The notes under the pieces: model-generated | The model's database searches: none | What the model saw: only the letters and a program-made list of their open reading frames with translations | Told to the model about the DNA's origin: nothing | Assembly: GCA_008373095.1 (NCBI GenBank) | Contig: RQOP01000089.1 | Location: 1-47,236, forward strand | DNA from: SAR202 cluster bacterium | GTDB taxonomy: Bacteria; Chloroflexota; Dehalococcoidia; Lucifugimonadales; UBA826 | DNA length: 47,236 bases | Direction of reading: 5' to 3' | Program-made: the position numbers and the translations under genes | Part shown: piece by piece, positions 1 to 47,236 of the stretch | Layout of the letters: each line of letters begins with the position of its first letter | Numbering within the stretch: position 1 is the first letter of the stretch

Positions 1-17
1 AACGGTTTCTCTGCCAT
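1..17 (-). CDS. Start of a leftward gene cut by the window edge
   Basis: Only the first five codons are inside the window, reading Met-Ala-Glu-Lys-Pro on the minus strand from an ATG at 15-17. What supports a real gene is a perfect AAGGAG ribosome binding site at 24-29, six bases from the ATG, and the divergent arrangement with the peroxiredoxin gene across a 197-base spacer. Nothing can be said about the product. Confidence 0.55.
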
Positions 18-154
18 TTAAATCTCCTTAAAGAATCAAACATAGCGATTGCTGTCATGTTTGAATTTAACTGCCATGTAGTGGTTTTACGTAGGAACGA
101 CACTATACTTTGTTCCCTTGATCTATTCAATAGGTCGATTTTACCTATGCTTTA

Positions 155-183
155 TTGACAGTGTTTTTAGTGAGAGATAGACT
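155..183 (+). promoter_or_regulatory. Sigma-70-type promoter for the peroxiredoxin gene
   Basis: A perfect TTGACA at 155-160 is followed after 17 bases by TAGACT at 178-183 (4 of 6 match to TATAAT). It lies 31 bases ahead of the peroxiredoxin ATG at 215, which also has a strong ribosome binding site (AAGGAGA, 204-210). The promoter is predicted from sequence only. Confidence 0.55.
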
Positions 184-214
184 TTCAAATCATTCACTCG
201 AGTAAGGAGAATAT

Positions 215-685
215 ATGTCAGCAGAAGTAGGACAATCAGCCCCAGAATTAACAGCGATTAATAATGAGCGACAACCTGTGACTCTAGCGGACCTTAAAGG
301 CAAAACAACTGTATTGGTGTTTTTCCCGGGCGCATTTACAGGCGGTTGCCAAGAAGAAGCATGTACATTTAGAGATGCTCTTGCCGAATATAATGATCTC
401 GGTGCTCAAGTCTATGGAGTAAGCGTGGATTCGTTTTTTGCCCAAGACGCTTTTATTGGGGCTAATGATTTGAATTTCCCTTTTTTGAGTGATTATTCTA
501 GGAAAACTATTGAAGACTATGGTATAGCGGTAAATGATTTTGCGGGTATGCCAGGTTACACAACTTCGACGAGAGCTGTTTTTGTTATAGATTCTGAAGG
601 GACATTGCGATATAAAGTCGCAGTTGCACCAACTGAACAACCAGATTTCGATGAAATCAAAAATGCTGTTAGCCAAATCAAATAA
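215..685 (+). CDS. Peroxiredoxin, AhpE/BCP-like
   Basis: This is a 156-residue thiol peroxidase of the AhpC/TSA superfamily, expected to reduce hydrogen peroxide and organic hydroperoxides in the cytoplasm. The peroxidatic motif PGAFTGGC ends at Cys45. A second cysteine lies at Cys50, the same five-residue spacing as the Cys45/Cys50 pair of E. coli BCP, so an atypical two-cysteine cycle with an internal disulfide is plausible. Length is normal for the AhpE/BCP group and there is no signal peptide. The ATG has a strong AAGGAGA site and its own promoter, and a good hairpin terminator follows at 788-823, so it is probably a monocistronic transcript. The next gene on the same strand is a thioredoxin-like candidate selenoprotein, a possible reductant partner; that pairing is inference. 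Confidence 0.93.
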   Translation: MSAEVGQSAPELTAINNERQPVTLADLKGKTTVLVFFPGAFTGGCQEEACTFRDALAEYNDLGAQVYGVSVDSFFAQDAFIGANDLNFPFLSDYSRKTIEDYGIAVNDFAGMPGYTTSTRAVFVIDSEGTLRYKVAVAPTEQPDFDEIKNAVSQIK

Positions 686-787
686 TATGTGTGGAAAACA
701 AAGTGGTTCTGGTGCCAAAGATGATAGTATGATTTGATGGGTGGGGGAGCGATATACTATCCGTCTAGACACAATGTTCAGTCGATG

Positions 788-823
788 AAAAGGCGATATC
801 TCTTACAAGGATTCGCCTTTTTT
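788..823 (+). terminator. Rho-independent terminator after the peroxiredoxin gene
   Basis: A nine-base perfect stem, AAAAGGCGA (788-796) with TCGCCTTTT (813-821), encloses a 16-base loop and the 3' arm runs into a T tract ending at 823. It lies about 100 bases after the peroxiredoxin stop codon and separates that gene from the thioredoxin-like gene. Confidence 0.7.
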
Positions 824-915
824 CCGTCCCAGTGAGTATGAACTTTTGTTCAATTATTTAAATCTACATTCCCTATTTATTAGTTTCAGGTGTTGTTTTT
901 GCGGTATCCTTTTTC

Positions 916-1332
916 TTGGTCTACCGTACCTTTTCTTTAAAGGCTGCTTTACTTTCTGCCTTAATCCTTTTGGTTGCAGTAGCCTTATTGCGCAGTCCAC
1001 TCACAACATCTTCCGACGAATTGAGTACTATTGAGGATTGGAATTTGATACAGAATTCTGGAAATCCGGTGGTGTTGTATTTATATTCTGATCTTTGAAT
1101 TGGTTGTTTATCTATGAAACCTGCCGTTGACAGGTTAGAAAAACGATTAGGTCAAAAATTGACCTTTGTAAGATCGGATGTTCAAACCGAAATTGGGAAA
1201 CTTTTGTATGCAGAATACGAGGCAAATTTAGTACCAACCTTCATAGTTTTTGATCAGTATGGTGATACAAAATATCGAACAAACGGGGTGCCTGAATATT
1301 CTTTCATCAATTCGCTACTGTTTGAGGATTGA
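916..1332 (+). CDS. Membrane-anchored thioredoxin-like protein, candidate selenoprotein (UxxC)
   Basis: Two open stretches, 916-1095 and 1099-1332, lie in the same frame and are separated only by one TGA at 1096-1098. Read through, they give one 138-residue protein: a hydrophobic anchor (about residues 8-26), then a thioredoxin fold. The TGA falls exactly at the first redox cysteine: U61-I-G-C64, followed by Pro69 five residues after Cys64 (as Pro40 in thioredoxin) and a VPT cis-proline motif with Pro107. The true stop is another TGA at 1330-1332, so TGA is normally a stop here; selenocysteine is the simplest reading. A SECIS-like hairpin follows at 1118-1136. The start is uncertain: 916 is a TTG with no clear ribosome site, and the frame stays open and hydrophobic back to 862, so a second N-terminal membrane segment (perhaps from the ATT at 868) is possible. 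The alternative is a pseudogene with a nonsense mutation. Confidence 0.75.
1118..1136 (+). promoter_or_regulatory. Candidate bacterial SECIS element
   Basis: A perfect six-base stem, AACCTG (1118-1123) with CAGGTT (1131-1136), encloses the loop CCGTTGA. If C1125 pairs with G1129 the apical loop is GUU, with a G first. That G (1126) is 28 bases after the last base of the in-frame TGA, inside the roughly 16-37 base window described for bacterial SECIS elements, which require a G among the first loop bases. The element lies within the coding sequence, as bacterial SECIS elements do. Confidence 0.55.
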
Positions 1333-2547
1333 TCAGCCTAGGGTAGTTTTTTTCGTGTTAATAATAGTAGATCCAAATGAAAGTACGACACATAAACCAG
1401 ACAGAAAGATTAGCCCTGGTGTAAATCCACTAAAAAGATCCGCGGATACCCCTAATAGTATAGGACCCATTACACCTCCTACTTCTCCGGCGGTAAAATA
1501 CAGTCCGCCTGCAGCACCTGTTTTTTCGCTGCCCACCAAAGATATCAAGGTAAGCATTATTATTGGCATGACTCCCCTAGAGGAAATTCCGAGTAGTATT
1601 AATGTTCCCACAAGTAGGGAATTCTCAAAATAAATTAAGCAAATCGTACATGCTGCTGCGACAGAGAATAAAGAAAACATAATCGCCTTGTGCGACTGTG
1701 GCTTTGCTATCTGGGGGATAATTACTGATCCGATTGCACCGGTAGCAACTGGAATAGCGGCTAGTAAACCTGCCTTTGATGAACCCATGTCTTTTTCAAT
1801 TAAAATTTCAGGCAGCCAGTTATTGGTGGCGTGATTGAATAAAAACATTCCCAGTACGATTATGAGAATCAATCTCACCTCTCTGATTCGTACTAGGTCA
1901 GGAAATGTTTTCATACTCGACAAAAGGTCTTTCTTTTCGCCTGCTTCAGAGTTGCTTGTTTTTAGATCTCTAGCGATCAGAATCCATATCACTGAAGTTG
2001 CAAAGGCAACTCCGGACAGAGTCAGTAGAGCTAACCGCCAACTATTGTTAAACAATGGCATTAGTAAACTATTGGTAGCGGATAGGACCAGGATCCTGCC
2101 TATAGCGGGGGCAGTCAGATAAATTCCCATCGCGCGGCCTCGATCAGATTCAGAAAACCATGTACTGATTAATTTTGGGGCACCAATAGAAATGAATGGT
2201 CCCCCTATCCCAAACACCATTACAGCAAAAAGTATGGTTTTATAATCGACTGCTACAGCCCTTAGCAATCCCGACAGGCCAATAAACAATATTCCGGCCA
2301 TAATTGTGAATTTGAGACTAAACCTATCTAATAAAGCACCAGCTGGTATTGCCGTCAAAATATAAATTAACGGCCAAGCACCCAGAACGGTACCCATTGT
2401 GGAGCGATTTAGCCCAAGGTCCTCACTAACTGGACCTATTAAAGGAGGGATACCGCCTTGTACAACTCCAAATGAGAAGTAGGCTAACCAAACCCCGGCC
2501 AGCATCACCCATCTATATCGGATATTAGTTTGTGAACATTCTCTCAT
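1333..2547 (-). CDS. MFS transporter, CynX/NimT-like
   Basis: This 404-residue major facilitator has about twelve hydrophobic segments. The loop after TM2 carries a variant of the MFS signature (GALLDRFSLK), and the N-terminal half resembles the CynX/NimT and anion:proton symporter groups. The substrate cannot be read from sequence. I chose the ATG at 2545-2547; a TTG two codons upstream (2551-2553) is possible and neither has a strong ribosome site. It is convergent with the thioredoxin-like gene: the two TGA stops abut and form the palindrome TGATCA at 1330-1335. It is divergent from the hydroxyacid dehydrogenase at 2714. Confidence 0.88.
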   Translation of the reverse strand: MRECSQTNIRYRWVMLAGVWLAYFSFGVVQGGIPPLIGPVSEDLGLNRSTMGTVLGAWPLIYILTAIPAGALLDRFSLKFTIMAGILFIGLSGLLRAVAVDYKTILFAVMVFGIGGPFISIGAPKLISTWFSESDRGRAMGIYLTAPAIGRILVLSATNSLLMPLFNNSWRLALLTLSGVAFATSVIWILIARDLKTSNSEAGEKKDLLSSMKTFPDLVRIREVRLILIIVLGMFLFNHATNNWLPEILIEKDMGSSKAGLLAAIPVATGAIGSVIIPQIAKPQSHKAIMFSLFSVAAACTICLIYFENSLLVGTLILLGISSRGVMPIIMLTLISLVGSEKTGAAGGLYFTAGEVGGVMGPILLGVSADLFSGFTPGLIFLSGLCVVLSFGSTIINTKKTTLG

Positions 2548-2713
2548 TAACAATTAGTCTTTTTTGTTTAATGCGAAATTGCTCACGCATTAATAAGATT
2601 TTGATGTACGGATACCGACAGTGCAAGTCATAAATTATATTTACTGTCTAGTATTCAAGTGAGAGGTGTATACTTTTTTGCCCGAGTGTGTGTTATGTAT
2701 AGGAGATTTATAG

Positions 2714-3694
2714 ATGACTGATAAAAAAGTGTTTGTTACTAGAATCATTGTTCCTGATGCAATTGCCAGATTGAAGGAAAATTTTGATGTAGAGGTTTGG
2801 GAAGAACCTACTCCTCCCCCAAAAGATCTCGTGATACAAAAAGCTCAAGAATGTGACGGTATGATGATTGAATCTAATGACATCATGGATGATGAAGTAT
2901 TTTCGGCTGCTGAAAGATTAAAGGTTGTTGGTACGAGGGCTATAGGAATTGACAATATTGATCTGGATTCCGCCACTAGGAACGGTGTTCGTATTGGCAA
3001 CACCCCTGGAATTTTACATGAGTCATGTGCTGATTTTACATTTGGGTTGATACTTTCTCTAGCACGCCAGGTGACGCGTTCTAATCGAAAAGTAATCGAA
3101 GGCGAATGGAAAATTTTTGATCAAACTCCATATTTGGGGACGGATGTATATGGTAAAACCTTAGGATTGATTGGCCTTGGTTTGATAGGTACTGCAGTGG
3201 CCAAACGTGCAAAAGGATTCGATATGGATATCCTATATCACTCAAGAACACGAAAACCTGACGCCGAAAAAAAGTATGGGTTACGATGGGCACCGGATTT
3301 GGATGAACTTTTGTCTTCCTCTGATTATATTTCCGTTCATGTACCGCTTGGGCCTGAGACCCAAGGATTTATTGGATCAAAAGAGATTAAAAAGATGAGC
3401 AAGGATGCATTTTTAATAAATACATCAAGAGGCGGCACGGTGGATCCAGATGCATTGAGGGAAGCTCTAATGGCGGGGGAAATAGCAGGAGCAGCTTTGG
3501 ACGTAACTTCACCGGAACCAATATTGCCGGATGATCCTTTGGTCCATATGGAGAATGTTATAGTCACACCCCATATTGCTAGCGCTAGTGCCGCTACCCT
3601 TCGAAGAATGGGTTTAATGGCAGCGGATAATGTCATAAAGCATCTTAAAGGGGAAGCAATGCCAGCTTGTCTAAACCCAGAGGCGGTGGGATAG
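2714..3694 (+). CDS. D-2-hydroxyacid dehydrogenase, glyoxylate/hydroxypyruvate reductase-like
   Basis: This 326-residue NAD(P)-dependent dehydrogenase should interconvert 2-keto acids and D-2-hydroxy acids, with glyoxylate or hydroxypyruvate as likely substrates. The Rossmann motif GLGLIG is at 154-159. The catalytic triad of the family is complete: Arg239 (NTSRGG), Glu268 (SPEP) and His287 (TPHIAS). Length is standard. The ATG follows an AGGAGA ribosome site (TATAGGAGATTTATAG). It is transcribed alone or with the lipoprotein gene 25 bases downstream. A second, distant member of the family lies at 9879-10844. Confidence 0.9.
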   Translation: MTDKKVFVTRIIVPDAIARLKENFDVEVWEEPTPPPKDLVIQKAQECDGMMIESNDIMDDEVFSAAERLKVVGTRAIGIDNIDLDSATRNGVRIGNTPGILHESCADFTFGLILSLARQVTRSNRKVIEGEWKIFDQTPYLGTDVYGKTLGLIGLGLIGTAVAKRAKGFDMDILYHSRTRKPDAEKKYGLRWAPDLDELLSSSDYISVHVPLGPETQGFIGSKEIKKMSKDAFLINTSRGGTVDPDALREALMAGEIAGAALDVTSPEPILPDDPLVHMENVIVTPHIASASAATLRRMGLMAADNVIKHLKGEAMPACLNPEAVG

Positions 3695-3719
3695 TCGGAG
3701 TGCTGAAGTTTTACCTGTT

Positions 3720-4658
3720 ATGAGCTTTAAATATTTTCCTGGTCTTTTGATATTAGTGCTTGTTATTTCAGGATGTTTTCTAGTTGGAAAAAATGAAGTC
3801 CAAGATGTCTCGTATGATGGTAACTCCACCCCAGAGGTGGTTTTTACTGTAGTTCCAGAACTTGTCACGAATGATATTGAAATACCTACAGTTGCTCCAG
3901 TTCCTACGGCCACACAGGTTCCAATTACAAAGCCGACTAAAGTGCCAATATTCCAGACTGATAGTGAAATAAAAGTTGAAGATAAAACCCTTCAGGAAAA
4001 AGTATTTAATTCAATTGTTGGAGTAAACTCGTTTAAATATTCCTTAGAAGGTGTGGCTCGAGTCGATGCTGGAGGCATTTTTGTTGGTGTTCCCATATCT
4101 GGACTCGGGAGTGTAACATCCACTAAAGCCGTATCCATATTTGAAGCTAATTTGCTTGGAATAGGCCTTTATGTTGAATCTGCAAAGTTGGGAAATAATA
4201 TATACACCAGAGAATCTCCGGCAGAAAAATGGAGAGATAGTGAAAATTTGGGAATTGGTCATATCTCAAACGATTTTTGGGCGGCCATAGGAGAGTCTTT
4301 TCTAAGAACAGATCTGGGTGAAAGTAATATTTTAACGACGGAAGAAAAAATAATTTTTCTGTTTGATGATGATGGTTCTATTGGTTCTGTTACTCCATTA
4401 TTTGAATTAATCGCTACTCAAGAGGAGGCTTTGAGATTTTCCCCTGAGACTTGGGAGGTTCAATTGGAGGTAGATTTGGATGACTACCAAATTTCCAAAG
4501 TTACTTCTGCATTTTCTCTAAATAATGGTGGACTGTTTCTTTCGGAAGTGTTTGGTATGGAGGGTTTATCCGGTGTGGGCAGAACTGATGTGGAACTCTT
4601 GGTGAATTTCAGTGATATTGGTGAAGATATACAAGTAGAAATTCCTCAATTGGATTAA
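3720..4658 (+). CDS. Secreted lipoprotein, possibly LppX/LprAFG-like
   Basis: This 312-residue protein starts with a lipoprotein signal peptide: Lys4, a hydrophobic core, then the lipobox VISGC with the lipidated cysteine at residue 19. A Pro/Thr/Val-rich linker (about residues 55-75) precedes a single globular domain beginning with KVFNSIVGVNSFKYSLEG. The pattern of a VxSFKYxLEG opening, repeated beta strands and an IYTRESPAEKWR segment resembles the LppX/LprAFG lipoproteins (LolA-like fold), which bind lipids at the cell surface. That assignment is by pattern and only moderately supported. It follows the dehydrogenase by 25 bases and its stop overlaps the convergent DUF1330 stop by four bases. 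Confidence 0.8.
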   Translation: MSFKYFPGLLILVLVISGCFLVGKNEVQDVSYDGNSTPEVVFTVVPELVTNDIEIPTVAPVPTATQVPITKPTKVPIFQTDSEIKVEDKTLQEKVFNSIVGVNSFKYSLEGVARVDAGGIFVGVPISGLGSVTSTKAVSIFEANLLGIGLYVESAKLGNNIYTRESPAEKWRDSENLGIGHISNDFWAAIGESFLRTDLGESNILTTEEKIIFLFDDDGSIGSVTPLFELIATQEEALRFSPETWEVQLEVDLDDYQISKVTSAFSLNNGGLFLSEVFGMEGLSGVGRTDVELLVNFSDIGEDIQVEIPQLD

Positions 4659-4948
4659 GAGTCGTGACCCAAAACCACGAATCCTTCGGTCTCAGCGGCC
4701 TTATGCCTCAATTCAGCGACTGGTTTGTATTCCTCTGAGTTTCTGAAGCTATCCATATGCTCTGTGGTAGGGAATTCTAATATGACTACCCTTTTTGGAT
4801 GCCAACTAGTGTCATCAGCTAGAATTTCCCCTCCTCGTACCAGGTATCTGCCGCCATATTTTTCTATAATGGCCGGAACTTTTTTCATATATTCTTCATA
4901 TATTTCCCAGTTTTTTACTTCTATGCTACTTATTGAATAAACAGCCAT
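4655..4948 (-). CDS. DUF1330 family protein
   Basis: This 97-residue protein has the DUF1330 pattern of a small dimeric alpha/beta-barrel: an opening AVYSISSIEVKN, a central YGGRYLVRGG motif, then VVILEFPTTEHMDSFRNS and EEYKPV near the end. Biochemical function in the family is largely unknown. It is the last gene of the leftward run that begins at 10844, 13 bases after the amidohydrolase. The ATG at 4948 has a GGAGATAAAG region just upstream on the minus strand. It overlaps the convergent lipoprotein gene by four bases. Confidence 0.88.
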   Translation of the reverse strand: MAVYSISSIEVKNWEIYEEYMKKVPAIIEKYGGRYLVRGGEILADDTSWHPKRVVILEFPTTEHMDSFRNSEEYKPVAELRHKAAETEGFVVLGHDS

Positions 4949-4961
4949 CTTTATCTCCAGT

Positions 4962-6338
4962 TTAATTTGTTGTTGCGAGTATGCCCTTACCGGGCAATGC
5001 TCCCTGTTCTAATTTTGAGTTTGATACAACCGGGATTCCATTAACAATCACATGACTAAGACCTATCGGTGGTCTGGTTGGATCAGTATAGGTTGATTGG
5101 TCTTTTACTGTCATAGGGTCAAAGATCACTATGTCTGCGTCAGCCCCTTCTTTTATCCTGCCTTTGTTGAGAAATGCAGGAGCCCTTTTTTCTAGTCTTC
5201 TTGCTGGCATAATGGTCATTTTAGAAATGGCTGACATTAGATCCAAGTCACCTTTTTCTCTCACATGTTCGCCCAGAACTTTGGTGTAGGATCCGGCTGT
5301 TCTGGGATGTCCTTTTCCGTCTTCAATTATGCTGTCTGTTGCTATCATGGTTAGAGGGCTTTTTACTGCAGCCGTCATAGAATCTTCTGGTGTGGAGAAT
5401 GTTATGACCCAACCTCCACTTTCCCGGTATTCTGAAAATGTTTTGGCTGTCAGATATTCCCCGGTGTCAGGTCGCATCAACTGTTCATAATTTATTCCAT
5501 AGTGTTCCTGCCAACCTTCATCAAAAAGGGCTGATTCAATTTTTGTCATCCCCGCCGTATAGGGATAGCATTCAGTAGTGACATCCAATCCCGATTGGTT
5601 TGCGCCCGATATCATATCCAGAAGCTGTGGGACTGCTCTCATTCCAGTACTGTTGAGGTGCACTACATGTAGCGGGGCTCCTGTGATTGCAGATGCCGCT
5701 ATGACTTCTTCCAGTGCTTCGATGGCATTTGATGGTTCCAAATGACCTTTGCCTCTGAGATGTACGTGGCATGAGGCATTGTATTCGGCTGCGATTTTGA
5801 ACATCTGGATTACTTCCCAACGACTGGCAGCTCTTGTGTAATCCAGACCGAAACCCACGGCAAGGGCTCCTTCTTCAAGTCCTTGCCTTATAAGGTTTTG
5901 CATTTCGATAATTTCAGAGTTTGTGGCCGGCTTCCTGCCAGCATCTCCTGATGGCAGAAATACTCCAGGATCATTCATAACTTTCATTCTTACGGGTATA
6001 TGTCCAATACTGGCACCAAAATTTATAGGGGATTGATTTTCCCACCTAGAGTAAAAATGACTTACGTTGTTTGTTCCTACCTCGAGTTCCAGGGTGGTAG
6101 TGACTCCATCTAAGGCCTGTACCTCAAAAATTTGCGTGTCTTGTGGGTGGCAATGTAAATCTATAAATCCTGGACACAATACGTACCCGGAAGCATCTAT
6201 GATTTGCTCGCCTTCCATTGGAGATTCGCTGATTTTTGCTATTTTCCCTTGGGAAATTCCGACATTTGTTAATTGGTCTAAACCGGATTCCGGATCCATT
6301 ACGTGAGCTTGATTTATAACTATGTCGTAGTTGTTCAT
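4962..6338 (-). CDS. Amidohydrolase, N-acyl-D-amino-acid deacylase (D-aminoacylase)-like
   Basis: This 458-residue metal-dependent hydrolase begins MNNYDIVINQ and has the usual small beta-sandwich at both ends around a TIM barrel. The first metal motif is DLHCHPQD (His62, His64). LELEVGT occupies the bridging-ligand region, HVHLRGKGH and HVVHLNSTG give later metal histidines, and a C-terminal KGRIKEGADADIVIFDP segment is typical of amidohydrolases. The closest group I recognise is D-aminoacylase/dihydroorotase-like, so it probably hydrolyses an N-acyl or cyclic amide bond; the substrate is unknown. The frame is open back to 6524, but that extension lies inside the SMP-30 gene and lacks family features, so I start at the ATG 6336-6338, 32 bases after the SMP-30 stop. 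Confidence 0.85.
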   Translation of the reverse strand: MNNYDIVINQAHVMDPESGLDQLTNVGISQGKIAKISESPMEGEQIIDASGYVLCPGFIDLHCHPQDTQIFEVQALDGVTTTLELEVGTNNVSHFYSRWENQSPINFGASIGHIPVRMKVMNDPGVFLPSGDAGRKPATNSEIIEMQNLIRQGLEEGALAVGFGLDYTRAASRWEVIQMFKIAAEYNASCHVHLRGKGHLEPSNAIEALEEVIAASAITGAPLHVVHLNSTGMRAVPQLLDMISGANQSGLDVTTECYPYTAGMTKIESALFDEGWQEHYGINYEQLMRPDTGEYLTAKTFSEYRESGGWVITFSTPEDSMTAAVKSPLTMIATDSIIEDGKGHPRTAGSYTKVLGEHVREKGDLDLMSAISKMTIMPARRLEKRAPAFLNKGRIKEGADADIVIFDPMTVKDQSTYTDPTRPPIGLSHVIVNGIPVVSNSKLEQGALPGKGILATTN

Positions 6339-6370
6339 ATATCTATAATCTATCTGTTTTGATGGTGTTC

Positions 6371-7249
6371 CTAAATGTTTCCTCTTGACCCTAATCGTAT
6401 TTTGTAAAGTCCGGTTCTCGCAGTCATGAATAGAGTATGCCCATCTTCTCCCCAGCCGCAATTCGCTGGGATTTCCGGTGTTAGGATTTTTCCTAGTAGT
6501 TCTGCTTCTGGTGAAAAAACCCATACCCCGCCAGGACCAGTAGAATAAATTCGTCCTTCGGTGTCAATTTTCATACCATCAGGAACGCCTTCTTCACCAT
6601 TATCTAAATCAGCAAACTGTCTACCGTTCACTGGATATCCATCATCGTCAACGTCATACACATTAATGAATTTTTCCATTGAATCAGCCACATATAATTT
6701 TTTTTCGTCAGGTGAAAATGCTATCCCGTTTGGTCCGGTCATATCCTTAATTAATAGTTCTAAACCTGTGCCATTTGAAGAGACTCGAAAAACTCCGTTA
6801 AAATCCAGCTCCTTTCCTTGAGTTCTGTTCATCAAACCATACGGAGGATCGGTAAAGTAAACCCATCCATCTGATTTCACAACAACATCGTTTGGACTAT
6901 TCAACCTTTTCCCTTTGTAACGCGTAGCGATAGCCTTTATATTTCCGCTCGAATCTGTCACGGATACACGTCTATTGGTATGTTCACAAGCTATTAGATT
7001 ACCGTTTTGATCTAGGGTTAAACCATTGGAATTTCCACTCGGATATCTGTAAGTGGACACACTAGCCCCTTCTTCCTCTACGTCGTACCTGACAATCCTG
7101 CTATTTGGAATGTCAGAAAACAGCAAATGTCCATTTACCCATATTGGTCCTTCAGTAAATCCGAATCCTGTGGCAATGTGCTCAACAGAGGAGTTCTCAT
7201 TCAGAATTTTGGAGAATGATTCAGAGCGTATATCAAAAGATGAAGTCAT
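6371..7249 (-). CDS. SMP-30/gluconolactonase family lactonase
   Basis: This 292-residue six-bladed beta-propeller should hydrolyse a sugar-acid or related lactone. The divalent-metal ligands of the SMP-30 family are present: Glu33 (FTEGPIW), Asn120 (SPNDVVV), Asn174 (GPNGIAFSPD) and Asp189 (YVADS). The start is the ATG 7247-7249, which has an AGAGG ribosome site just after the stop of the upstream cupin gene; a longer reading from 7288 would overlap the cupin gene. Its place between a cupin and an amidohydrolase, downstream of a KDG-type kinase, fits a step opening a lactone in a sugar-acid pathway. The exact substrate is inference. Confidence 0.9.
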   Translation of the reverse strand: MTSSFDIRSESFSKILNENSSVEHIATGFGFTEGPIWVNGHLLFSDIPNSRIVRYDVEEEGASVSTYRYPSGNSNGLTLDQNGNLIACEHTNRRVSVTDSSGNIKAIATRYKGKRLNSPNDVVVKSDGWVYFTDPPYGLMNRTQGKELDFNGVFRVSSNGTGLELLIKDMTGPNGIAFSPDEKKLYVADSMEKFINVYDVDDDGYPVNGRQFADLDNGEEGVPDGMKIDTEGRIYSTGPGGVWVFSPEAELLGKILTPEIPANCGWGEDGHTLFMTARTGLYKIRLGSRGNI

Positions 7250-7257
7250 AAGAGCCT

Positions 7258-7662
7258 CTACTTGTTGTTTGTAAAACTGGTTTTCCAAGGGCCATTTTCT
7301 CTTTGGGCTTCAAATTCGCCTGGCCATGGAGGCATTGTACATATGATGAATTTAAGATGTGTGTTTCCTGTATTTTTGAATTGAAATTTGGTGTTTTTGG
7401 GTATCGTTAGAGATATGCCTGGTTCAACCTTGACAGTTTCTTCAATGTTTCCTTGTTGTCTCCAAACCAAACCGGTACCGTGGGTAAAAAACCATATTTC
7501 TTCAACATTCCTATGTGAAATTGGACTAGAGGTTAAGCCAGCTGGTAGCGTGCATTCGCTCAAGCCTCCTCCCTTCATTTCGTGAAATAGTCTTATCTCC
7601 GAACCATCAGGTGCCTTTACATGATTCGAACCTATTCGACCGGTTTGGAATTTGGCAAACAT
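7258..7662 (-). CDS. Cupin-domain protein
   Basis: This 134-residue protein contains one cupin barrel. The first cupin motif is HRNVEEIWFFTHGTG, with a His and two Glu positioned as metal ligands. The second motif region is VEPGISLTIPKNTKFQFKN, which lacks the usual second-motif histidine. It may be a sugar-acid isomerase, a dioxygenase-like enzyme or a non-catalytic binding protein; sequence alone does not decide. It sits between the dimeric barrel protein and the SMP-30 lactonase in the leftward operon, eight bases from the next start codon. Confidence 0.85.
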   Translation of the reverse strand: MFAKFQTGRIGSNHVKAPDGSEIRLFHEMKGGGLSECTLPAGLTSSPISHRNVEEIWFFTHGTGLVWRQQGNIEETVKVEPGISLTIPKNTKFQFKNTGNTHLKFIICTMPPWPGEFEAQRENGPWKTSFTNNK

Positions 7663-7692
7663 ATTCAGGCAGGCCTATTGAGCCATGGACTA

Positions 7693-8013
7693 CTAATCGC
7701 CCATTGAAGAAGGATCGACGGTTTCATAGAATTCGATCCGTTGACTTTCAAGGAAGGGCCTATATTTAGCCCCGGCGTCCATAGCTTCCTTCGGAATGTT
7801 ATTTCCTTCTCTGCTAGGCGACATAATCGTATCGTCAAACCATTCCAATACAACAATGTTTTGTTCACCCGGAAGGGTATATCCGTTATATGAAACAGTA
7901 AATTCACCCCGGTGTCCTGAGTCTCTATAAATTTTTGCTTGTTGGTAAACAAGTTTTGCCACGTTGGCTGCCTCGCCAGGTTGGGTCCTGTAAACGCGTC
8001 TAATTCTGTACAT
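7693..8013 (-). CDS. Small dimeric alpha/beta-barrel (NIPSNAP/ABM-like) protein
   Basis: This 106-residue protein begins MYRIRRVYRT and has the pattern of ferredoxin-like dimeric barrel proteins: an opening strand, a helix rich in Ala/Gln (GEAANVAKLVYQQAK), a strand with FTVSYNGYTL, then NIVVLEWFDD and a C-terminal FLESQRIEFYETV strand. Such proteins often accompany catabolic enzymes as mono-oxygenase-like or isomerase-like partners; the function here is unknown. The ATG has a GGAG ribosome site (GGAGTTAAATCA). A longer frame on the same strand (7665-8045) is not coding. Confidence 0.8.
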   Translation of the reverse strand: MYRIRRVYRTQPGEAANVAKLVYQQAKIYRDSGHRGEFTVSYNGYTLPGEQNIVVLEWFDDTIMSPSREGNNIPKEAMDAGAKYRPFLESQRIEFYETVDPSSMGD

Positions 8014-8074
8014 TGATTTAACTCCATTTTTTGTGTTGGGTACATATTAACTGACAGTAGTCAGCTGGGATATA

Positions 8075-9064
8075 TTAAGAGTCGAGCAATTTTATGAAAT
8101 CTTCAATTTCTGCCAGCGTTGGCATAGCGGCGGTGTCCCCTTTCTTAGTGCATGTAAGAGCACCACATATGTTACCTACCCTTAATGCCTTTGATAGGGT
8201 CTCTATTCGGATTGCAGAATTTTTATTGAGCAAATCCTGAAAATGGAAATTTTGTCTTATTAATGTGGCAAGGAAACCAGCAACAAATGCGTCACCAGCG
8301 CCTACAGGATCTATAACTTCAATTTCAAGACTGGGTTCATTTATGTAAGTTGAGCCATTAAAAAGTACAGCACCGGATTCCCCATCGGTCACAATAGTGA
8401 GTGTACCTGGTCCTTGATAGAAGTGAGCAGCATATTCATTCGCTGAAAGCTCTAGTTGCCATATGGTTTCAGCTTCATCACGTCCTACTTTGAAAATAGC
8501 TATATATGGGAGCAGTTTTTCAATGATGTCTTTAGCTGCACTCGGAGTCCAAAGTTGATCGCGATAATTAACATCCATCGATACTGGAATGTCCAATTCT
8601 TTGCAAAGTTGCAAAGTATCCAGCACTGTCGTTAAGTTGGTTTTACTAAGAGCCGGTGTGATACCTGTCATGTGGACAATATCTGCGCCGTCTAGATGTT
8701 TTTTGACCTGCGGTAACGGAATTTCGCTGGCAGCACTTCCTTTTCTGAAATATGTTTTTATGTGCTGCCCGTCTTCGTGATGATTTAAATATGATATTCC
8801 TGTTTTTTCTCCTTCGTAAATGGGAGCATCAATTTTGATGTGTTTTGAGATAGTCTCTTGTATTAAATAGCCTGCTGGGTCTTGACCTAATCGGCTTATC
8901 CAGAAAATTTCTGCTAGGTCTCCCGTTATCTTTGAAAGATTAATGGCTACATTAGACTCAGCGCCTGCAACGTCTGGAAAATACTTCTCACTCGGGTCAT
9001 ATTTCCCTGTATATTCAGCGTTGTACTGAACCATTGTTTCCCCGAATGTAATGAATTTTTGCAC
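8075..9064 (-). CDS. kdgK: PfkB-family sugar kinase, 2-keto-3-deoxygluconate kinase-like
   Basis: This 329-residue ribokinase-fold enzyme should phosphorylate 2-keto-3-deoxygluconate or a close analogue with ATP. The PfkB signature DPVGAGDAFVAGFL ends the active site, with Asp258 as catalytic base in GAGD and an anion hole around it. The N-terminal substrate region GETMVQ and VAGAESNVAINLSK fits KdgK better than ribokinase or fructokinase. The start is a GTG at 9062-9064 preceded by AGGAAAA. It lies 34 bases after the aldolase gene; kinase plus aldolase suggests a phosphorylated 2-keto-3-deoxy acid is cleaved to pyruvate and a three-carbon product. The sugar stereochemistry is not determinable. 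Confidence 0.85.
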   Translation of the reverse strand: MQKFITFGETMVQYNAEYTGKYDPSEKYFPDVAGAESNVAINLSKITGDLAEIFWISRLGQDPAGYLIQETISKHIKIDAPIYEGEKTGISYLNHHEDGQHIKTYFRKGSAASEIPLPQVKKHLDGADIVHMTGITPALSKTNLTTVLDTLQLCKELDIPVSMDVNYRDQLWTPSAAKDIIEKLLPYIAIFKVGRDEAETIWQLELSANEYAAHFYQGPGTLTIVTDGESGAVLFNGSTYINEPSLEIEVIDPVGAGDAFVAGFLATLIRQNFHFQDLLNKNSAIRIETLSKALRVGNICGALTCTKKGDTAAMPTLAEIEDFIKLLDS

Positions 9065-9098
9065 AGAGATTTTCCTTAGGAGTTGTTAAGCAGTCTTT

Positions 9099-9857
9099 TT
9101 ACTGAGTAGCTTTCTGAACTGTCTCGTGGAATTTTTCGGCACCTTGGGCCAGCCATGGCAAATAGCTAAATGAGAAGAATCGAGCCCCTAAATCTATGTA
9201 TCTTCCAACAGCCTCGGTTCCTGCCAATGTCCCTGCTATTTTTCCTGATGAACTAATTTTCCTAATGGCGCCTTCGACAACTTCTTTTACCTCACTTCGG
9301 TTGGCTCCTCCAGGAAATCCCATGGTTTGAGCGAGATCTCCCGGAGCTACGAAAAATACATCTATATTGTCTGCTTCCAATATTTCATCTAGATTATTCA
9401 CCGCAATAATGTCTTCGATCAACACGATTAACATAGTTTGGTCATTTGCTTGGCTGAAATAATTGTCCACTCCAATCCCCTGCCGGCTCGTGAAAGATCC
9501 CCTGTTTCCAATAGGAGCAAATTTGCCAGAATCTACCACTGAGAGGGCCTCATCTTTGGTGTTGATATGAGGTACAGTAATCGCCTGAGCACCAAGGTCA
9601 AAAGTTCTGTAGATAGTAGCTGGGTCGTTTTGATGGACTCGAACTATTGGAGTCATGTCCCAAAGATCACAGGCTCTTGTTAGATCAGGGATATTGTTGA
9701 AATCTACAGGGCCGTGTTCACCTTCTAACCACATTGCATCGAAGCCCAGAGGTCCAAAATGTTCTATTAAGTCTCCATTCAAAGGTCCCATTGGGACTGA
9801 CACTATTTTTCCATCGTTTAAATTCTTTTTCGCTTTATTTTGTCTTAGGTTAGTCAT
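9099..9857 (-). CDS. HpcH/HpaI family class II aldolase
   Basis: This 252-residue TIM-barrel aldolase is expected to cleave a 4-hydroxy-2-oxo acid to pyruvate and an aldehyde using a divalent metal. Key positions match HpaI: His48 in GEHGP as base, Arg73 in IVRVH, metal ligands Glu148 (VLIED) and Asp174 (APGDLA). Length is normal. The ATG has a GAGGAG ribosome site. It is the second gene of the leftward operon, 21 bases after the hydroxyacid dehydrogenase and followed by the kinase. A second paralogue of the family lies at 21560-22351. Confidence 0.92.
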   Translation of the reverse strand: MTNLRQNKAKKNLNDGKIVSVPMGPLNGDLIEHFGPLGFDAMWLEGEHGPVDFNNIPDLTRACDLWDMTPIVRVHQNDPATIYRTFDLGAQAITVPHINTKDEALSVVDSGKFAPIGNRGSFTSRQGIGVDNYFSQANDQTMLIVLIEDIIAVNNLDEILEADNIDVFFVAPGDLAQTMGFPGGANRSEVKEVVEGAIRKISSSGKIAGTLAGTEAVGRYIDLGARFFSFSYLPWLAQGAEKFHETVQKATQ

Positions 9858-9878
9858 GTGTCTCCTCTAATTTTTTGG

Positions 9879-10844
9879 TTAAAACCACTTTTCTTTGTCT
9901 ACAATGTTGTTGAGATCGTCGTTATCGAGAAAGGATCTGGCATTCTCAATCAATATCTGATACCTACGTTCCGAAAGATTTTCTGCGTCTGCGACGGCGA
10001 TGTGAGGTGTCATAAGAACGTTATCTAACCCCCATAATTTATGGTCTGAAGGCAAAGGCTCTGTCTCGTATACGTCTAGACCGCACCCTGCTATGACCCC
10101 AGCTTCTAATGCCTCGACTAGGTCGTCTATTTTACAAACCATTCCCCTACCTATATTTATAAAATAAGCAGTTTTTTTCATAAGTTCAAAGGTTTCTTTA
10201 TTGAATGTGAACTCTGTTTCAGGAGTATGGGGTACGGTTGTTATTACAAAATCAGCTTGAGGAAGAAGTTGAGGGAGAGATGATGGCTGATGCATCTCTA
10301 CGCCATCTACTTTGTATTCTTGCCTAGGGTCAATACCGATGACTCGCATTCCAAGTTCCCGGCATAGTCTCGCGGTTTCGTGCCCTATTCCACCCACTCC
10401 GTTAATTAAGGCAGTTGCATCACCAAGAAATACATATGGTGTTTTCCGAGCGTCCTTATCCCATATTCTTTCGCGTTTCGCATCCATATACCAAGGAAGC
10501 CCTCGGGATAAGGCCAGCACAAACATTAGTATGTGATGAGATATATGATCCCAATAGATACCTCTTGGGTTTGTAATTGTTAAGGTATGTTTACATAGTT
10601 CCTCATAGTAATACCCGAAAAAAGGTCCGGCATCAGGATTGTGTAGCCATTTGATTTTTGAAGCTACTTTGAGGGATTCTGGAGGTATCCAGCCCATGGC
10701 AGCATCCGCGTCCTTAATCTCTTCCTTGGCTTCTTCATCGGTTTCTGGAGAATGAACGTCGTATTCAGGTAAGGTATCTGATAATCTAGCTGCAAATTCA
10801 CGCTTCAGATCATCCTGTGGCGGCATAAAAACAAATTTTGGCAT
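9879..10844 (-). CDS. D-2-hydroxyacid dehydrogenase, first gene of the catabolic operon
   Basis: This 321-residue NAD(P)-dependent enzyme has the coenzyme motif GVGGIG at 149-154 and the complete catalytic set Arg233 (NIGRGM), Glu262 (YETEP) and His281 (TPHIAV). It is more divergent at the N-terminus (MPKFVFMPPQDD) than the paralogue at 2714 and belongs with the GhrA/phosphoglycerate-dehydrogenase-like group. The ATG has a GGAGAAGG ribosome site. It opens the eight-gene leftward run and is divergent from the amidohydrolase at 10938, so the promoter should lie within the 93-base spacer. Confidence 0.9.
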   Translation of the reverse strand: MPKFVFMPPQDDLKREFAARLSDTLPEYDVHSPETDEEAKEEIKDADAAMGWIPPESLKVASKIKWLHNPDAGPFFGYYYEELCKHTLTITNPRGIYWDHISHHILMFVLALSRGLPWYMDAKRERIWDKDARKTPYVFLGDATALINGVGGIGHETARLCRELGMRVIGIDPRQEYKVDGVEMHQPSSLPQLLPQADFVITTVPHTPETEFTFNKETFELMKKTAYFINIGRGMVCKIDDLVEALEAGVIAGCGLDVYETEPLPSDHKLWGLDNVLMTPHIAVADAENLSERRYQILIENARSFLDNDDLNNIVDKEKWF

Positions 10845-10937
10845 ATCCTTCTCCTAGAATTCCTTGATTCTCATTTGGAAACTTCATGAGGATATAACAC
10901 TTACAGGAATCGGTAAATTCAAAAGTTGGAGATTTCG

Positions 10938-11771
10938 ATGACGGTTGTCGATACGCATACTCATGCTGGAATTAATTGGTTTGAGCCAGTTGAAATGCTG
11001 TTACATCAGATGACTCTGAATGAGGTGGATCATGCGGTCTTAATACAACACGGGAGACCAGAATATGGCACATATGACCACAGTTATTTATATGAATGTG
11101 TGGATAGGTTTCCTGGGAAATTCGAAATAATAGCAATAGTGGACTCCAAGAAAACGAATTCATTGCAGGAATTGGAAGAGCATAAAAAAAAAGGTGCGGC
11201 TGGGGTTCGATTGACAGCGACGACCCGTTCTCCCGGGCCAGACAAATTGGCTATTTGGCGGAAGGCAGCGGAACTCAAAATGGTTGTTAGTTGTATGGGT
11301 ACCGTGGAAGAGTTTTCATCCGATGAGTTTTTAGAATTAGTATCTGAATTTCCTTATATGCCCATAATAATTGAGCATTTGGCAGGTGGTGGTGAAGAGA
11401 TTTCATTTCCACGAAATGGTAGGGCCCCAGTGGCCCCCTATATACAGTTCCAGAAGGCTATGGAATTGTCTGGGTTTGATAACACATATTTAAAAATCCA
11501 TGGCTTAGGGGAATTTAACAAAAGACCAGATGCGTTGAACGATAAATTTGATATGGAATTTTTTGACCAGATTCCTCCTCTCTTAGAGATAGCAAAAACT
11601 TCTTTTGGGCATAGGCGAATTATGTGGGGTAGTGATTATCCTCCCGTCAGTGGCCGGGAAGGATATAGGAATTCTATGAAATCAGTGACTATGAATCCTG
11701 TTTTCTCCGCCCCGACGGAAAGTGAGTGGATTATGGGAAAAACTGCTTTAACTTTGTTCAATTTTGAATAA
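10938..11771 (+). CDS. Amidohydrolase 2 (COG2159) family TIM-barrel hydrolase/decarboxylase
   Basis: This 277-residue protein begins MTVVDTHTHAG, with the HxH metal pair at His7 and His9. IIEHLAGGG in the middle and MWGSDYPPVSG near the end (catalytic Asp) complete the amidohydrolase-2 pattern. Members hydrolyse lactones such as 2-pyrone-4,6-dicarboxylate or decarboxylate aromatic acids; which applies here is unknown. I start at the ATG 10938-10940 because GGAG sits six bases ahead; a TTG four codons upstream overlaps that ribosome site. The last eight bases overlap the following MFS gene, suggesting translational coupling of enzyme and transporter. Confidence 0.88.
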   Translation: MTVVDTHTHAGINWFEPVEMLLHQMTLNEVDHAVLIQHGRPEYGTYDHSYLYECVDRFPGKFEIIAIVDSKKTNSLQELEEHKKKGAAGVRLTATTRSPGPDKLAIWRKAAELKMVVSCMGTVEEFSSDEFLELVSEFPYMPIIIEHLAGGGEEISFPRNGRAPVAPYIQFQKAMELSGFDNTYLKIHGLGEFNKRPDALNDKFDMEFFDQIPPLLEIAKTSFGHRRIMWGSDYPPVSGREGYRNSMKSVTMNPVFSAPTESEWIMGKTALTLFNFE

Positions 11772-12966
11772 CATAAACTTTCATCGAGGTTGGGCGATTG
11801 CAGCTGCGTGTTTTTTTGCATCAGCAATTGCTGTAGGTGGGTCTCAATATTCATTTGGGCATTTCGTCGAGCCTTTGGAGAATTCTTTTGGCTGGACTCG
11901 GACACAGATAGGATTGTCTTTGTCTCTGATCGCCTTTGGTTCATTTATATCACCGCTGATAGGATCGTTGATAGATAAACATGGATCAAGAAAAATAATG
12001 GCCTTTTCCATGGCTGTATTTGGTATTAGTTACCTTGTAAGACCGTTTATGACGGAATTGTGGCATTGGTATTTCCTAAGTGTTATTCAATCTTTCTCTA
12101 TTGTGGGCGCCGCCATGCTTCCTCCGGGCAAATTAGTAGGTCTCTGGTTTCCAGAAAATAGAGGTAGAGTTATCGGGATCACAGCTATGGGGAACAATTT
12201 TGGAGGAATGGTAATACAACCCATAGTTGCCTTTTTGGTCACAGTATACAACTGGAAGGTAGGATACGCGGTTGTTGGTCTTTTGGGACTTTTGGTGTCT
12301 CTGTTTTCTTATTTAATCGTGAAAAATCCCGAGCCTATTCGAAATGAAATATCTGGAGCAGACAATAGGGCTGAAAACTTGATAGGACTGACGTTACGTC
12401 AGGCTGTTCGAACTAGAACATTTTATGCCATTACAGTGGCTATATTGTGTGGGACTTTTACTTATAGTTCTCTATTACCGCAAGTTTCTTCTCATCTCAT
12501 CATAAATGGTGTTGGGGAAAGCACAGCGTCATTAGCGGTGAGCTTGTTTGCAACTTGTGGCATGGGTGGGAAATTTATTTTTGGGAATTTGTCGGACAAA
12601 TATGGTCCGCGTAGAGCTTTGATGCTGGACCTCTTGGGGCAAGCTGTTTTCGCATCTCTTCTAGTATACGCTGGTGATGGATTGCCAATATGGGTGGTAG
12701 TGCCTGCCATGGGGTTTTTCTTAGGGGCTTTTGGGGCCCTTTATCAGTTGATTGTAATAGATGCTTTTGGAGTGCGGCATTTTGGGGCAATAATGGGTGT
12801 AATTGCGATATCAAATGCTGTTCCTTCATTTGTGGGTCCGATTATTGCTGGAATAAGTTTTGACACAACAGGGAGCTACGCTAGCGCATTTTTCATTACT
12901 GCAGGTATCTTTGCGATTGGTGCAATATCGTTGAAGTTTTCAAAAGAAAATCAGACGAAAATCTAA
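11764..12966 (+). CDS. MFS transporter, monocarboxylate/oxalate-formate-like
   Basis: This 400-residue twelve-helix transporter has the MFS loop motif GSLIDKHGSRK after TM2 and a second copy NLSDKYGPRR in the C-terminal half. The opening GWAIAAACFFASAIAVGG and SFGWTRTQIGLS match the monocarboxylate/oxalate:formate antiporter group, so an organic acid is the likely substrate. The start is a TTG at 11764, inside the end of the amidohydrolase gene; the overlap implies coupling and a shared pathway. It ends 20 bases before the convergent LmbE gene. Confidence 0.88.
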   Translation: MNNINFHRGWAIAAACFFASAIAVGGSQYSFGHFVEPLENSFGWTRTQIGLSLSLIAFGSFISPLIGSLIDKHGSRKIMAFSMAVFGISYLVRPFMTELWHWYFLSVIQSFSIVGAAMLPPGKLVGLWFPENRGRVIGITAMGNNFGGMVIQPIVAFLVTVYNWKVGYAVVGLLGLLVSLFSYLIVKNPEPIRNEISGADNRAENLIGLTLRQAVRTRTFYAITVAILCGTFTYSSLLPQVSSHLIINGVGESTASLAVSLFATCGMGGKFIFGNLSDKYGPRRALMLDLLGQAVFASLLVYAGDGLPIWVVVPAMGFFLGAFGALYQLIVIDAFGVRHFGAIMGVIAISNAVPSFVGPIIAGISFDTTGSYASAFFITAGIFAIGAISLKFSKENQTKI

Positions 12967-12986
12967 TATTCCAATTGAGGATTCAG

Positions 12987-13730
12987 TTAGATAGAACGTA
13001 GAAAGTTTATTATTGGGTAAGTTTCCCAATCGCTGGGGCTAGATTCACTAATGGCGAAGGTCTCAAGGTGAGGCTCAGATCTTTCAGAAAGATGTGTTGC
13101 AAATTCTTGGGCGTCCTCTTGGCTTCTATAGTTTTTCAGACCTTCTATTTTGTGGCCAATAGTGTCATTAATGTCTATGATTATGTCCGTATTTTTTTCA
13201 ATTTCACTTAGTTCCAAATTGTACATCTCAGCTATATCCGCAGGGATTGAAGGATATAGTAGAAGGGGTCGGCGTTGATCCGGACCACTAAAATATTTAT
13301 CGTAAGCAATTAGTGTAGATTTGTGAATCGCGATATGATCAGGGTGGTTGGATATACCGCTTGGCCCGAAGGTAGAAATAACATCAGGTTCGACCATGTG
13401 GATTATATCTAGTACTTTTAGTCCTAGTATTTCAGGATCTTCCTTATCAAGTTCTTGGTCGACGTAGCGCAGCATGAATGGGGGGTTTACCCCAAAATAT
13501 TCCATATTTGCTTTTAGTTCTGACTCTCTCACTTTTGCAAGATCTTCTCTTCTGATTTTTGTCCCATCTGTACCCAATGTACCTAATTCACCGCCTGTTG
13601 CTGTGACCACGTAGACTTGATGGCCTTTGTTTGCGAGTTTAACCATAGTTCCGGCACTCGCCGAAGTCTCGTCATCTGGGTGACCATATACACCTAACCA
13701 AACGAATTTTTGTTTATCAGTTTCTGTCAT
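12987..13730 (-). CDS. LmbE/PIG-L family zinc deacetylase
   Basis: This 247-residue N-acetylglucosaminyl deacetylase-fold protein has the zinc motif HPDDE (His17-Glu21) and the second motif SNHPDH (His129, Asp131, His132). Family members deacetylate GlcNAc conjugates in mycothiol, bacillithiol or GPI synthesis, or act on other amides; the substrate here is not evident. I start at the ATG 13728-13730 (MTETDK), with GGAA ahead of it; an ATG four codons upstream is possible. It overlaps the end of the PD-(D/E)XK gene, so the two are co-transcribed. Confidence 0.88.
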   Translation of the reverse strand: MTETDKQKFVWLGVYGHPDDETSASAGTMVKLANKGHQVYVVTATGGELGTLGTDGTKIRREDLAKVRESELKANMEYFGVNPPFMLRYVDQELDKEDPEILGLKVLDIIHMVEPDVISTFGPSGISNHPDHIAIHKSTLIAYDKYFSGPDQRRPLLLYPSIPADIAEMYNLELSEIEKNTDIIIDINDTIGHKIEGLKNYRSQEDAQEFATHLSERSEPHLETFAISESSPSDWETYPIINFLRSI

Positions 13731-14445
13731 TTGAAGTTCCATAGGTCATTTCTACAATCATTTTGTCCAGTTTTGAACAGTCACGACACCTATTCCCGGA
13801 ATCGGGTGGGGTTTTCATTTTTGAAACAGAGTGGACTTTTGAAAGTGCCGTGGGGATTAGTTTTTCTGGCCTTCTATCTACTTCAATTATATTGGATTTG
13901 AAACCAAGGGCAATTCCAGTTTGAGAAATTGAAGAATTGGATGAAGCGTATTCTTTTTGACTTTCAGGTTCCATAAAGATCAGATAGAGATGATTGATAG
14001 GATTATAGCCATAGGATTCTGATATCCATGCATAGGCATTCAGCTGCATTTGATATGACAAAAGGGTAGATTTTCTATCTGGATTGTATCGGGAGGTTTT
14101 GTAGTCTGCTATTACATATGATCCATCAGCAAGTCGAAATATAGCGTCTGCTTCTCCTCTTACTGTTATCCCGGTGGTTTCATCAGTTCTATGAAATTTT
14201 CTCCAATTTGGCGGTTTTATATTCTCGGTTACATTTCCGATTTCACCTAACCAGTCGGGTAAAGAAGAGTATTTATCAAAGTATGTGGCAATTACATTTT
14301 TGGTGAAACTGTCTATTGAGCTGAATATTGCAGGGAAAGCTTGATAGGGAAGATCTTTTATGTGCATTCGTACCCATGCACACCTTAAACAAGAATATCG
14401 GGTTGCGTAGTTTCCTAATTCAGTGGCTGAAATTGTAATATTCAT
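13717..14445 (-). CDS. PD-(D/E)XK nuclease with probable iron-sulfur cysteines (Cas4/RecB-like)
   Basis: This 242-residue protein has the RecB-family nuclease core: GEAD with Asp100, then ADYK with Asp114 and Lys116, then QLNAY (Gln134, Tyr138). It opens with a SATELGNYATRYSC stretch, like the first helix and first cluster cysteine of Cas4 and AddB. Cysteines are paired at Cys19/Cys22 and Cys220/Cys223, flanking the nuclease domain as iron-sulfur ligands do, though Cas4/AddB usually show one plus three. No cas genes, helicase or CRISPR array are nearby, so a Cas4 role is unlikely. It overlaps the LmbE gene and is divergent from the aldo/keto reductase. Confidence 0.85.
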   Translation of the reverse strand: MNITISATELGNYATRYSCLRCAWVRMHIKDLPYQAFPAIFSSIDSFTKNVIATYFDKYSSLPDWLGEIGNVTENIKPPNWRKFHRTDETTGITVRGEADAIFRLADGSYVIADYKTSRYNPDRKSTLLSYQMQLNAYAWISESYGYNPINHLYLIFMEPESQKEYASSNSSISQTGIALGFKSNIIEVDRRPEKLIPTALSKVHSVSKMKTPPDSGNRCRDCSKLDKMIVEMTYGTSNDRN

Positions 14446-14510
14446 TTTAATTTTCTAGTTATACTGGACTGAGTGTATATGGATATTATTACAAAAAAAG
14501 AAGGTATCTT

Positions 14511-15377
14511 GTGGAAAAACGTCGACTTGGTAGAACGGAGCATAACAGCACTGTAGTCACTTTTGGAGCATATTCAATAGGTAAACTTAAACAGGAACAG
14601 GCTGATGTAGCCATACAGATGTGTTTGGACTATGGGATAAACCACATTGACATAGCCCCTGGATATTCTGAATCGATGGAACGAGTAGCACCTTGGATGC
14701 CGGAACTACGAGAGAAGATGTTTTTAGGGTGTAAGACTCCCATGAGAACGAGAGATGATGCTTGGCGGAATGTTGAGGACATAATGCATCGTATGAATGT
14801 GGAGTCATTTGACTTGTTTCAATTGCACTCCGTAATCGATATTGAAACCTTGGATTTGGTCACCTCAAAAGGTGGTGCCTTGGAAGCTTTGGTTGAGATG
14901 AAAGCACAAGGTCTGACCAAATGGTTAGGGATTACAGGGCATGGCCCTTCTTCACCGTCTACGCATTTAGAGGCTCTTCGCAGATTTGACTTTGATACGG
15001 TAATGTTCCCTGTAAATGCTTCTATGTACAGAGATACTCAATATAGAAATGACTCAGATTCACTCATAGACTTTTGTAATGAAAATGATGTGGGCATTCA
15101 AACTATAAAGATGATCGCCAGGGGAGGTTGGGGAGATGGTAGGAAAGATTGTGGTACTTGGTATGACCCATACCGAGACCAAAAAGATATAGACGAATCA
15201 TTGTGGTGGTTGTTATCCCAGGAAATAGATACAGCTCCTAGCTGCGGTGAATTTTCCCTGCTTCAAAAAGTTTTAGATGCAGCTTCTCGATTTAGACAGT
15301 TGCCGATAGCAGAGCAAGAGAACATTGTATCTACAAGAGTTTCAATTGAGTCAGAGCCTAAGTTAGCAATAATTTAA
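14511..15377 (+). CDS. Aldo/keto reductase
   Basis: This 288-residue NADPH-dependent oxidoreductase has the complete catalytic tetrad: Asp47 (DIAPGY), Tyr52, Lys75 (GCKTP) and His106 (LHSV). The C-terminal part is shorter and rearranged compared with classic members, and it resembles the bacterial group with a predicted-oxidoreductase (COG1453-like) tail. The start is a GTG at 14511 with an AAGAAGG ribosome site at 14499-14505. The substrate is unknown. Its last four bases overlap the convergent MFS gene. Confidence 0.88.
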   Translation: MEKRRLGRTEHNSTVVTFGAYSIGKLKQEQADVAIQMCLDYGINHIDIAPGYSESMERVAPWMPELREKMFLGCKTPMRTRDDAWRNVEDIMHRMNVESFDLFQLHSVIDIETLDLVTSKGGALEALVEMKAQGLTKWLGITGHGPSSPSTHLEALRRFDFDTVMFPVNASMYRDTQYRNDSDSLIDFCNENDVGIQTIKMIARGGWGDGRKDCGTWYDPYRDQKDIDESLWWLLSQEIDTAPSCGEFSLLQKVLDAASRFRQLPIAEQENIVSTRVSIESEPKLAII

Positions 15378-16642
15378 GGGTATCGGTAATTTCTCAATCC
15401 AGAAATCAGACGCCATACAAGAAGCACCACACAGACTGATACAGCTCCCCCGAGTAACATAGTATTGCCGGCTCCTATTCGCTCTGACATGAAACCAACT
15501 TCAAAAGTACCAATATTGTTTGCTGCCATTGCACAGAAAGAATGAAAACTGACTGCCCTGCCCCTCATATGGTCTGGCGTCGTTAATTGCACAGTAGTTT
15601 GTCGTGTGGTCATGCCAATTGCGTCAGTTGCACCTAAGCCAGAGATAATTCCTCCACCGATTAGTAACAGAAACAAAGGGTGAACATTGAGAAATTGAAT
15701 AGATCCAAAACCAAATAGCAGGATTGAATATATGGCTGTGGCGTATAAAACCAACATTCCTTTGGCCCGGTATTGGGCCAGGAAAAGAACCAAAAAGCTA
15801 CCACCAACTCCACCTAATGAATTTGCAGCAGAAAGCGGCCCGATTGCCCATGCCCCTTGTTTGAAAAGTTTATCCACTATTAGGGGCATAATCTCTCTAT
15901 AAAAACTAACTACGGTGACCCCAATATCCATAATGTAGAGCCCGGGCAGGATAGGATGATTTCTAACAAAGGTGAACCCTTCCCAAAGCCTTGAGATCAT
16001 TGAGCCTTCTGATGGTTTTTCGGAGCCATCAGTGCCATATTTTGGGTTTATAAAGAGAGGAATCAAAGACGCAGGAACTGAGAAAAATACGCCGATCAAA
16101 AAAACTGCCTGTAGTCCGATAAGCTTATATGCCAAGGAAAACAATAATGGTGTGAGAATAGAACTTATTTGATATGTTGCGGTGTTAGAGGTGACAGCGT
16201 GCATTAAGTGGGAAGAAGGAACCACATTGGCAGTAATAGCAGATCGTGCTGGCCCTCCCATCGTGCTGGTTACTCCGAGCACAGCGACCATTGCATATAT
16301 GTGCCAAGGTTTTAAAGAATCAGTGACTAATAGAATTGTGGCAAGCGTTATCAAGAAAAAGCTAAAACATTGGGTGAGGCATATCAACTTTTTCCTGTCG
16401 AATTGGTCAGCGAAAGCTCCACCAAACAGCGTTGCAGGCATCTGAACAGCTAATTGGACCAAACCCAACAGCCCAAGCTGTATTCCTGAACCTGTCTCCT
16501 CATAAAGCCACACGCCAAAACCTAGGAGACGTATTTGCATAGTAACGGAGGCGGATAGACCTGAAACCCAAAGCATCCTGAAATCGGGAAACTTGAAAGC
16601 AGACCAGGGTTTTAGGCTTTGTGTATCCTCAGTATTACTCAA
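15374..16642 (-). CDS. MFS transporter, EntS/MFS_3-like exporter
   Basis: This 422-residue protein begins with a soluble stretch rich in Ser/Thr and then FRMLWVSGLSASVTMQ, the typical opening of the enterobactin-exporter (EntS/MFS_3) group. The GGAFADQFDRKKL loop after TM2 is a clear MFS signature. It is a probable efflux pump for small molecules. The start is a TTG at 16640-16642 without a clear ribosome site; the next methionine is too far into TM1. A second member of the same group lies at 27489. Confidence 0.85.
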   Translation of the reverse strand: MSNTEDTQSLKPWSAFKFPDFRMLWVSGLSASVTMQIRLLGFGVWLYEETGSGIQLGLLGLVQLAVQMPATLFGGAFADQFDRKKLICLTQCFSFFLITLATILLVTDSLKPWHIYAMVAVLGVTSTMGGPARSAITANVVPSSHLMHAVTSNTATYQISSILTPLLFSLAYKLIGLQAVFLIGVFFSVPASLIPLFINPKYGTDGSEKPSEGSMISRLWEGFTFVRNHPILPGLYIMDIGVTVVSFYREIMPLIVDKLFKQGAWAIGPLSAANSLGGVGGSFLVLFLAQYRAKGMLVLYATAIYSILLFGFGSIQFLNVHPLFLLLIGGGIISGLGATDAIGMTTRQTTVQLTTPDHMRGRAVSFHSFCAMAANNIGTFEVGFMSERIGAGNTMLLGGAVSVCVVLLVWRLISGLRNYRYP

Positions 16643-16768
16643 TGGACAAAAAAAACATTAGTACTTTGGAATCGGCGAGATATCTTATGGCTTTTGTTTG
16701 GTTCCACGAGGACACATTATAGACCACATTTGATCTATTGGGTTGTGATTTGTTTGATGAAATTGCTC

Positions 16769-16827
16769 GGGCTTAAGCCTAACAACAATAGCCGATTATA
16801 TGGCCAACTGTTGTTAGGCTTAGGCCC
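16769..16827. repeat. Long intergenic inverted repeat between glnII and an MFS gene
   Basis: Bases 16769-16787 pair with 16809-16827: 19 positions, all Watson-Crick except one T-G, around a 21-base centre that itself holds GCC/GGC. The arms contain GCCTAACAACA and TGTTGTTAGGC. No T tract follows directly on either strand, so it is not a standard terminator. It sits in the 267-base gap between the glutamine synthetase stop and the MFS start, which otherwise holds nothing I recognise. It could be an RNA-stabilising hairpin, a regulator's site or a small mobile repeat. Confidence 0.75.
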
Positions 16828-16909
16828 CGATGTTCATTTAATTTTTGAAAACCGTGGTAACTTGAGAATTGTCCTCTTTAATTGCTCGTATTGCTACTTT
16901 TGGATTTTT

Positions 16910-17905
16910 TTACCCACAAGTTGTCTGAACAAGTAATTTTGTCACGAGGTAAGGGTCCATGTTTGAGGCCGGTCTGCGGTCTTCAAGATAGCCTTTCTGA
17001 TCAACTTCAACCTGCCAGGGAATTCTTATTGAAGCACCTCTGTCAGACACACCATAACTAAATTGATCGATTCGTTGAGTTTCATGGAGGCCGGTCAATC
17101 TTTTGTCGTTTCCTACACCATAATTTTCGATGTGCTCATTTATATTTTTCCCAAGAGCTTCGCAGGCATCGATGATTGGTTGATAAGATTCCCTCATTGC
17201 TTTTGTAGAAAAATTTGTGTGGCATCCTGCCCCGTTCCAGTCACCTGAAACAGGTTTTGGATCGATAGATACAACAACGTCGTAGTCTTCAGCTACTCTA
17301 TGTAGTAGCCATCTTGCAAGCCACAATTGATCAGAAACATCCAAAGGGCTCAGCGGGCCAATTTGGAATTCCCATTGACCGGGCATTACTTCTGCATTTG
17401 TTCCTGCTATACCTAAACCGGCATCAATACAAGCTGTTGCATGGGCTTCTGATATATCTCTTCCGAAATTATGGTTTGCACCAACGCTGCAATAATATGG
17501 GCCTTGCGCTTCAGGGAATCCGCCATCAGGGAATCCAATCGGTTGCTTTCCATCTGCTTCAAATAGTGTGTATTCCTGTTCAATACCAAACCATGATTCT
17601 TGATCTTCGAATTTTGCTGCTACTTCGGCGCATGCAGCCCTGTTGTTTGTAGGATGTGGAGTCATATTAGGCAATAAGACTTCGCACATGACCAATTTGT
17701 TGTTTCCACCTGATATTGGATCAGGACAGGAAAAAACAGGACGTAACACACAGTCCGAGTTTTCTCCCGGTGCTTGGTTAGTACTTGAACCATCAAATCC
17801 CCAAATTGGGAAATCTGACCCATCCGGTAGTATCCTAGTTTTAGATCTAAGTGAAGGAGATGGCTCTGTTCCGTCGATCCAAATATATTCCGCTTTAAAT
17901 GCCAT
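16910..17905 (-). CDS. glnII: Glutamine synthetase, type II (eukaryotic-like GSII)
   Basis: This 331-residue enzyme makes glutamine from glutamate, ammonia and ATP. Its short length and motifs place it in GSII rather than the 470-residue bacterial GSI: AEYIWIDG, WGFDGSSTNQA, VMPGQWEFQIGP (metal/glutamate site), NGAGCHTNFSTK (ATP site), RLTGLHET, DRGASIRIP and LEDRRPASNMDPY. There is no adenylylation loop. GSII is common in eukaryotes and patchy in bacteria such as rhizobia and Streptomyces. The start is the ATG 17903-17905 with GAGGTG ahead; the GTG at 17914 is part of that ribosome site. The gene stands alone. Confidence 0.95.
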   Translation of the reverse strand: MAFKAEYIWIDGTEPSPSLRSKTRILPDGSDFPIWGFDGSSTNQAPGENSDCVLRPVFSCPDPISGGNNKLVMCEVLLPNMTPHPTNNRAACAEVAAKFEDQESWFGIEQEYTLFEADGKQPIGFPDGGFPEAQGPYYCSVGANHNFGRDISEAHATACIDAGLGIAGTNAEVMPGQWEFQIGPLSPLDVSDQLWLARWLLHRVAEDYDVVVSIDPKPVSGDWNGAGCHTNFSTKAMRESYQPIIDACEALGKNINEHIENYGVGNDKRLTGLHETQRIDQFSYGVSDRGASIRIPWQVEVDQKGYLEDRRPASNMDPYLVTKLLVQTTCG

Positions 17906-18000
17906 GGGTTTCACCTCAAATTAATGATTTATGTATCTAATAATATAACTTAACAAAATTAGATCTTTTTGTGGGAAAGTATTATAGACCAATCTATGGG

Positions 18001-18783
18001 TTAAGGGCTCCAGGCGTACGCCGCGCTTGTTCCTCCGTCAACTACGAGAGTTGCCCCTGTAACAAATGTTGACTCGTCAGACGCGAAAAATAGTGCTGCA
18101 TAGGCAACATCGGTTGGGTGTCCCATACGGCCAATGGGCTGCATTTTGCTTCGCTTATCATTTATGTCTCTGTCTTCTAAATTTTCCCATTTAACCCCTG
18201 ACATTTCGGTAGCAATTGCCCCGGGCTGAATCGAATTCACCCTGATGTTGTATTGGGCATATGAGATAGAAGACTTTTTAGTTAGCATCGCCATTCCACC
18301 TTTAGACAAATGGTAGGAAGTAGAAGAGCTATGGGTTGCTTTGGAATCTAATACGGAAGAATTATTTATTATTGTGCCGGAGCGATTTTCCATCATATTC
18401 TTCACGGCGTATTTAGTACATAAAAATGCCCCTTTTAGGTTTGTATCTAAAACTGATTCAAACAAATGCTCATCCTCTTCGTGGGCATTTTTCTGAGAGG
18501 GGTTATTAATTCCTGCATTGTTGAAAAGAATGTCTATTTTCTCGAATTTATCTAACGTTACCTTTACTAAATTTTCAACATCGTTTGATAAGGAAATGTC
18601 AGTATTAACAAATATACAATGACCCCCGTTAGATTGAATTCCTTCAGCAACTTTAGAACCTACACCTTTCCTGCGACCTGCTATAACCACATTACAGCCT
18701 TCCGAAGCAAAAAGTTCTGCTGTGGCCCTACCCATACCCGAGGCTCCTCCAGTTATAATGGCTACTTTGCCTTCTAATCTCAT
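18001..18783 (-). CDS. Short-chain dehydrogenase/reductase
   Basis: This 260-residue classical SDR has the coenzyme motif TGGASGMG at 11-18, NNAG at 88-91, a catalytic Ser at 142/143, and YxxxK at Tyr157/Lys161. Length is standard for the 3-oxoacyl-ACP reductase/glucose dehydrogenase-like group; the substrate is unknown. An Arg-Arg pair after the second strand (AGRRK) suggests NADP preference. The ATG has a GGGAG ribosome site. It lies 108 bases after ferrochelatase, behind a hairpin that may terminate that gene. Confidence 0.9.
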   Translation of the reverse strand: MRLEGKVAIITGGASGMGRATAELFASEGCNVVIAGRRKGVGSKVAEGIQSNGGHCIFVNTDISLSNDVENLVKVTLDKFEKIDILFNNAGINNPSQKNAHEEDEHLFESVLDTNLKGAFLCTKYAVKNMMENRSGTIINNSSVLDSKATHSSSTSYHLSKGGMAMLTKKSSISYAQYNIRVNSIQPGAIATEMSGVKWENLEDRDINDKRSKMQPIGRMGHPTDVAYAALFFASDESTFVTGATLVVDGGTSAAYAWSP

Positions 18784-18855
18784 ATGTTTTCTCCCATACG
18801 AATTGAAATATATTCCAATCTCGCTGGTTTAATTATATGAATGGTGACAAATTAA

Positions 18856-18882
18856 GAAAACAGACATTTTGGTAGCCTGTTT
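18856..18882 (-). terminator. Probable terminator after ferrochelatase
   Basis: On the minus strand AAACAG (18877-18882) pairs with CTGTTT (18858-18863) and the arm continues as TTTTCTT. The stem is only six bases with a 13-base loop, so the call is tentative. It begins ten bases after the ferrochelatase stop. Confidence 0.4.
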
Positions 18883-18891
18883 AACTATACT

Positions 18892-19926
18892 TTAATTCGT
18901 TTGGGATATTAGAAATCGGGCGAATCCCGAAACCCAGTTTGGATATATGTTGAGAGAAGGCACTAATGATAATTGTCCGCCACCTATTTCGGTGAAATAC
19001 TCTTGGTCTCTAATTGATATCTCTTCTAGTGTTTCCAGGCAGTCTGCTATGAAGGATGGGCAAACTACTCCAATGTTATTTATGCCTTCGTCCACAGATT
19101 GTTTGAGTACATCTAGAATGTCCGGTTGAATCCATTTATCCATCCCAAAGCGACTTTGAAAACAGATTTTGAAAGGTTTTTCTGTGTTTAATTTTTCCAT
19201 AATGCTGTTAACTGTACTCACGCAATGAAAACGGTAACAAAGTTGATTAAAGGAAGATTCTGAGTTGCAACAATCTTTGTCCATCAGACAGTAAGATCCC
19301 GATGTATCTAATTTTTTGATTTGGCGTTCGGGTAGCCCATGGAAACTAAATAAAAGCATATCTGAGTTCGTGTAAGCAGAGCTCTTTTGTATTGTTTCGA
19401 CTAAACAGTCTATATAAAACTTCTCTCTAAAAAATTCGGTGATAGTTTGGTAGGGAACATCTTTTCCATCAAGGATCTCTACTGCTTTTGAAATGCATGA
19501 GCCTGTTGTTGCTTGCGCGTATTGCGGAAACATTGGGCAAATTACAATTTCTTCAACACCTGATTCCAACAGGTTTGCTATGCCCTGCTCTATGGACGGG
19601 TCTCCATACCGCATACCTATTTCAATACTTAGATCATTATCGTATTGCATGAGCGCGTCTTTGAATTTATTTGAATACACAAGGAGTGGTGACCCCTCTT
19701 CCATCCATATGCTTTGATATTGAGGCAGTACACGTTTTGGCCTAAATGGGGAAACGAATAGATTGACAATTATCCACCGCAAGACAGGATTAGTATCAAT
19801 AACATCAGGATCAGAAAGGAATTCGGTCAGATATGATCGGATCCCTTTAATGGTCGGTTCAGAAGGCGTTCCTATGTTCATTAAAAGGAAACCAGTTTTT
19901 GTAGATTCAGGCAACGATTTCTCCAT
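18892..19926 (-). CDS. hemH: Ferrochelatase
   Basis: This 344-residue enzyme inserts ferrous iron into protoporphyrin IX or coproporphyrin III. The active-site His196 is in LLFSFHGLPER and Glu298 in CLETLEE; ICPMFPQYAQATTGS and the N-terminal LLMNIGTPS are family hallmarks. Length is normal. A central segment carries five cysteines (213, 219, 220, 230, 235), more than most non-cluster ferrochelatases, so an iron-sulfur cluster is possible but unproven. No other haem genes are nearby. It is divergent from the DUF454 gene across 120 bases. Confidence 0.95.
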   Translation of the reverse strand: MEKSLPESTKTGFLLMNIGTPSEPTIKGIRSYLTEFLSDPDVIDTNPVLRWIIVNLFVSPFRPKRVLPQYQSIWMEEGSPLLVYSNKFKDALMQYDNDLSIEIGMRYGDPSIEQGIANLLESGVEEIVICPMFPQYAQATTGSCISKAVEILDGKDVPYQTITEFFREKFYIDCLVETIQKSSAYTNSDMLLFSFHGLPERQIKKLDTSGSYCLMDKDCCNSESSFNQLCYRFHCVSTVNSIMEKLNTEKPFKICFQSRFGMDKWIQPDILDVLKQSVDEGINNIGVVCPSFIADCLETLEEISIRDQEYFTEIGGGQLSLVPSLNIYPNWVSGFARFLISQTN

Positions 19927-20046
19927 GTGTGATTTTCATCACTAATATTGTATTACATGGACAATGTTTCATTACATTGGGTTTGAAGAAATGGTACTCT
20001 TTGACGGTTTTATAACAGTGGGGGTTATGAAGTTCTGTTTGCAAAT

Positions 20047-20412
20047 TTGAAGAAAATAGTGCTCTATATTCTTGGTTTTCTATTTCTTGGCATTGGGATA
20101 GCAGGATATTTCTTGCCAGGTTTACCTGGCACGGTATTTCTTATTTTGTCTGCCGTTTGTTTTATGAGATCCAATGAGAAAATGTATCGATGGGTTACTG
20201 AACATCGTCTATTTGGAAGTCAGATAAAGGAGTTTATGGAAACCGGGGCAATGCCCAAAAGAGCCAAAATTATTTCCGTTAGCTGCATATGGTTCTTTTC
20301 AGCAATTTCAATCTCCCCGATAACTCCCTACGGTTGGTTATTCAAGGCGATCGTACTTACCCTTGCCGTTATTGGAACTTTATACATACTGACACGTCCG
20401 ACTTCCAAATAG
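20047..20412 (+). CDS. DUF454 (YbaN-like) inner-membrane protein
   Basis: This 121-residue membrane protein has the DUF454 pattern: a first helix ending GIAGYFLPGLPGTVFLIL, a CFMRSNEKMYRW segment, the HRLFGSQIKEF motif, then two closely spaced helices after MPKRAKI. Function of the family is not established. The start is a TTG at 20047, since no in-frame ATG exists near the family's normal N-terminus. It ends 11 bases before the convergent DUF6295 stop. Confidence 0.88.
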   Translation: MKKIVLYILGFLFLGIGIAGYFLPGLPGTVFLILSAVCFMRSNEKMYRWVTEHRLFGSQIKEFMETGAMPKRAKIISVSCIWFFSAISISPITPYGWLFKAIVLTLAVIGTLYILTRPTSK

Positions 20413-20423
20413 ATATCGATTCT

Positions 20424-20702
20424 CTAGAGAACTGAAACTTTGATTTGAGGATCTGCCTCTCCTTTTTTCAAAGCTTCAATTATGGTGTCAGCCAATCTTT
20501 TGGCTGATTCAGGACTCAATTCTACTGCCACTCTTGACCCAACTCCTTGGGATTGGTTAACAAAATCTATATTGACTCCATATTCCCATGGGGCATTGAA
20601 TGGGTGGTCATAAGATACGTTTGCCATTTCTAAAGGGAACCAGCCCTCTCTGCCTCTGGCACTTCCTTCCATCTCAGCTCTCTCGCATATCATTGTGCAC
20701 AT
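20424..20702 (-). CDS. DUF6295 family protein
   Basis: This 92-residue protein begins MCTMICERAEMEGSARG and continues with GWFPLEMANVSYDHP and RVAVELSPESAKRL, a pattern I associate with DUF6295, a small conserved family of unknown function. Conserved Cys2 and Cys6 and a DHPF motif suggest a metal or cofactor site; that is inference. It follows the dienelactone hydrolase by 19 bases with an AAAGGA ribosome site, so the two form an operon. Confidence 0.8.
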   Translation of the reverse strand: MCTMICERAEMEGSARGREGWFPLEMANVSYDHPFNAPWEYGVNIDFVNQSQGVGSRVAVELSPESAKRLADTIIEALKKGEADPQIKVSVL

Positions 20703-20721
20703 GTCTGTTTTCCTTTTGTTT

Positions 20722-21477
20722 CTAACCTAACTGCTTTCCCAGGAATTTGAACATTTTGTCCCATCCGTCGACGGCAGAACTTTGGTGGTAAATTGGTCGA
20801 TCGAAATAAAAGAAACCGTGACCTGCTTCTGGATACCTATGGAATTCAATATTTTTGCCTGCTGCTTTTAATTCTTTTTCGTGCTGATTCACTTGTTCGG
20901 GAGTTGGACTTTGGTCGAGATCACCGAACAATCCTAGCAGTGGTACGTTTAGATCGTTAGTGTAGGAGTTTGGTGATACAGGTTGCTTATCCGTCAGTTG
21001 GTCATCAGACATGATCACGTTTCCACCCCAGCATTCGACGATTGCGTCAAAACAATTTAACTTACAACCTGCCAAGAAAACATGTCTGCCTCCGGAACAG
21101 GTTCCAAAAGCAGCAACTTTTCCATTTGAACTCGGTAGCGACCGCACATATTTTGCTGCTGCTTCCAGATCTCCCATTACTTGGTCATCTGAAACTCCAC
21201 CATCCGCTCTTACAGCAGCGGCAACATCTTCAGGTGTGCCGTGTGCTTCTCTGCAATATAGGTCGGGGGAAATAGCAAGATAACCGTGATGGGCCAGCCT
21301 GCGAGTGAATTCACGGTATAACTCATCCCATCCTGGTAAATGATGAGCAAGCACCACTGCTGGAAATGGCCCCGCCCCTAAAGGCCTAGCAAAATATGTG
21401 TTAATTGCGTCGCCGTTTGTTCCATTTATGGTGATTGTTTCGGCGATCATTCCTTCATATTGATCTGTTGTGTACAT
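20722..21477 (-). CDS. Dienelactone hydrolase family protein
   Basis: This 251-residue alpha/beta hydrolase has the cysteine-nucleophile elbow GTCSGG (Cys127), an acid in GDLDQ (Asp186/Asp188) and His220 in EAGHGFF, the Cys-Asp-His triad of dienelactone hydrolases. The opening VVLAHHLPGWDE and the GYLAISPDLY segment are typical. It likely opens a lactone or ester in degradation of aromatic or related compounds. The ATG has a GGAG ribosome site and the DUF6295 gene follows. Confidence 0.9.
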   Translation of the reverse strand: MYTTDQYEGMIAETITINGTNGDAINTYFARPLGAGPFPAVVLAHHLPGWDELYREFTRRLAHHGYLAISPDLYCREAHGTPEDVAAAVRADGGVSDDQVMGDLEAAAKYVRSLPSSNGKVAAFGTCSGGRHVFLAGCKLNCFDAIVECWGGNVIMSDDQLTDKQPVSPNSYTNDLNVPLLGLFGDLDQSPTPEQVNQHEKELKAAGKNIEFHRYPEAGHGFFYFDRPIYHQSSAVDGWDKMFKFLGKQLG

Positions 21478-21559
21478 TTAATTACTCCTTGGTTTTCATC
21501 TGTAAATTATTGCCAGTCCAAATAAAAATTTGTCTGTTCATAGATACGGACAAATTTTT

Positions 21560-22351
21560 CTATTCCCCTTGCATCGCCCTCAACACTTTCTCTCCTTCGT
21601 TCTTCCAAAAAGAATACAAAATCGATATGTCGGTGCCTAGGGAGAAATGCCTTACGCCCATATCTAAATATTCTTTCATCTCATCGGCAGACTGGATTTC
21701 AGCTCTAGGAGCAACTCCCATTTTAATTCCCAGTTCGAAGGTCTTCTTTTTAGCTGCCACTACTTCTGGGTCGTTCATTTGCCGCGGCTTTCCAATGTTC
21801 ATTGAAAAATCTGCCCCACCCCATTGGATCATTTCCACACCCGGCTCAGACAGAATTTCCTCCAGATTATCAACAGCACCTTTTTTCTCGATCATGAAGG
21901 CAAGAACAATATCGCCAAGCATGTCTACATATTCCTGAGTGCCTCCGTAGCCCATATAAGAGTTTCTTCTAGTAGCTACCCCATAAAGTCCTCCATGATC
22001 GGGATGGTCAGGTCTGGCTGATTTGATACACTCCCTGACTTCTTCGATGCTCCGTACATCTGTGAATAAAACACTTTCATATCCCGAACCGATTCCTCTT
22101 TGAGCTAGGAAGGGCATTAGACTTTGATCTATTTTAATCATGCTGCCTAGGTTGTAGAGTTCCGATGTTCTACACATGTTGTCGAGGTCATGAAGGTCAG
22201 ATGGACCATACTCGGCCACAAATTCAACATAGTCGTAAATCCCTGCATGCCCAATAGCTTCTATTTCTGCTGGCCATACACTGTGTATATGTGTGCTGAG
22301 AGTGGGTTCACCCGACTCCAATTTTTGTCTAATTAAGTTAGGCCTGACCAT
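21560..22351 (-). CDS. HpcH/HpaI aldolase family protein (second copy)
   Basis: This 263-residue TIM-barrel protein of the HpcH/HpaI family has the metal glutamate in AFMIEKKGAVDN and the aspartate in WGGADFSMNIG, and a YDYVEFVAEYGP segment in the place of the usual EHGP, so the base histidine is absent here. That may mean a different reaction or a divergent substrate. It shares little with the copy at 9099. The ATG has a strong GGAGG ribosome site. It lies 82 bases upstream of the dienelactone hydrolase in the same direction. Confidence 0.85.
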   Translation of the reverse strand: MVRPNLIRQKLESGEPTLSTHIHSVWPAEIEAIGHAGIYDYVEFVAEYGPSDLHDLDNMCRTSELYNLGSMIKIDQSLMPFLAQRGIGSGYESVLFTDVRSIEEVRECIKSARPDHPDHGGLYGVATRRNSYMGYGGTQEYVDMLGDIVLAFMIEKKGAVDNLEEILSEPGVEMIQWGGADFSMNIGKPRQMNDPEVVAAKKKTFELGIKMGVAPRAEIQSADEMKEYLDMGVRHFSLGTDISILYSFWKNEGEKVLRAMQGE

Positions 22352-22548
22352 TGCGTCCTCCGTGAAATTTTGTTTACTTTGGTTGCGGTAGGTTATCAGA
22401 AAGAATACCTACAATTCACCTGTTTGAAATTAGTGGCATACAAATGCTTTTTTTTGACCTAGCCATGGGATATGTTTGGGGAATATAATTTGCTAATTAA
22501 TTTCATGAAACAAATTTCAATTCTTTTTTTGCATGTAGTGACCAATTG

Positions 22549-22746
22549 ATGAGAAACACCTTTGTTTTAGGGATGCCCTTACAGTTTGTAATAGTTGCAT
22601 TTGTTGCCTTGTTGCTCGTTATTTATGTTGTCGCAATGTCTGCTTCTACCCGGATCGAGAATCGTAAAGAGTTGCGAATTGAATCGTCAGGAACGGAAAT
22701 TTATGCTTGGGAGTCGGCGGCACTTTGGATGTGCCCGCTTCACTAA
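22549..22746 (+). CDS. Small single-helix membrane protein, uncertain
   Basis: This 65-residue reading starts MRNTFVLGMPLQF and has one strong transmembrane helix (about residues 12-32), then a charged tail ending WMCPLH. The GMPLQF-helix arrangement is reminiscent of the second helix of small symporter subunits (DUF4212), but no symporter gene follows, only an MFS gene 21 bases downstream. There is no good ribosome site. It could be a true accessory microprotein, a decayed remnant, or chance. Confidence 0.4.
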   Translation: MRNTFVLGMPLQFVIVAFVALLLVIYVVAMSASTRIENRKELRIESSGTEIYAWESAALWMCPLH

Positions 22747-22767
22747 ATATGGAGAATTCCTAAATTA

Positions 22768-24087
22768 ATGATCGATGAAAAAATTGAACATTCTAATACT
22801 GGTACCTTCTACTGGCATTATGCATGGGTGATAGTTGTAATTATTGCTGGGATGCAGATAGTAGGCACCTCTATCAGGATGGCCTTCGGTGTGTTTATTG
22901 ACCCTCTCCAAACCCAATTTGGATGGAGCCAGGGGGGGATAGGGTTCGCCTATGCGATTTGTAGTGTGGTCTCCGCCGTTGTTTCTCCTTGGGCAGGCAA
23001 TATGGGAGACAGGTTCGGTGCGAAAAAAGCAATGCTTTTTGGTACATTTGTTTTCTTGATAGGTATGTTAACAACTGCCTTTGTCCAAAATCTCTGGCAG
23101 TTCTGGTTTACATATGGAGTTATACTCGGCATTGCCCAAGCCATTTTTCTGGTCCCCCTTATACCGGCAGCAATGATTTGGTTTAGAAGGCATTTAGGAT
23201 TAGCTATGGGTCTTATCATGGCTTCCTGGGGAATAGGGCCTGCATTGGCGACTCCTTTGGTTGCATTTATGATCGAGAATTTTGGTTGGTCAGCAGCTTT
23301 TGTCTACATTGGAATTGTTTCTACTGTGATTATGTTGGCATTAGTCGCTGTTTTTAAGAATAGACCTGCTGATGTTAATGATGAGCCATACGGCACCACA
23401 GAGGGTGACCCGCCGTTAAGTGATAAATTACCTCCTGCAGTTTTGTTAGAGGAATTTAAGGGCCACATGAGGAAGACTGCTGCTTATTGGAATATGAGTT
23501 CCATTCATTTCCTTGGTTGCGTTGGACACGCAGTTATTTTAATTTGGATCATACCAATGGCAACTAGTCAGGGGTTGAGCGCGATCGATGCTTCACTAAT
23601 TTTGACCCTGTTTTCTGCGGTCAGCATCGCTACCAGATTAACTACGCCGATTCTGTGTGAACGTTTGGGCGTTCGGACCGTTATGACAGTGTTTTATATT
23701 TTGCAGGGAGCGCCAGTTCTACTTCTAATTTTCTCCTCAATGGATAGTGTGTTCATTGTATTTGCTATCAGTTTTGGGATCGGATATGGTGGCGAAACAG
23801 GAGGATTTCCGATTCTGAATAGGAAGTATTTTGGTCATGCTCCAATGGGTGGTGCACATGGTTTTCAAATGTTGGGTGCTGGTATAGGTATGGCACTAGG
23901 TGGATGGATCGGAGGGCCGGTTTTTGACATATTTGGTTCTTATGATGCAGCTTTTGCTATAAGCATAATTGCCAGCTTTGCAGGGGCTGTCAGCATAATT
24001 CTTTTAGAGAATCCAGCAAAACTAATAATTCCTGACTGGCAAAAGTCAGAAGAGGAATATGAAAAAACAGTCGGAGTTATTTCCTAG
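22768..24087 (+). CDS. MFS transporter
   Basis: This 439-residue twelve-helix protein opens with YAWVIVVIIAGMQIVG and QFGWSQGGIGFAYAICS, typical of the monocarboxylate/oxalate:formate MFS group. The loop after TM2 is NMGDRFGAKK and a long central hydrophilic loop (about residues 200-235) separates the halves. The amidase gene follows after 17 bases on the same strand, so the transporter may import an amide substrate; that is inference from position. GGAG lies 14 bases before the ATG, further than usual. Confidence 0.88.
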   Translation: MIDEKIEHSNTGTFYWHYAWVIVVIIAGMQIVGTSIRMAFGVFIDPLQTQFGWSQGGIGFAYAICSVVSAVVSPWAGNMGDRFGAKKAMLFGTFVFLIGMLTTAFVQNLWQFWFTYGVILGIAQAIFLVPLIPAAMIWFRRHLGLAMGLIMASWGIGPALATPLVAFMIENFGWSAAFVYIGIVSTVIMLALVAVFKNRPADVNDEPYGTTEGDPPLSDKLPPAVLLEEFKGHMRKTAAYWNMSSIHFLGCVGHAVILIWIIPMATSQGLSAIDASLILTLFSAVSIATRLTTPILCERLGVRTVMTVFYILQGAPVLLLIFSSMDSVFIVFAISFGIGYGGETGGFPILNRKYFGHAPMGGAHGFQMLGAGIGMALGGWIGGPVFDIFGSYDAAFAISIIASFAGAVSIILLENPAKLIIPDWQKSEEEYEKTVGVIS

Positions 24088-24104
24088 CAAAGGAAGGTGG
24101 TGAA

Positions 24105-25523
24105 ATGTCTACAAAAGAGATAGTCAACATGACTGCTACGGAAATGGTTGATTCAATCAAAAGTAAAAGTCTTTCGGCATCTGAGGTGATGGATGCTCAT
24201 CTAGCTCAAATAGATTTAGTGAATCCTAAAGTTAATGCAATTGTTACTTTACACCCGGAACTTGGGATTGAAGGTGCCAAACTTGCAGATGAAGCAATTG
24301 CGAAAGGAGACGAGTTAGGGATACTACATGGGCTACCAACTGCTCATAAAGATCTTGTACCCACAAAGGGGATTTTGACTACTTATGGTTCGCCTTTGTA
24401 TTCTGATTATGTTCCCGATTACAGCGCGCTGATAGTAGAGAGAATGCAGGGTGCTGGAGCAATTACAATAGGAAAAACTAATACTCCAGAATTTGGAGCT
24501 GGCTCTCAAACTTATAATGAGGTTTTTGGAGAAACCTTGAATCCGTATGACACAAGTACCACCTGCGGGGGTAGCAGTGGTGGAGCAGCTGTTTCCCTTG
24601 CCACTAGAATGCTTCCAATAGCCGATGGAAGTGATACCGGAGGATCGTTGCGTAATCCAGCAAATTTTTGCAACGTAGTCGGATTTAGGAATTCTCCAGG
24701 AAGAGTGCCGACCTACCCATCTAAGGTTGGTTGGAGCCCGACGTCTGTACAGGGTCCTATGGCTAGAACGGTTTCTGATTGTGCACTTTTTCTTGCCGCC
24801 ATAGCTGGGCCTGATTCCAGGGTGCCCATATCCATAAGCGAGGGGGGCGAAATCTTTTTGGAATCTTTGGAAAGAGATTTCAAAAATGTAAAAATTGCTT
24901 GGAGTAAAGATTTGGGGGGATTACCAATTGATCCGCGAACCACAGCTGTCATTGAATCCCAGAGATCGGTCTTCCAAGATATTGGATGTTTGATTAGTGA
25001 AACAGAACCAGATTTTTCAGATGTAGATGAACAATTCTTGATTTGGCGAGGATGGGGAAGAGAGATAAATCAAGGGGATAATCTGAAGAATCATAGGGAC
25101 CAATTGAAAGACACGATGATTTGGGATATCGAGCAGGGAGTCAAATTATCAGGACCAGATGTAGGATGGGCAGAAGCTAAGAGGATGGAATTATTTCAGC
25201 GCATGCACCAGTTCATGGATGAATATGAATTTCTTATTTGCCCGGTTAGCCAAAGGCCTCCTTTTAACGTTAAACAAAGGTGGGTTTCAGAAATCAACGG
25301 GGTCGAAATGGAAAATTTCATCGCTTGGATGAAATCTTGCTATTACATAACGGCTACGGGCCATCCGGCAATTTCAGTACCTTGTGGGTTCACCCCAGAG
25401 GGCCTTCCTGTGGGAGTTCAAATTGTAGGTAGGTACAGAGATGATTTCGGTGTTTTGCAACTTGCCAAAGCTTTTGAAAACGCTACGGAATTTTGGAAAT
25501 CCGTTCCATCAGTCTGTAGATAA
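24105..25523 (+). CDS. Amidase (amidase-signature family)
   Basis: This 472-residue hydrolase has the complete Ser-cisSer-Lys triad: Lys82 in TAHKDL, Ser157 in CGGSSGGAA and the nucleophile Ser181 in DTGGSLRNPA, with the 24-residue spacing of the family. It hydrolyses an amide to a carboxylate and ammonia or amine. It could be the GatA-like catalytic subunit, but no gatB or gatC is near, so a stand-alone catabolic amidase is more likely. The ATG has an AAGGAAGGTGG ribosome region. It is coupled to the MFS gene upstream and convergent with the deiodinase-like gene. Confidence 0.92.
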   Translation: MSTKEIVNMTATEMVDSIKSKSLSASEVMDAHLAQIDLVNPKVNAIVTLHPELGIEGAKLADEAIAKGDELGILHGLPTAHKDLVPTKGILTTYGSPLYSDYVPDYSALIVERMQGAGAITIGKTNTPEFGAGSQTYNEVFGETLNPYDTSTTCGGSSGGAAVSLATRMLPIADGSDTGGSLRNPANFCNVVGFRNSPGRVPTYPSKVGWSPTSVQGPMARTVSDCALFLAAIAGPDSRVPISISEGGEIFLESLERDFKNVKIAWSKDLGGLPIDPRTTAVIESQRSVFQDIGCLISETEPDFSDVDEQFLIWRGWGREINQGDNLKNHRDQLKDTMIWDIEQGVKLSGPDVGWAEAKRMELFQRMHQFMDEYEFLICPVSQRPPFNVKQRWVSEINGVEMENFIAWMKSCYYITATGHPAISVPCGFTPEGLPVGVQIVGRYRDDFGVLQLAKAFENATEFWKSVPSVCR

Positions 25524-25529
25524 TCACTT

Positions 25530-26198
25530 TCACCCAATATAGGATGAAATTTCATTTAGAGAAAATTTTTGAATATCTGGTACCTGGGCTTTTTGTTCTG
25601 CATAGCCAACAACAAGAAGTAAGAAGGGGCGCTCGTTTTTTGGGCGTTTGAATATTTTGTTTAAAAAGCCCATCGGGCTTGGAGTATGTGTGAGAGTAGC
25701 AAGACCAGCATTGTGAAGAGCTGTGATAAGGATGCCGGTAGCGATGCCTACCGATTCCGTAGCGTAGTAGTGCTTTACTTGAGTTCCATCTTGTAATAGT
25801 CCGTAGTTTTTAACGAAAATCCCGATTAAATAGGGGGCGGTTTCTAGAAATGGTTTATTAGCGTCTGTTCCCAGCGGTTTGAGGGCTTTCAACCACTCTG
25901 CTGATGCCTTTGTTCTATAGAATTCCTGCTCCTCTTTTTCTGCTTCTTCACGGATCAGTTTTCGCGCCTCTCCATAACCAGAAATAGCGAAATGCCATGG
26001 TTGCATATTGGCACCACTGGGAGCTGTTCCGGCGGTTAAAATGCAATTATCAATGATGGATCTTGATACATCCTCATTCGCAAAATCCCTCACAGTTCTA
26101 CGCTGCTTCATATTTGCATAGAAATTCGCGGATCTCGATTCCATCTCCTCATTGGTAAAATGCTTGATATTCTCCAATGGAACTAATTTCATATCCAC
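25530..26198 (-). CDS. Iodotyrosine deiodinase-like flavoprotein (nitroreductase superfamily)
   Basis: This 222-residue FMN protein has the nitroreductase opening KQRRTVRDF (Arg33, Arg34, Arg37) and AGTAPSGANMQPWHF, plus LATLTHTPSPMGFL near the end. It carries the substrate-zwitterion triad of iodotyrosine deiodinase: Glu90, then Tyr94 four residues on, then Lys115 another 21 on, the same spacing as Glu153/Tyr157/Lys178 in the mouse enzyme. That points to reductive dehalogenation of halotyrosines rather than general nitroreduction. The start is a GTG at 26196-26198 with GGAGG five bases ahead; an ATG two codons later is possible. It is divergent from the enolase-superfamily gene at 26315. Confidence 0.88.
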   Translation of the reverse strand: MDMKLVPLENIKHFTNEEMESRSANFYANMKQRRTVRDFANEDVSRSIIDNCILTAGTAPSGANMQPWHFAISGYGEARKLIREEAEKEEQEFYRTKASAEWLKALKPLGTDANKPFLETAPYLIGIFVKNYGLLQDGTQVKHYYATESVGIATGILITALHNAGLATLTHTPSPMGFLNKIFKRPKNERPFLLLVVGYAEQKAQVPDIQKFSLNEISSYIG

Positions 26199-26314
26199 GA
26201 TAACCTCCGCAAATTCAGATTTTGTAAATATCTTGTTCTCTGTACGATTATCTACCGTGCTGATATTATCCTAGTCGAATTATCTATATAGAATCCATAC
26301 CGAAAGGGCGCATT

Positions 26315-27415
26315 ATGAAAATAACGAATGTTAAGGTTGAGATGTTTAACTGGACTACAGAGTCTTGGAAGACTGGGGTAGGAACCTCCTTCGGTAACAC
26401 AAGGCAGCTTGGAGTAGTCACAGTAGAGACGGATGAGGGAATAAGCGGTAATGCTTTTTTAGGATCCTCTCGTGTTGGTGCTGATCATTTGGCCCCGGGA
26501 TTGATTGAATTTATTAAACCCATAGTCATGGGCAGAAATCCGCAGGACATCGGTGCTATTTGGTGGGATATGTGGAAGCAAAACAGGTCTGTGTCTACAT
26601 ATGTAATAGGAGCAATAGATATTTGTTTGTGGGACATAAATGGGAAAATTGCCCAGCAACCTATTCATCGCCTTTTGGGTACATGCAAAGATTCTGTTCC
26701 TGTATATTCGAGTACCGCGTTCCACGAAACAAAAGAAGAATATGCTGAAGAAGCAATAAAATTCAAAGAGATGGGTTGGACGGCTCACAAGATCCATCCT
26801 CACGGCGATCCTGCATACGACATAAAAATATCCCAGGCGGTCCGAGAAGCGGTGGGAGATGACATGAAGCTCATGTTGGATTCGATGTGGGCCTATCAGT
26901 ATGAGGATGCGATGAGAGTTGGAAGGGCTATTGAGGAATTGGATTTCTATTGGTATGAAGATCCATTGGTAGAGGAAGATATATATAACTATGTGAAATT
27001 ACATGACAAATTAGATATACCAATAATGTCTACCGAGTATGCGCCAGGTCGGTATTACGGCATGACTCAATGGATAACGCAATATGCCACAGACATACTT
27101 CGAGGTGATGTGGCGGTGACGGGGGGAATAACCCCAATGATACGGCTAGCCCATCTTGCAGAAGGTTTCAATATGAAATGTGAAATCCATCATGGCGGTA
27201 ATTCCTTAAACAACGTGGCAAATTTGCACATAACTATGGCTGTTCCGAACTGTGAATTTTTCGAATTTTTCCCTTGTACTGGTGCGAATATGTACGGGCT
27301 CGTCGAAGATATTCAATTCGATGGTGGAGTCGTTTATGCCCCCACGAAGCCAGGGTTAGGGTACGACATTGATTGGGGTATGTTGAAAAACGAATACACC
27401 GGTACAGCTGAATAA
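26315..27415 (+). CDS. Enolase-superfamily (mandelate racemase group) sugar-acid dehydratase or racemase
   Basis: This 366-residue enzyme has the capping domain and TIM barrel of the mandelate racemase subgroup. Metal ligands are Asp189 (LMLDSMW), Glu215 (YEDPL) and Glu241 (STEYAP). The base dyad Asp265/His292 has the canonical 27-residue spacing. The other base motif reads Lys159-Ile-His161 instead of the usual KxK. It most likely dehydrates an acid sugar to a 2-keto-3-deoxy acid, but racemisation is possible. The ATG has a GAAAGGG ribosome region. Confidence 0.9.
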   Translation: MKITNVKVEMFNWTTESWKTGVGTSFGNTRQLGVVTVETDEGISGNAFLGSSRVGADHLAPGLIEFIKPIVMGRNPQDIGAIWWDMWKQNRSVSTYVIGAIDICLWDINGKIAQQPIHRLLGTCKDSVPVYSSTAFHETKEEYAEEAIKFKEMGWTAHKIHPHGDPAYDIKISQAVREAVGDDMKLMLDSMWAYQYEDAMRVGRAIEELDFYWYEDPLVEEDIYNYVKLHDKLDIPIMSTEYAPGRYYGMTQWITQYATDILRGDVAVTGGITPMIRLAHLAEGFNMKCEIHHGGNSLNNVANLHITMAVPNCEFFEFFPCTGANMYGLVEDIQFDGGVVYAPTKPGLGYDIDWGMLKNEYTGTAE

Positions 27416-27445
27416 TAAATTCACCTATCAAGTTGAACATCAGAG

Positions 27446-27458
27446 AGATTATTAATCT
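27446..27458. promoter_or_regulatory. Short palindrome ahead of an MFS gene
   Basis: AGATTA, one T, TAATCT forms a 13-base perfect palindrome 30 bases before the MFS start at 27489 and after the enolase-superfamily stop. It could be an operator for a dimeric regulator. There is no T tract, so a terminator is less likely. The 73-base gap holds nothing else I recognise. Confidence 0.3.
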
Positions 27459-27488
27459 ACCAAATTTGTTGGCCATATTTTCGCGGAT

Positions 27489-28739
27489 ATGAAATTACCA
27501 ACAATACACACTTTGGACTCCCTGCGTGCCTATCCTGATTATAGGTATTTGTGGACGGCAAATTTTTGCGCCAATACTGCTCAGTGGCTGCAGTTACTGA
27601 CCTTGGGTTGGTTGGTCAAAGAACTTACTCAAGACGGCTCTAATTCGGCGCTTCTAGTGGTTGGAGTGGGCGGAGCTGCTGCTTTGCCAGGAATAATTAT
27701 AGGACCTTGGGGGGGAGTTTTAGGAGATCGTCTAGATCGAAAGAAACTTGTCATATCACTTGAGATATTTATGGTTTTATTGGCGTTTTCCTTTGCTTTG
27801 CTAGTTAGGACTGAATTTGTCTTGGTTTGGCACGTTTATGTGTTTGCTTTGATGGCTGGTTCTTGCGAGGCTCTAAAGATGCCAGTTAGGCAAGCCCTTA
27901 TTGCTAACACGGTACCTGCTCATGCTCTCAGTAATGCTTACGCGACCAGCGTACTGACCATTCCTGGAACCCGCATGATAGGTCCATTTATTGGCGGAAT
28001 TATAGTTGCTAAAGTCGGATTTTTCTGGAATTTCACAATAGAGGCGGCTTTATATTTGGGAGTCATTATCGCCTTGATTCCCATGTCTACTCCGTACTTT
28101 ATACGCCGTGAATTCGCCACTAAATTTGGCATCTCTCAAATGCTTGCCGATATGGCTGATGGGTTTAAGTATCTTTGGAATGAACAGCGTCCTTTGTCCT
28201 TGATATATATTTTGTCAGCAGCACCTAATGTCGTTTTGCATCCGGTTATATTTTTGCTGCCCTTGTTCACTACTGACGTCCTTAATAAGGATGTAGATTA
28301 CGGGGGATATATGATGGCCGTTAATGGCGCCGGAGGCTTACTGATGGTTTTTGTTTTTTCTGCGTTTGGATTTCCCAAATGGCGAGGTATGATATGTATT
28401 CTTTCTGCGCTTAGTGGAGCCTTGATGACACTGTTATTAAGTCAATCTGTTTGGATAACTTCGGCCTTTGTAGTTCTGGCAATTTTTGGTGCAACTCAAA
28501 CGGCATTTCGAACAACAAATGGTGTATTAACACAGACTTTGGCAGAAGATCACTATAGAGTTAGAGCGATGAGCGCCTATCGGATAGGAATGGGGATGGT
28601 AGTTTTTTTTAGTTTATTTGTAGGGTGGTTGGCTGGTATTATTTCTGTTCGGCCTACCTTGGTTTTGATGGGTGCAATTGGTATTTTGATTTCAATAGGG
28701 TTTTGGATATTTTCTCCTTCAGTTCGAAATCAGGAATGA
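27489..28739 (+). CDS. MFS transporter, EntS/MFS_3-like
   Basis: This 416-residue twelve-helix protein opens YPDYRYLWTANFCANTAQWL, the MFS_3/EntS exporter start, and has the loop GVLGDRLDRKKL after TM2. It is the same type as the gene at 15374, but the two are not close in sequence. Efflux of a small molecule is the family role. The ATG at 27489 follows a GCGGAT stretch without a classic ribosome site. It probably shares a transcript with the enolase-superfamily gene 73 bases upstream. Confidence 0.87.
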   Translation: MKLPTIHTLDSLRAYPDYRYLWTANFCANTAQWLQLLTLGWLVKELTQDGSNSALLVVGVGGAAALPGIIIGPWGGVLGDRLDRKKLVISLEIFMVLLAFSFALLVRTEFVLVWHVYVFALMAGSCEALKMPVRQALIANTVPAHALSNAYATSVLTIPGTRMIGPFIGGIIVAKVGFFWNFTIEAALYLGVIIALIPMSTPYFIRREFATKFGISQMLADMADGFKYLWNEQRPLSLIYILSAAPNVVLHPVIFLLPLFTTDVLNKDVDYGGYMMAVNGAGGLLMVFVFSAFGFPKWRGMICILSALSGALMTLLLSQSVWITSAFVVLAIFGATQTAFRTTNGVLTQTLAEDHYRVRAMSAYRIGMGMVVFFSLFVGWLAGIISVRPTLVLMGAIGILISIGFWIFSPSVRNQE

Positions 28740-28767
28740 AGGTTGGCGTAATATATCGGCCTCAGGC

Positions 28768-28790
28768 AGTTTTAACTGAATAGTTAAACT
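28768..28790. terminator. Weak hairpin between two MFS genes
   Basis: AGTTTTAACT (28768-28777) pairs with AGTTAAACT (28782-28790), nine pairs with one bulged T around a four-base loop, about 30 bases after the MFS stop. It is AT-rich and followed by only a short TT, so it may be a weak terminator or an operator. The rest of this 169-base gap shows no gene. Confidence 0.35.
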
Positions 28791-28908
28791 TTACCAAGCA
28801 GTATTTGTGAGGTAATATTTGGGAATCCTAATTCCTGTATTTTACTAACTTATTTCATTTGCCAAATCTATATCTTTAAAATATTTTGTAGTTTAAAACC
28901 TTCATACC

Positions 28909-30231
28909 TTGTTTCAAATTGCCAGAAATAAATTAGCCGATAAACGAAAGAACACTTTCTATGGTTGGTATTTGGTTCCAGTTTTTGGAGCCGTAATGTT
29001 AGTTGCCACTACCCCTCTTTTTCATGCTATGGGCATATGGGCAGTTGCGATGGAAAGGGCTTTTGGGTGGAACAGAACCCAATTATCTCTGGCTCTTTCT
29101 TTCACCAGAGTAGAAGGCGGTATTTTGGGTCCCATAGAGGGTTATCTTGTAGATAGATTCGGTACTAAACGTATGGTTTTAATAGGGATGATTATTATGG
29201 GTTTTGGATGGCTAGTGTTCAGCCAAATAAATCATCTTTTGATCTTTTATTTTTCATATTTGGTTATTGCGTTAGGGCAAGGTTTGGGTAGTTGGCTCGC
29301 TTTGAACACCATGATGAATAACTGGTTTGTACGTAGGCGCTCTTTTGCTATGGGTTTGTCAAATGCACTAGCGAGGTTTGGCTCCCTATTTTTTGTCCCA
29401 TTGCTGGCTTGGCTCGTAGATCCGGACTTTTTGGATAGGCCAGGATGGAGCTTGACTGCATTTGTCCTTGGTATAGTCACTATCCTTTTGGCATTTCCGT
29501 TGACGAGTCTTCTTCGAAATAAGCCAGAAGACTACGGATTGTTGCCTGATGGAGACACTGAAGAAGATGTTAAAAGGAGAAATGAGGAAGCTCTAAGTGG
29601 CGGTATTCAAATAGAGCGTGAATATGATTTTACAGTGTCTCAAGCTTTAAGAGCTCCAGCATTTTGGTTTATAAGTTTAGGTCATGGATTTACGTCAATG
29701 GTATTGCTTGCATTCATGTTGCATCTTGCCCCGATGATGACTGATCTAGGATATAGCCTACAGACAGCCGCCTTTGTAGTTTCTGCATATACAGCGGTTT
29801 CTATGGTATTTCAGATGATTGGAGGTTATGTTGGAGACAGAATGCCAAAAAATGTGGCATTAATGATGTTTACTTTATGTCAGGCCCTGGGGGTTTTTGT
29901 TCTGACATTTGGTCCTCCCAACCTTATTTCTGCATATGGCTTCGCGTTGCTGTTTGGAATAGGTTTTGGGGGCCGTAATCCTATATCTTCCTCCATTAGG
30001 GGAGATTATTTCGGAAGAAAAAATTATGGAAAAATCATGGGAATATCTCAGGTGCCAATGAACGTTTTATTGCTCATAGGACCGATATTTGCCGGATTAA
30101 TGCGTGATACAACAGGCACTTATCAAACGGCCTTCGCAGTGCTAGGTGTTTTGGCTGCTGTCGGAGGATTTTGTTTTCTTTTTGCAAAGAAGCCGATTCA
30201 TCCTGAAGTTTTAGCGACAAATCGTAGTTGA
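28909..30231 (+). CDS. MFS transporter
   Basis: This 440-residue protein has the monocarboxylate-type MFS opening (FYGWYLVPVFGAVMLVATT) and AFGWNRTQLSLALSF. The loop after TM2 is GYLVDRFGTKR, and GGYVGDRMPKN lies in the second half. Substrate unknown. The start is a TTG at 28909; no in-frame ATG lies near the expected N-terminus and no ribosome site is visible. It ends two bases before the convergent luciferase-like monooxygenase gene. Confidence 0.86.
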   Translation: MFQIARNKLADKRKNTFYGWYLVPVFGAVMLVATTPLFHAMGIWAVAMERAFGWNRTQLSLALSFTRVEGGILGPIEGYLVDRFGTKRMVLIGMIIMGFGWLVFSQINHLLIFYFSYLVIALGQGLGSWLALNTMMNNWFVRRRSFAMGLSNALARFGSLFFVPLLAWLVDPDFLDRPGWSLTAFVLGIVTILLAFPLTSLLRNKPEDYGLLPDGDTEEDVKRRNEEALSGGIQIEREYDFTVSQALRAPAFWFISLGHGFTSMVLLAFMLHLAPMMTDLGYSLQTAAFVVSAYTAVSMVFQMIGGYVGDRMPKNVALMMFTLCQALGVFVLTFGPPNLISAYGFALLFGIGFGGRNPISSSIRGDYFGRKNYGKIMGISQVPMNVLLLIGPIFAGLMRDTTGTYQTAFAVLGVLAAVGGFCFLFAKKPIHPEVLATNRS

Positions 30232-30233
30232 CG

Positions 30234-31298
30234 CTAGGCAGTAGCAACATTGGTCTCCAAGTCTGGGTGGACACCCATGGATTTGGCAACTAATGAATAC
30301 GAATTTTTTCTGTCTTCAAAGTAATAACAGTTCGATATAATTCCTATGTCGGGAGTTTGATACCGCTCCGATGACGCAAGAATTCCCTCTTTCACTTGGT
30401 TTGGATCACCTTCTATGTAGCTTTTGGTACTTTGCTCCATGTAGGCTTTAACTTGATCATCCATTGGCCATACTGAAGCCTCTTCCGGGGGTAATAAGCC
30501 CTTTGTAGCTATCCCCATAGTCGAGATGATTTTGTTAACACTTCTTGAAGACCCTACAAATTTTGCTTGTTCTTCACTGTCAGCACATATGACTTGCAGA
30601 CCCACATTAACCTTTGGTTCTGATAGATATTCAGAAGGTTTGAAGTTGTTCCTATACAAGTCCGCAATTTGGGGCCCGTATTCGGAGGTGTTTCCGAAAA
30701 AATCAGCGAAGCTGAATGGAAGTCCCATATCAGCCGCTAATCTTGCACTGTAATCACTAGATCCAAGTAACCAAACCGAAGGGTAAGTGTCCTTTCCAGA
30801 AGATTGAGCCTTGATTCCTGAAAGAGGATGATTGTCTTCTACACCATCATCTAAAAACTTTAGTAAATCTTTCACCATTTGAGGAAAATCACTGAACACG
30901 TCCATTGTTGGCCTGGGATATGTCAATGCAGCTGCAGTTCTTCTATCGCTTCCGGGAGCTCTGCCAATACCTAGGTCAATTCTATCTGGGTGAAAGGAAT
31001 CTAATACACTGAATTGTTCCGCCACTTTAAGGGCCGAATAGTGACTTAGCATAACCCCACCACTACCAACACGTATTTTTGAGGTTTTCGCTGCGATTTG
31101 ACCAATTAGGATCTCTGGACTGGTACCAGAAAAAGAATTTGAATTGTGATGTTCAGCCACCCAATACCTAGAATAACCTAGATTCTCAGTGTGCATTGCT
31201 AATTGAACAGATTCATTTAGCGCATCTGCAGGGGTACCACCTCTCCGAATCGGTGACTGGTCCACCACTGTGAGCTTTATGTCTTTTAATGATGCCAT
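30234..31298 (-). CDS. Luciferase-like flavin-dependent monooxygenase (LLM family)
   Basis: This 354-residue TIM-barrel flavoprotein has the LLM hallmarks of the YhbW-like group: VVDQSPIRRG near the start, RYWVAEHHN, RVGSGGVMLSHYSALKVAEQ and RIDLGIGRAPGS. It uses reduced FMN and oxygen to oxidise an unknown organic substrate. Length is normal. Such monooxygenases are expanded in marine SAR202 genomes, which fits the proposed source. It is divergent from the EamA transporter across 104 bases. Confidence 0.9.
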   Translation of the reverse strand: MASLKDIKLTVVDQSPIRRGGTPADALNESVQLAMHTENLGYSRYWVAEHHNSNSFSGTSPEILIGQIAAKTSKIRVGSGGVMLSHYSALKVAEQFSVLDSFHPDRIDLGIGRAPGSDRRTAAALTYPRPTMDVFSDFPQMVKDLLKFLDDGVEDNHPLSGIKAQSSGKDTYPSVWLLGSSDYSARLAADMGLPFSFADFFGNTSEYGPQIADLYRNNFKPSEYLSEPKVNVGLQVICADSEEQAKFVGSSRSVNKIISTMGIATKGLLPPEEASVWPMDDQVKAYMEQSTKSYIEGDPNQVKEGILASSERYQTPDIGIISNCYYFEDRKNSYSLVAKSMGVHPDLETNVATA

Positions 31299-31402
31299 AT
31301 CTATTCAATTAGCATAACAAAGTAAGGGCTTAACTGTCTGCATTAGGCTAGGTGAGGTAAAATCTTTCTTCATGTCATTCCTGAAATAGGTATATATAAA
31401 TT

Positions 31403-32350
31403 TTGACCAGTCCGGAACAAAAAATAGATACATCCGAAAAAAGAAAACCCGCGGGTCTTATCCCCACTGCTTTTCAAATATTCCTGTCATTACTTTGGGG
31501 CGGTAACCACGTCAGTATAAAAGCTTCCCTTGAATATGGATCTCCTTTACAAGTTGGATGGATGAGATTTGTTCTTGGGGGAATGGTGACTTTTGTTTAT
31601 ATGCTACTGAGAAGGGAATCTTTTCTTGTTGCTAAAAGTGAAGTTCGTCCACTTTTAATAATAGGAGCTCTTTTTACAGTCCAAATTATGTTTATGAATG
31701 TGGGTCAACACTTGACCACTGCTGGTCATGCCACGGCTCTTAATTCAACGTATCCTATATGGGCAGCGGTTATAGCCCATTTTTTGGTACCCACCGACAC
31801 TCTTACTAGATGGAAAGTGTTAGCAATTGTGTTGTCTTATATTGGAATTCTCACCATTGTTTTTGGAGATGCTGGTGTTGTCGTACCAGGGGTGTCCATA
31901 GAAGGTGACTTGATGAGTCTTTTGTCTGCCGTTTTGTTGGGATTACGATTGGTATTGATGTCTAATTTCGCCCAAAATATGTCTGAAGCAAAAATCATGT
32001 TTGGTCAGCTTGTTATAGGGATATTATTGTTTTGGGTTGGGAGCTTTATTTTTGAATCACCTCAGTATACGATCGAATTACGATTTTGGTTGGCACTTGC
32101 CTACCAAGGATTTGTGATAGCTGGGTTTGGTTTTCTTGCTAATGCATGGTTGGTAAAGAAATATTTGCCTTCAACAGTAACTTTCTATTCATTCATACAG
32201 CCGCCAGCGGGTGTTCTATTGGCTTGGTTGGTTCTTTCTGAAGATCCAGGACGAGGACTGTTAGGAGGTCTGGTATTTGTAGTTGCAGGCGCTATCACAT
32301 TTGGTTCGGAATCATTTATTAAAGCCAGAAGAAGGGAGACTTTAGGATAA
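31403..32350 (+). CDS. EamA/DMT-family transporter
   Basis: This 315-residue protein has about ten transmembrane helices in two EamA repeats; the first begins TAFQIFLSLLWGGNHVSIKA and the second follows SIEGDLMSLLSAVLLG. GLLGGLVFVVAGAITF closes the second. Family members export or import metabolites such as amino acids or sugar derivatives. The start is a TTG at 31403. Its TAA stop shares one base with the ATG of the enolase-superfamily gene, so the two are translationally coupled. Confidence 0.88.
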   Translation: MTSPEQKIDTSEKRKPAGLIPTAFQIFLSLLWGGNHVSIKASLEYGSPLQVGWMRFVLGGMVTFVYMLLRRESFLVAKSEVRPLLIIGALFTVQIMFMNVGQHLTTAGHATALNSTYPIWAAVIAHFLVPTDTLTRWKVLAIVLSYIGILTIVFGDAGVVVPGVSIEGDLMSLLSAVLLGLRLVLMSNFAQNMSEAKIMFGQLVIGILLFWVGSFIFESPQYTIELRFWLALAYQGFVIAGFGFLANAWLVKKYLPSTVTFYSFIQPPAGVLLAWLVLSEDPGRGLLGGLVFVVAGAITFGSESFIKARRRETLG

Positions 32351-33468
32351 TGAAGATAATTGATGTAACTAGTGAAGTTTTTGAGTGGGAAAGACCAGGT
32401 ATTTGGAATGGGGGACATTTTTATGGGCCAGGAAGGCTTCATAAAGTTACTGTAAAAACAGATGAAGGCATTGAAGGTTTTGGTTGGAATGGGGGGACTG
32501 CAGCGGAAAGACCACTGAATGTCTTTCCTCCCTTTGTTGAGTATTTCCGTGATCTATTGATAGGGAGAGATCCTACAGAGACGAGGCAGATAGCAGAAGA
32601 TTTGGGAGAAAAGCACATAAAAATATTGGGTCCTGGTGGAGTTAACACACAAGTTTTAGCCGCGATAAATATCGCTTGTTGGGATATAAAAGGTAAAGCA
32701 TTAGGGAAATCAGTTCATCAGTTGTTGGGGGGAGCCCAAGATAGGATTAGAACATATATTGCTGGTGGTTATTATGCCGAAGGAAAAGGATTAAAGGAAC
32801 TTCAGGATGAGGTTCTTTTCAATGTGAATGAAATGAATGCGGGGGCAGTGAAAATTAAAATTGGTGATCCGAATGAAGGGATCAGAGGTGATTTGCTCCG
32901 AGTTGAGGCTGCTAGAACTGCAGTGGGGGATGATGTCGTCTTGATGGTTGATGCCAATTGTGCATTAAATTTGGAGCAGTCACAAGAATTTGCGGAAGAA
33001 CTTGAAAAGTTTGGGGTATATTGGTTTGAAGAACCTATGCCAATACATCGATATAAAGAACATGGTGTTTTGAAAAAGGGTTCCAACGTAAAAATTGCTA
33101 CTGGAGAGAATGGATATCATCTGTCTCATTTTGAAACGCTTCTAAATTATGAAGGGGCAGATATTTTGAATGTTGATGTTGCAATTTGCCCAGGGTACGA
33201 CATTGCTAAAGACATAACTGATTTAGCAAAGGAAAAAGGGGTATCTATTGCGCCGCATGGTTGTCAGGAGCTTCAACTGCCTCTTGCTGCAGGGATATCT
33301 CATGGAGAATTTTTGGAATATTATCCAGTAGCTGTTGACCCACTAAGAGCAGAGATGTTCATGCCTCGGATGGTCCCTGATTCTGATGGGTATGTTACTG
33401 TCCCAGACAGACCGGGCATTGGATTTGAATTGAATATGGATTTACTAAACAGATATAAATTGGCATGA
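32350..33468 (+). CDS. Enolase-superfamily (mandelate racemase group) enzyme, KxK type
   Basis: This 372-residue enzyme has the canonical mandelate racemase set: Lys168-Ile-Lys170 (KIK), metal ligands Asp201 (MVDANC), Glu227 (FEEPM) and Glu253 (TGENGY), and the dyad Asp276/His303 at 27-residue spacing (VDVAIC, APHGCQ). It probably dehydrates an acid sugar or racemises a 2-hydroxy acid. It is coupled to EamA upstream by a one-base overlap and to the GNAT gene downstream by ATGA, so transporter, lyase/racemase and acetyltransferase are made together. Confidence 0.92.
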   Translation: MKIIDVTSEVFEWERPGIWNGGHFYGPGRLHKVTVKTDEGIEGFGWNGGTAAERPLNVFPPFVEYFRDLLIGRDPTETRQIAEDLGEKHIKILGPGGVNTQVLAAINIACWDIKGKALGKSVHQLLGGAQDRIRTYIAGGYYAEGKGLKELQDEVLFNVNEMNAGAVKIKIGDPNEGIRGDLLRVEAARTAVGDDVVLMVDANCALNLEQSQEFAEELEKFGVYWFEEPMPIHRYKEHGVLKKGSNVKIATGENGYHLSHFETLLNYEGADILNVDVAICPGYDIAKDITDLAKEKGVSIAPHGCQELQLPLAAGISHGEFLEYYPVAVDPLRAEMFMPRMVPDSDGYVTVPDRPGIGFELNMDLLNRYKLA

Positions 33469-34007
33469 AAAACTTTCCAATCACTGTGCATTATCTTGAA
33501 ATATTTGCAAAGGAAGACATAAATCCAAAATCAGTTGTTAGAAGTGATCTAAAAATATCTAAAGTGAAAGAACCAGATCCTGAATTTGCGAGATGGTTTT
33601 ATAGATCAGTTGGTAAGGAATGGTACTGGGTAGATCAGTATTACTGGAGTTTGGACGAATGGGAAAAATGGCTTTTAGGCTCATGTATATCTATGTGGAC
33701 AATGGAACTTTCAAATAATCTTGCCGGATTTTATATGCTCGGTGCTCAAAGCGATTCCAATGTTGAAGTTGCATATTTTGGATTGCTTCCAAGTTATGTT
33801 GGGAATGGATTTGGAAGTCATCTTTTGACGAACGCATTGAATGAGGGATTTTCTATGGAAGCTTCTAGAGTATGGTTACATACGTGCAGTTTAGATCATC
33901 CATATGCTTTGGCTAATTACAAAGCCCGTGGGATGAAGGTGTATAAAGTTGAGGACGATATACAGCTTATCCCAGATTCTTGGCCTACACCTGATACGTT
34001 GACTTAA
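33465..34007 (+). CDS. GNAT-family N-acetyltransferase
   Basis: This 180-residue protein has an acetyl-CoA loop YVGNGFGSHLL after the strand VEVAYFGLLPS, and the C-terminal TCSLDHPYALANYKARGMKVYKV stretch (split here by its helix) of GNAT enzymes. An N-terminal extension of about 60 residues precedes the core. The acceptor is unknown; operon position suggests a metabolite handled by the EamA transporter and the enolase-superfamily enzyme. Its ATG overlaps the upstream TGA by four bases. Confidence 0.82.
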   Translation: MKNFPITVHYLEIFAKEDINPKSVVRSDLKISKVKEPDPEFARWFYRSVGKEWYWVDQYYWSLDEWEKWLLGSCISMWTMELSNNLAGFYMLGAQSDSNVEVAYFGLLPSYVGNGFGSHLLTNALNEGFSMEASRVWLHTCSLDHPYALANYKARGMKVYKVEDDIQLIPDSWPTPDTLT

Positions 34008-34011
34008 TAAG

Positions 34012-34965
34012 TTAAGTTACTTTTTTAAGTTTGCTTAAGCTGCGGAGTTCTTTTGGTGGGTTCATGTGACTGCCTCTAATGGTATAAGAGACTTCACCAA
34101 CATATATGTCTCCATGTGAATCTACGCCAATTCCATGAGGTGCTATAAATTTACCCGGTTCTTCTCCTTCTTCAGGATGTCCGATTCTTGCAAGCTTTTC
34201 ACCTGAAGGGCTTATGATACTGATATTGTGTCCATGGTTAGGAGGAGTAGGATCTGCTTGTGTCATACCTGGTAGTTCACCAATATATATGTTTCCGTCT
34301 GGGCCAATAGTGAGACCATTAGGCATAAATATATTGTTCCAGACATCTAATACATTTCCATCTGTGTCAAATACTTGCACTCGATGTGCTTCTCGATCTG
34401 CAACTATGACTCTGTCATTATCATCTACGGCTATATTATGAGGTCTGAGGAATTGCCCAGGCTCTATACCTGGCTCACCCCAGGATTTTATATATTCTCC
34501 TGAGGGAGAATATTTGTGAACTCGAAAATTTCCATATCCATCGGTTATGAATATATCACCACTCTTTTTTGATACTGCGGCATGCGTAGGACGGTTAAAG
34601 GGTTCACCTTTCCATATTTCTGAGGATTGGCCTGGAGTACCTATTGTCATGAGTAGTTCACCTTCTCTGGTGAACTTGGTAATGGTATGTATTCCATCAT
34701 CTGCACAGTAAACAGTATCATCAGGTCCTATTAGAATACCGTGGGTTCTATTGCTAAATATTCCCGCTCCAAATCCTCTTAAAAATTCGCCGTCTCTATT
34801 AAAAACCATTACGGGGTGTTCTGTATTACGGCTGAATGTATATATTTCGTCTTGTGAGTCTACTGCCACTCCAGGTGTTTCTATCAAAGTGGCCCCACTG
34901 GGTAGTGTTGGCCATAAATCTACGGCTTCATATTTGAAGTTGCCAGTTCCTACGGTAACACTCAT
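34012..34965 (-). CDS. NHL-repeat beta-propeller protein
   Basis: This 317-residue protein is built of NHL-type repeats, for example HGILIGPDDTVYCADDG, GQFLRPHNIAVDDNDRVIVA and PHGIGVDSHGDIYVGE, forming a probable six-bladed propeller. It resembles peptidyl-alpha-hydroxyglycine amidating lyase-like proteins, but catalysis cannot be claimed. There is no signal peptide. The ATG has a GGAGAAGAG ribosome site. It is convergent with the GNAT gene and divergent from imuB. Confidence 0.85.
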   Translation of the reverse strand: MSVTVGTGNFKYEAVDLWPTLPSGATLIETPGVAVDSQDEIYTFSRNTEHPVMVFNRDGEFLRGFGAGIFSNRTHGILIGPDDTVYCADDGIHTITKFTREGELLMTIGTPGQSSEIWKGEPFNRPTHAAVSKKSGDIFITDGYGNFRVHKYSPSGEYIKSWGEPGIEPGQFLRPHNIAVDDNDRVIVADREAHRVQVFDTDGNVLDVWNNIFMPNGLTIGPDGNIYIGELPGMTQADPTPPNHGHNISIISPSGEKLARIGHPEEGEEPGKFIAPHGIGVDSHGDIYVGEVSYTIRGSHMNPPKELRSLSKLKKVT

Positions 34966-35074
34966 TTTCTCTTCTCCATTATGAAAATATGTTTCTTAAT
35001 GCGGAAGATAACATTAGGTAGAAATACAGTCAATTTTTGTTGAAATACACAAAATTAGCCTAGGGTATTAAATG

Positions 35075-35104
35075 TTGAAAATAGAACATAAGTTCTATTA
35101 TAAT
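35075..35104 (+). promoter_or_regulatory. Promoter of the imuB-dnaE2 cassette
   Basis: TTGAAA at 35075-35080 and a perfect TATAAT at 35099-35104 are 18 bases apart. The promoter lies 41 bases ahead of the imuB ATG at 35146. The spacer is filled by the LexA-type palindrome, so repressor binding would block polymerase. Confidence 0.65.
35080..35099. promoter_or_regulatory. LexA-type SOS box (GAAC-N4-GTTC)
   Basis: AATAGAAC and GTTCTATT are perfect inverted arms around ATAA, giving the GAAC-N4-GTTC core of the Gram-positive/Chloroflexi LexA operator. It occupies the spacer between the -35 and -10 elements of the imuB-dnaE2 promoter. Damage-induced translesion cassettes are classic LexA targets, so SOS control is the natural inference. 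Confidence 0.72.
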
Positions 35105-35145
35105 TGTATTCTTAGGTTTGTATTAATGGAAATGTAGTTAATGAT

Positions 35146-36615
35146 ATGTCTAATAAAAATTCAAAAATAGGATGTCTTCTAATAACTCATTTTGGGGTTA
35201 AGGCTGAGATTAATAAAACACCTGAACTTTCTGATAAGGATATATTTTTATATTCTCAGGAATTACATCACTCACCTGTTGTTGAGGATTTTTCCAAGCG
35301 TATAAAAAATATTTCTAAGGGAGTCCCACTCTCATATGCATTGTCTAGATATCCAAAGTCTTTGAAATTTGAATTTGATCGTAAAAATTACGAGCAGATT
35401 TTTGCTTCAGTCATATCGAACGTCGCACGTATAACACCAAAAATTGAAAGATCAGAGTTAGGTGTCATTTACATAGATATTCAGGGGTTAAGTAGGATGT
35501 ATGGAGGCGAAGCCAAATTAGTTACATCATTACTGGATGCTATTCCATATTTTCTAGAGCCAAGATTTGGGATTTCTGTGAATAAATTTTCAGCGTATTC
35601 TGCAGCACTTTCGTCTATTCCAGGTGGATCTACAAAAATATTAAATAACATAGATTCCTTTTTGGCTCCTTTTAACGTAGATATATTACCCATAAAAAGA
35701 AGCACTATTATTGATTTCCATAAATTTGGCATACATACAATTGGTGATATATCACGCCAAGATTATGGGTTGATTTATTCTAAATTTGGAAATGAGGGGT
35801 GTAGGGCTTTATCACTATCACGAGCAGAGAATAGTGATTATATTCATTCTGATAAACCCATCGAAAATATAAGTGAACGTGTATCGTTACCATTTCCAAC
35901 TAACTCAAACTCTGTTCTTTTCACAGCGTTGGAACTGCTAGTACAAAAGTCTTTTATGAGACCTGTTTTAAAAGGTAGATATGTTAGAAAAATATCTATT
36001 TTATTTGAGCTTATTGGATTTTCAGTCTGGACCAAGGATTTAATTTTAAAAAATCCTCTTAAAAATTCGCACGATTTAATTTCATTAGTTAGATCAGAAT
36101 TAAGAGACTTGAAAATACCTGGATTAGTCGAAGATGTCTCAATTACAATCTCAGATTTTGTTGGAGAGTACGGGGTGCAATATAAGGCTTTTATGGATAT
36201 TCGTGATGATATTCGTGATAGGAAAAATAAATTGATCAAAACAGATCGCCATATCCGTAAAAAAATGCCTGCCAAAAATTCTCTTCATAAACTTTTGACC
36301 GTAAATCCAGATCACCCAATTCCTGAGAGAAGGGCAGTACAAGTTTCTATAGATCCAGAGACAAAATTCTCTGTTATGGCTATTAATATACCTAAAACAA
36401 TTAAGGTCAGAGAATTAAGTAATATTCCTAAATTTGTATCTTTAAATGATGAGGATAATTTAAAAGTTAAAGTTTTAGATATTTGGAAAATTGACTTATG
36501 GTGGATTCAGAATCCAATTAGTCGTACTTATTACAGCGTTAGTACACCTGACAACAAGGTTATGACGATATTTAAAGATACTGTTGAAAAACGGTGGTAC
36601 CGTCAAAATTACTGA
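35146..36615 (+). CDS. imuB: ImuB-like Y-family polymerase homologue, catalytically degenerate, with DUF6504-like tail
   Basis: This 489-residue protein is the accessory factor that recruits DnaE2 for damage-induced mutagenic bypass. It opens IGCLLITHFGVKAE, the ImuB form of the Y-family N-terminus. Of the three metal acids, Thr14 replaces the first Asp, Asp111 is kept, and Ile112 replaces the Glu of the SxDE motif (YIDIQGLSR), so polymerase activity is unlikely. The C-terminus has HPIPERRAVQV, then a DUF6504-like end: WWIQNPISRTYYSV and VEKRWYRQ. No imuA lies in the window and no clear clamp-binding motif is seen. The stop overlaps the dnaE2 ATG by one base (TGATG). Confidence 0.88.
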   Translation: MSNKNSKIGCLLITHFGVKAEINKTPELSDKDIFLYSQELHHSPVVEDFSKRIKNISKGVPLSYALSRYPKSLKFEFDRKNYEQIFASVISNVARITPKIERSELGVIYIDIQGLSRMYGGEAKLVTSLLDAIPYFLEPRFGISVNKFSAYSAALSSIPGGSTKILNNIDSFLAPFNVDILPIKRSTIIDFHKFGIHTIGDISRQDYGLIYSKFGNEGCRALSLSRAENSDYIHSDKPIENISERVSLPFPTNSNSVLFTALELLVQKSFMRPVLKGRYVRKISILFELIGFSVWTKDLILKNPLKNSHDLISLVRSELRDLKIPGLVEDVSITISDFVGEYGVQYKAFMDIRDDIRDRKNKLIKTDRHIRKKMPAKNSLHKLLTVNPDHPIPERRAVQVSIDPETKFSVMAINIPKTIKVRELSNIPKFVSLNDEDNLKVKVLDIWKIDLWWIQNPISRTYYSVSTPDNKVMTIFKDTVEKRWYRQNY

Positions 36616-39600
36616 TGCAATTTAACTCTAAATATGTAGAACTACACTCTCATAGTTTCTATTCCTTTGGTGAAGGTGCGTCTCATATAGATGAGCTTCT
36701 TAATAGGGCTCATCAACTAGATTATCCCGCGATGGCTCTTACCGATTACAACATGTGCGGAGCCTTAGAATTTTCTAGGCAGTCGAATCATTTTGGGATA
36801 AAACCCATAACGGGTGCTGAAATCATTCTTGAAGACGACTCACATATAGTACTACTAGCTAAAAACAGGACTGGATATTCCAACATATCACAATTACTTA
36901 CACTAGCTAATGGATCTGACCGAAGGGAACCGAGGTTAGATCCTAAGCATATACCTCAATATACCTCTGGAACTATATTACTGACGGGCTCACAAAATGG
37001 TCTAGTTTCAAATTCCATTAAAGAAAACAAAATAGAAAAAGCAAAATCGGTACTTAAAGAATTACGAGAATATTTTGAGGATAACTCAATCTACATAGAA
37101 TTAAATCGCAATTTCATGCATGGTGACTCTAGTCGAGTCAATTCTCTGATTTCAATAGCATTAGATGTGGATCTTCCTTTAGTTGCAACCAATAATGTTC
37201 ATTATCATATTTCTAACAGGTACAAGTTACAAAATGTGCTTGCTTCAATTAGGGGTAATGAAAGTTTAGATGGTTTGGCTCACACTCTTAAAATAAATTC
37301 TGAGTTTTATTTAAAATCAGAATTGCAAATGCATAATCTGTTTAAATCTGTACCAAATGCTCTTACAAATACACTTAAGATATCTAATGAGTGTGATTTT
37401 AATTTATCCTCGGATCTTGGCTATGAACTGCCCTCACCTAATGTACCGGATGGATTTACTCCTTTTTCTTATCTTAAGTATCTGTGTTATGAAGCTGCAC
37501 AAAGGCGCTATGGAGAAGTTAGCAATTCTGTCGACAATAGATTAAAGGAAGAATTGAGGCTTATAAAAAAACATAATTTGGCAGGCTTCATGCTTCTCTA
37601 CCGAGAAATTGTACTTATAGCACGAGATATAAGTATTGAGATGGGAAAGTCAGATTTAGAAGAGCCTATAGAAATTAGATCTCCAGGTAGAGGTAGAGGG
37701 TCTTCAGTTGCTATGTTGACAGGATATTTAATAGGAATATCTCATGTAGACCCTTTGCTATACAACTTAACATTAGAGAGATTTATTCCAGACGATTTAA
37801 AAACATTACCTGATATCGATATAGATTTTCCTAGGGCAATAAGGGAAAAATTAATACCTAGAATTCATGAATATTTTGGACCTCAATTTGCGGTTCTTAC
37901 TGGGATGATAACTAGGTATAAATCAAAAGGTATTTTAAGAGATTTAGGTAAAGTTTTTGGAATACCCGATGGAGATATAAGCACCCTTTCAAGAAAAATT
38001 AATAATTCAGACCCTGCTTTATTAAAATCTGAAATGCTGTCTATTCCAGAATTTAAAAATGTTGTTGATTTACCGGAATGGGAAAATATTATTTCCCTGG
38101 CGCCTCAGCTTAAAGACGCTCCCAAAGCCTTAGGTCAGCATGTTGGAGGAATGATTCTTAGTTCCTCTCCTATTTCTGAGATGGTTCCTTTTAGAAGAAG
38201 TGCTTTAGATGGTAGATATATCATTGATTGGGATAAAGATAGTATTGCTGATGCAGGATTTGCAAAAATAGATATACTCTCTCTTCCCGTCTTGGATCAA
38301 ATAGATGAAGCAATATTACTAATTAAAGATACAAAAAATGAATTAGTTGATATCAGTCAGATAGATCCGGAAGATAGTGATGTCTTTGACATGATAAATA
38401 GAGGATTATCAAAAGGAGTTTTTCTTCTTCAATCTCCTGCACAGTTAAAAATGGGCCAACGTCTTCTATCAAGAAATTTAAATGATCTTGCGTATCAAGT
38501 TGCTTTGATAAGACCTGGAGTGGGTGTTCAAGGTAATTCAGTTTCGCAGTTTGTGGATCGGTATAGGTATGGAACACCGTGGCAATATGACCACTATCTA
38601 GAAAAACGTGCTCTTGAACGAACTTGCGGAATTATTGTATGGCAGGAACAAGTGGTTCAGTTGATATCAGATATATCAGGAATAAGTCAGGCTGAATCTG
38701 ATGAAATGAGAAGAGGATTTGCTAGATCTAACAATGAGAGTCTTATCAAAGGTTATTGGGATAGGTTTAAAAAAGGTGCGGTAGATAATGGGATTCCAGA
38801 GGAGATATCACATAAAATATTTTCTAAGATAAACGGGCAATATATGTTTCCAGAGTCTCATTCCCATGCTTTTGCTATTTCAGCATATCAATCAGCGTGG
38901 TTAAAAACTCATTATCCGTTAGAGTTTTATGTCAGCCTTATCAATAACCAACCTATGGGTTTTTATCCTTTGGAAACCCTTAAGCAAGATGCTAGGAAAT
39001 TTGGAATTGATTTTTGTAATCCGGATATTAACCTTAGTCAAGATAAATGTACGATTGATGGCAATTCGCTTTTGATTGGATTGGAATTTATTAATGGTGT
39101 TGGAGTACGTAATGCTAAAAATATTTTGGATGAGCGTAATCTGCGAGGCCCCTTTGATTCTGTAGGAGATTTTGTTCGTAGGGTTCAAACAAAACCAGAT
39201 GCAATTGAAGCACTAATTTTTTCTGGAGCATTTGATTTGATCGAACCCAATCGTAAGTTGGCCCTATGGAAATCAGGGCTTTACAAAGGCCCATCAGGAC
39301 ATCAGATAACCTTGCCGATTTCAATGGATGACAGCACCCCCGATTTAATGGATTTTTCCAATCATGAAAAAATGATATTCGAGTATGAGTTTATGGGTAT
39401 GTATCCTAAAGGCCATATTATGGAATTTATTAGGCCTTTACTACCCAAGGATGTTTTGAGTACATATGAAGTCTATTCGATGGAGGAAGGTGAAATAGTA
39501 TCTGTGTGTGGAATTGGGATTGCTAGGCAACATCCACGAGGTCATAAAGGAACTGTTTTTGTTACCGTAGAGGATGAATGTTCAGATGTTCAATTGATAC

Positions 39601-39764
39601 TTTGGCCAGATATACATAAAAAATATATGGATGTTTTAAAAGATCCTATTATTTTGGCTAAAGGCAAAATATCACGGCAAGATGGTACAACTAGTGTGGT
39701 GGTATCTCATTTAGAAACGCTGGAACCTAAAAACGGGTTACCTTCTGCACATAATTGGCATTAA
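36615..39764 (+). CDS. dnaE2: Error-prone DNA polymerase III alpha subunit, DnaE2
   Basis: This 1049-residue C-family polymerase performs translesion synthesis. It has an N-terminal PHP domain (VELHSHSFYSF), palm aspartates Asp400 and Asp402 in LPDIDIDFPRA, the third catalytic Asp553 in FAKIDILSL, the GIIVWQEQVVQLI stretch, a helix-hairpin-helix region (FINGVGVRNAKNI) and a C-terminal OB fold (EIVSVCGIGIARQHPRGHKG). Length matches DnaE2 rather than replicative DnaE1 (about 1150 or more). I start at the ATG 36615-36617; an upstream GTG lies within imuB. The DNA is AT-richer than its surroundings. Confidence 0.93.
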   Translation: MQFNSKYVELHSHSFYSFGEGASHIDELLNRAHQLDYPAMALTDYNMCGALEFSRQSNHFGIKPITGAEIILEDDSHIVLLAKNRTGYSNISQLLTLANGSDRREPRLDPKHIPQYTSGTILLTGSQNGLVSNSIKENKIEKAKSVLKELREYFEDNSIYIELNRNFMHGDSSRVNSLISIALDVDLPLVATNNVHYHISNRYKLQNVLASIRGNESLDGLAHTLKINSEFYLKSELQMHNLFKSVPNALTNTLKISNECDFNLSSDLGYELPSPNVPDGFTPFSYLKYLCYEAAQRRYGEVSNSVDNRLKEELRLIKKHNLAGFMLLYREIVLIARDISIEMGKSDLEEPIEIRSPGRGRGSSVAMLTGYLIGISHVDPLLYNLTLERFIPDDLKTLPDIDIDFPRAIREKLIPRIHEYFGPQFAVLTGMITRYKSKGILRDLGKVFGIPDGDISTLSRKINNSDPALLKSEMLSIPEFKNVVDLPEWENIISLAPQLKDAPKALGQHVGGMILSSSPISEMVPFRRSALDGRYIIDWDKDSIADAGFAKIDILSLPVLDQIDEAILLIKDTKNELVDISQIDPEDSDVFDMINRGLSKGVFLLQSPAQLKMGQRLLSRNLNDLAYQVALIRPGVGVQGNSVSQFVDRYRYGTPWQYDHYLEKRALERTCGIIVWQEQVVQLISDISGISQAESDEMRRGFARSNNESLIKGYWDRFKKGAVDNGIPEEISHKIFSKINGQYMFPESHSHAFAISAYQSAWLKTHYPLEFYVSLINNQPMGFYPLETLKQDARKFGIDFCNPDINLSQDKCTIDGNSLLIGLEFINGVGVRNAKNILDERNLRGPFDSVGDFVRRVQTKPDAIEALIFSGAFDLIEPNRKLALWKSGLYKGPSGHQITLPISMDDSTPDLMDFSNHEKMIFEYEFMGMYPKGHIMEFIRPLLPKDVLSTYEVYSMEEGEIVSVCGIGIARQHPRGHKGTVFVTVEDECSDVQLILWPDIHKKYMDVLKDPIILAKGKISRQDGTTSVVVSHLETLEPKNGLPSAHNWH

Positions 39765-39781
39765 TTTATGGGTAAATTTTT

Positions 39782-40405
39782 CTAGCCTGTTGCTAAAAGT
39801 TCTCTAACAATATTTCTTTCAAGCTCCAAACCTAACATAGTGGTTAGTTCTGTTCTGCCATGGTCTCCAATTGTGACTACAAAAGAGACTCCCAGTAACC
39901 TACCAATTTTAAAATCTATTACTGTTGTAGATAATATTCCTTCTTCACCTGATTGAACTGCTCTTATTCCAACGGCTTTATCGTAGAAATCGTCAATTTC
40001 AAGTTCCTCAACAGCTACCAATGTTTGATTTTCACCAACTTCATTACCTACGTTATTTTTGAATTGTGCTACAAATGTTTCTGTCATCCATTTTTCAGAA
40101 TGTTCAGGATCTTTAAATAAGTGAGCAACAGTGGCGGCTACAATATCTGAACCGTCTTCACTTTGAGGTATAGCAGATGCAGAGGCGAATTCTCTTAAAT
40201 ATCCGGTGAGCCGACCGGCTGCGTCGTAGCTTTCTTCTGTATTACCAGGGAAACCATGGGATGCCATAGTTTTATTATCCAAAATGCTTTCTCTCAACAA
40301 TGAGAACCCAGCAAGCTCTCCTGGAAGTTGATCTAATCCCAACGTCATATTTTGGAGTGATTCGCTTGCTAGTTCGTATGTTGCTTGGGCCAAAGAATTT
40401 GTCAT
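39782..40405 (-). CDS. Unknown protein, 207 residues
   Basis: I do not recognise this family. The protein is acidic, soluble and without signal peptide or membrane helix. The N-terminal half is helical in character (ATYELASESLQNMTLGLDQLP) and the C-terminal half has strand-like stretches (LLGVSFVVTIGDHGRTELT). A GFPGNTEESYDAAGRLTGY segment lies in between. It ends 17 bases after the convergent dnaE2 stop and is divergent from the kelch lipoprotein gene. Even base usage and good start context support a real gene. Confidence 0.7.
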   Translation of the reverse strand: MTNSLAQATYELASESLQNMTLGLDQLPGELAGFSLLRESILDNKTMASHGFPGNTEESYDAAGRLTGYLREFASASAIPQSEDGSDIVAATVAHLFKDPEHSEKWMTETFVAQFKNNVGNEVGENQTLVAVEELEIDDFYDKAVGIRAVQSGEEGILSTTVIDFKIGRLLGVSFVVTIGDHGRTELTTMLGLELERNIVRELLATG

Positions 40406-40462
40406 TTTCTATTAATGCCGTTTCAGATAAACAATTCTAATTTGTTGTTCAAGTATAAACTG

Positions 40463-40494
40463 ATTGTCTAGCTTCAAGATACCTTACAGACAAT
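40463..40494. promoter_or_regulatory. Spaced inverted repeat in the divergent spacer
   Basis: ATTGTCT (40463-40469) and AGACAAT (40488-40494) are perfect seven-base arms 18 bases apart, in the 139-base spacer between the unknown gene and the kelch lipoprotein gene. It could be an operator for one or both genes. No other feature is seen in this spacer. Confidence 0.3.
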
Positions 40495-40544
40495 GTTAAA
40501 ATTTTTCACTAATTCCCTAAGGCATTCATTTGGAATAAATAGGT

Positions 40545-42938
40545 ATGTTTCATAAATTTGAATTTCAAAATAGAATCATAGCTATTGCTTTAGTTTCATT
40601 ATTTTGTATTCTAGGTTGTAACCAGACTACAACTAATGAGTCCATTGGTCCTTTTGAAAACCAGGCAATCGTAGCTAGCCCAGGGTCTTCAGTAGCTCCG
40701 GGCAGTATTTTTAGTCCTCGCGTCCACCATACGGCGACTTTGCTAAGAAATGGCAAAGTTCTGTTAGTCGGGGGTGAATCCAATGACGGAGCGATAAACT
40801 CTCTCGAAATATATGATGTTGAAACGGGTACTTGGATTAAAGGGTCTTCTTTGCCTAGGCCCACGTTTGAACAAATATCTAATCTCATTGGTGAAGATTT
40901 GTTGATGATTGCTGGTGGCCACGATGGACAAAACCCATTAGCTTCCACGTTGATATATGATTCAAAAGTCGATGCTTGGACATCTTCACTTGATATGTCG
41001 GTGCCTAGAACTAAACATGTGTCCACTGTTTTGTCAGATGACCGAATATTTGTACATGGAGGACTCAACAATTCTGGGATCTTGCTTCATGCTGAAATTT
41101 ATGAACCGGAATCAAAACAATGGATCTCTTCAAATAGCTCATTTTTGCCAAGAATAGGTCATTCTGCGACTACTCTAAATGATGGGAAAGTCCTCATTAT
41201 AGGTGGTCATATATCAGAAGAAATATTGGAAGAAAATCCTGAAGATATCTGTCAATCCTTTGTACGAGACATATACGCAAGGACATCAGATAATCAGCAT
41301 GACTGTAAAGATGGATGGTCGGTGACTGAAATTTATGATCCCTCTACTGACACTTCAAAAATATCAACCCCTCTAATAACTCCAAGATGGAAACATACCG
41401 CAACTTTACTTAATGATGGCAAAGTATTAGTGGTTGGAGGAACAAATAATTCCTCATCGATTTTGGAAGCCGAAATTTTTGATCCATCTACTGAGACGTG
41501 GACTGATGTGGGTCCGATGTTTCATCCAAGGAGTGGGCATACTGCATCTTTGTTGTCTGATGGCAGGGTTCTAATTTCAGGAGGCTTTACGTATGTACCA
41601 ATTAGTTATGCCGAAATTTATGACGCAAAAGAAGGTTGGATTAAAACAGAAAATTTGATGGGTCCGAGATACATGCATTCGGCTGTGCCTCTGAGTGATG
41701 GTGAAGTATTAGTGATTGGGGGTAGGGCTGGGTTGTTTACCAATTTGACGAGAACTGAACTGTATGATTCGGATGCGGGTTCTTGGAGCGTAAAGGGCAA
41801 TATGCCTATCGCTTTGTGGGATCATAGTGTGATTCCCGTAGATTGTAATAAGGTCTTACTGGTCGGGGGTAAGAAATCTGATGGCAGCCCTTCAGAGTCA
41901 ACATATTTATTTGAGCCAACTACGGGAAGATACCAATCCATAGCAAAATTGAATGAACCTAGATTTGGCCATTCTGCTACTGGAATGTCTGGTGGTTCAG
42001 TAGTTATAGCCGGAGGTTCAACTGCTGAATTACTATTGTCAGATTCGGTTGAGATATTGAATTTTAGTGGGATAGATCATCACGTTTGGACTATTTCGGA
42101 GCCCATGCCGGCTTCTGTTGAGAGACATGCCGCAATTGATTTAGGAAATCGCAACTTACTGATTACAGGTGGGTGGGATGGTTCAAAAGCTGTGGGCCAT
42201 ATTTGGAATTTTGATGTAAGTAAGAATATATGGGAATCAGTGAATCATTTAGCCGAACCTCGTTGGGGTCATTCAATGGTATTGCTAGATGATGACACTG
42301 TTCTAATTTCTGGCGGCGTTGGACTGGATGGGTTTCCAATAACATCGGTTGAAAAATATGATCTGAAGGATTCTTCCATAAAGGCAATAGCCTCTATGGG
42401 GGAAGCAAGGGCTTCACACCGTCTATTGAAAGATTCAGATGGAGGTGTCTATGCGCTCGGAGGATATGGCTTGGATGGTAGATCTTTGTCTTCGGCTGAA
42501 TATTATCAACTTGATTTGGATGAATGGGATAAATTGCCTGATATGTCAGAAAAGAGAGCAAAGCATACGGCAATAATACTTAGAAATCAGAATATTCTAG
42601 TGACTGGAGGCACTCGAGATTACAACATCCCTTCAGGCACGGCAGAATTATTTGATGTACGGACTGGCACATGGAGTTCAGCTGGAAGTATGAGGGAAGC
42701 AAGGATGGGACATGCGTCATATCAATACGATAAAAACGATAAAAGCCGCGGTAATGACTGCATAGAATCTGGGGAGGTTTTTATTATGGGAGGATATGGA
42801 TTGAGTGCGATGAATTCAGTAGAGGTTTATGTCCCAGATGGTGGAGGTTGGTCTGCTTTTGAAACCATCGTACGAGATTTCGTAGATGTAAATATTACCG
42901 GTCTAGTAAAGGAAATATCTCAGATTTGGCGTCATTAA
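40545..42938 (+). CDS. Secreted kelch-repeat lipoprotein
   Basis: This 797-residue protein has a lipoprotein signal with lipobox ILGC (lipidated Cys25) and then kelch repeats. I count fourteen strand signatures ending in GG, such as VLLVGG, VLIIGG, VLISGG and VFIMGG, each followed by a SAEIYDPxTGTW-like strand. Fourteen would form two seven-bladed propellers. It should face the outside of the cell and bind a ligand or partner. The downstream permease gene starts inside its last 13 bases, so kelch protein and ABC permease are made together. Confidence 0.88.
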   Translation: MFHKFEFQNRIIAIALVSLFCILGCNQTTTNESIGPFENQAIVASPGSSVAPGSIFSPRVHHTATLLRNGKVLLVGGESNDGAINSLEIYDVETGTWIKGSSLPRPTFEQISNLIGEDLLMIAGGHDGQNPLASTLIYDSKVDAWTSSLDMSVPRTKHVSTVLSDDRIFVHGGLNNSGILLHAEIYEPESKQWISSNSSFLPRIGHSATTLNDGKVLIIGGHISEEILEENPEDICQSFVRDIYARTSDNQHDCKDGWSVTEIYDPSTDTSKISTPLITPRWKHTATLLNDGKVLVVGGTNNSSSILEAEIFDPSTETWTDVGPMFHPRSGHTASLLSDGRVLISGGFTYVPISYAEIYDAKEGWIKTENLMGPRYMHSAVPLSDGEVLVIGGRAGLFTNLTRTELYDSDAGSWSVKGNMPIALWDHSVIPVDCNKVLLVGGKKSDGSPSESTYLFEPTTGRYQSIAKLNEPRFGHSATGMSGGSVVIAGGSTAELLLSDSVEILNFSGIDHHVWTISEPMPASVERHAAIDLGNRNLLITGGWDGSKAVGHIWNFDVSKNIWESVNHLAEPRWGHSMVLLDDDTVLISGGVGLDGFPITSVEKYDLKDSSIKAIASMGEARASHRLLKDSDGGVYALGGYGLDGRSLSSAEYYQLDLDEWDKLPDMSEKRAKHTAIILRNQNILVTGGTRDYNIPSGTAELFDVRTGTWSSAGSMREARMGHASYQYDKNDKSRGNDCIESGEVFIMGGYGLSAMNSVEVYVPDGGGWSAFETIVRDFVDVNITGLVKEISQIWRH

Positions 42939-45900
42939 ATTCGTTTAATTTAGTTTTTAGACGTTCGTTAGGTGATTTTCGTCTAATACTGGCGATATTA
43001 TCAGGCATGATCGTAGCTACTACTCTGATTTCCTCCGCTCCTATCTACATGGACTCGATGGACCAACAAGGCATAAGGAAAAAAATAGATAAAGTTGTTC
43101 AAAACAGGTCCGAAAACTATTTAGCCTTAGATATGTCCATTCCTTCGCTTGTATTGAGTGAAGAAACCATCTCTAACTCAGACATATTGATCAGAGAAAC
43201 TATCAATTCATATTGGGATGAAGCAACCCTGAATTTGAATCGGTATATCAAAACTAATGAGTTTAGTTTTTATAAGTCATTGAAGGAGACGTCAGGGGAC
43301 CCAAAAGCTGATTTTGTTAGTTCGCAAGTTGGATATTTCCAAAGCTTTCAAACAATGGACCGGCAAATCACCTACATCACTGGGTTACCTCCATCTTCAG
43401 ATTTTCAATTTCATCCCGACGGACCTTTACTTGAGGTTTCAATATCCACAGGCCTTTCAGAAGCACTTTCTATAGGGCAAGGAGATGTTTTCGTTGGGAC
43501 ACCTTTCCCTGATTCTAGAGTCAAATTAGGAGTAAGGGTGAGTGGGGTATTTGAGGCTAATGATTATACGGACCCTATATGGGGGGATGAAATAGAGAAA
43601 TTCTTAATGCCTCTAATCCCCACAAACGATGAATCGGAAAATTCATACAGAAGGAGTAAAGAGCAGGAATATTATTTAGCTTTTTTCATATCTGAAAAAA
43701 TTATGATGAATTCTGTGCCTCATGCTTATCCGGGTTCAATGGCAGAGGTGAACTGGAATCAGCAAATAGATCACCTAGTACTTAGGGATTGGACTAGGGA
43801 TGAAATTACGGAGTCACTTGATGGTTTAGACGGATTTCTTACTAAGAAATTGAATGGATTTCAACTAAGGTCAGGTATTTTAATAATGTTGAAAGAGTAT
43901 AAGACGCAAAGTCTTTTCTCTAGTGTACCTATCCTATTACTTTTGACTGTTACGGGTTCTGCGCTTTTATATTTTGTATTCATGATCAGTTCATATCTGG
44001 TACCGGCCAGGGAATCGGACATTTCTTTGGTAAAAACGAGAGGTGCCTCGACATGGACCGTATTAAGGCAATATGGTCTGGAAGGTTGCACCCTTTCTTT
44101 ATGTGCAATTCTATTCTCACCATTTTTTGCCTTCTTTTTAGTGTATGTTGTGGGTCTACTGCCGTATTTTCAAGGAGCAACAGATGGTAATCCTTTACCA
44201 GTCACTTTCTCTATAAAGCCTTTTGTGTTCTCATCCACTTTCGGGGTATTGTGCCTAATTGCTTTTTTAATACCTCCAATCTTGAGAACATCGAGAGGGG
44301 TAATTGGGAGAAGACGAAAGGCAGGAAGGCCTGAATCCGTAACATTTATCCAGAAGTATTTTCTTGATATAGCTTTTTTGGTGATTTGTGGCCTACTACT
44401 CTATGAAATTAAATCCAGAGGACAAATATCTTCCGGAGGACTTGGAGACGGTACTGGGATAAATGAAGCCTTGTTTTTTACACCGGTTTTACTTTTTTTC
44501 TCGGTCAGTATTTTGTCTTTTAGGGTATTCCCTATCTTAGTTAGATTTATCACGGGAGAGTCACCAGGGTTAGTGTTGTTAATAGGTTTTTCAGCGGTGA
44601 TTTTAGTTTTTTACCATATTGGGATCATGATATTTTCCGACTTAGATACATCAATACTGATGTTTAAATTCATTGCTTTGGTATTTTTGGTCGTTGGATT
44701 ACTGTCGTTTTTGAAAACCAAAAGTAAATATGGTGATTCATTATCTGTTGGACTTTTTATCCTAATGTTGGTTGTCTGGGGCTTATATGTTGCTACCAAG
44801 GAAGGAGGACTACTCACCTTGCTTACAACATGGGTTCTGTTGCTACTAAGTGCGTTGGCAGCACTTTTCTTATTATTAAATCGCCTTAGAAAGTTTTTCC
44901 CACCATGGGTATCTTTGGTTCTCTGGAATATGTCGCGTAATCCTTTGCAGTACACCTGGATGGTCGTCTTATTGGTTCTATCATCTGGAGTATTGGTATT
45001 GGCTGTTACGCTCGGTTCAACTCTGGAAAAAACCTATCGAGAAAGAGTCTTCTACCACGTCGGGTCAGATGCAAAGATATCGATGTCTTCTGGAGGGTAC
45101 GGATTGCAGCATTCATCCGTATCAGAATCATCTGACTTTTTTGAGGACCTGCCTGGAGTGAAAAATTCTTCGAAAGCAAAAAGAGGTGTGGGGCATTTGG
45201 GGGAAGGTATGGGATCTTTTGCGTTTAATTATTTAGCGATGGAAGCTGGCAATTTTGATCTATGGAGTAGAGAGGATTTTTCTCGGGAACCTATGGAAAG
45301 CCTAATGTCAGAAATTTCACATGAAATTCTGATACCAGCTTTGAAAATTCCTGAAGGGTCTACGGAAATCGGCCTTAATGTTAAACCAAATTCAAAATTT
45401 CCATTAATTTCGTTATGGCTCATTTTAAGAGATGCTGACAACAAATATAAAATCGTTACGTTGGGTAAACCCGAACCATATAAATGGTCCAAAAGAAAGG
45501 TTCCAATTCCTGATTCTTTAAATCAACCTATTCAGTTGGTCTCTATCCAATTAAGTGAACCAGGATTAGGTGCATCTGGAACCCCAGGAAACATTTTTTT
45601 TGATGATCTTTTCGTCACAATGTCAGGAAAAGAGGTTCTAGTAGAGAATTTTGAGACCTATTCCAATTGGTCCGTTATACCTACTGCTATTGGTTCAAGT
45701 GATTCAATTTCTCTAACAGAAGGAGCTTCAGTTTCAGGTCGACACGGATTTTCATATGACTTTGGCAAAGAGATGAACAATGGGATTAGAGGATTATATT
45801 GGGCTGAATACGGGTCTTATTTGCCAGTGCTGGTAAGTCGATCGTTCATAAAGGACAGTGGATTTACGGTTGATGACTATTTGTTGATGAACATTTCACA

Positions 45901-46603
45901 GGCCTTAGTAACAGGGAAAATAGTAGGAGAAGTGGATTTTTATTCCACTCTCGACCCAAATTTGGGAGCCTTCCTTATTTCAAATTTGGATGCTTTGATT
46001 TATTTCTCTTCCTTAATAGATATACATAAGAGAGATAGCGTGAATGAGGTTTTTATAAATTTTCACGATTCCGAGGAGAATACGATCCTTAATATAGAAG
46101 ACAAAATTGGCACCGGATCAGAAATACAGACGACGAAAACATTGCTAGAAGATTTAGACAATGATCCGATAGTTTCTACTGGATGGAGACTGATGACTAT
46201 GGTGTCAATCTTAGTATCAATTTATATAGCAGTCATTGGATATTTCATTCATATGGTTTTTCTATCTAATCAGGTTAAATCAAGAATGGGTACTTTAAGG
46301 TCAATGGGAATCACGTTAGCCCAGAGTTTTAAAATGATTTTCGTTGAACAAGTTTTCTTGATTTTTATTGGGATCGGATTAGGAAGTTGTACTGGAATCC
46401 TGATGACCCGATTAATGGTTTCGGAAGTAATGACAACTGATACTGGAAGGCCGGTGATTCCCCCACCAATCACCTCAATTGACTTTGCTCCTTTGATTAT
46501 CAGCTCTGTGGTTTTCTTTATCTTGTTTACCCTTATGGTGATATGGATTAGTTTTCATTTTTTTAAAATCAATCTTGGAACTCTGTCCAGGTTGGAAGAA
46601 TAG
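42926..46603 (+). CDS. Large FtsX-type ABC transporter permease
   Basis: This 1225-residue membrane protein has an N-terminal helix (about 17-38), a long extracellular domain, a cluster of about ten helices (330-700), a second large extracellular domain and a C-terminal FtsX helix group (about 1090-1215, with MGTLRSMGITLAQSFKMI). The second outer domain contains a jelly-roll-like segment (NIFFDDLFVTMSGKEVLVEN) like carbohydrate-binding modules. FtsX/MacB permeases act with an ATPase to move or remodel envelope lipids and proteins; no ATPase is in the window. The start is a TTG inside the kelch gene. The next permease starts three bases after its stop. Confidence 0.88.
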   Translation: MASLNSFNLVFRRSLGDFRLILAILSGMIVATTLISSAPIYMDSMDQQGIRKKIDKVVQNRSENYLALDMSIPSLVLSEETISNSDILIRETINSYWDEATLNLNRYIKTNEFSFYKSLKETSGDPKADFVSSQVGYFQSFQTMDRQITYITGLPPSSDFQFHPDGPLLEVSISTGLSEALSIGQGDVFVGTPFPDSRVKLGVRVSGVFEANDYTDPIWGDEIEKFLMPLIPTNDESENSYRRSKEQEYYLAFFISEKIMMNSVPHAYPGSMAEVNWNQQIDHLVLRDWTRDEITESLDGLDGFLTKKLNGFQLRSGILIMLKEYKTQSLFSSVPILLLLTVTGSALLYFVFMISSYLVPARESDISLVKTRGASTWTVLRQYGLEGCTLSLCAILFSPFFAFFLVYVVGLLPYFQGATDGNPLPVTFSIKPFVFSSTFGVLCLIAFLIPPILRTSRGVIGRRRKAGRPESVTFIQKYFLDIAFLVICGLLLYEIKSRGQISSGGLGDGTGINEALFFTPVLLFFSVSILSFRVFPILVRFITGESPGLVLLIGFSAVILVFYHIGIMIFSDLDTSILMFKFIALVFLVVGLLSFLKTKSKYGDSLSVGLFILMLVVWGLYVATKEGGLLTLLTTWVLLLLSALAALFLLLNRLRKFFPPWVSLVLWNMSRNPLQYTWMVVLLVLSSGVLVLAVTLGSTLEKTYRERVFYHVGSDAKISMSSGGYGLQHSSVSESSDFFEDLPGVKNSSKAKRGVGHLGEGMGSFAFNYLAMEAGNFDLWSREDFSREPMESLMSEISHEILIPALKIPEGSTEIGLNVKPNSKFPLISLWLILRDADNKYKIVTLGKPEPYKWSKRKVPIPDSLNQPIQLVSIQLSEPGLGASGTPGNIFFDDLFVTMSGKEVLVENFETYSNWSVIPTAIGSSDSISLTEGASVSGRHGFSYDFGKEMNNGIRGLYWAEYGSYLPVLVSRSFIKDSGFTVDDYLLMNISQALVTGKIVGEVDFYSTLDPNLGAFLISNLDALIYFSSLIDIHKRDSVNEVFINFHDSEENTILNIEDKIGTGSEIQTTKTLLEDLDNDPIVSTGWRLMTMVSILVSIYIAVIGYFIHMVFLSNQVKSRMGTLRSMGITLAQSFKMIFVEQVFLIFIGIGLGSCTGILMTRLMVSEVMTTDTGRPVIPPPITSIDFAPLIISSVVFFILFTLMVIWISFHFFKINLGTLSRLEE

Positions 46604-46606
46604 GAA

Positions 46607-47236
46607 ATGTATATACAACGATTTGAAACAATTTTCAGAGTTTGGCCTCTAATTCTTAAGAGACTGATAGTGAATTGGAGAACCTTGTCGACTGTGGTAG
46701 TTGGAGTTGTGTTGGCTTGTTCAATAATGTCAGGAACGGTGATTTTCTTTGATTCCCTTAAAGAGATCGCTCTCGACGACTCTCTGAAATCTTTGAATGA
46801 CGAAGATACTAATATATTAATTCAGGCTGAAAAAGGTCCTACCAATTATCTCGAAGCCTCAAATTTAGATAAGAGAGTTCACTCTTTTTCTGAGGGACTT
46901 TTCGGTGCCCACATTCGTGATGTTTTGCATGGGGCAAGAACTTCGACATTCTTTTTTAGTCGTCCTGGTCAGGAATTGGATGCAGGTAAAGATAATTCAC
47001 GTACCTATTTTGCCTATCTCCCAAAATTGGACTCTCAAGTGACAATTGTCGATGGCGTTTATCCTGGAGAATTAGAGCAAAAGTTAGGAACTAATCGAGC
47101 TTCAGTCATTCAGGTGCTGATAGATGCTAAACATGCTTCGTTGTTTGACCTTAGGGTGGGCGACCGTATATCTGCAGTTCCATATTGGAATGACTCAGTG
47201 GATCACATTACAGTGAATATCGCAGGAGTTTTTGAA
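46607..47236 (+). CDS. Second FtsX-type ABC permease, N-terminal part, cut by the window edge
   Basis: An ATG at 46607, two codons after the upstream TAG, opens a frame with no stop to the end of the window (210 residues). It begins MYIQRFETIFRVWPLILKRL, with a first transmembrane helix at about residues 30-50 (VVVGVVLACSIMSGTVIFF) followed by a soluble domain containing YLPKLDSQVTIVDGVYPGEL and DLRVGDRISAV, like the extracellular domain of FtsX/MacB permeases. It probably pairs with the upstream permease, the ATPase lying beyond the edge. Confidence 0.85.
   Translation, partial: MYIQRFETIFRVWPLILKRLIVNWRTLSTVVVGVVLACSIMSGTVIFFDSLKEIALDDSLKSLNDEDTNILIQAEKGPTNYLEASNLDKRVHSFSEGLFGAHIRDVLHGARTSTFFFSRPGQELDAGKDNSRTYFAYLPKLDSQVTIVDGVYPGELEQKLGTNRASVIQVLIDAKHASLFDLRVGDRISAVPYWNDSVDHITVNIAGVFE

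Follow-up and report, generated by a model that had tools for sequence, protein, structure and literature searches.

A candidate thioredoxin-family selenoprotein with predicted membrane helices in marine Chloroflexota

We analyzed a 47,236-nucleotide stretch of DNA (referred to as the window here), contig RQOP01000089.1 of a SAR202 cluster bacterium, and found that a gene on its forward strand almost certainly encodes a selenoprotein of the thioredoxin family, as judged from sequence. The evidence comprises a conserved in-frame UGA, a covarying SECIS hairpin, the selenocysteine (Sec) machinery of the same genome, membership in the thioredoxin family, and the interchange of Sec and Cys among homologues. 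According to homology, the gene extends from 846 to 1332. Between 862 and 1332, its frame is interrupted only by the TGA at 1096 to 1098, and reading through this codon as Sec gives ...LYLYSDL-U-IGC-LSMKPAVDRLE...VPTFIVFD..., up to a different TGA at 1330 to 1332 that is used as the stop (some relatives end in TAG or TAA instead). The first-pass annotation, which covered 916 to 1332, correctly described this part as a single frame if its one internal TGA is a residue, placed that TGA at the first redox position of the thioredoxin motif (U61-I-G-C64), and recognized Pro69 and the cis-Pro107 of the fold (VP107T). The codon of the resolving Cys of the UxxC motif (1105 to 1107) is invariant in alignments A2 and A6, as is that of the cis-proline in VPTF (1234 to 1236) in alignment A6. 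With Cys put at the TGA, the protein matches the Pfam thioredoxin model PF00085 at 29.2 bits (gathering score, 23.5), 25/25 family members match the same model at an E value of ≤0.001, and a PDB profile search with the family ranks thioredoxins first (best E value, 3.7e-11). Thus, the score above the gathering cutoff, the CxxC-type motif, and the invariant cis-Pro place the protein in the thioredoxin family.

The 5′ end of the window copy has several peculiarities. The TTG at 916, proposed earlier as the start codon, is not the start of the family, given that homology reaches an ATG in the relatives that aligns to the TTG at 846. An extra C at ∼871 to 873 (TTCCC at ∼869 to 873 versus TTCC or TTCT in relatives), which restricts the open part of the UGA frame to positions from 862 onward, is either a consensus error or a real lesion. 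The conserved motif NQYS reads NLHS in the window, unlike in all relatives. Further upstream, positions 1 to 185 correspond to the relatives' intergenic region (99% to G011), while 186 to ∼840 is an insert relative to all genus relatives. This insert contains a peroxiredoxin gene (215 to 685; AhpC/TSA, PF00578) upstream of the Sec-thioredoxin gene and replaces a gene for a Cys-rich protein of 63 amino acids that the remaining sampled genomes of genera g1, g3, g4, and g6 have at this place. The 63-amino-acid protein has eight Cys residues (MAKYSCGDCGMEV...GCGKIKSPMCCGHDMAAA) and is nearly invariant, and its gene immediately precedes that of the selenoprotein in most family genomes (L011 to L021); the protein has no Pfam match over the cutoff. 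A search for a suspected tRNA gene in the conserved stretch from 78 to 183 found none; this stretch, which has a divergent NHL-repeat gene on one side and the next gene on the other, looks like a promoter region.

These features suggest that the window copy may be misassembled or damaged, with its extra 5′ base and changed NQYS motif. An unlikely reading, but one that deserves some weight, is that the family is real while this copy either was damaged by a 5′ frameshift after the upstream gene was replaced or has its start at TTG 916 and thereby lacks membrane helix 1. It would account for the TTCCC and NLHS variants and fits the fact that the segment from 186 to ∼840 does not belong to this locus in the genus, but the remainder of the gene is intact, being 96% identical to L009 with two changes downstream of the UGA, and a one-base consensus error is plausible near the end of a contig from a metagenome-assembled genome (MAG).

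A terminator-like hairpin (GGGTCGC...GCGACCC-T) is located ∼15 to 30 nucleotides before the start codon (L011 to L017). So close to the start codon, it leaves little room for a promoter, and attenuation is possible. The presence of this hairpin in the window's genus could also be taken to mean that the UGA is mainly a regulated stop, yielding a short peptide with the two helices under selenium scarcity and the full protein under ample supply, an option inherent to any Sec-encoding UGA. We consider this very improbable, given that there is no sign of function for the short product and that Cys orthologues retain the whole protein.

The reading of the UGA as Sec is supported by its conservation. 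Homologues are present in 15 of the 16 genomes of the window's family, at identities down to 33%, and each contains exactly one internal stop, always TGA and always at the U of UxxC (15/15). The closest named relative, L009 (Chloroflexi bacterium isolate RS820, a MAG from the Tara Red Sea samples), shares 96% identity and retains the TGA, which backs the earlier assignment of the host to Chloroflexota. Random stops or frameshifts elsewhere in the gene, which the first-pass annotation had named as evidence against a selenoprotein, were not seen in close relatives, which show the same TGA alone. The search for homologues at the TGA column that it had also proposed retrieved both UGA forms and Cys orthologues (L104, L106, L113, L114, L116, L117, L127, and others). 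Across the class, UGA forms were found in 16 of 393 genomes, together with Cys orthologues at the same column, and a phylum-wide search yielded many further UGA forms as well as some Cys forms; in a phylum sample of 59 genes, this column holds UGA in 46 and Cys in 13. Hence, as expected for a bacterial selenoprotein, the in-frame UGA occupies a column that holds Cys in homologues. Where computable, dN/dS was ∼0.07 to 0.33 after the UGA versus 0.11 to 0.24 before it, suggesting that purifying selection persists past the UGA at a level comparable to that in the upstream part. In a MAG assembly whose window copy has one extra 5′ base, one might suspect that the stop arose by chance in a regular Cys thioredoxin, through pseudogenization or sequencing error, but the likelihood of this is negligible: it is refuted by the conservation of the TGA in 15/15 family homologues, at identities as low as 33%, and in the majority of phylum genes, and both the constraint after the stop and the covariation of the SECIS speak against it.

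A bacterial SECIS apical stem-loop, overlooked in the first-pass annotation, was found at 1118 to 1136 on the forward strand by RNA folding and covariation and by its absence from Cys orthologues. At the apex of the stem AACCUG/CAGGUU, a C-G pair (1125 and 1129) can close the triloop GUU (1126 to 1128), and the stem is part of a longer helix (1100 to 1150). The hairpin lies ∼20 nucleotides past the UGA, and the triloop starts 27 nucleotides after it; counting the UGA as position 1, positions 24 to 30 pair with 34 to 40 around a G-U-N triloop. Its folding energy is −14.4 kcal/mol (z score, −2.89), with the minimum-energy fold leaving the apical C-G pair open, resulting in a loop of 7 nucleotides. 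Published rules for bacterial SECIS elements specify an apical loop of 3 to 9 nucleotides, a G within the first two nucleotides of this loop, a spacing of 16 to 37 nucleotides, a minimum free energy of at most −7.5, and a C-G-U-N-G apical pattern (PMC13188914). The window hairpin agrees with this model, including the apical pattern.

The stem is also supported by compensatory changes. Among 30 UGA genes, 83.8% of the SECIS cells were paired, and covariation was 0.408, compared to 0.181 in shuffled alignments and ≤0.133 in slid ones. Both sides had changed in 35 SECIS cells of these genes, for example to U-A instead of C-G at positions 25 and 39 (L020) and to A-U instead of G-C at positions 28 and 36 (genus g2). 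As an independent set, we used 19 UGA genes from outside the class that had played no part in building the SECIS model (R1). R1 matched the UGA site of these 19 genes with E values from 6e-6 to 6e-14, their covariation was 0.222 versus 0.108, and the pair at positions 28 and 36 was A-U in 10 genes and G-C in 9. An Rfam scan of window positions 1 to 1500 gave no match. On the window's own genome, R1 matched solely the window site; since the model is dominated by the codons of the Sec-thioredoxin gene, it does not reveal other selenoproteins.

In seven Cys orthologues, the stem was not found, with 40.8% of cells paired, no better than in shuffled sequences. When presence of the core SECIS stem was defined as at least three of four pairs, 45/46 Sec genes had it versus 2/13 Cys genes in the sample of 59, the sole Sec row without a good stem being L115. 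In comparisons of independent pairs, stem and Sec coincided in a mean of 5.2 out of 7 pairs, and no pair went the opposite way; the median sign test P value was 0.06, limited by the number of such pairs. The maximum-likelihood tree requires at least seven Sec/Cys changes on well-supported branches, and these many natural switches make the gain and loss of SECIS elements traceable at the nucleotide level. Some individual copies stand out. Tandem UGA copies, two each, occur at L107 and L108 (genomes G399 and G162). The homologue at L172:1735-1785 reads UGAS (UxxS rather than UxxC) and keeps its SECIS. The copy with the poor stem, L115 (G204), is a UGA gene nested among Cys genes; its genome, which consists of one contig, also encodes a Cys paralogue. 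This copy could represent a recent Cys-to-Sec change, a decaying gene, or an error.

The window's genome (104 contigs, ∼94% complete) contains the whole set of genes that the first-pass annotation had suggested looking for. selA and selB are encoded on contigs C46 and C51, respectively, tRNA-Sec (anticodon TCA) is located at C39:13100-13193 (ARAGORN; Rfam RF01852, 65.5 bits), and selD on contig C91 (L068, G000:C91:32173-33096) has an in-frame UGA in CAGUASK and is thus of the Sec type. The same set is found in most family members, with several of the gaps falling in less complete genomes. Among class genomes, selA is present in 15 of the 16 with a UGA form versus 255 of all 393 (P = 0.008 by Fisher's test, uncorrected for relatedness), the sole exception, G044, being 71% complete. 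A perfect sorting of the Sec form with the presence of selA was rejected, as many Cys-only genomes keep selA. An ordinary Cys thioredoxin gene (L001; G000:C39:13100-13555) is followed directly downstream by tRNA-Sec, and a thioredoxin-like match lies beside tRNA-Sec in G015 as well (G015:C2:115225-115667). A reassignment in which UGA encodes a residue other than Sec (compare codes 4 and 25) has nothing in its favor beyond the open frame and is extremely improbable; the first-pass annotation had already considered it unlikely from the terminal TGA stop. In the window's genus, the gene uses TGA as its own stop codon, tRNA-Sec with anticodon TCA, selA, selB, and selD are present, the alternative residue at the column is Cys, and there is a SECIS.

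Hydropathy and a structural model predict two transmembrane helices (∼868 to 918 and 937 to 987, forward strand) with the basic loop RTFSLK between them. Hydropathy peaks of ∼2 or more and K/R in the interhelix loop were found in 25 family members. In the relatives, the protein begins with M-x-x-x-(I/L)-N-Q-Y-S and continues with two hydrophobic segments that flank a short basic loop; a linker then leads to the thioredoxin domain. Hardly any member carries a basic residue ahead of helix 1, and the loop contains one to four K/R residues. The AlphaFold model of L009, built on two sequences and of low confidence (pLDDT, 56.6), contains helices H2-28 and H31-49. Given the K/R residues in the loop, the positive-inside rule places the loop in the cytoplasm and the thioredoxin domain outside, so that the Sec-thioredoxin probably faces outward from the membrane. 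Membrane-tethered thioredoxin domains that face away from the cytoplasm are known from the TxlA/HCF164-type and DsbD-gamma proteins, and we take cd02950 to be the membrane-anchored TxlA group. The window family resembles these proteins in its membrane-tethered thioredoxin, and the PDB profile search also retrieved the DsbD C-terminal domain. However, they have Cys instead of Sec and a different membrane part, and the window family lacks a transmembrane electron carrier within its own polypeptide.

On this basis, the gene would encode a small selenoprotein in which two N-terminal membrane helices anchor a thioredoxin domain to the outer face of the cytoplasmic membrane and Sec replaces the nucleophilic Cys (UxxC). 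SelB with Sec-tRNA-Sec would recognize the hairpin after the UGA, with its apical CGUNG loop, and insert Sec. The selenolate would then attack a disulfide or another oxidized sulfur or selenium group, after which a selenenylsulfide would form with the resolving Cys, to be re-reduced by some donor. Most likely, the selenolate would thus serve to reduce disulfides or related oxidized groups outside the membrane.

Selenoproteins of the UxxC thioredoxin-like type have long been known (PMC1088965, PMC2398784, PMC9312934, PMC13188914), and those of marine bacteria are already catalogued, in line with the earlier remark (PMC2398784, PMC13188914). The proposal of a candidate selenoprotein stands, based on machinery, conserved UGA, and SECIS, whereas calling it notable was somewhat overstated, since its kind has been catalogued. 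The recurrence of gene and SECIS across the phylum points to a genuine selenoprotein of a kind with precedent. Somewhat short of even confidence, we suggest a phylum-wide Chloroflexota family, uncatalogued as such, of membrane-tethered, outward-facing Sec-thioredoxins with repeated Sec/Cys switching tied to SECIS gain and loss, whose partner would be the conserved Cys-rich, zinc-ribbon-like 63-amino-acid protein encoded just upstream in most of the window's family. A literature search on selenoproteins in SAR202 found no paper. It is very probable that, besides SelD, this lineage of marine Chloroflexota produces further selenoproteins, and the selenium need of uncultured ocean Chloroflexota becomes testable via one defined protein. 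Automatic annotation, which ends at UGA, is expected to truncate or miss these genes.

Among catalogued proteins, the Sec-containing thioredoxin (Trx; PF00085, UxxC) in Table 1 of PMC13188914 shares the thioredoxin domain, Sec in first place, the resolving Cys at +3, and a bacterial SECIS after the UGA, but the window family differs from it by its two N-terminal membrane helices. These hydrophobic helices also separate the window protein from the classical cytosolic thioredoxin TIGR01068, whose model it matches at 31.2 bits versus a curated cutoff of 96.8. “Trx-like 3” from the GOS data (weak cd02950, UxxC, 212 sequences, marine-enriched) is similar according to its table description in being UxxC, remotely thioredoxin-like, and marine, and that description mentions neither membrane helices nor Chloroflexi (PMC2398784); going by this description rather than by sequences, it may be the same family. 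NCBIfam release 20 contains no model that names the window family, and the window protein matched none of SaoT (NF040730), HUIPC (NF047660), GOS_C (NF045500), and TsoB (NF045694), only generic thioredoxin-type models. TsoB (rhodanese/DsbD fusion-like) weakly matched the thioredoxin part of 5/25 family members; by its name and PMC13188914, it is a fusion protein with two Sec residues, whereas the window-family proteins are single-domain proteins of 160 amino acids.
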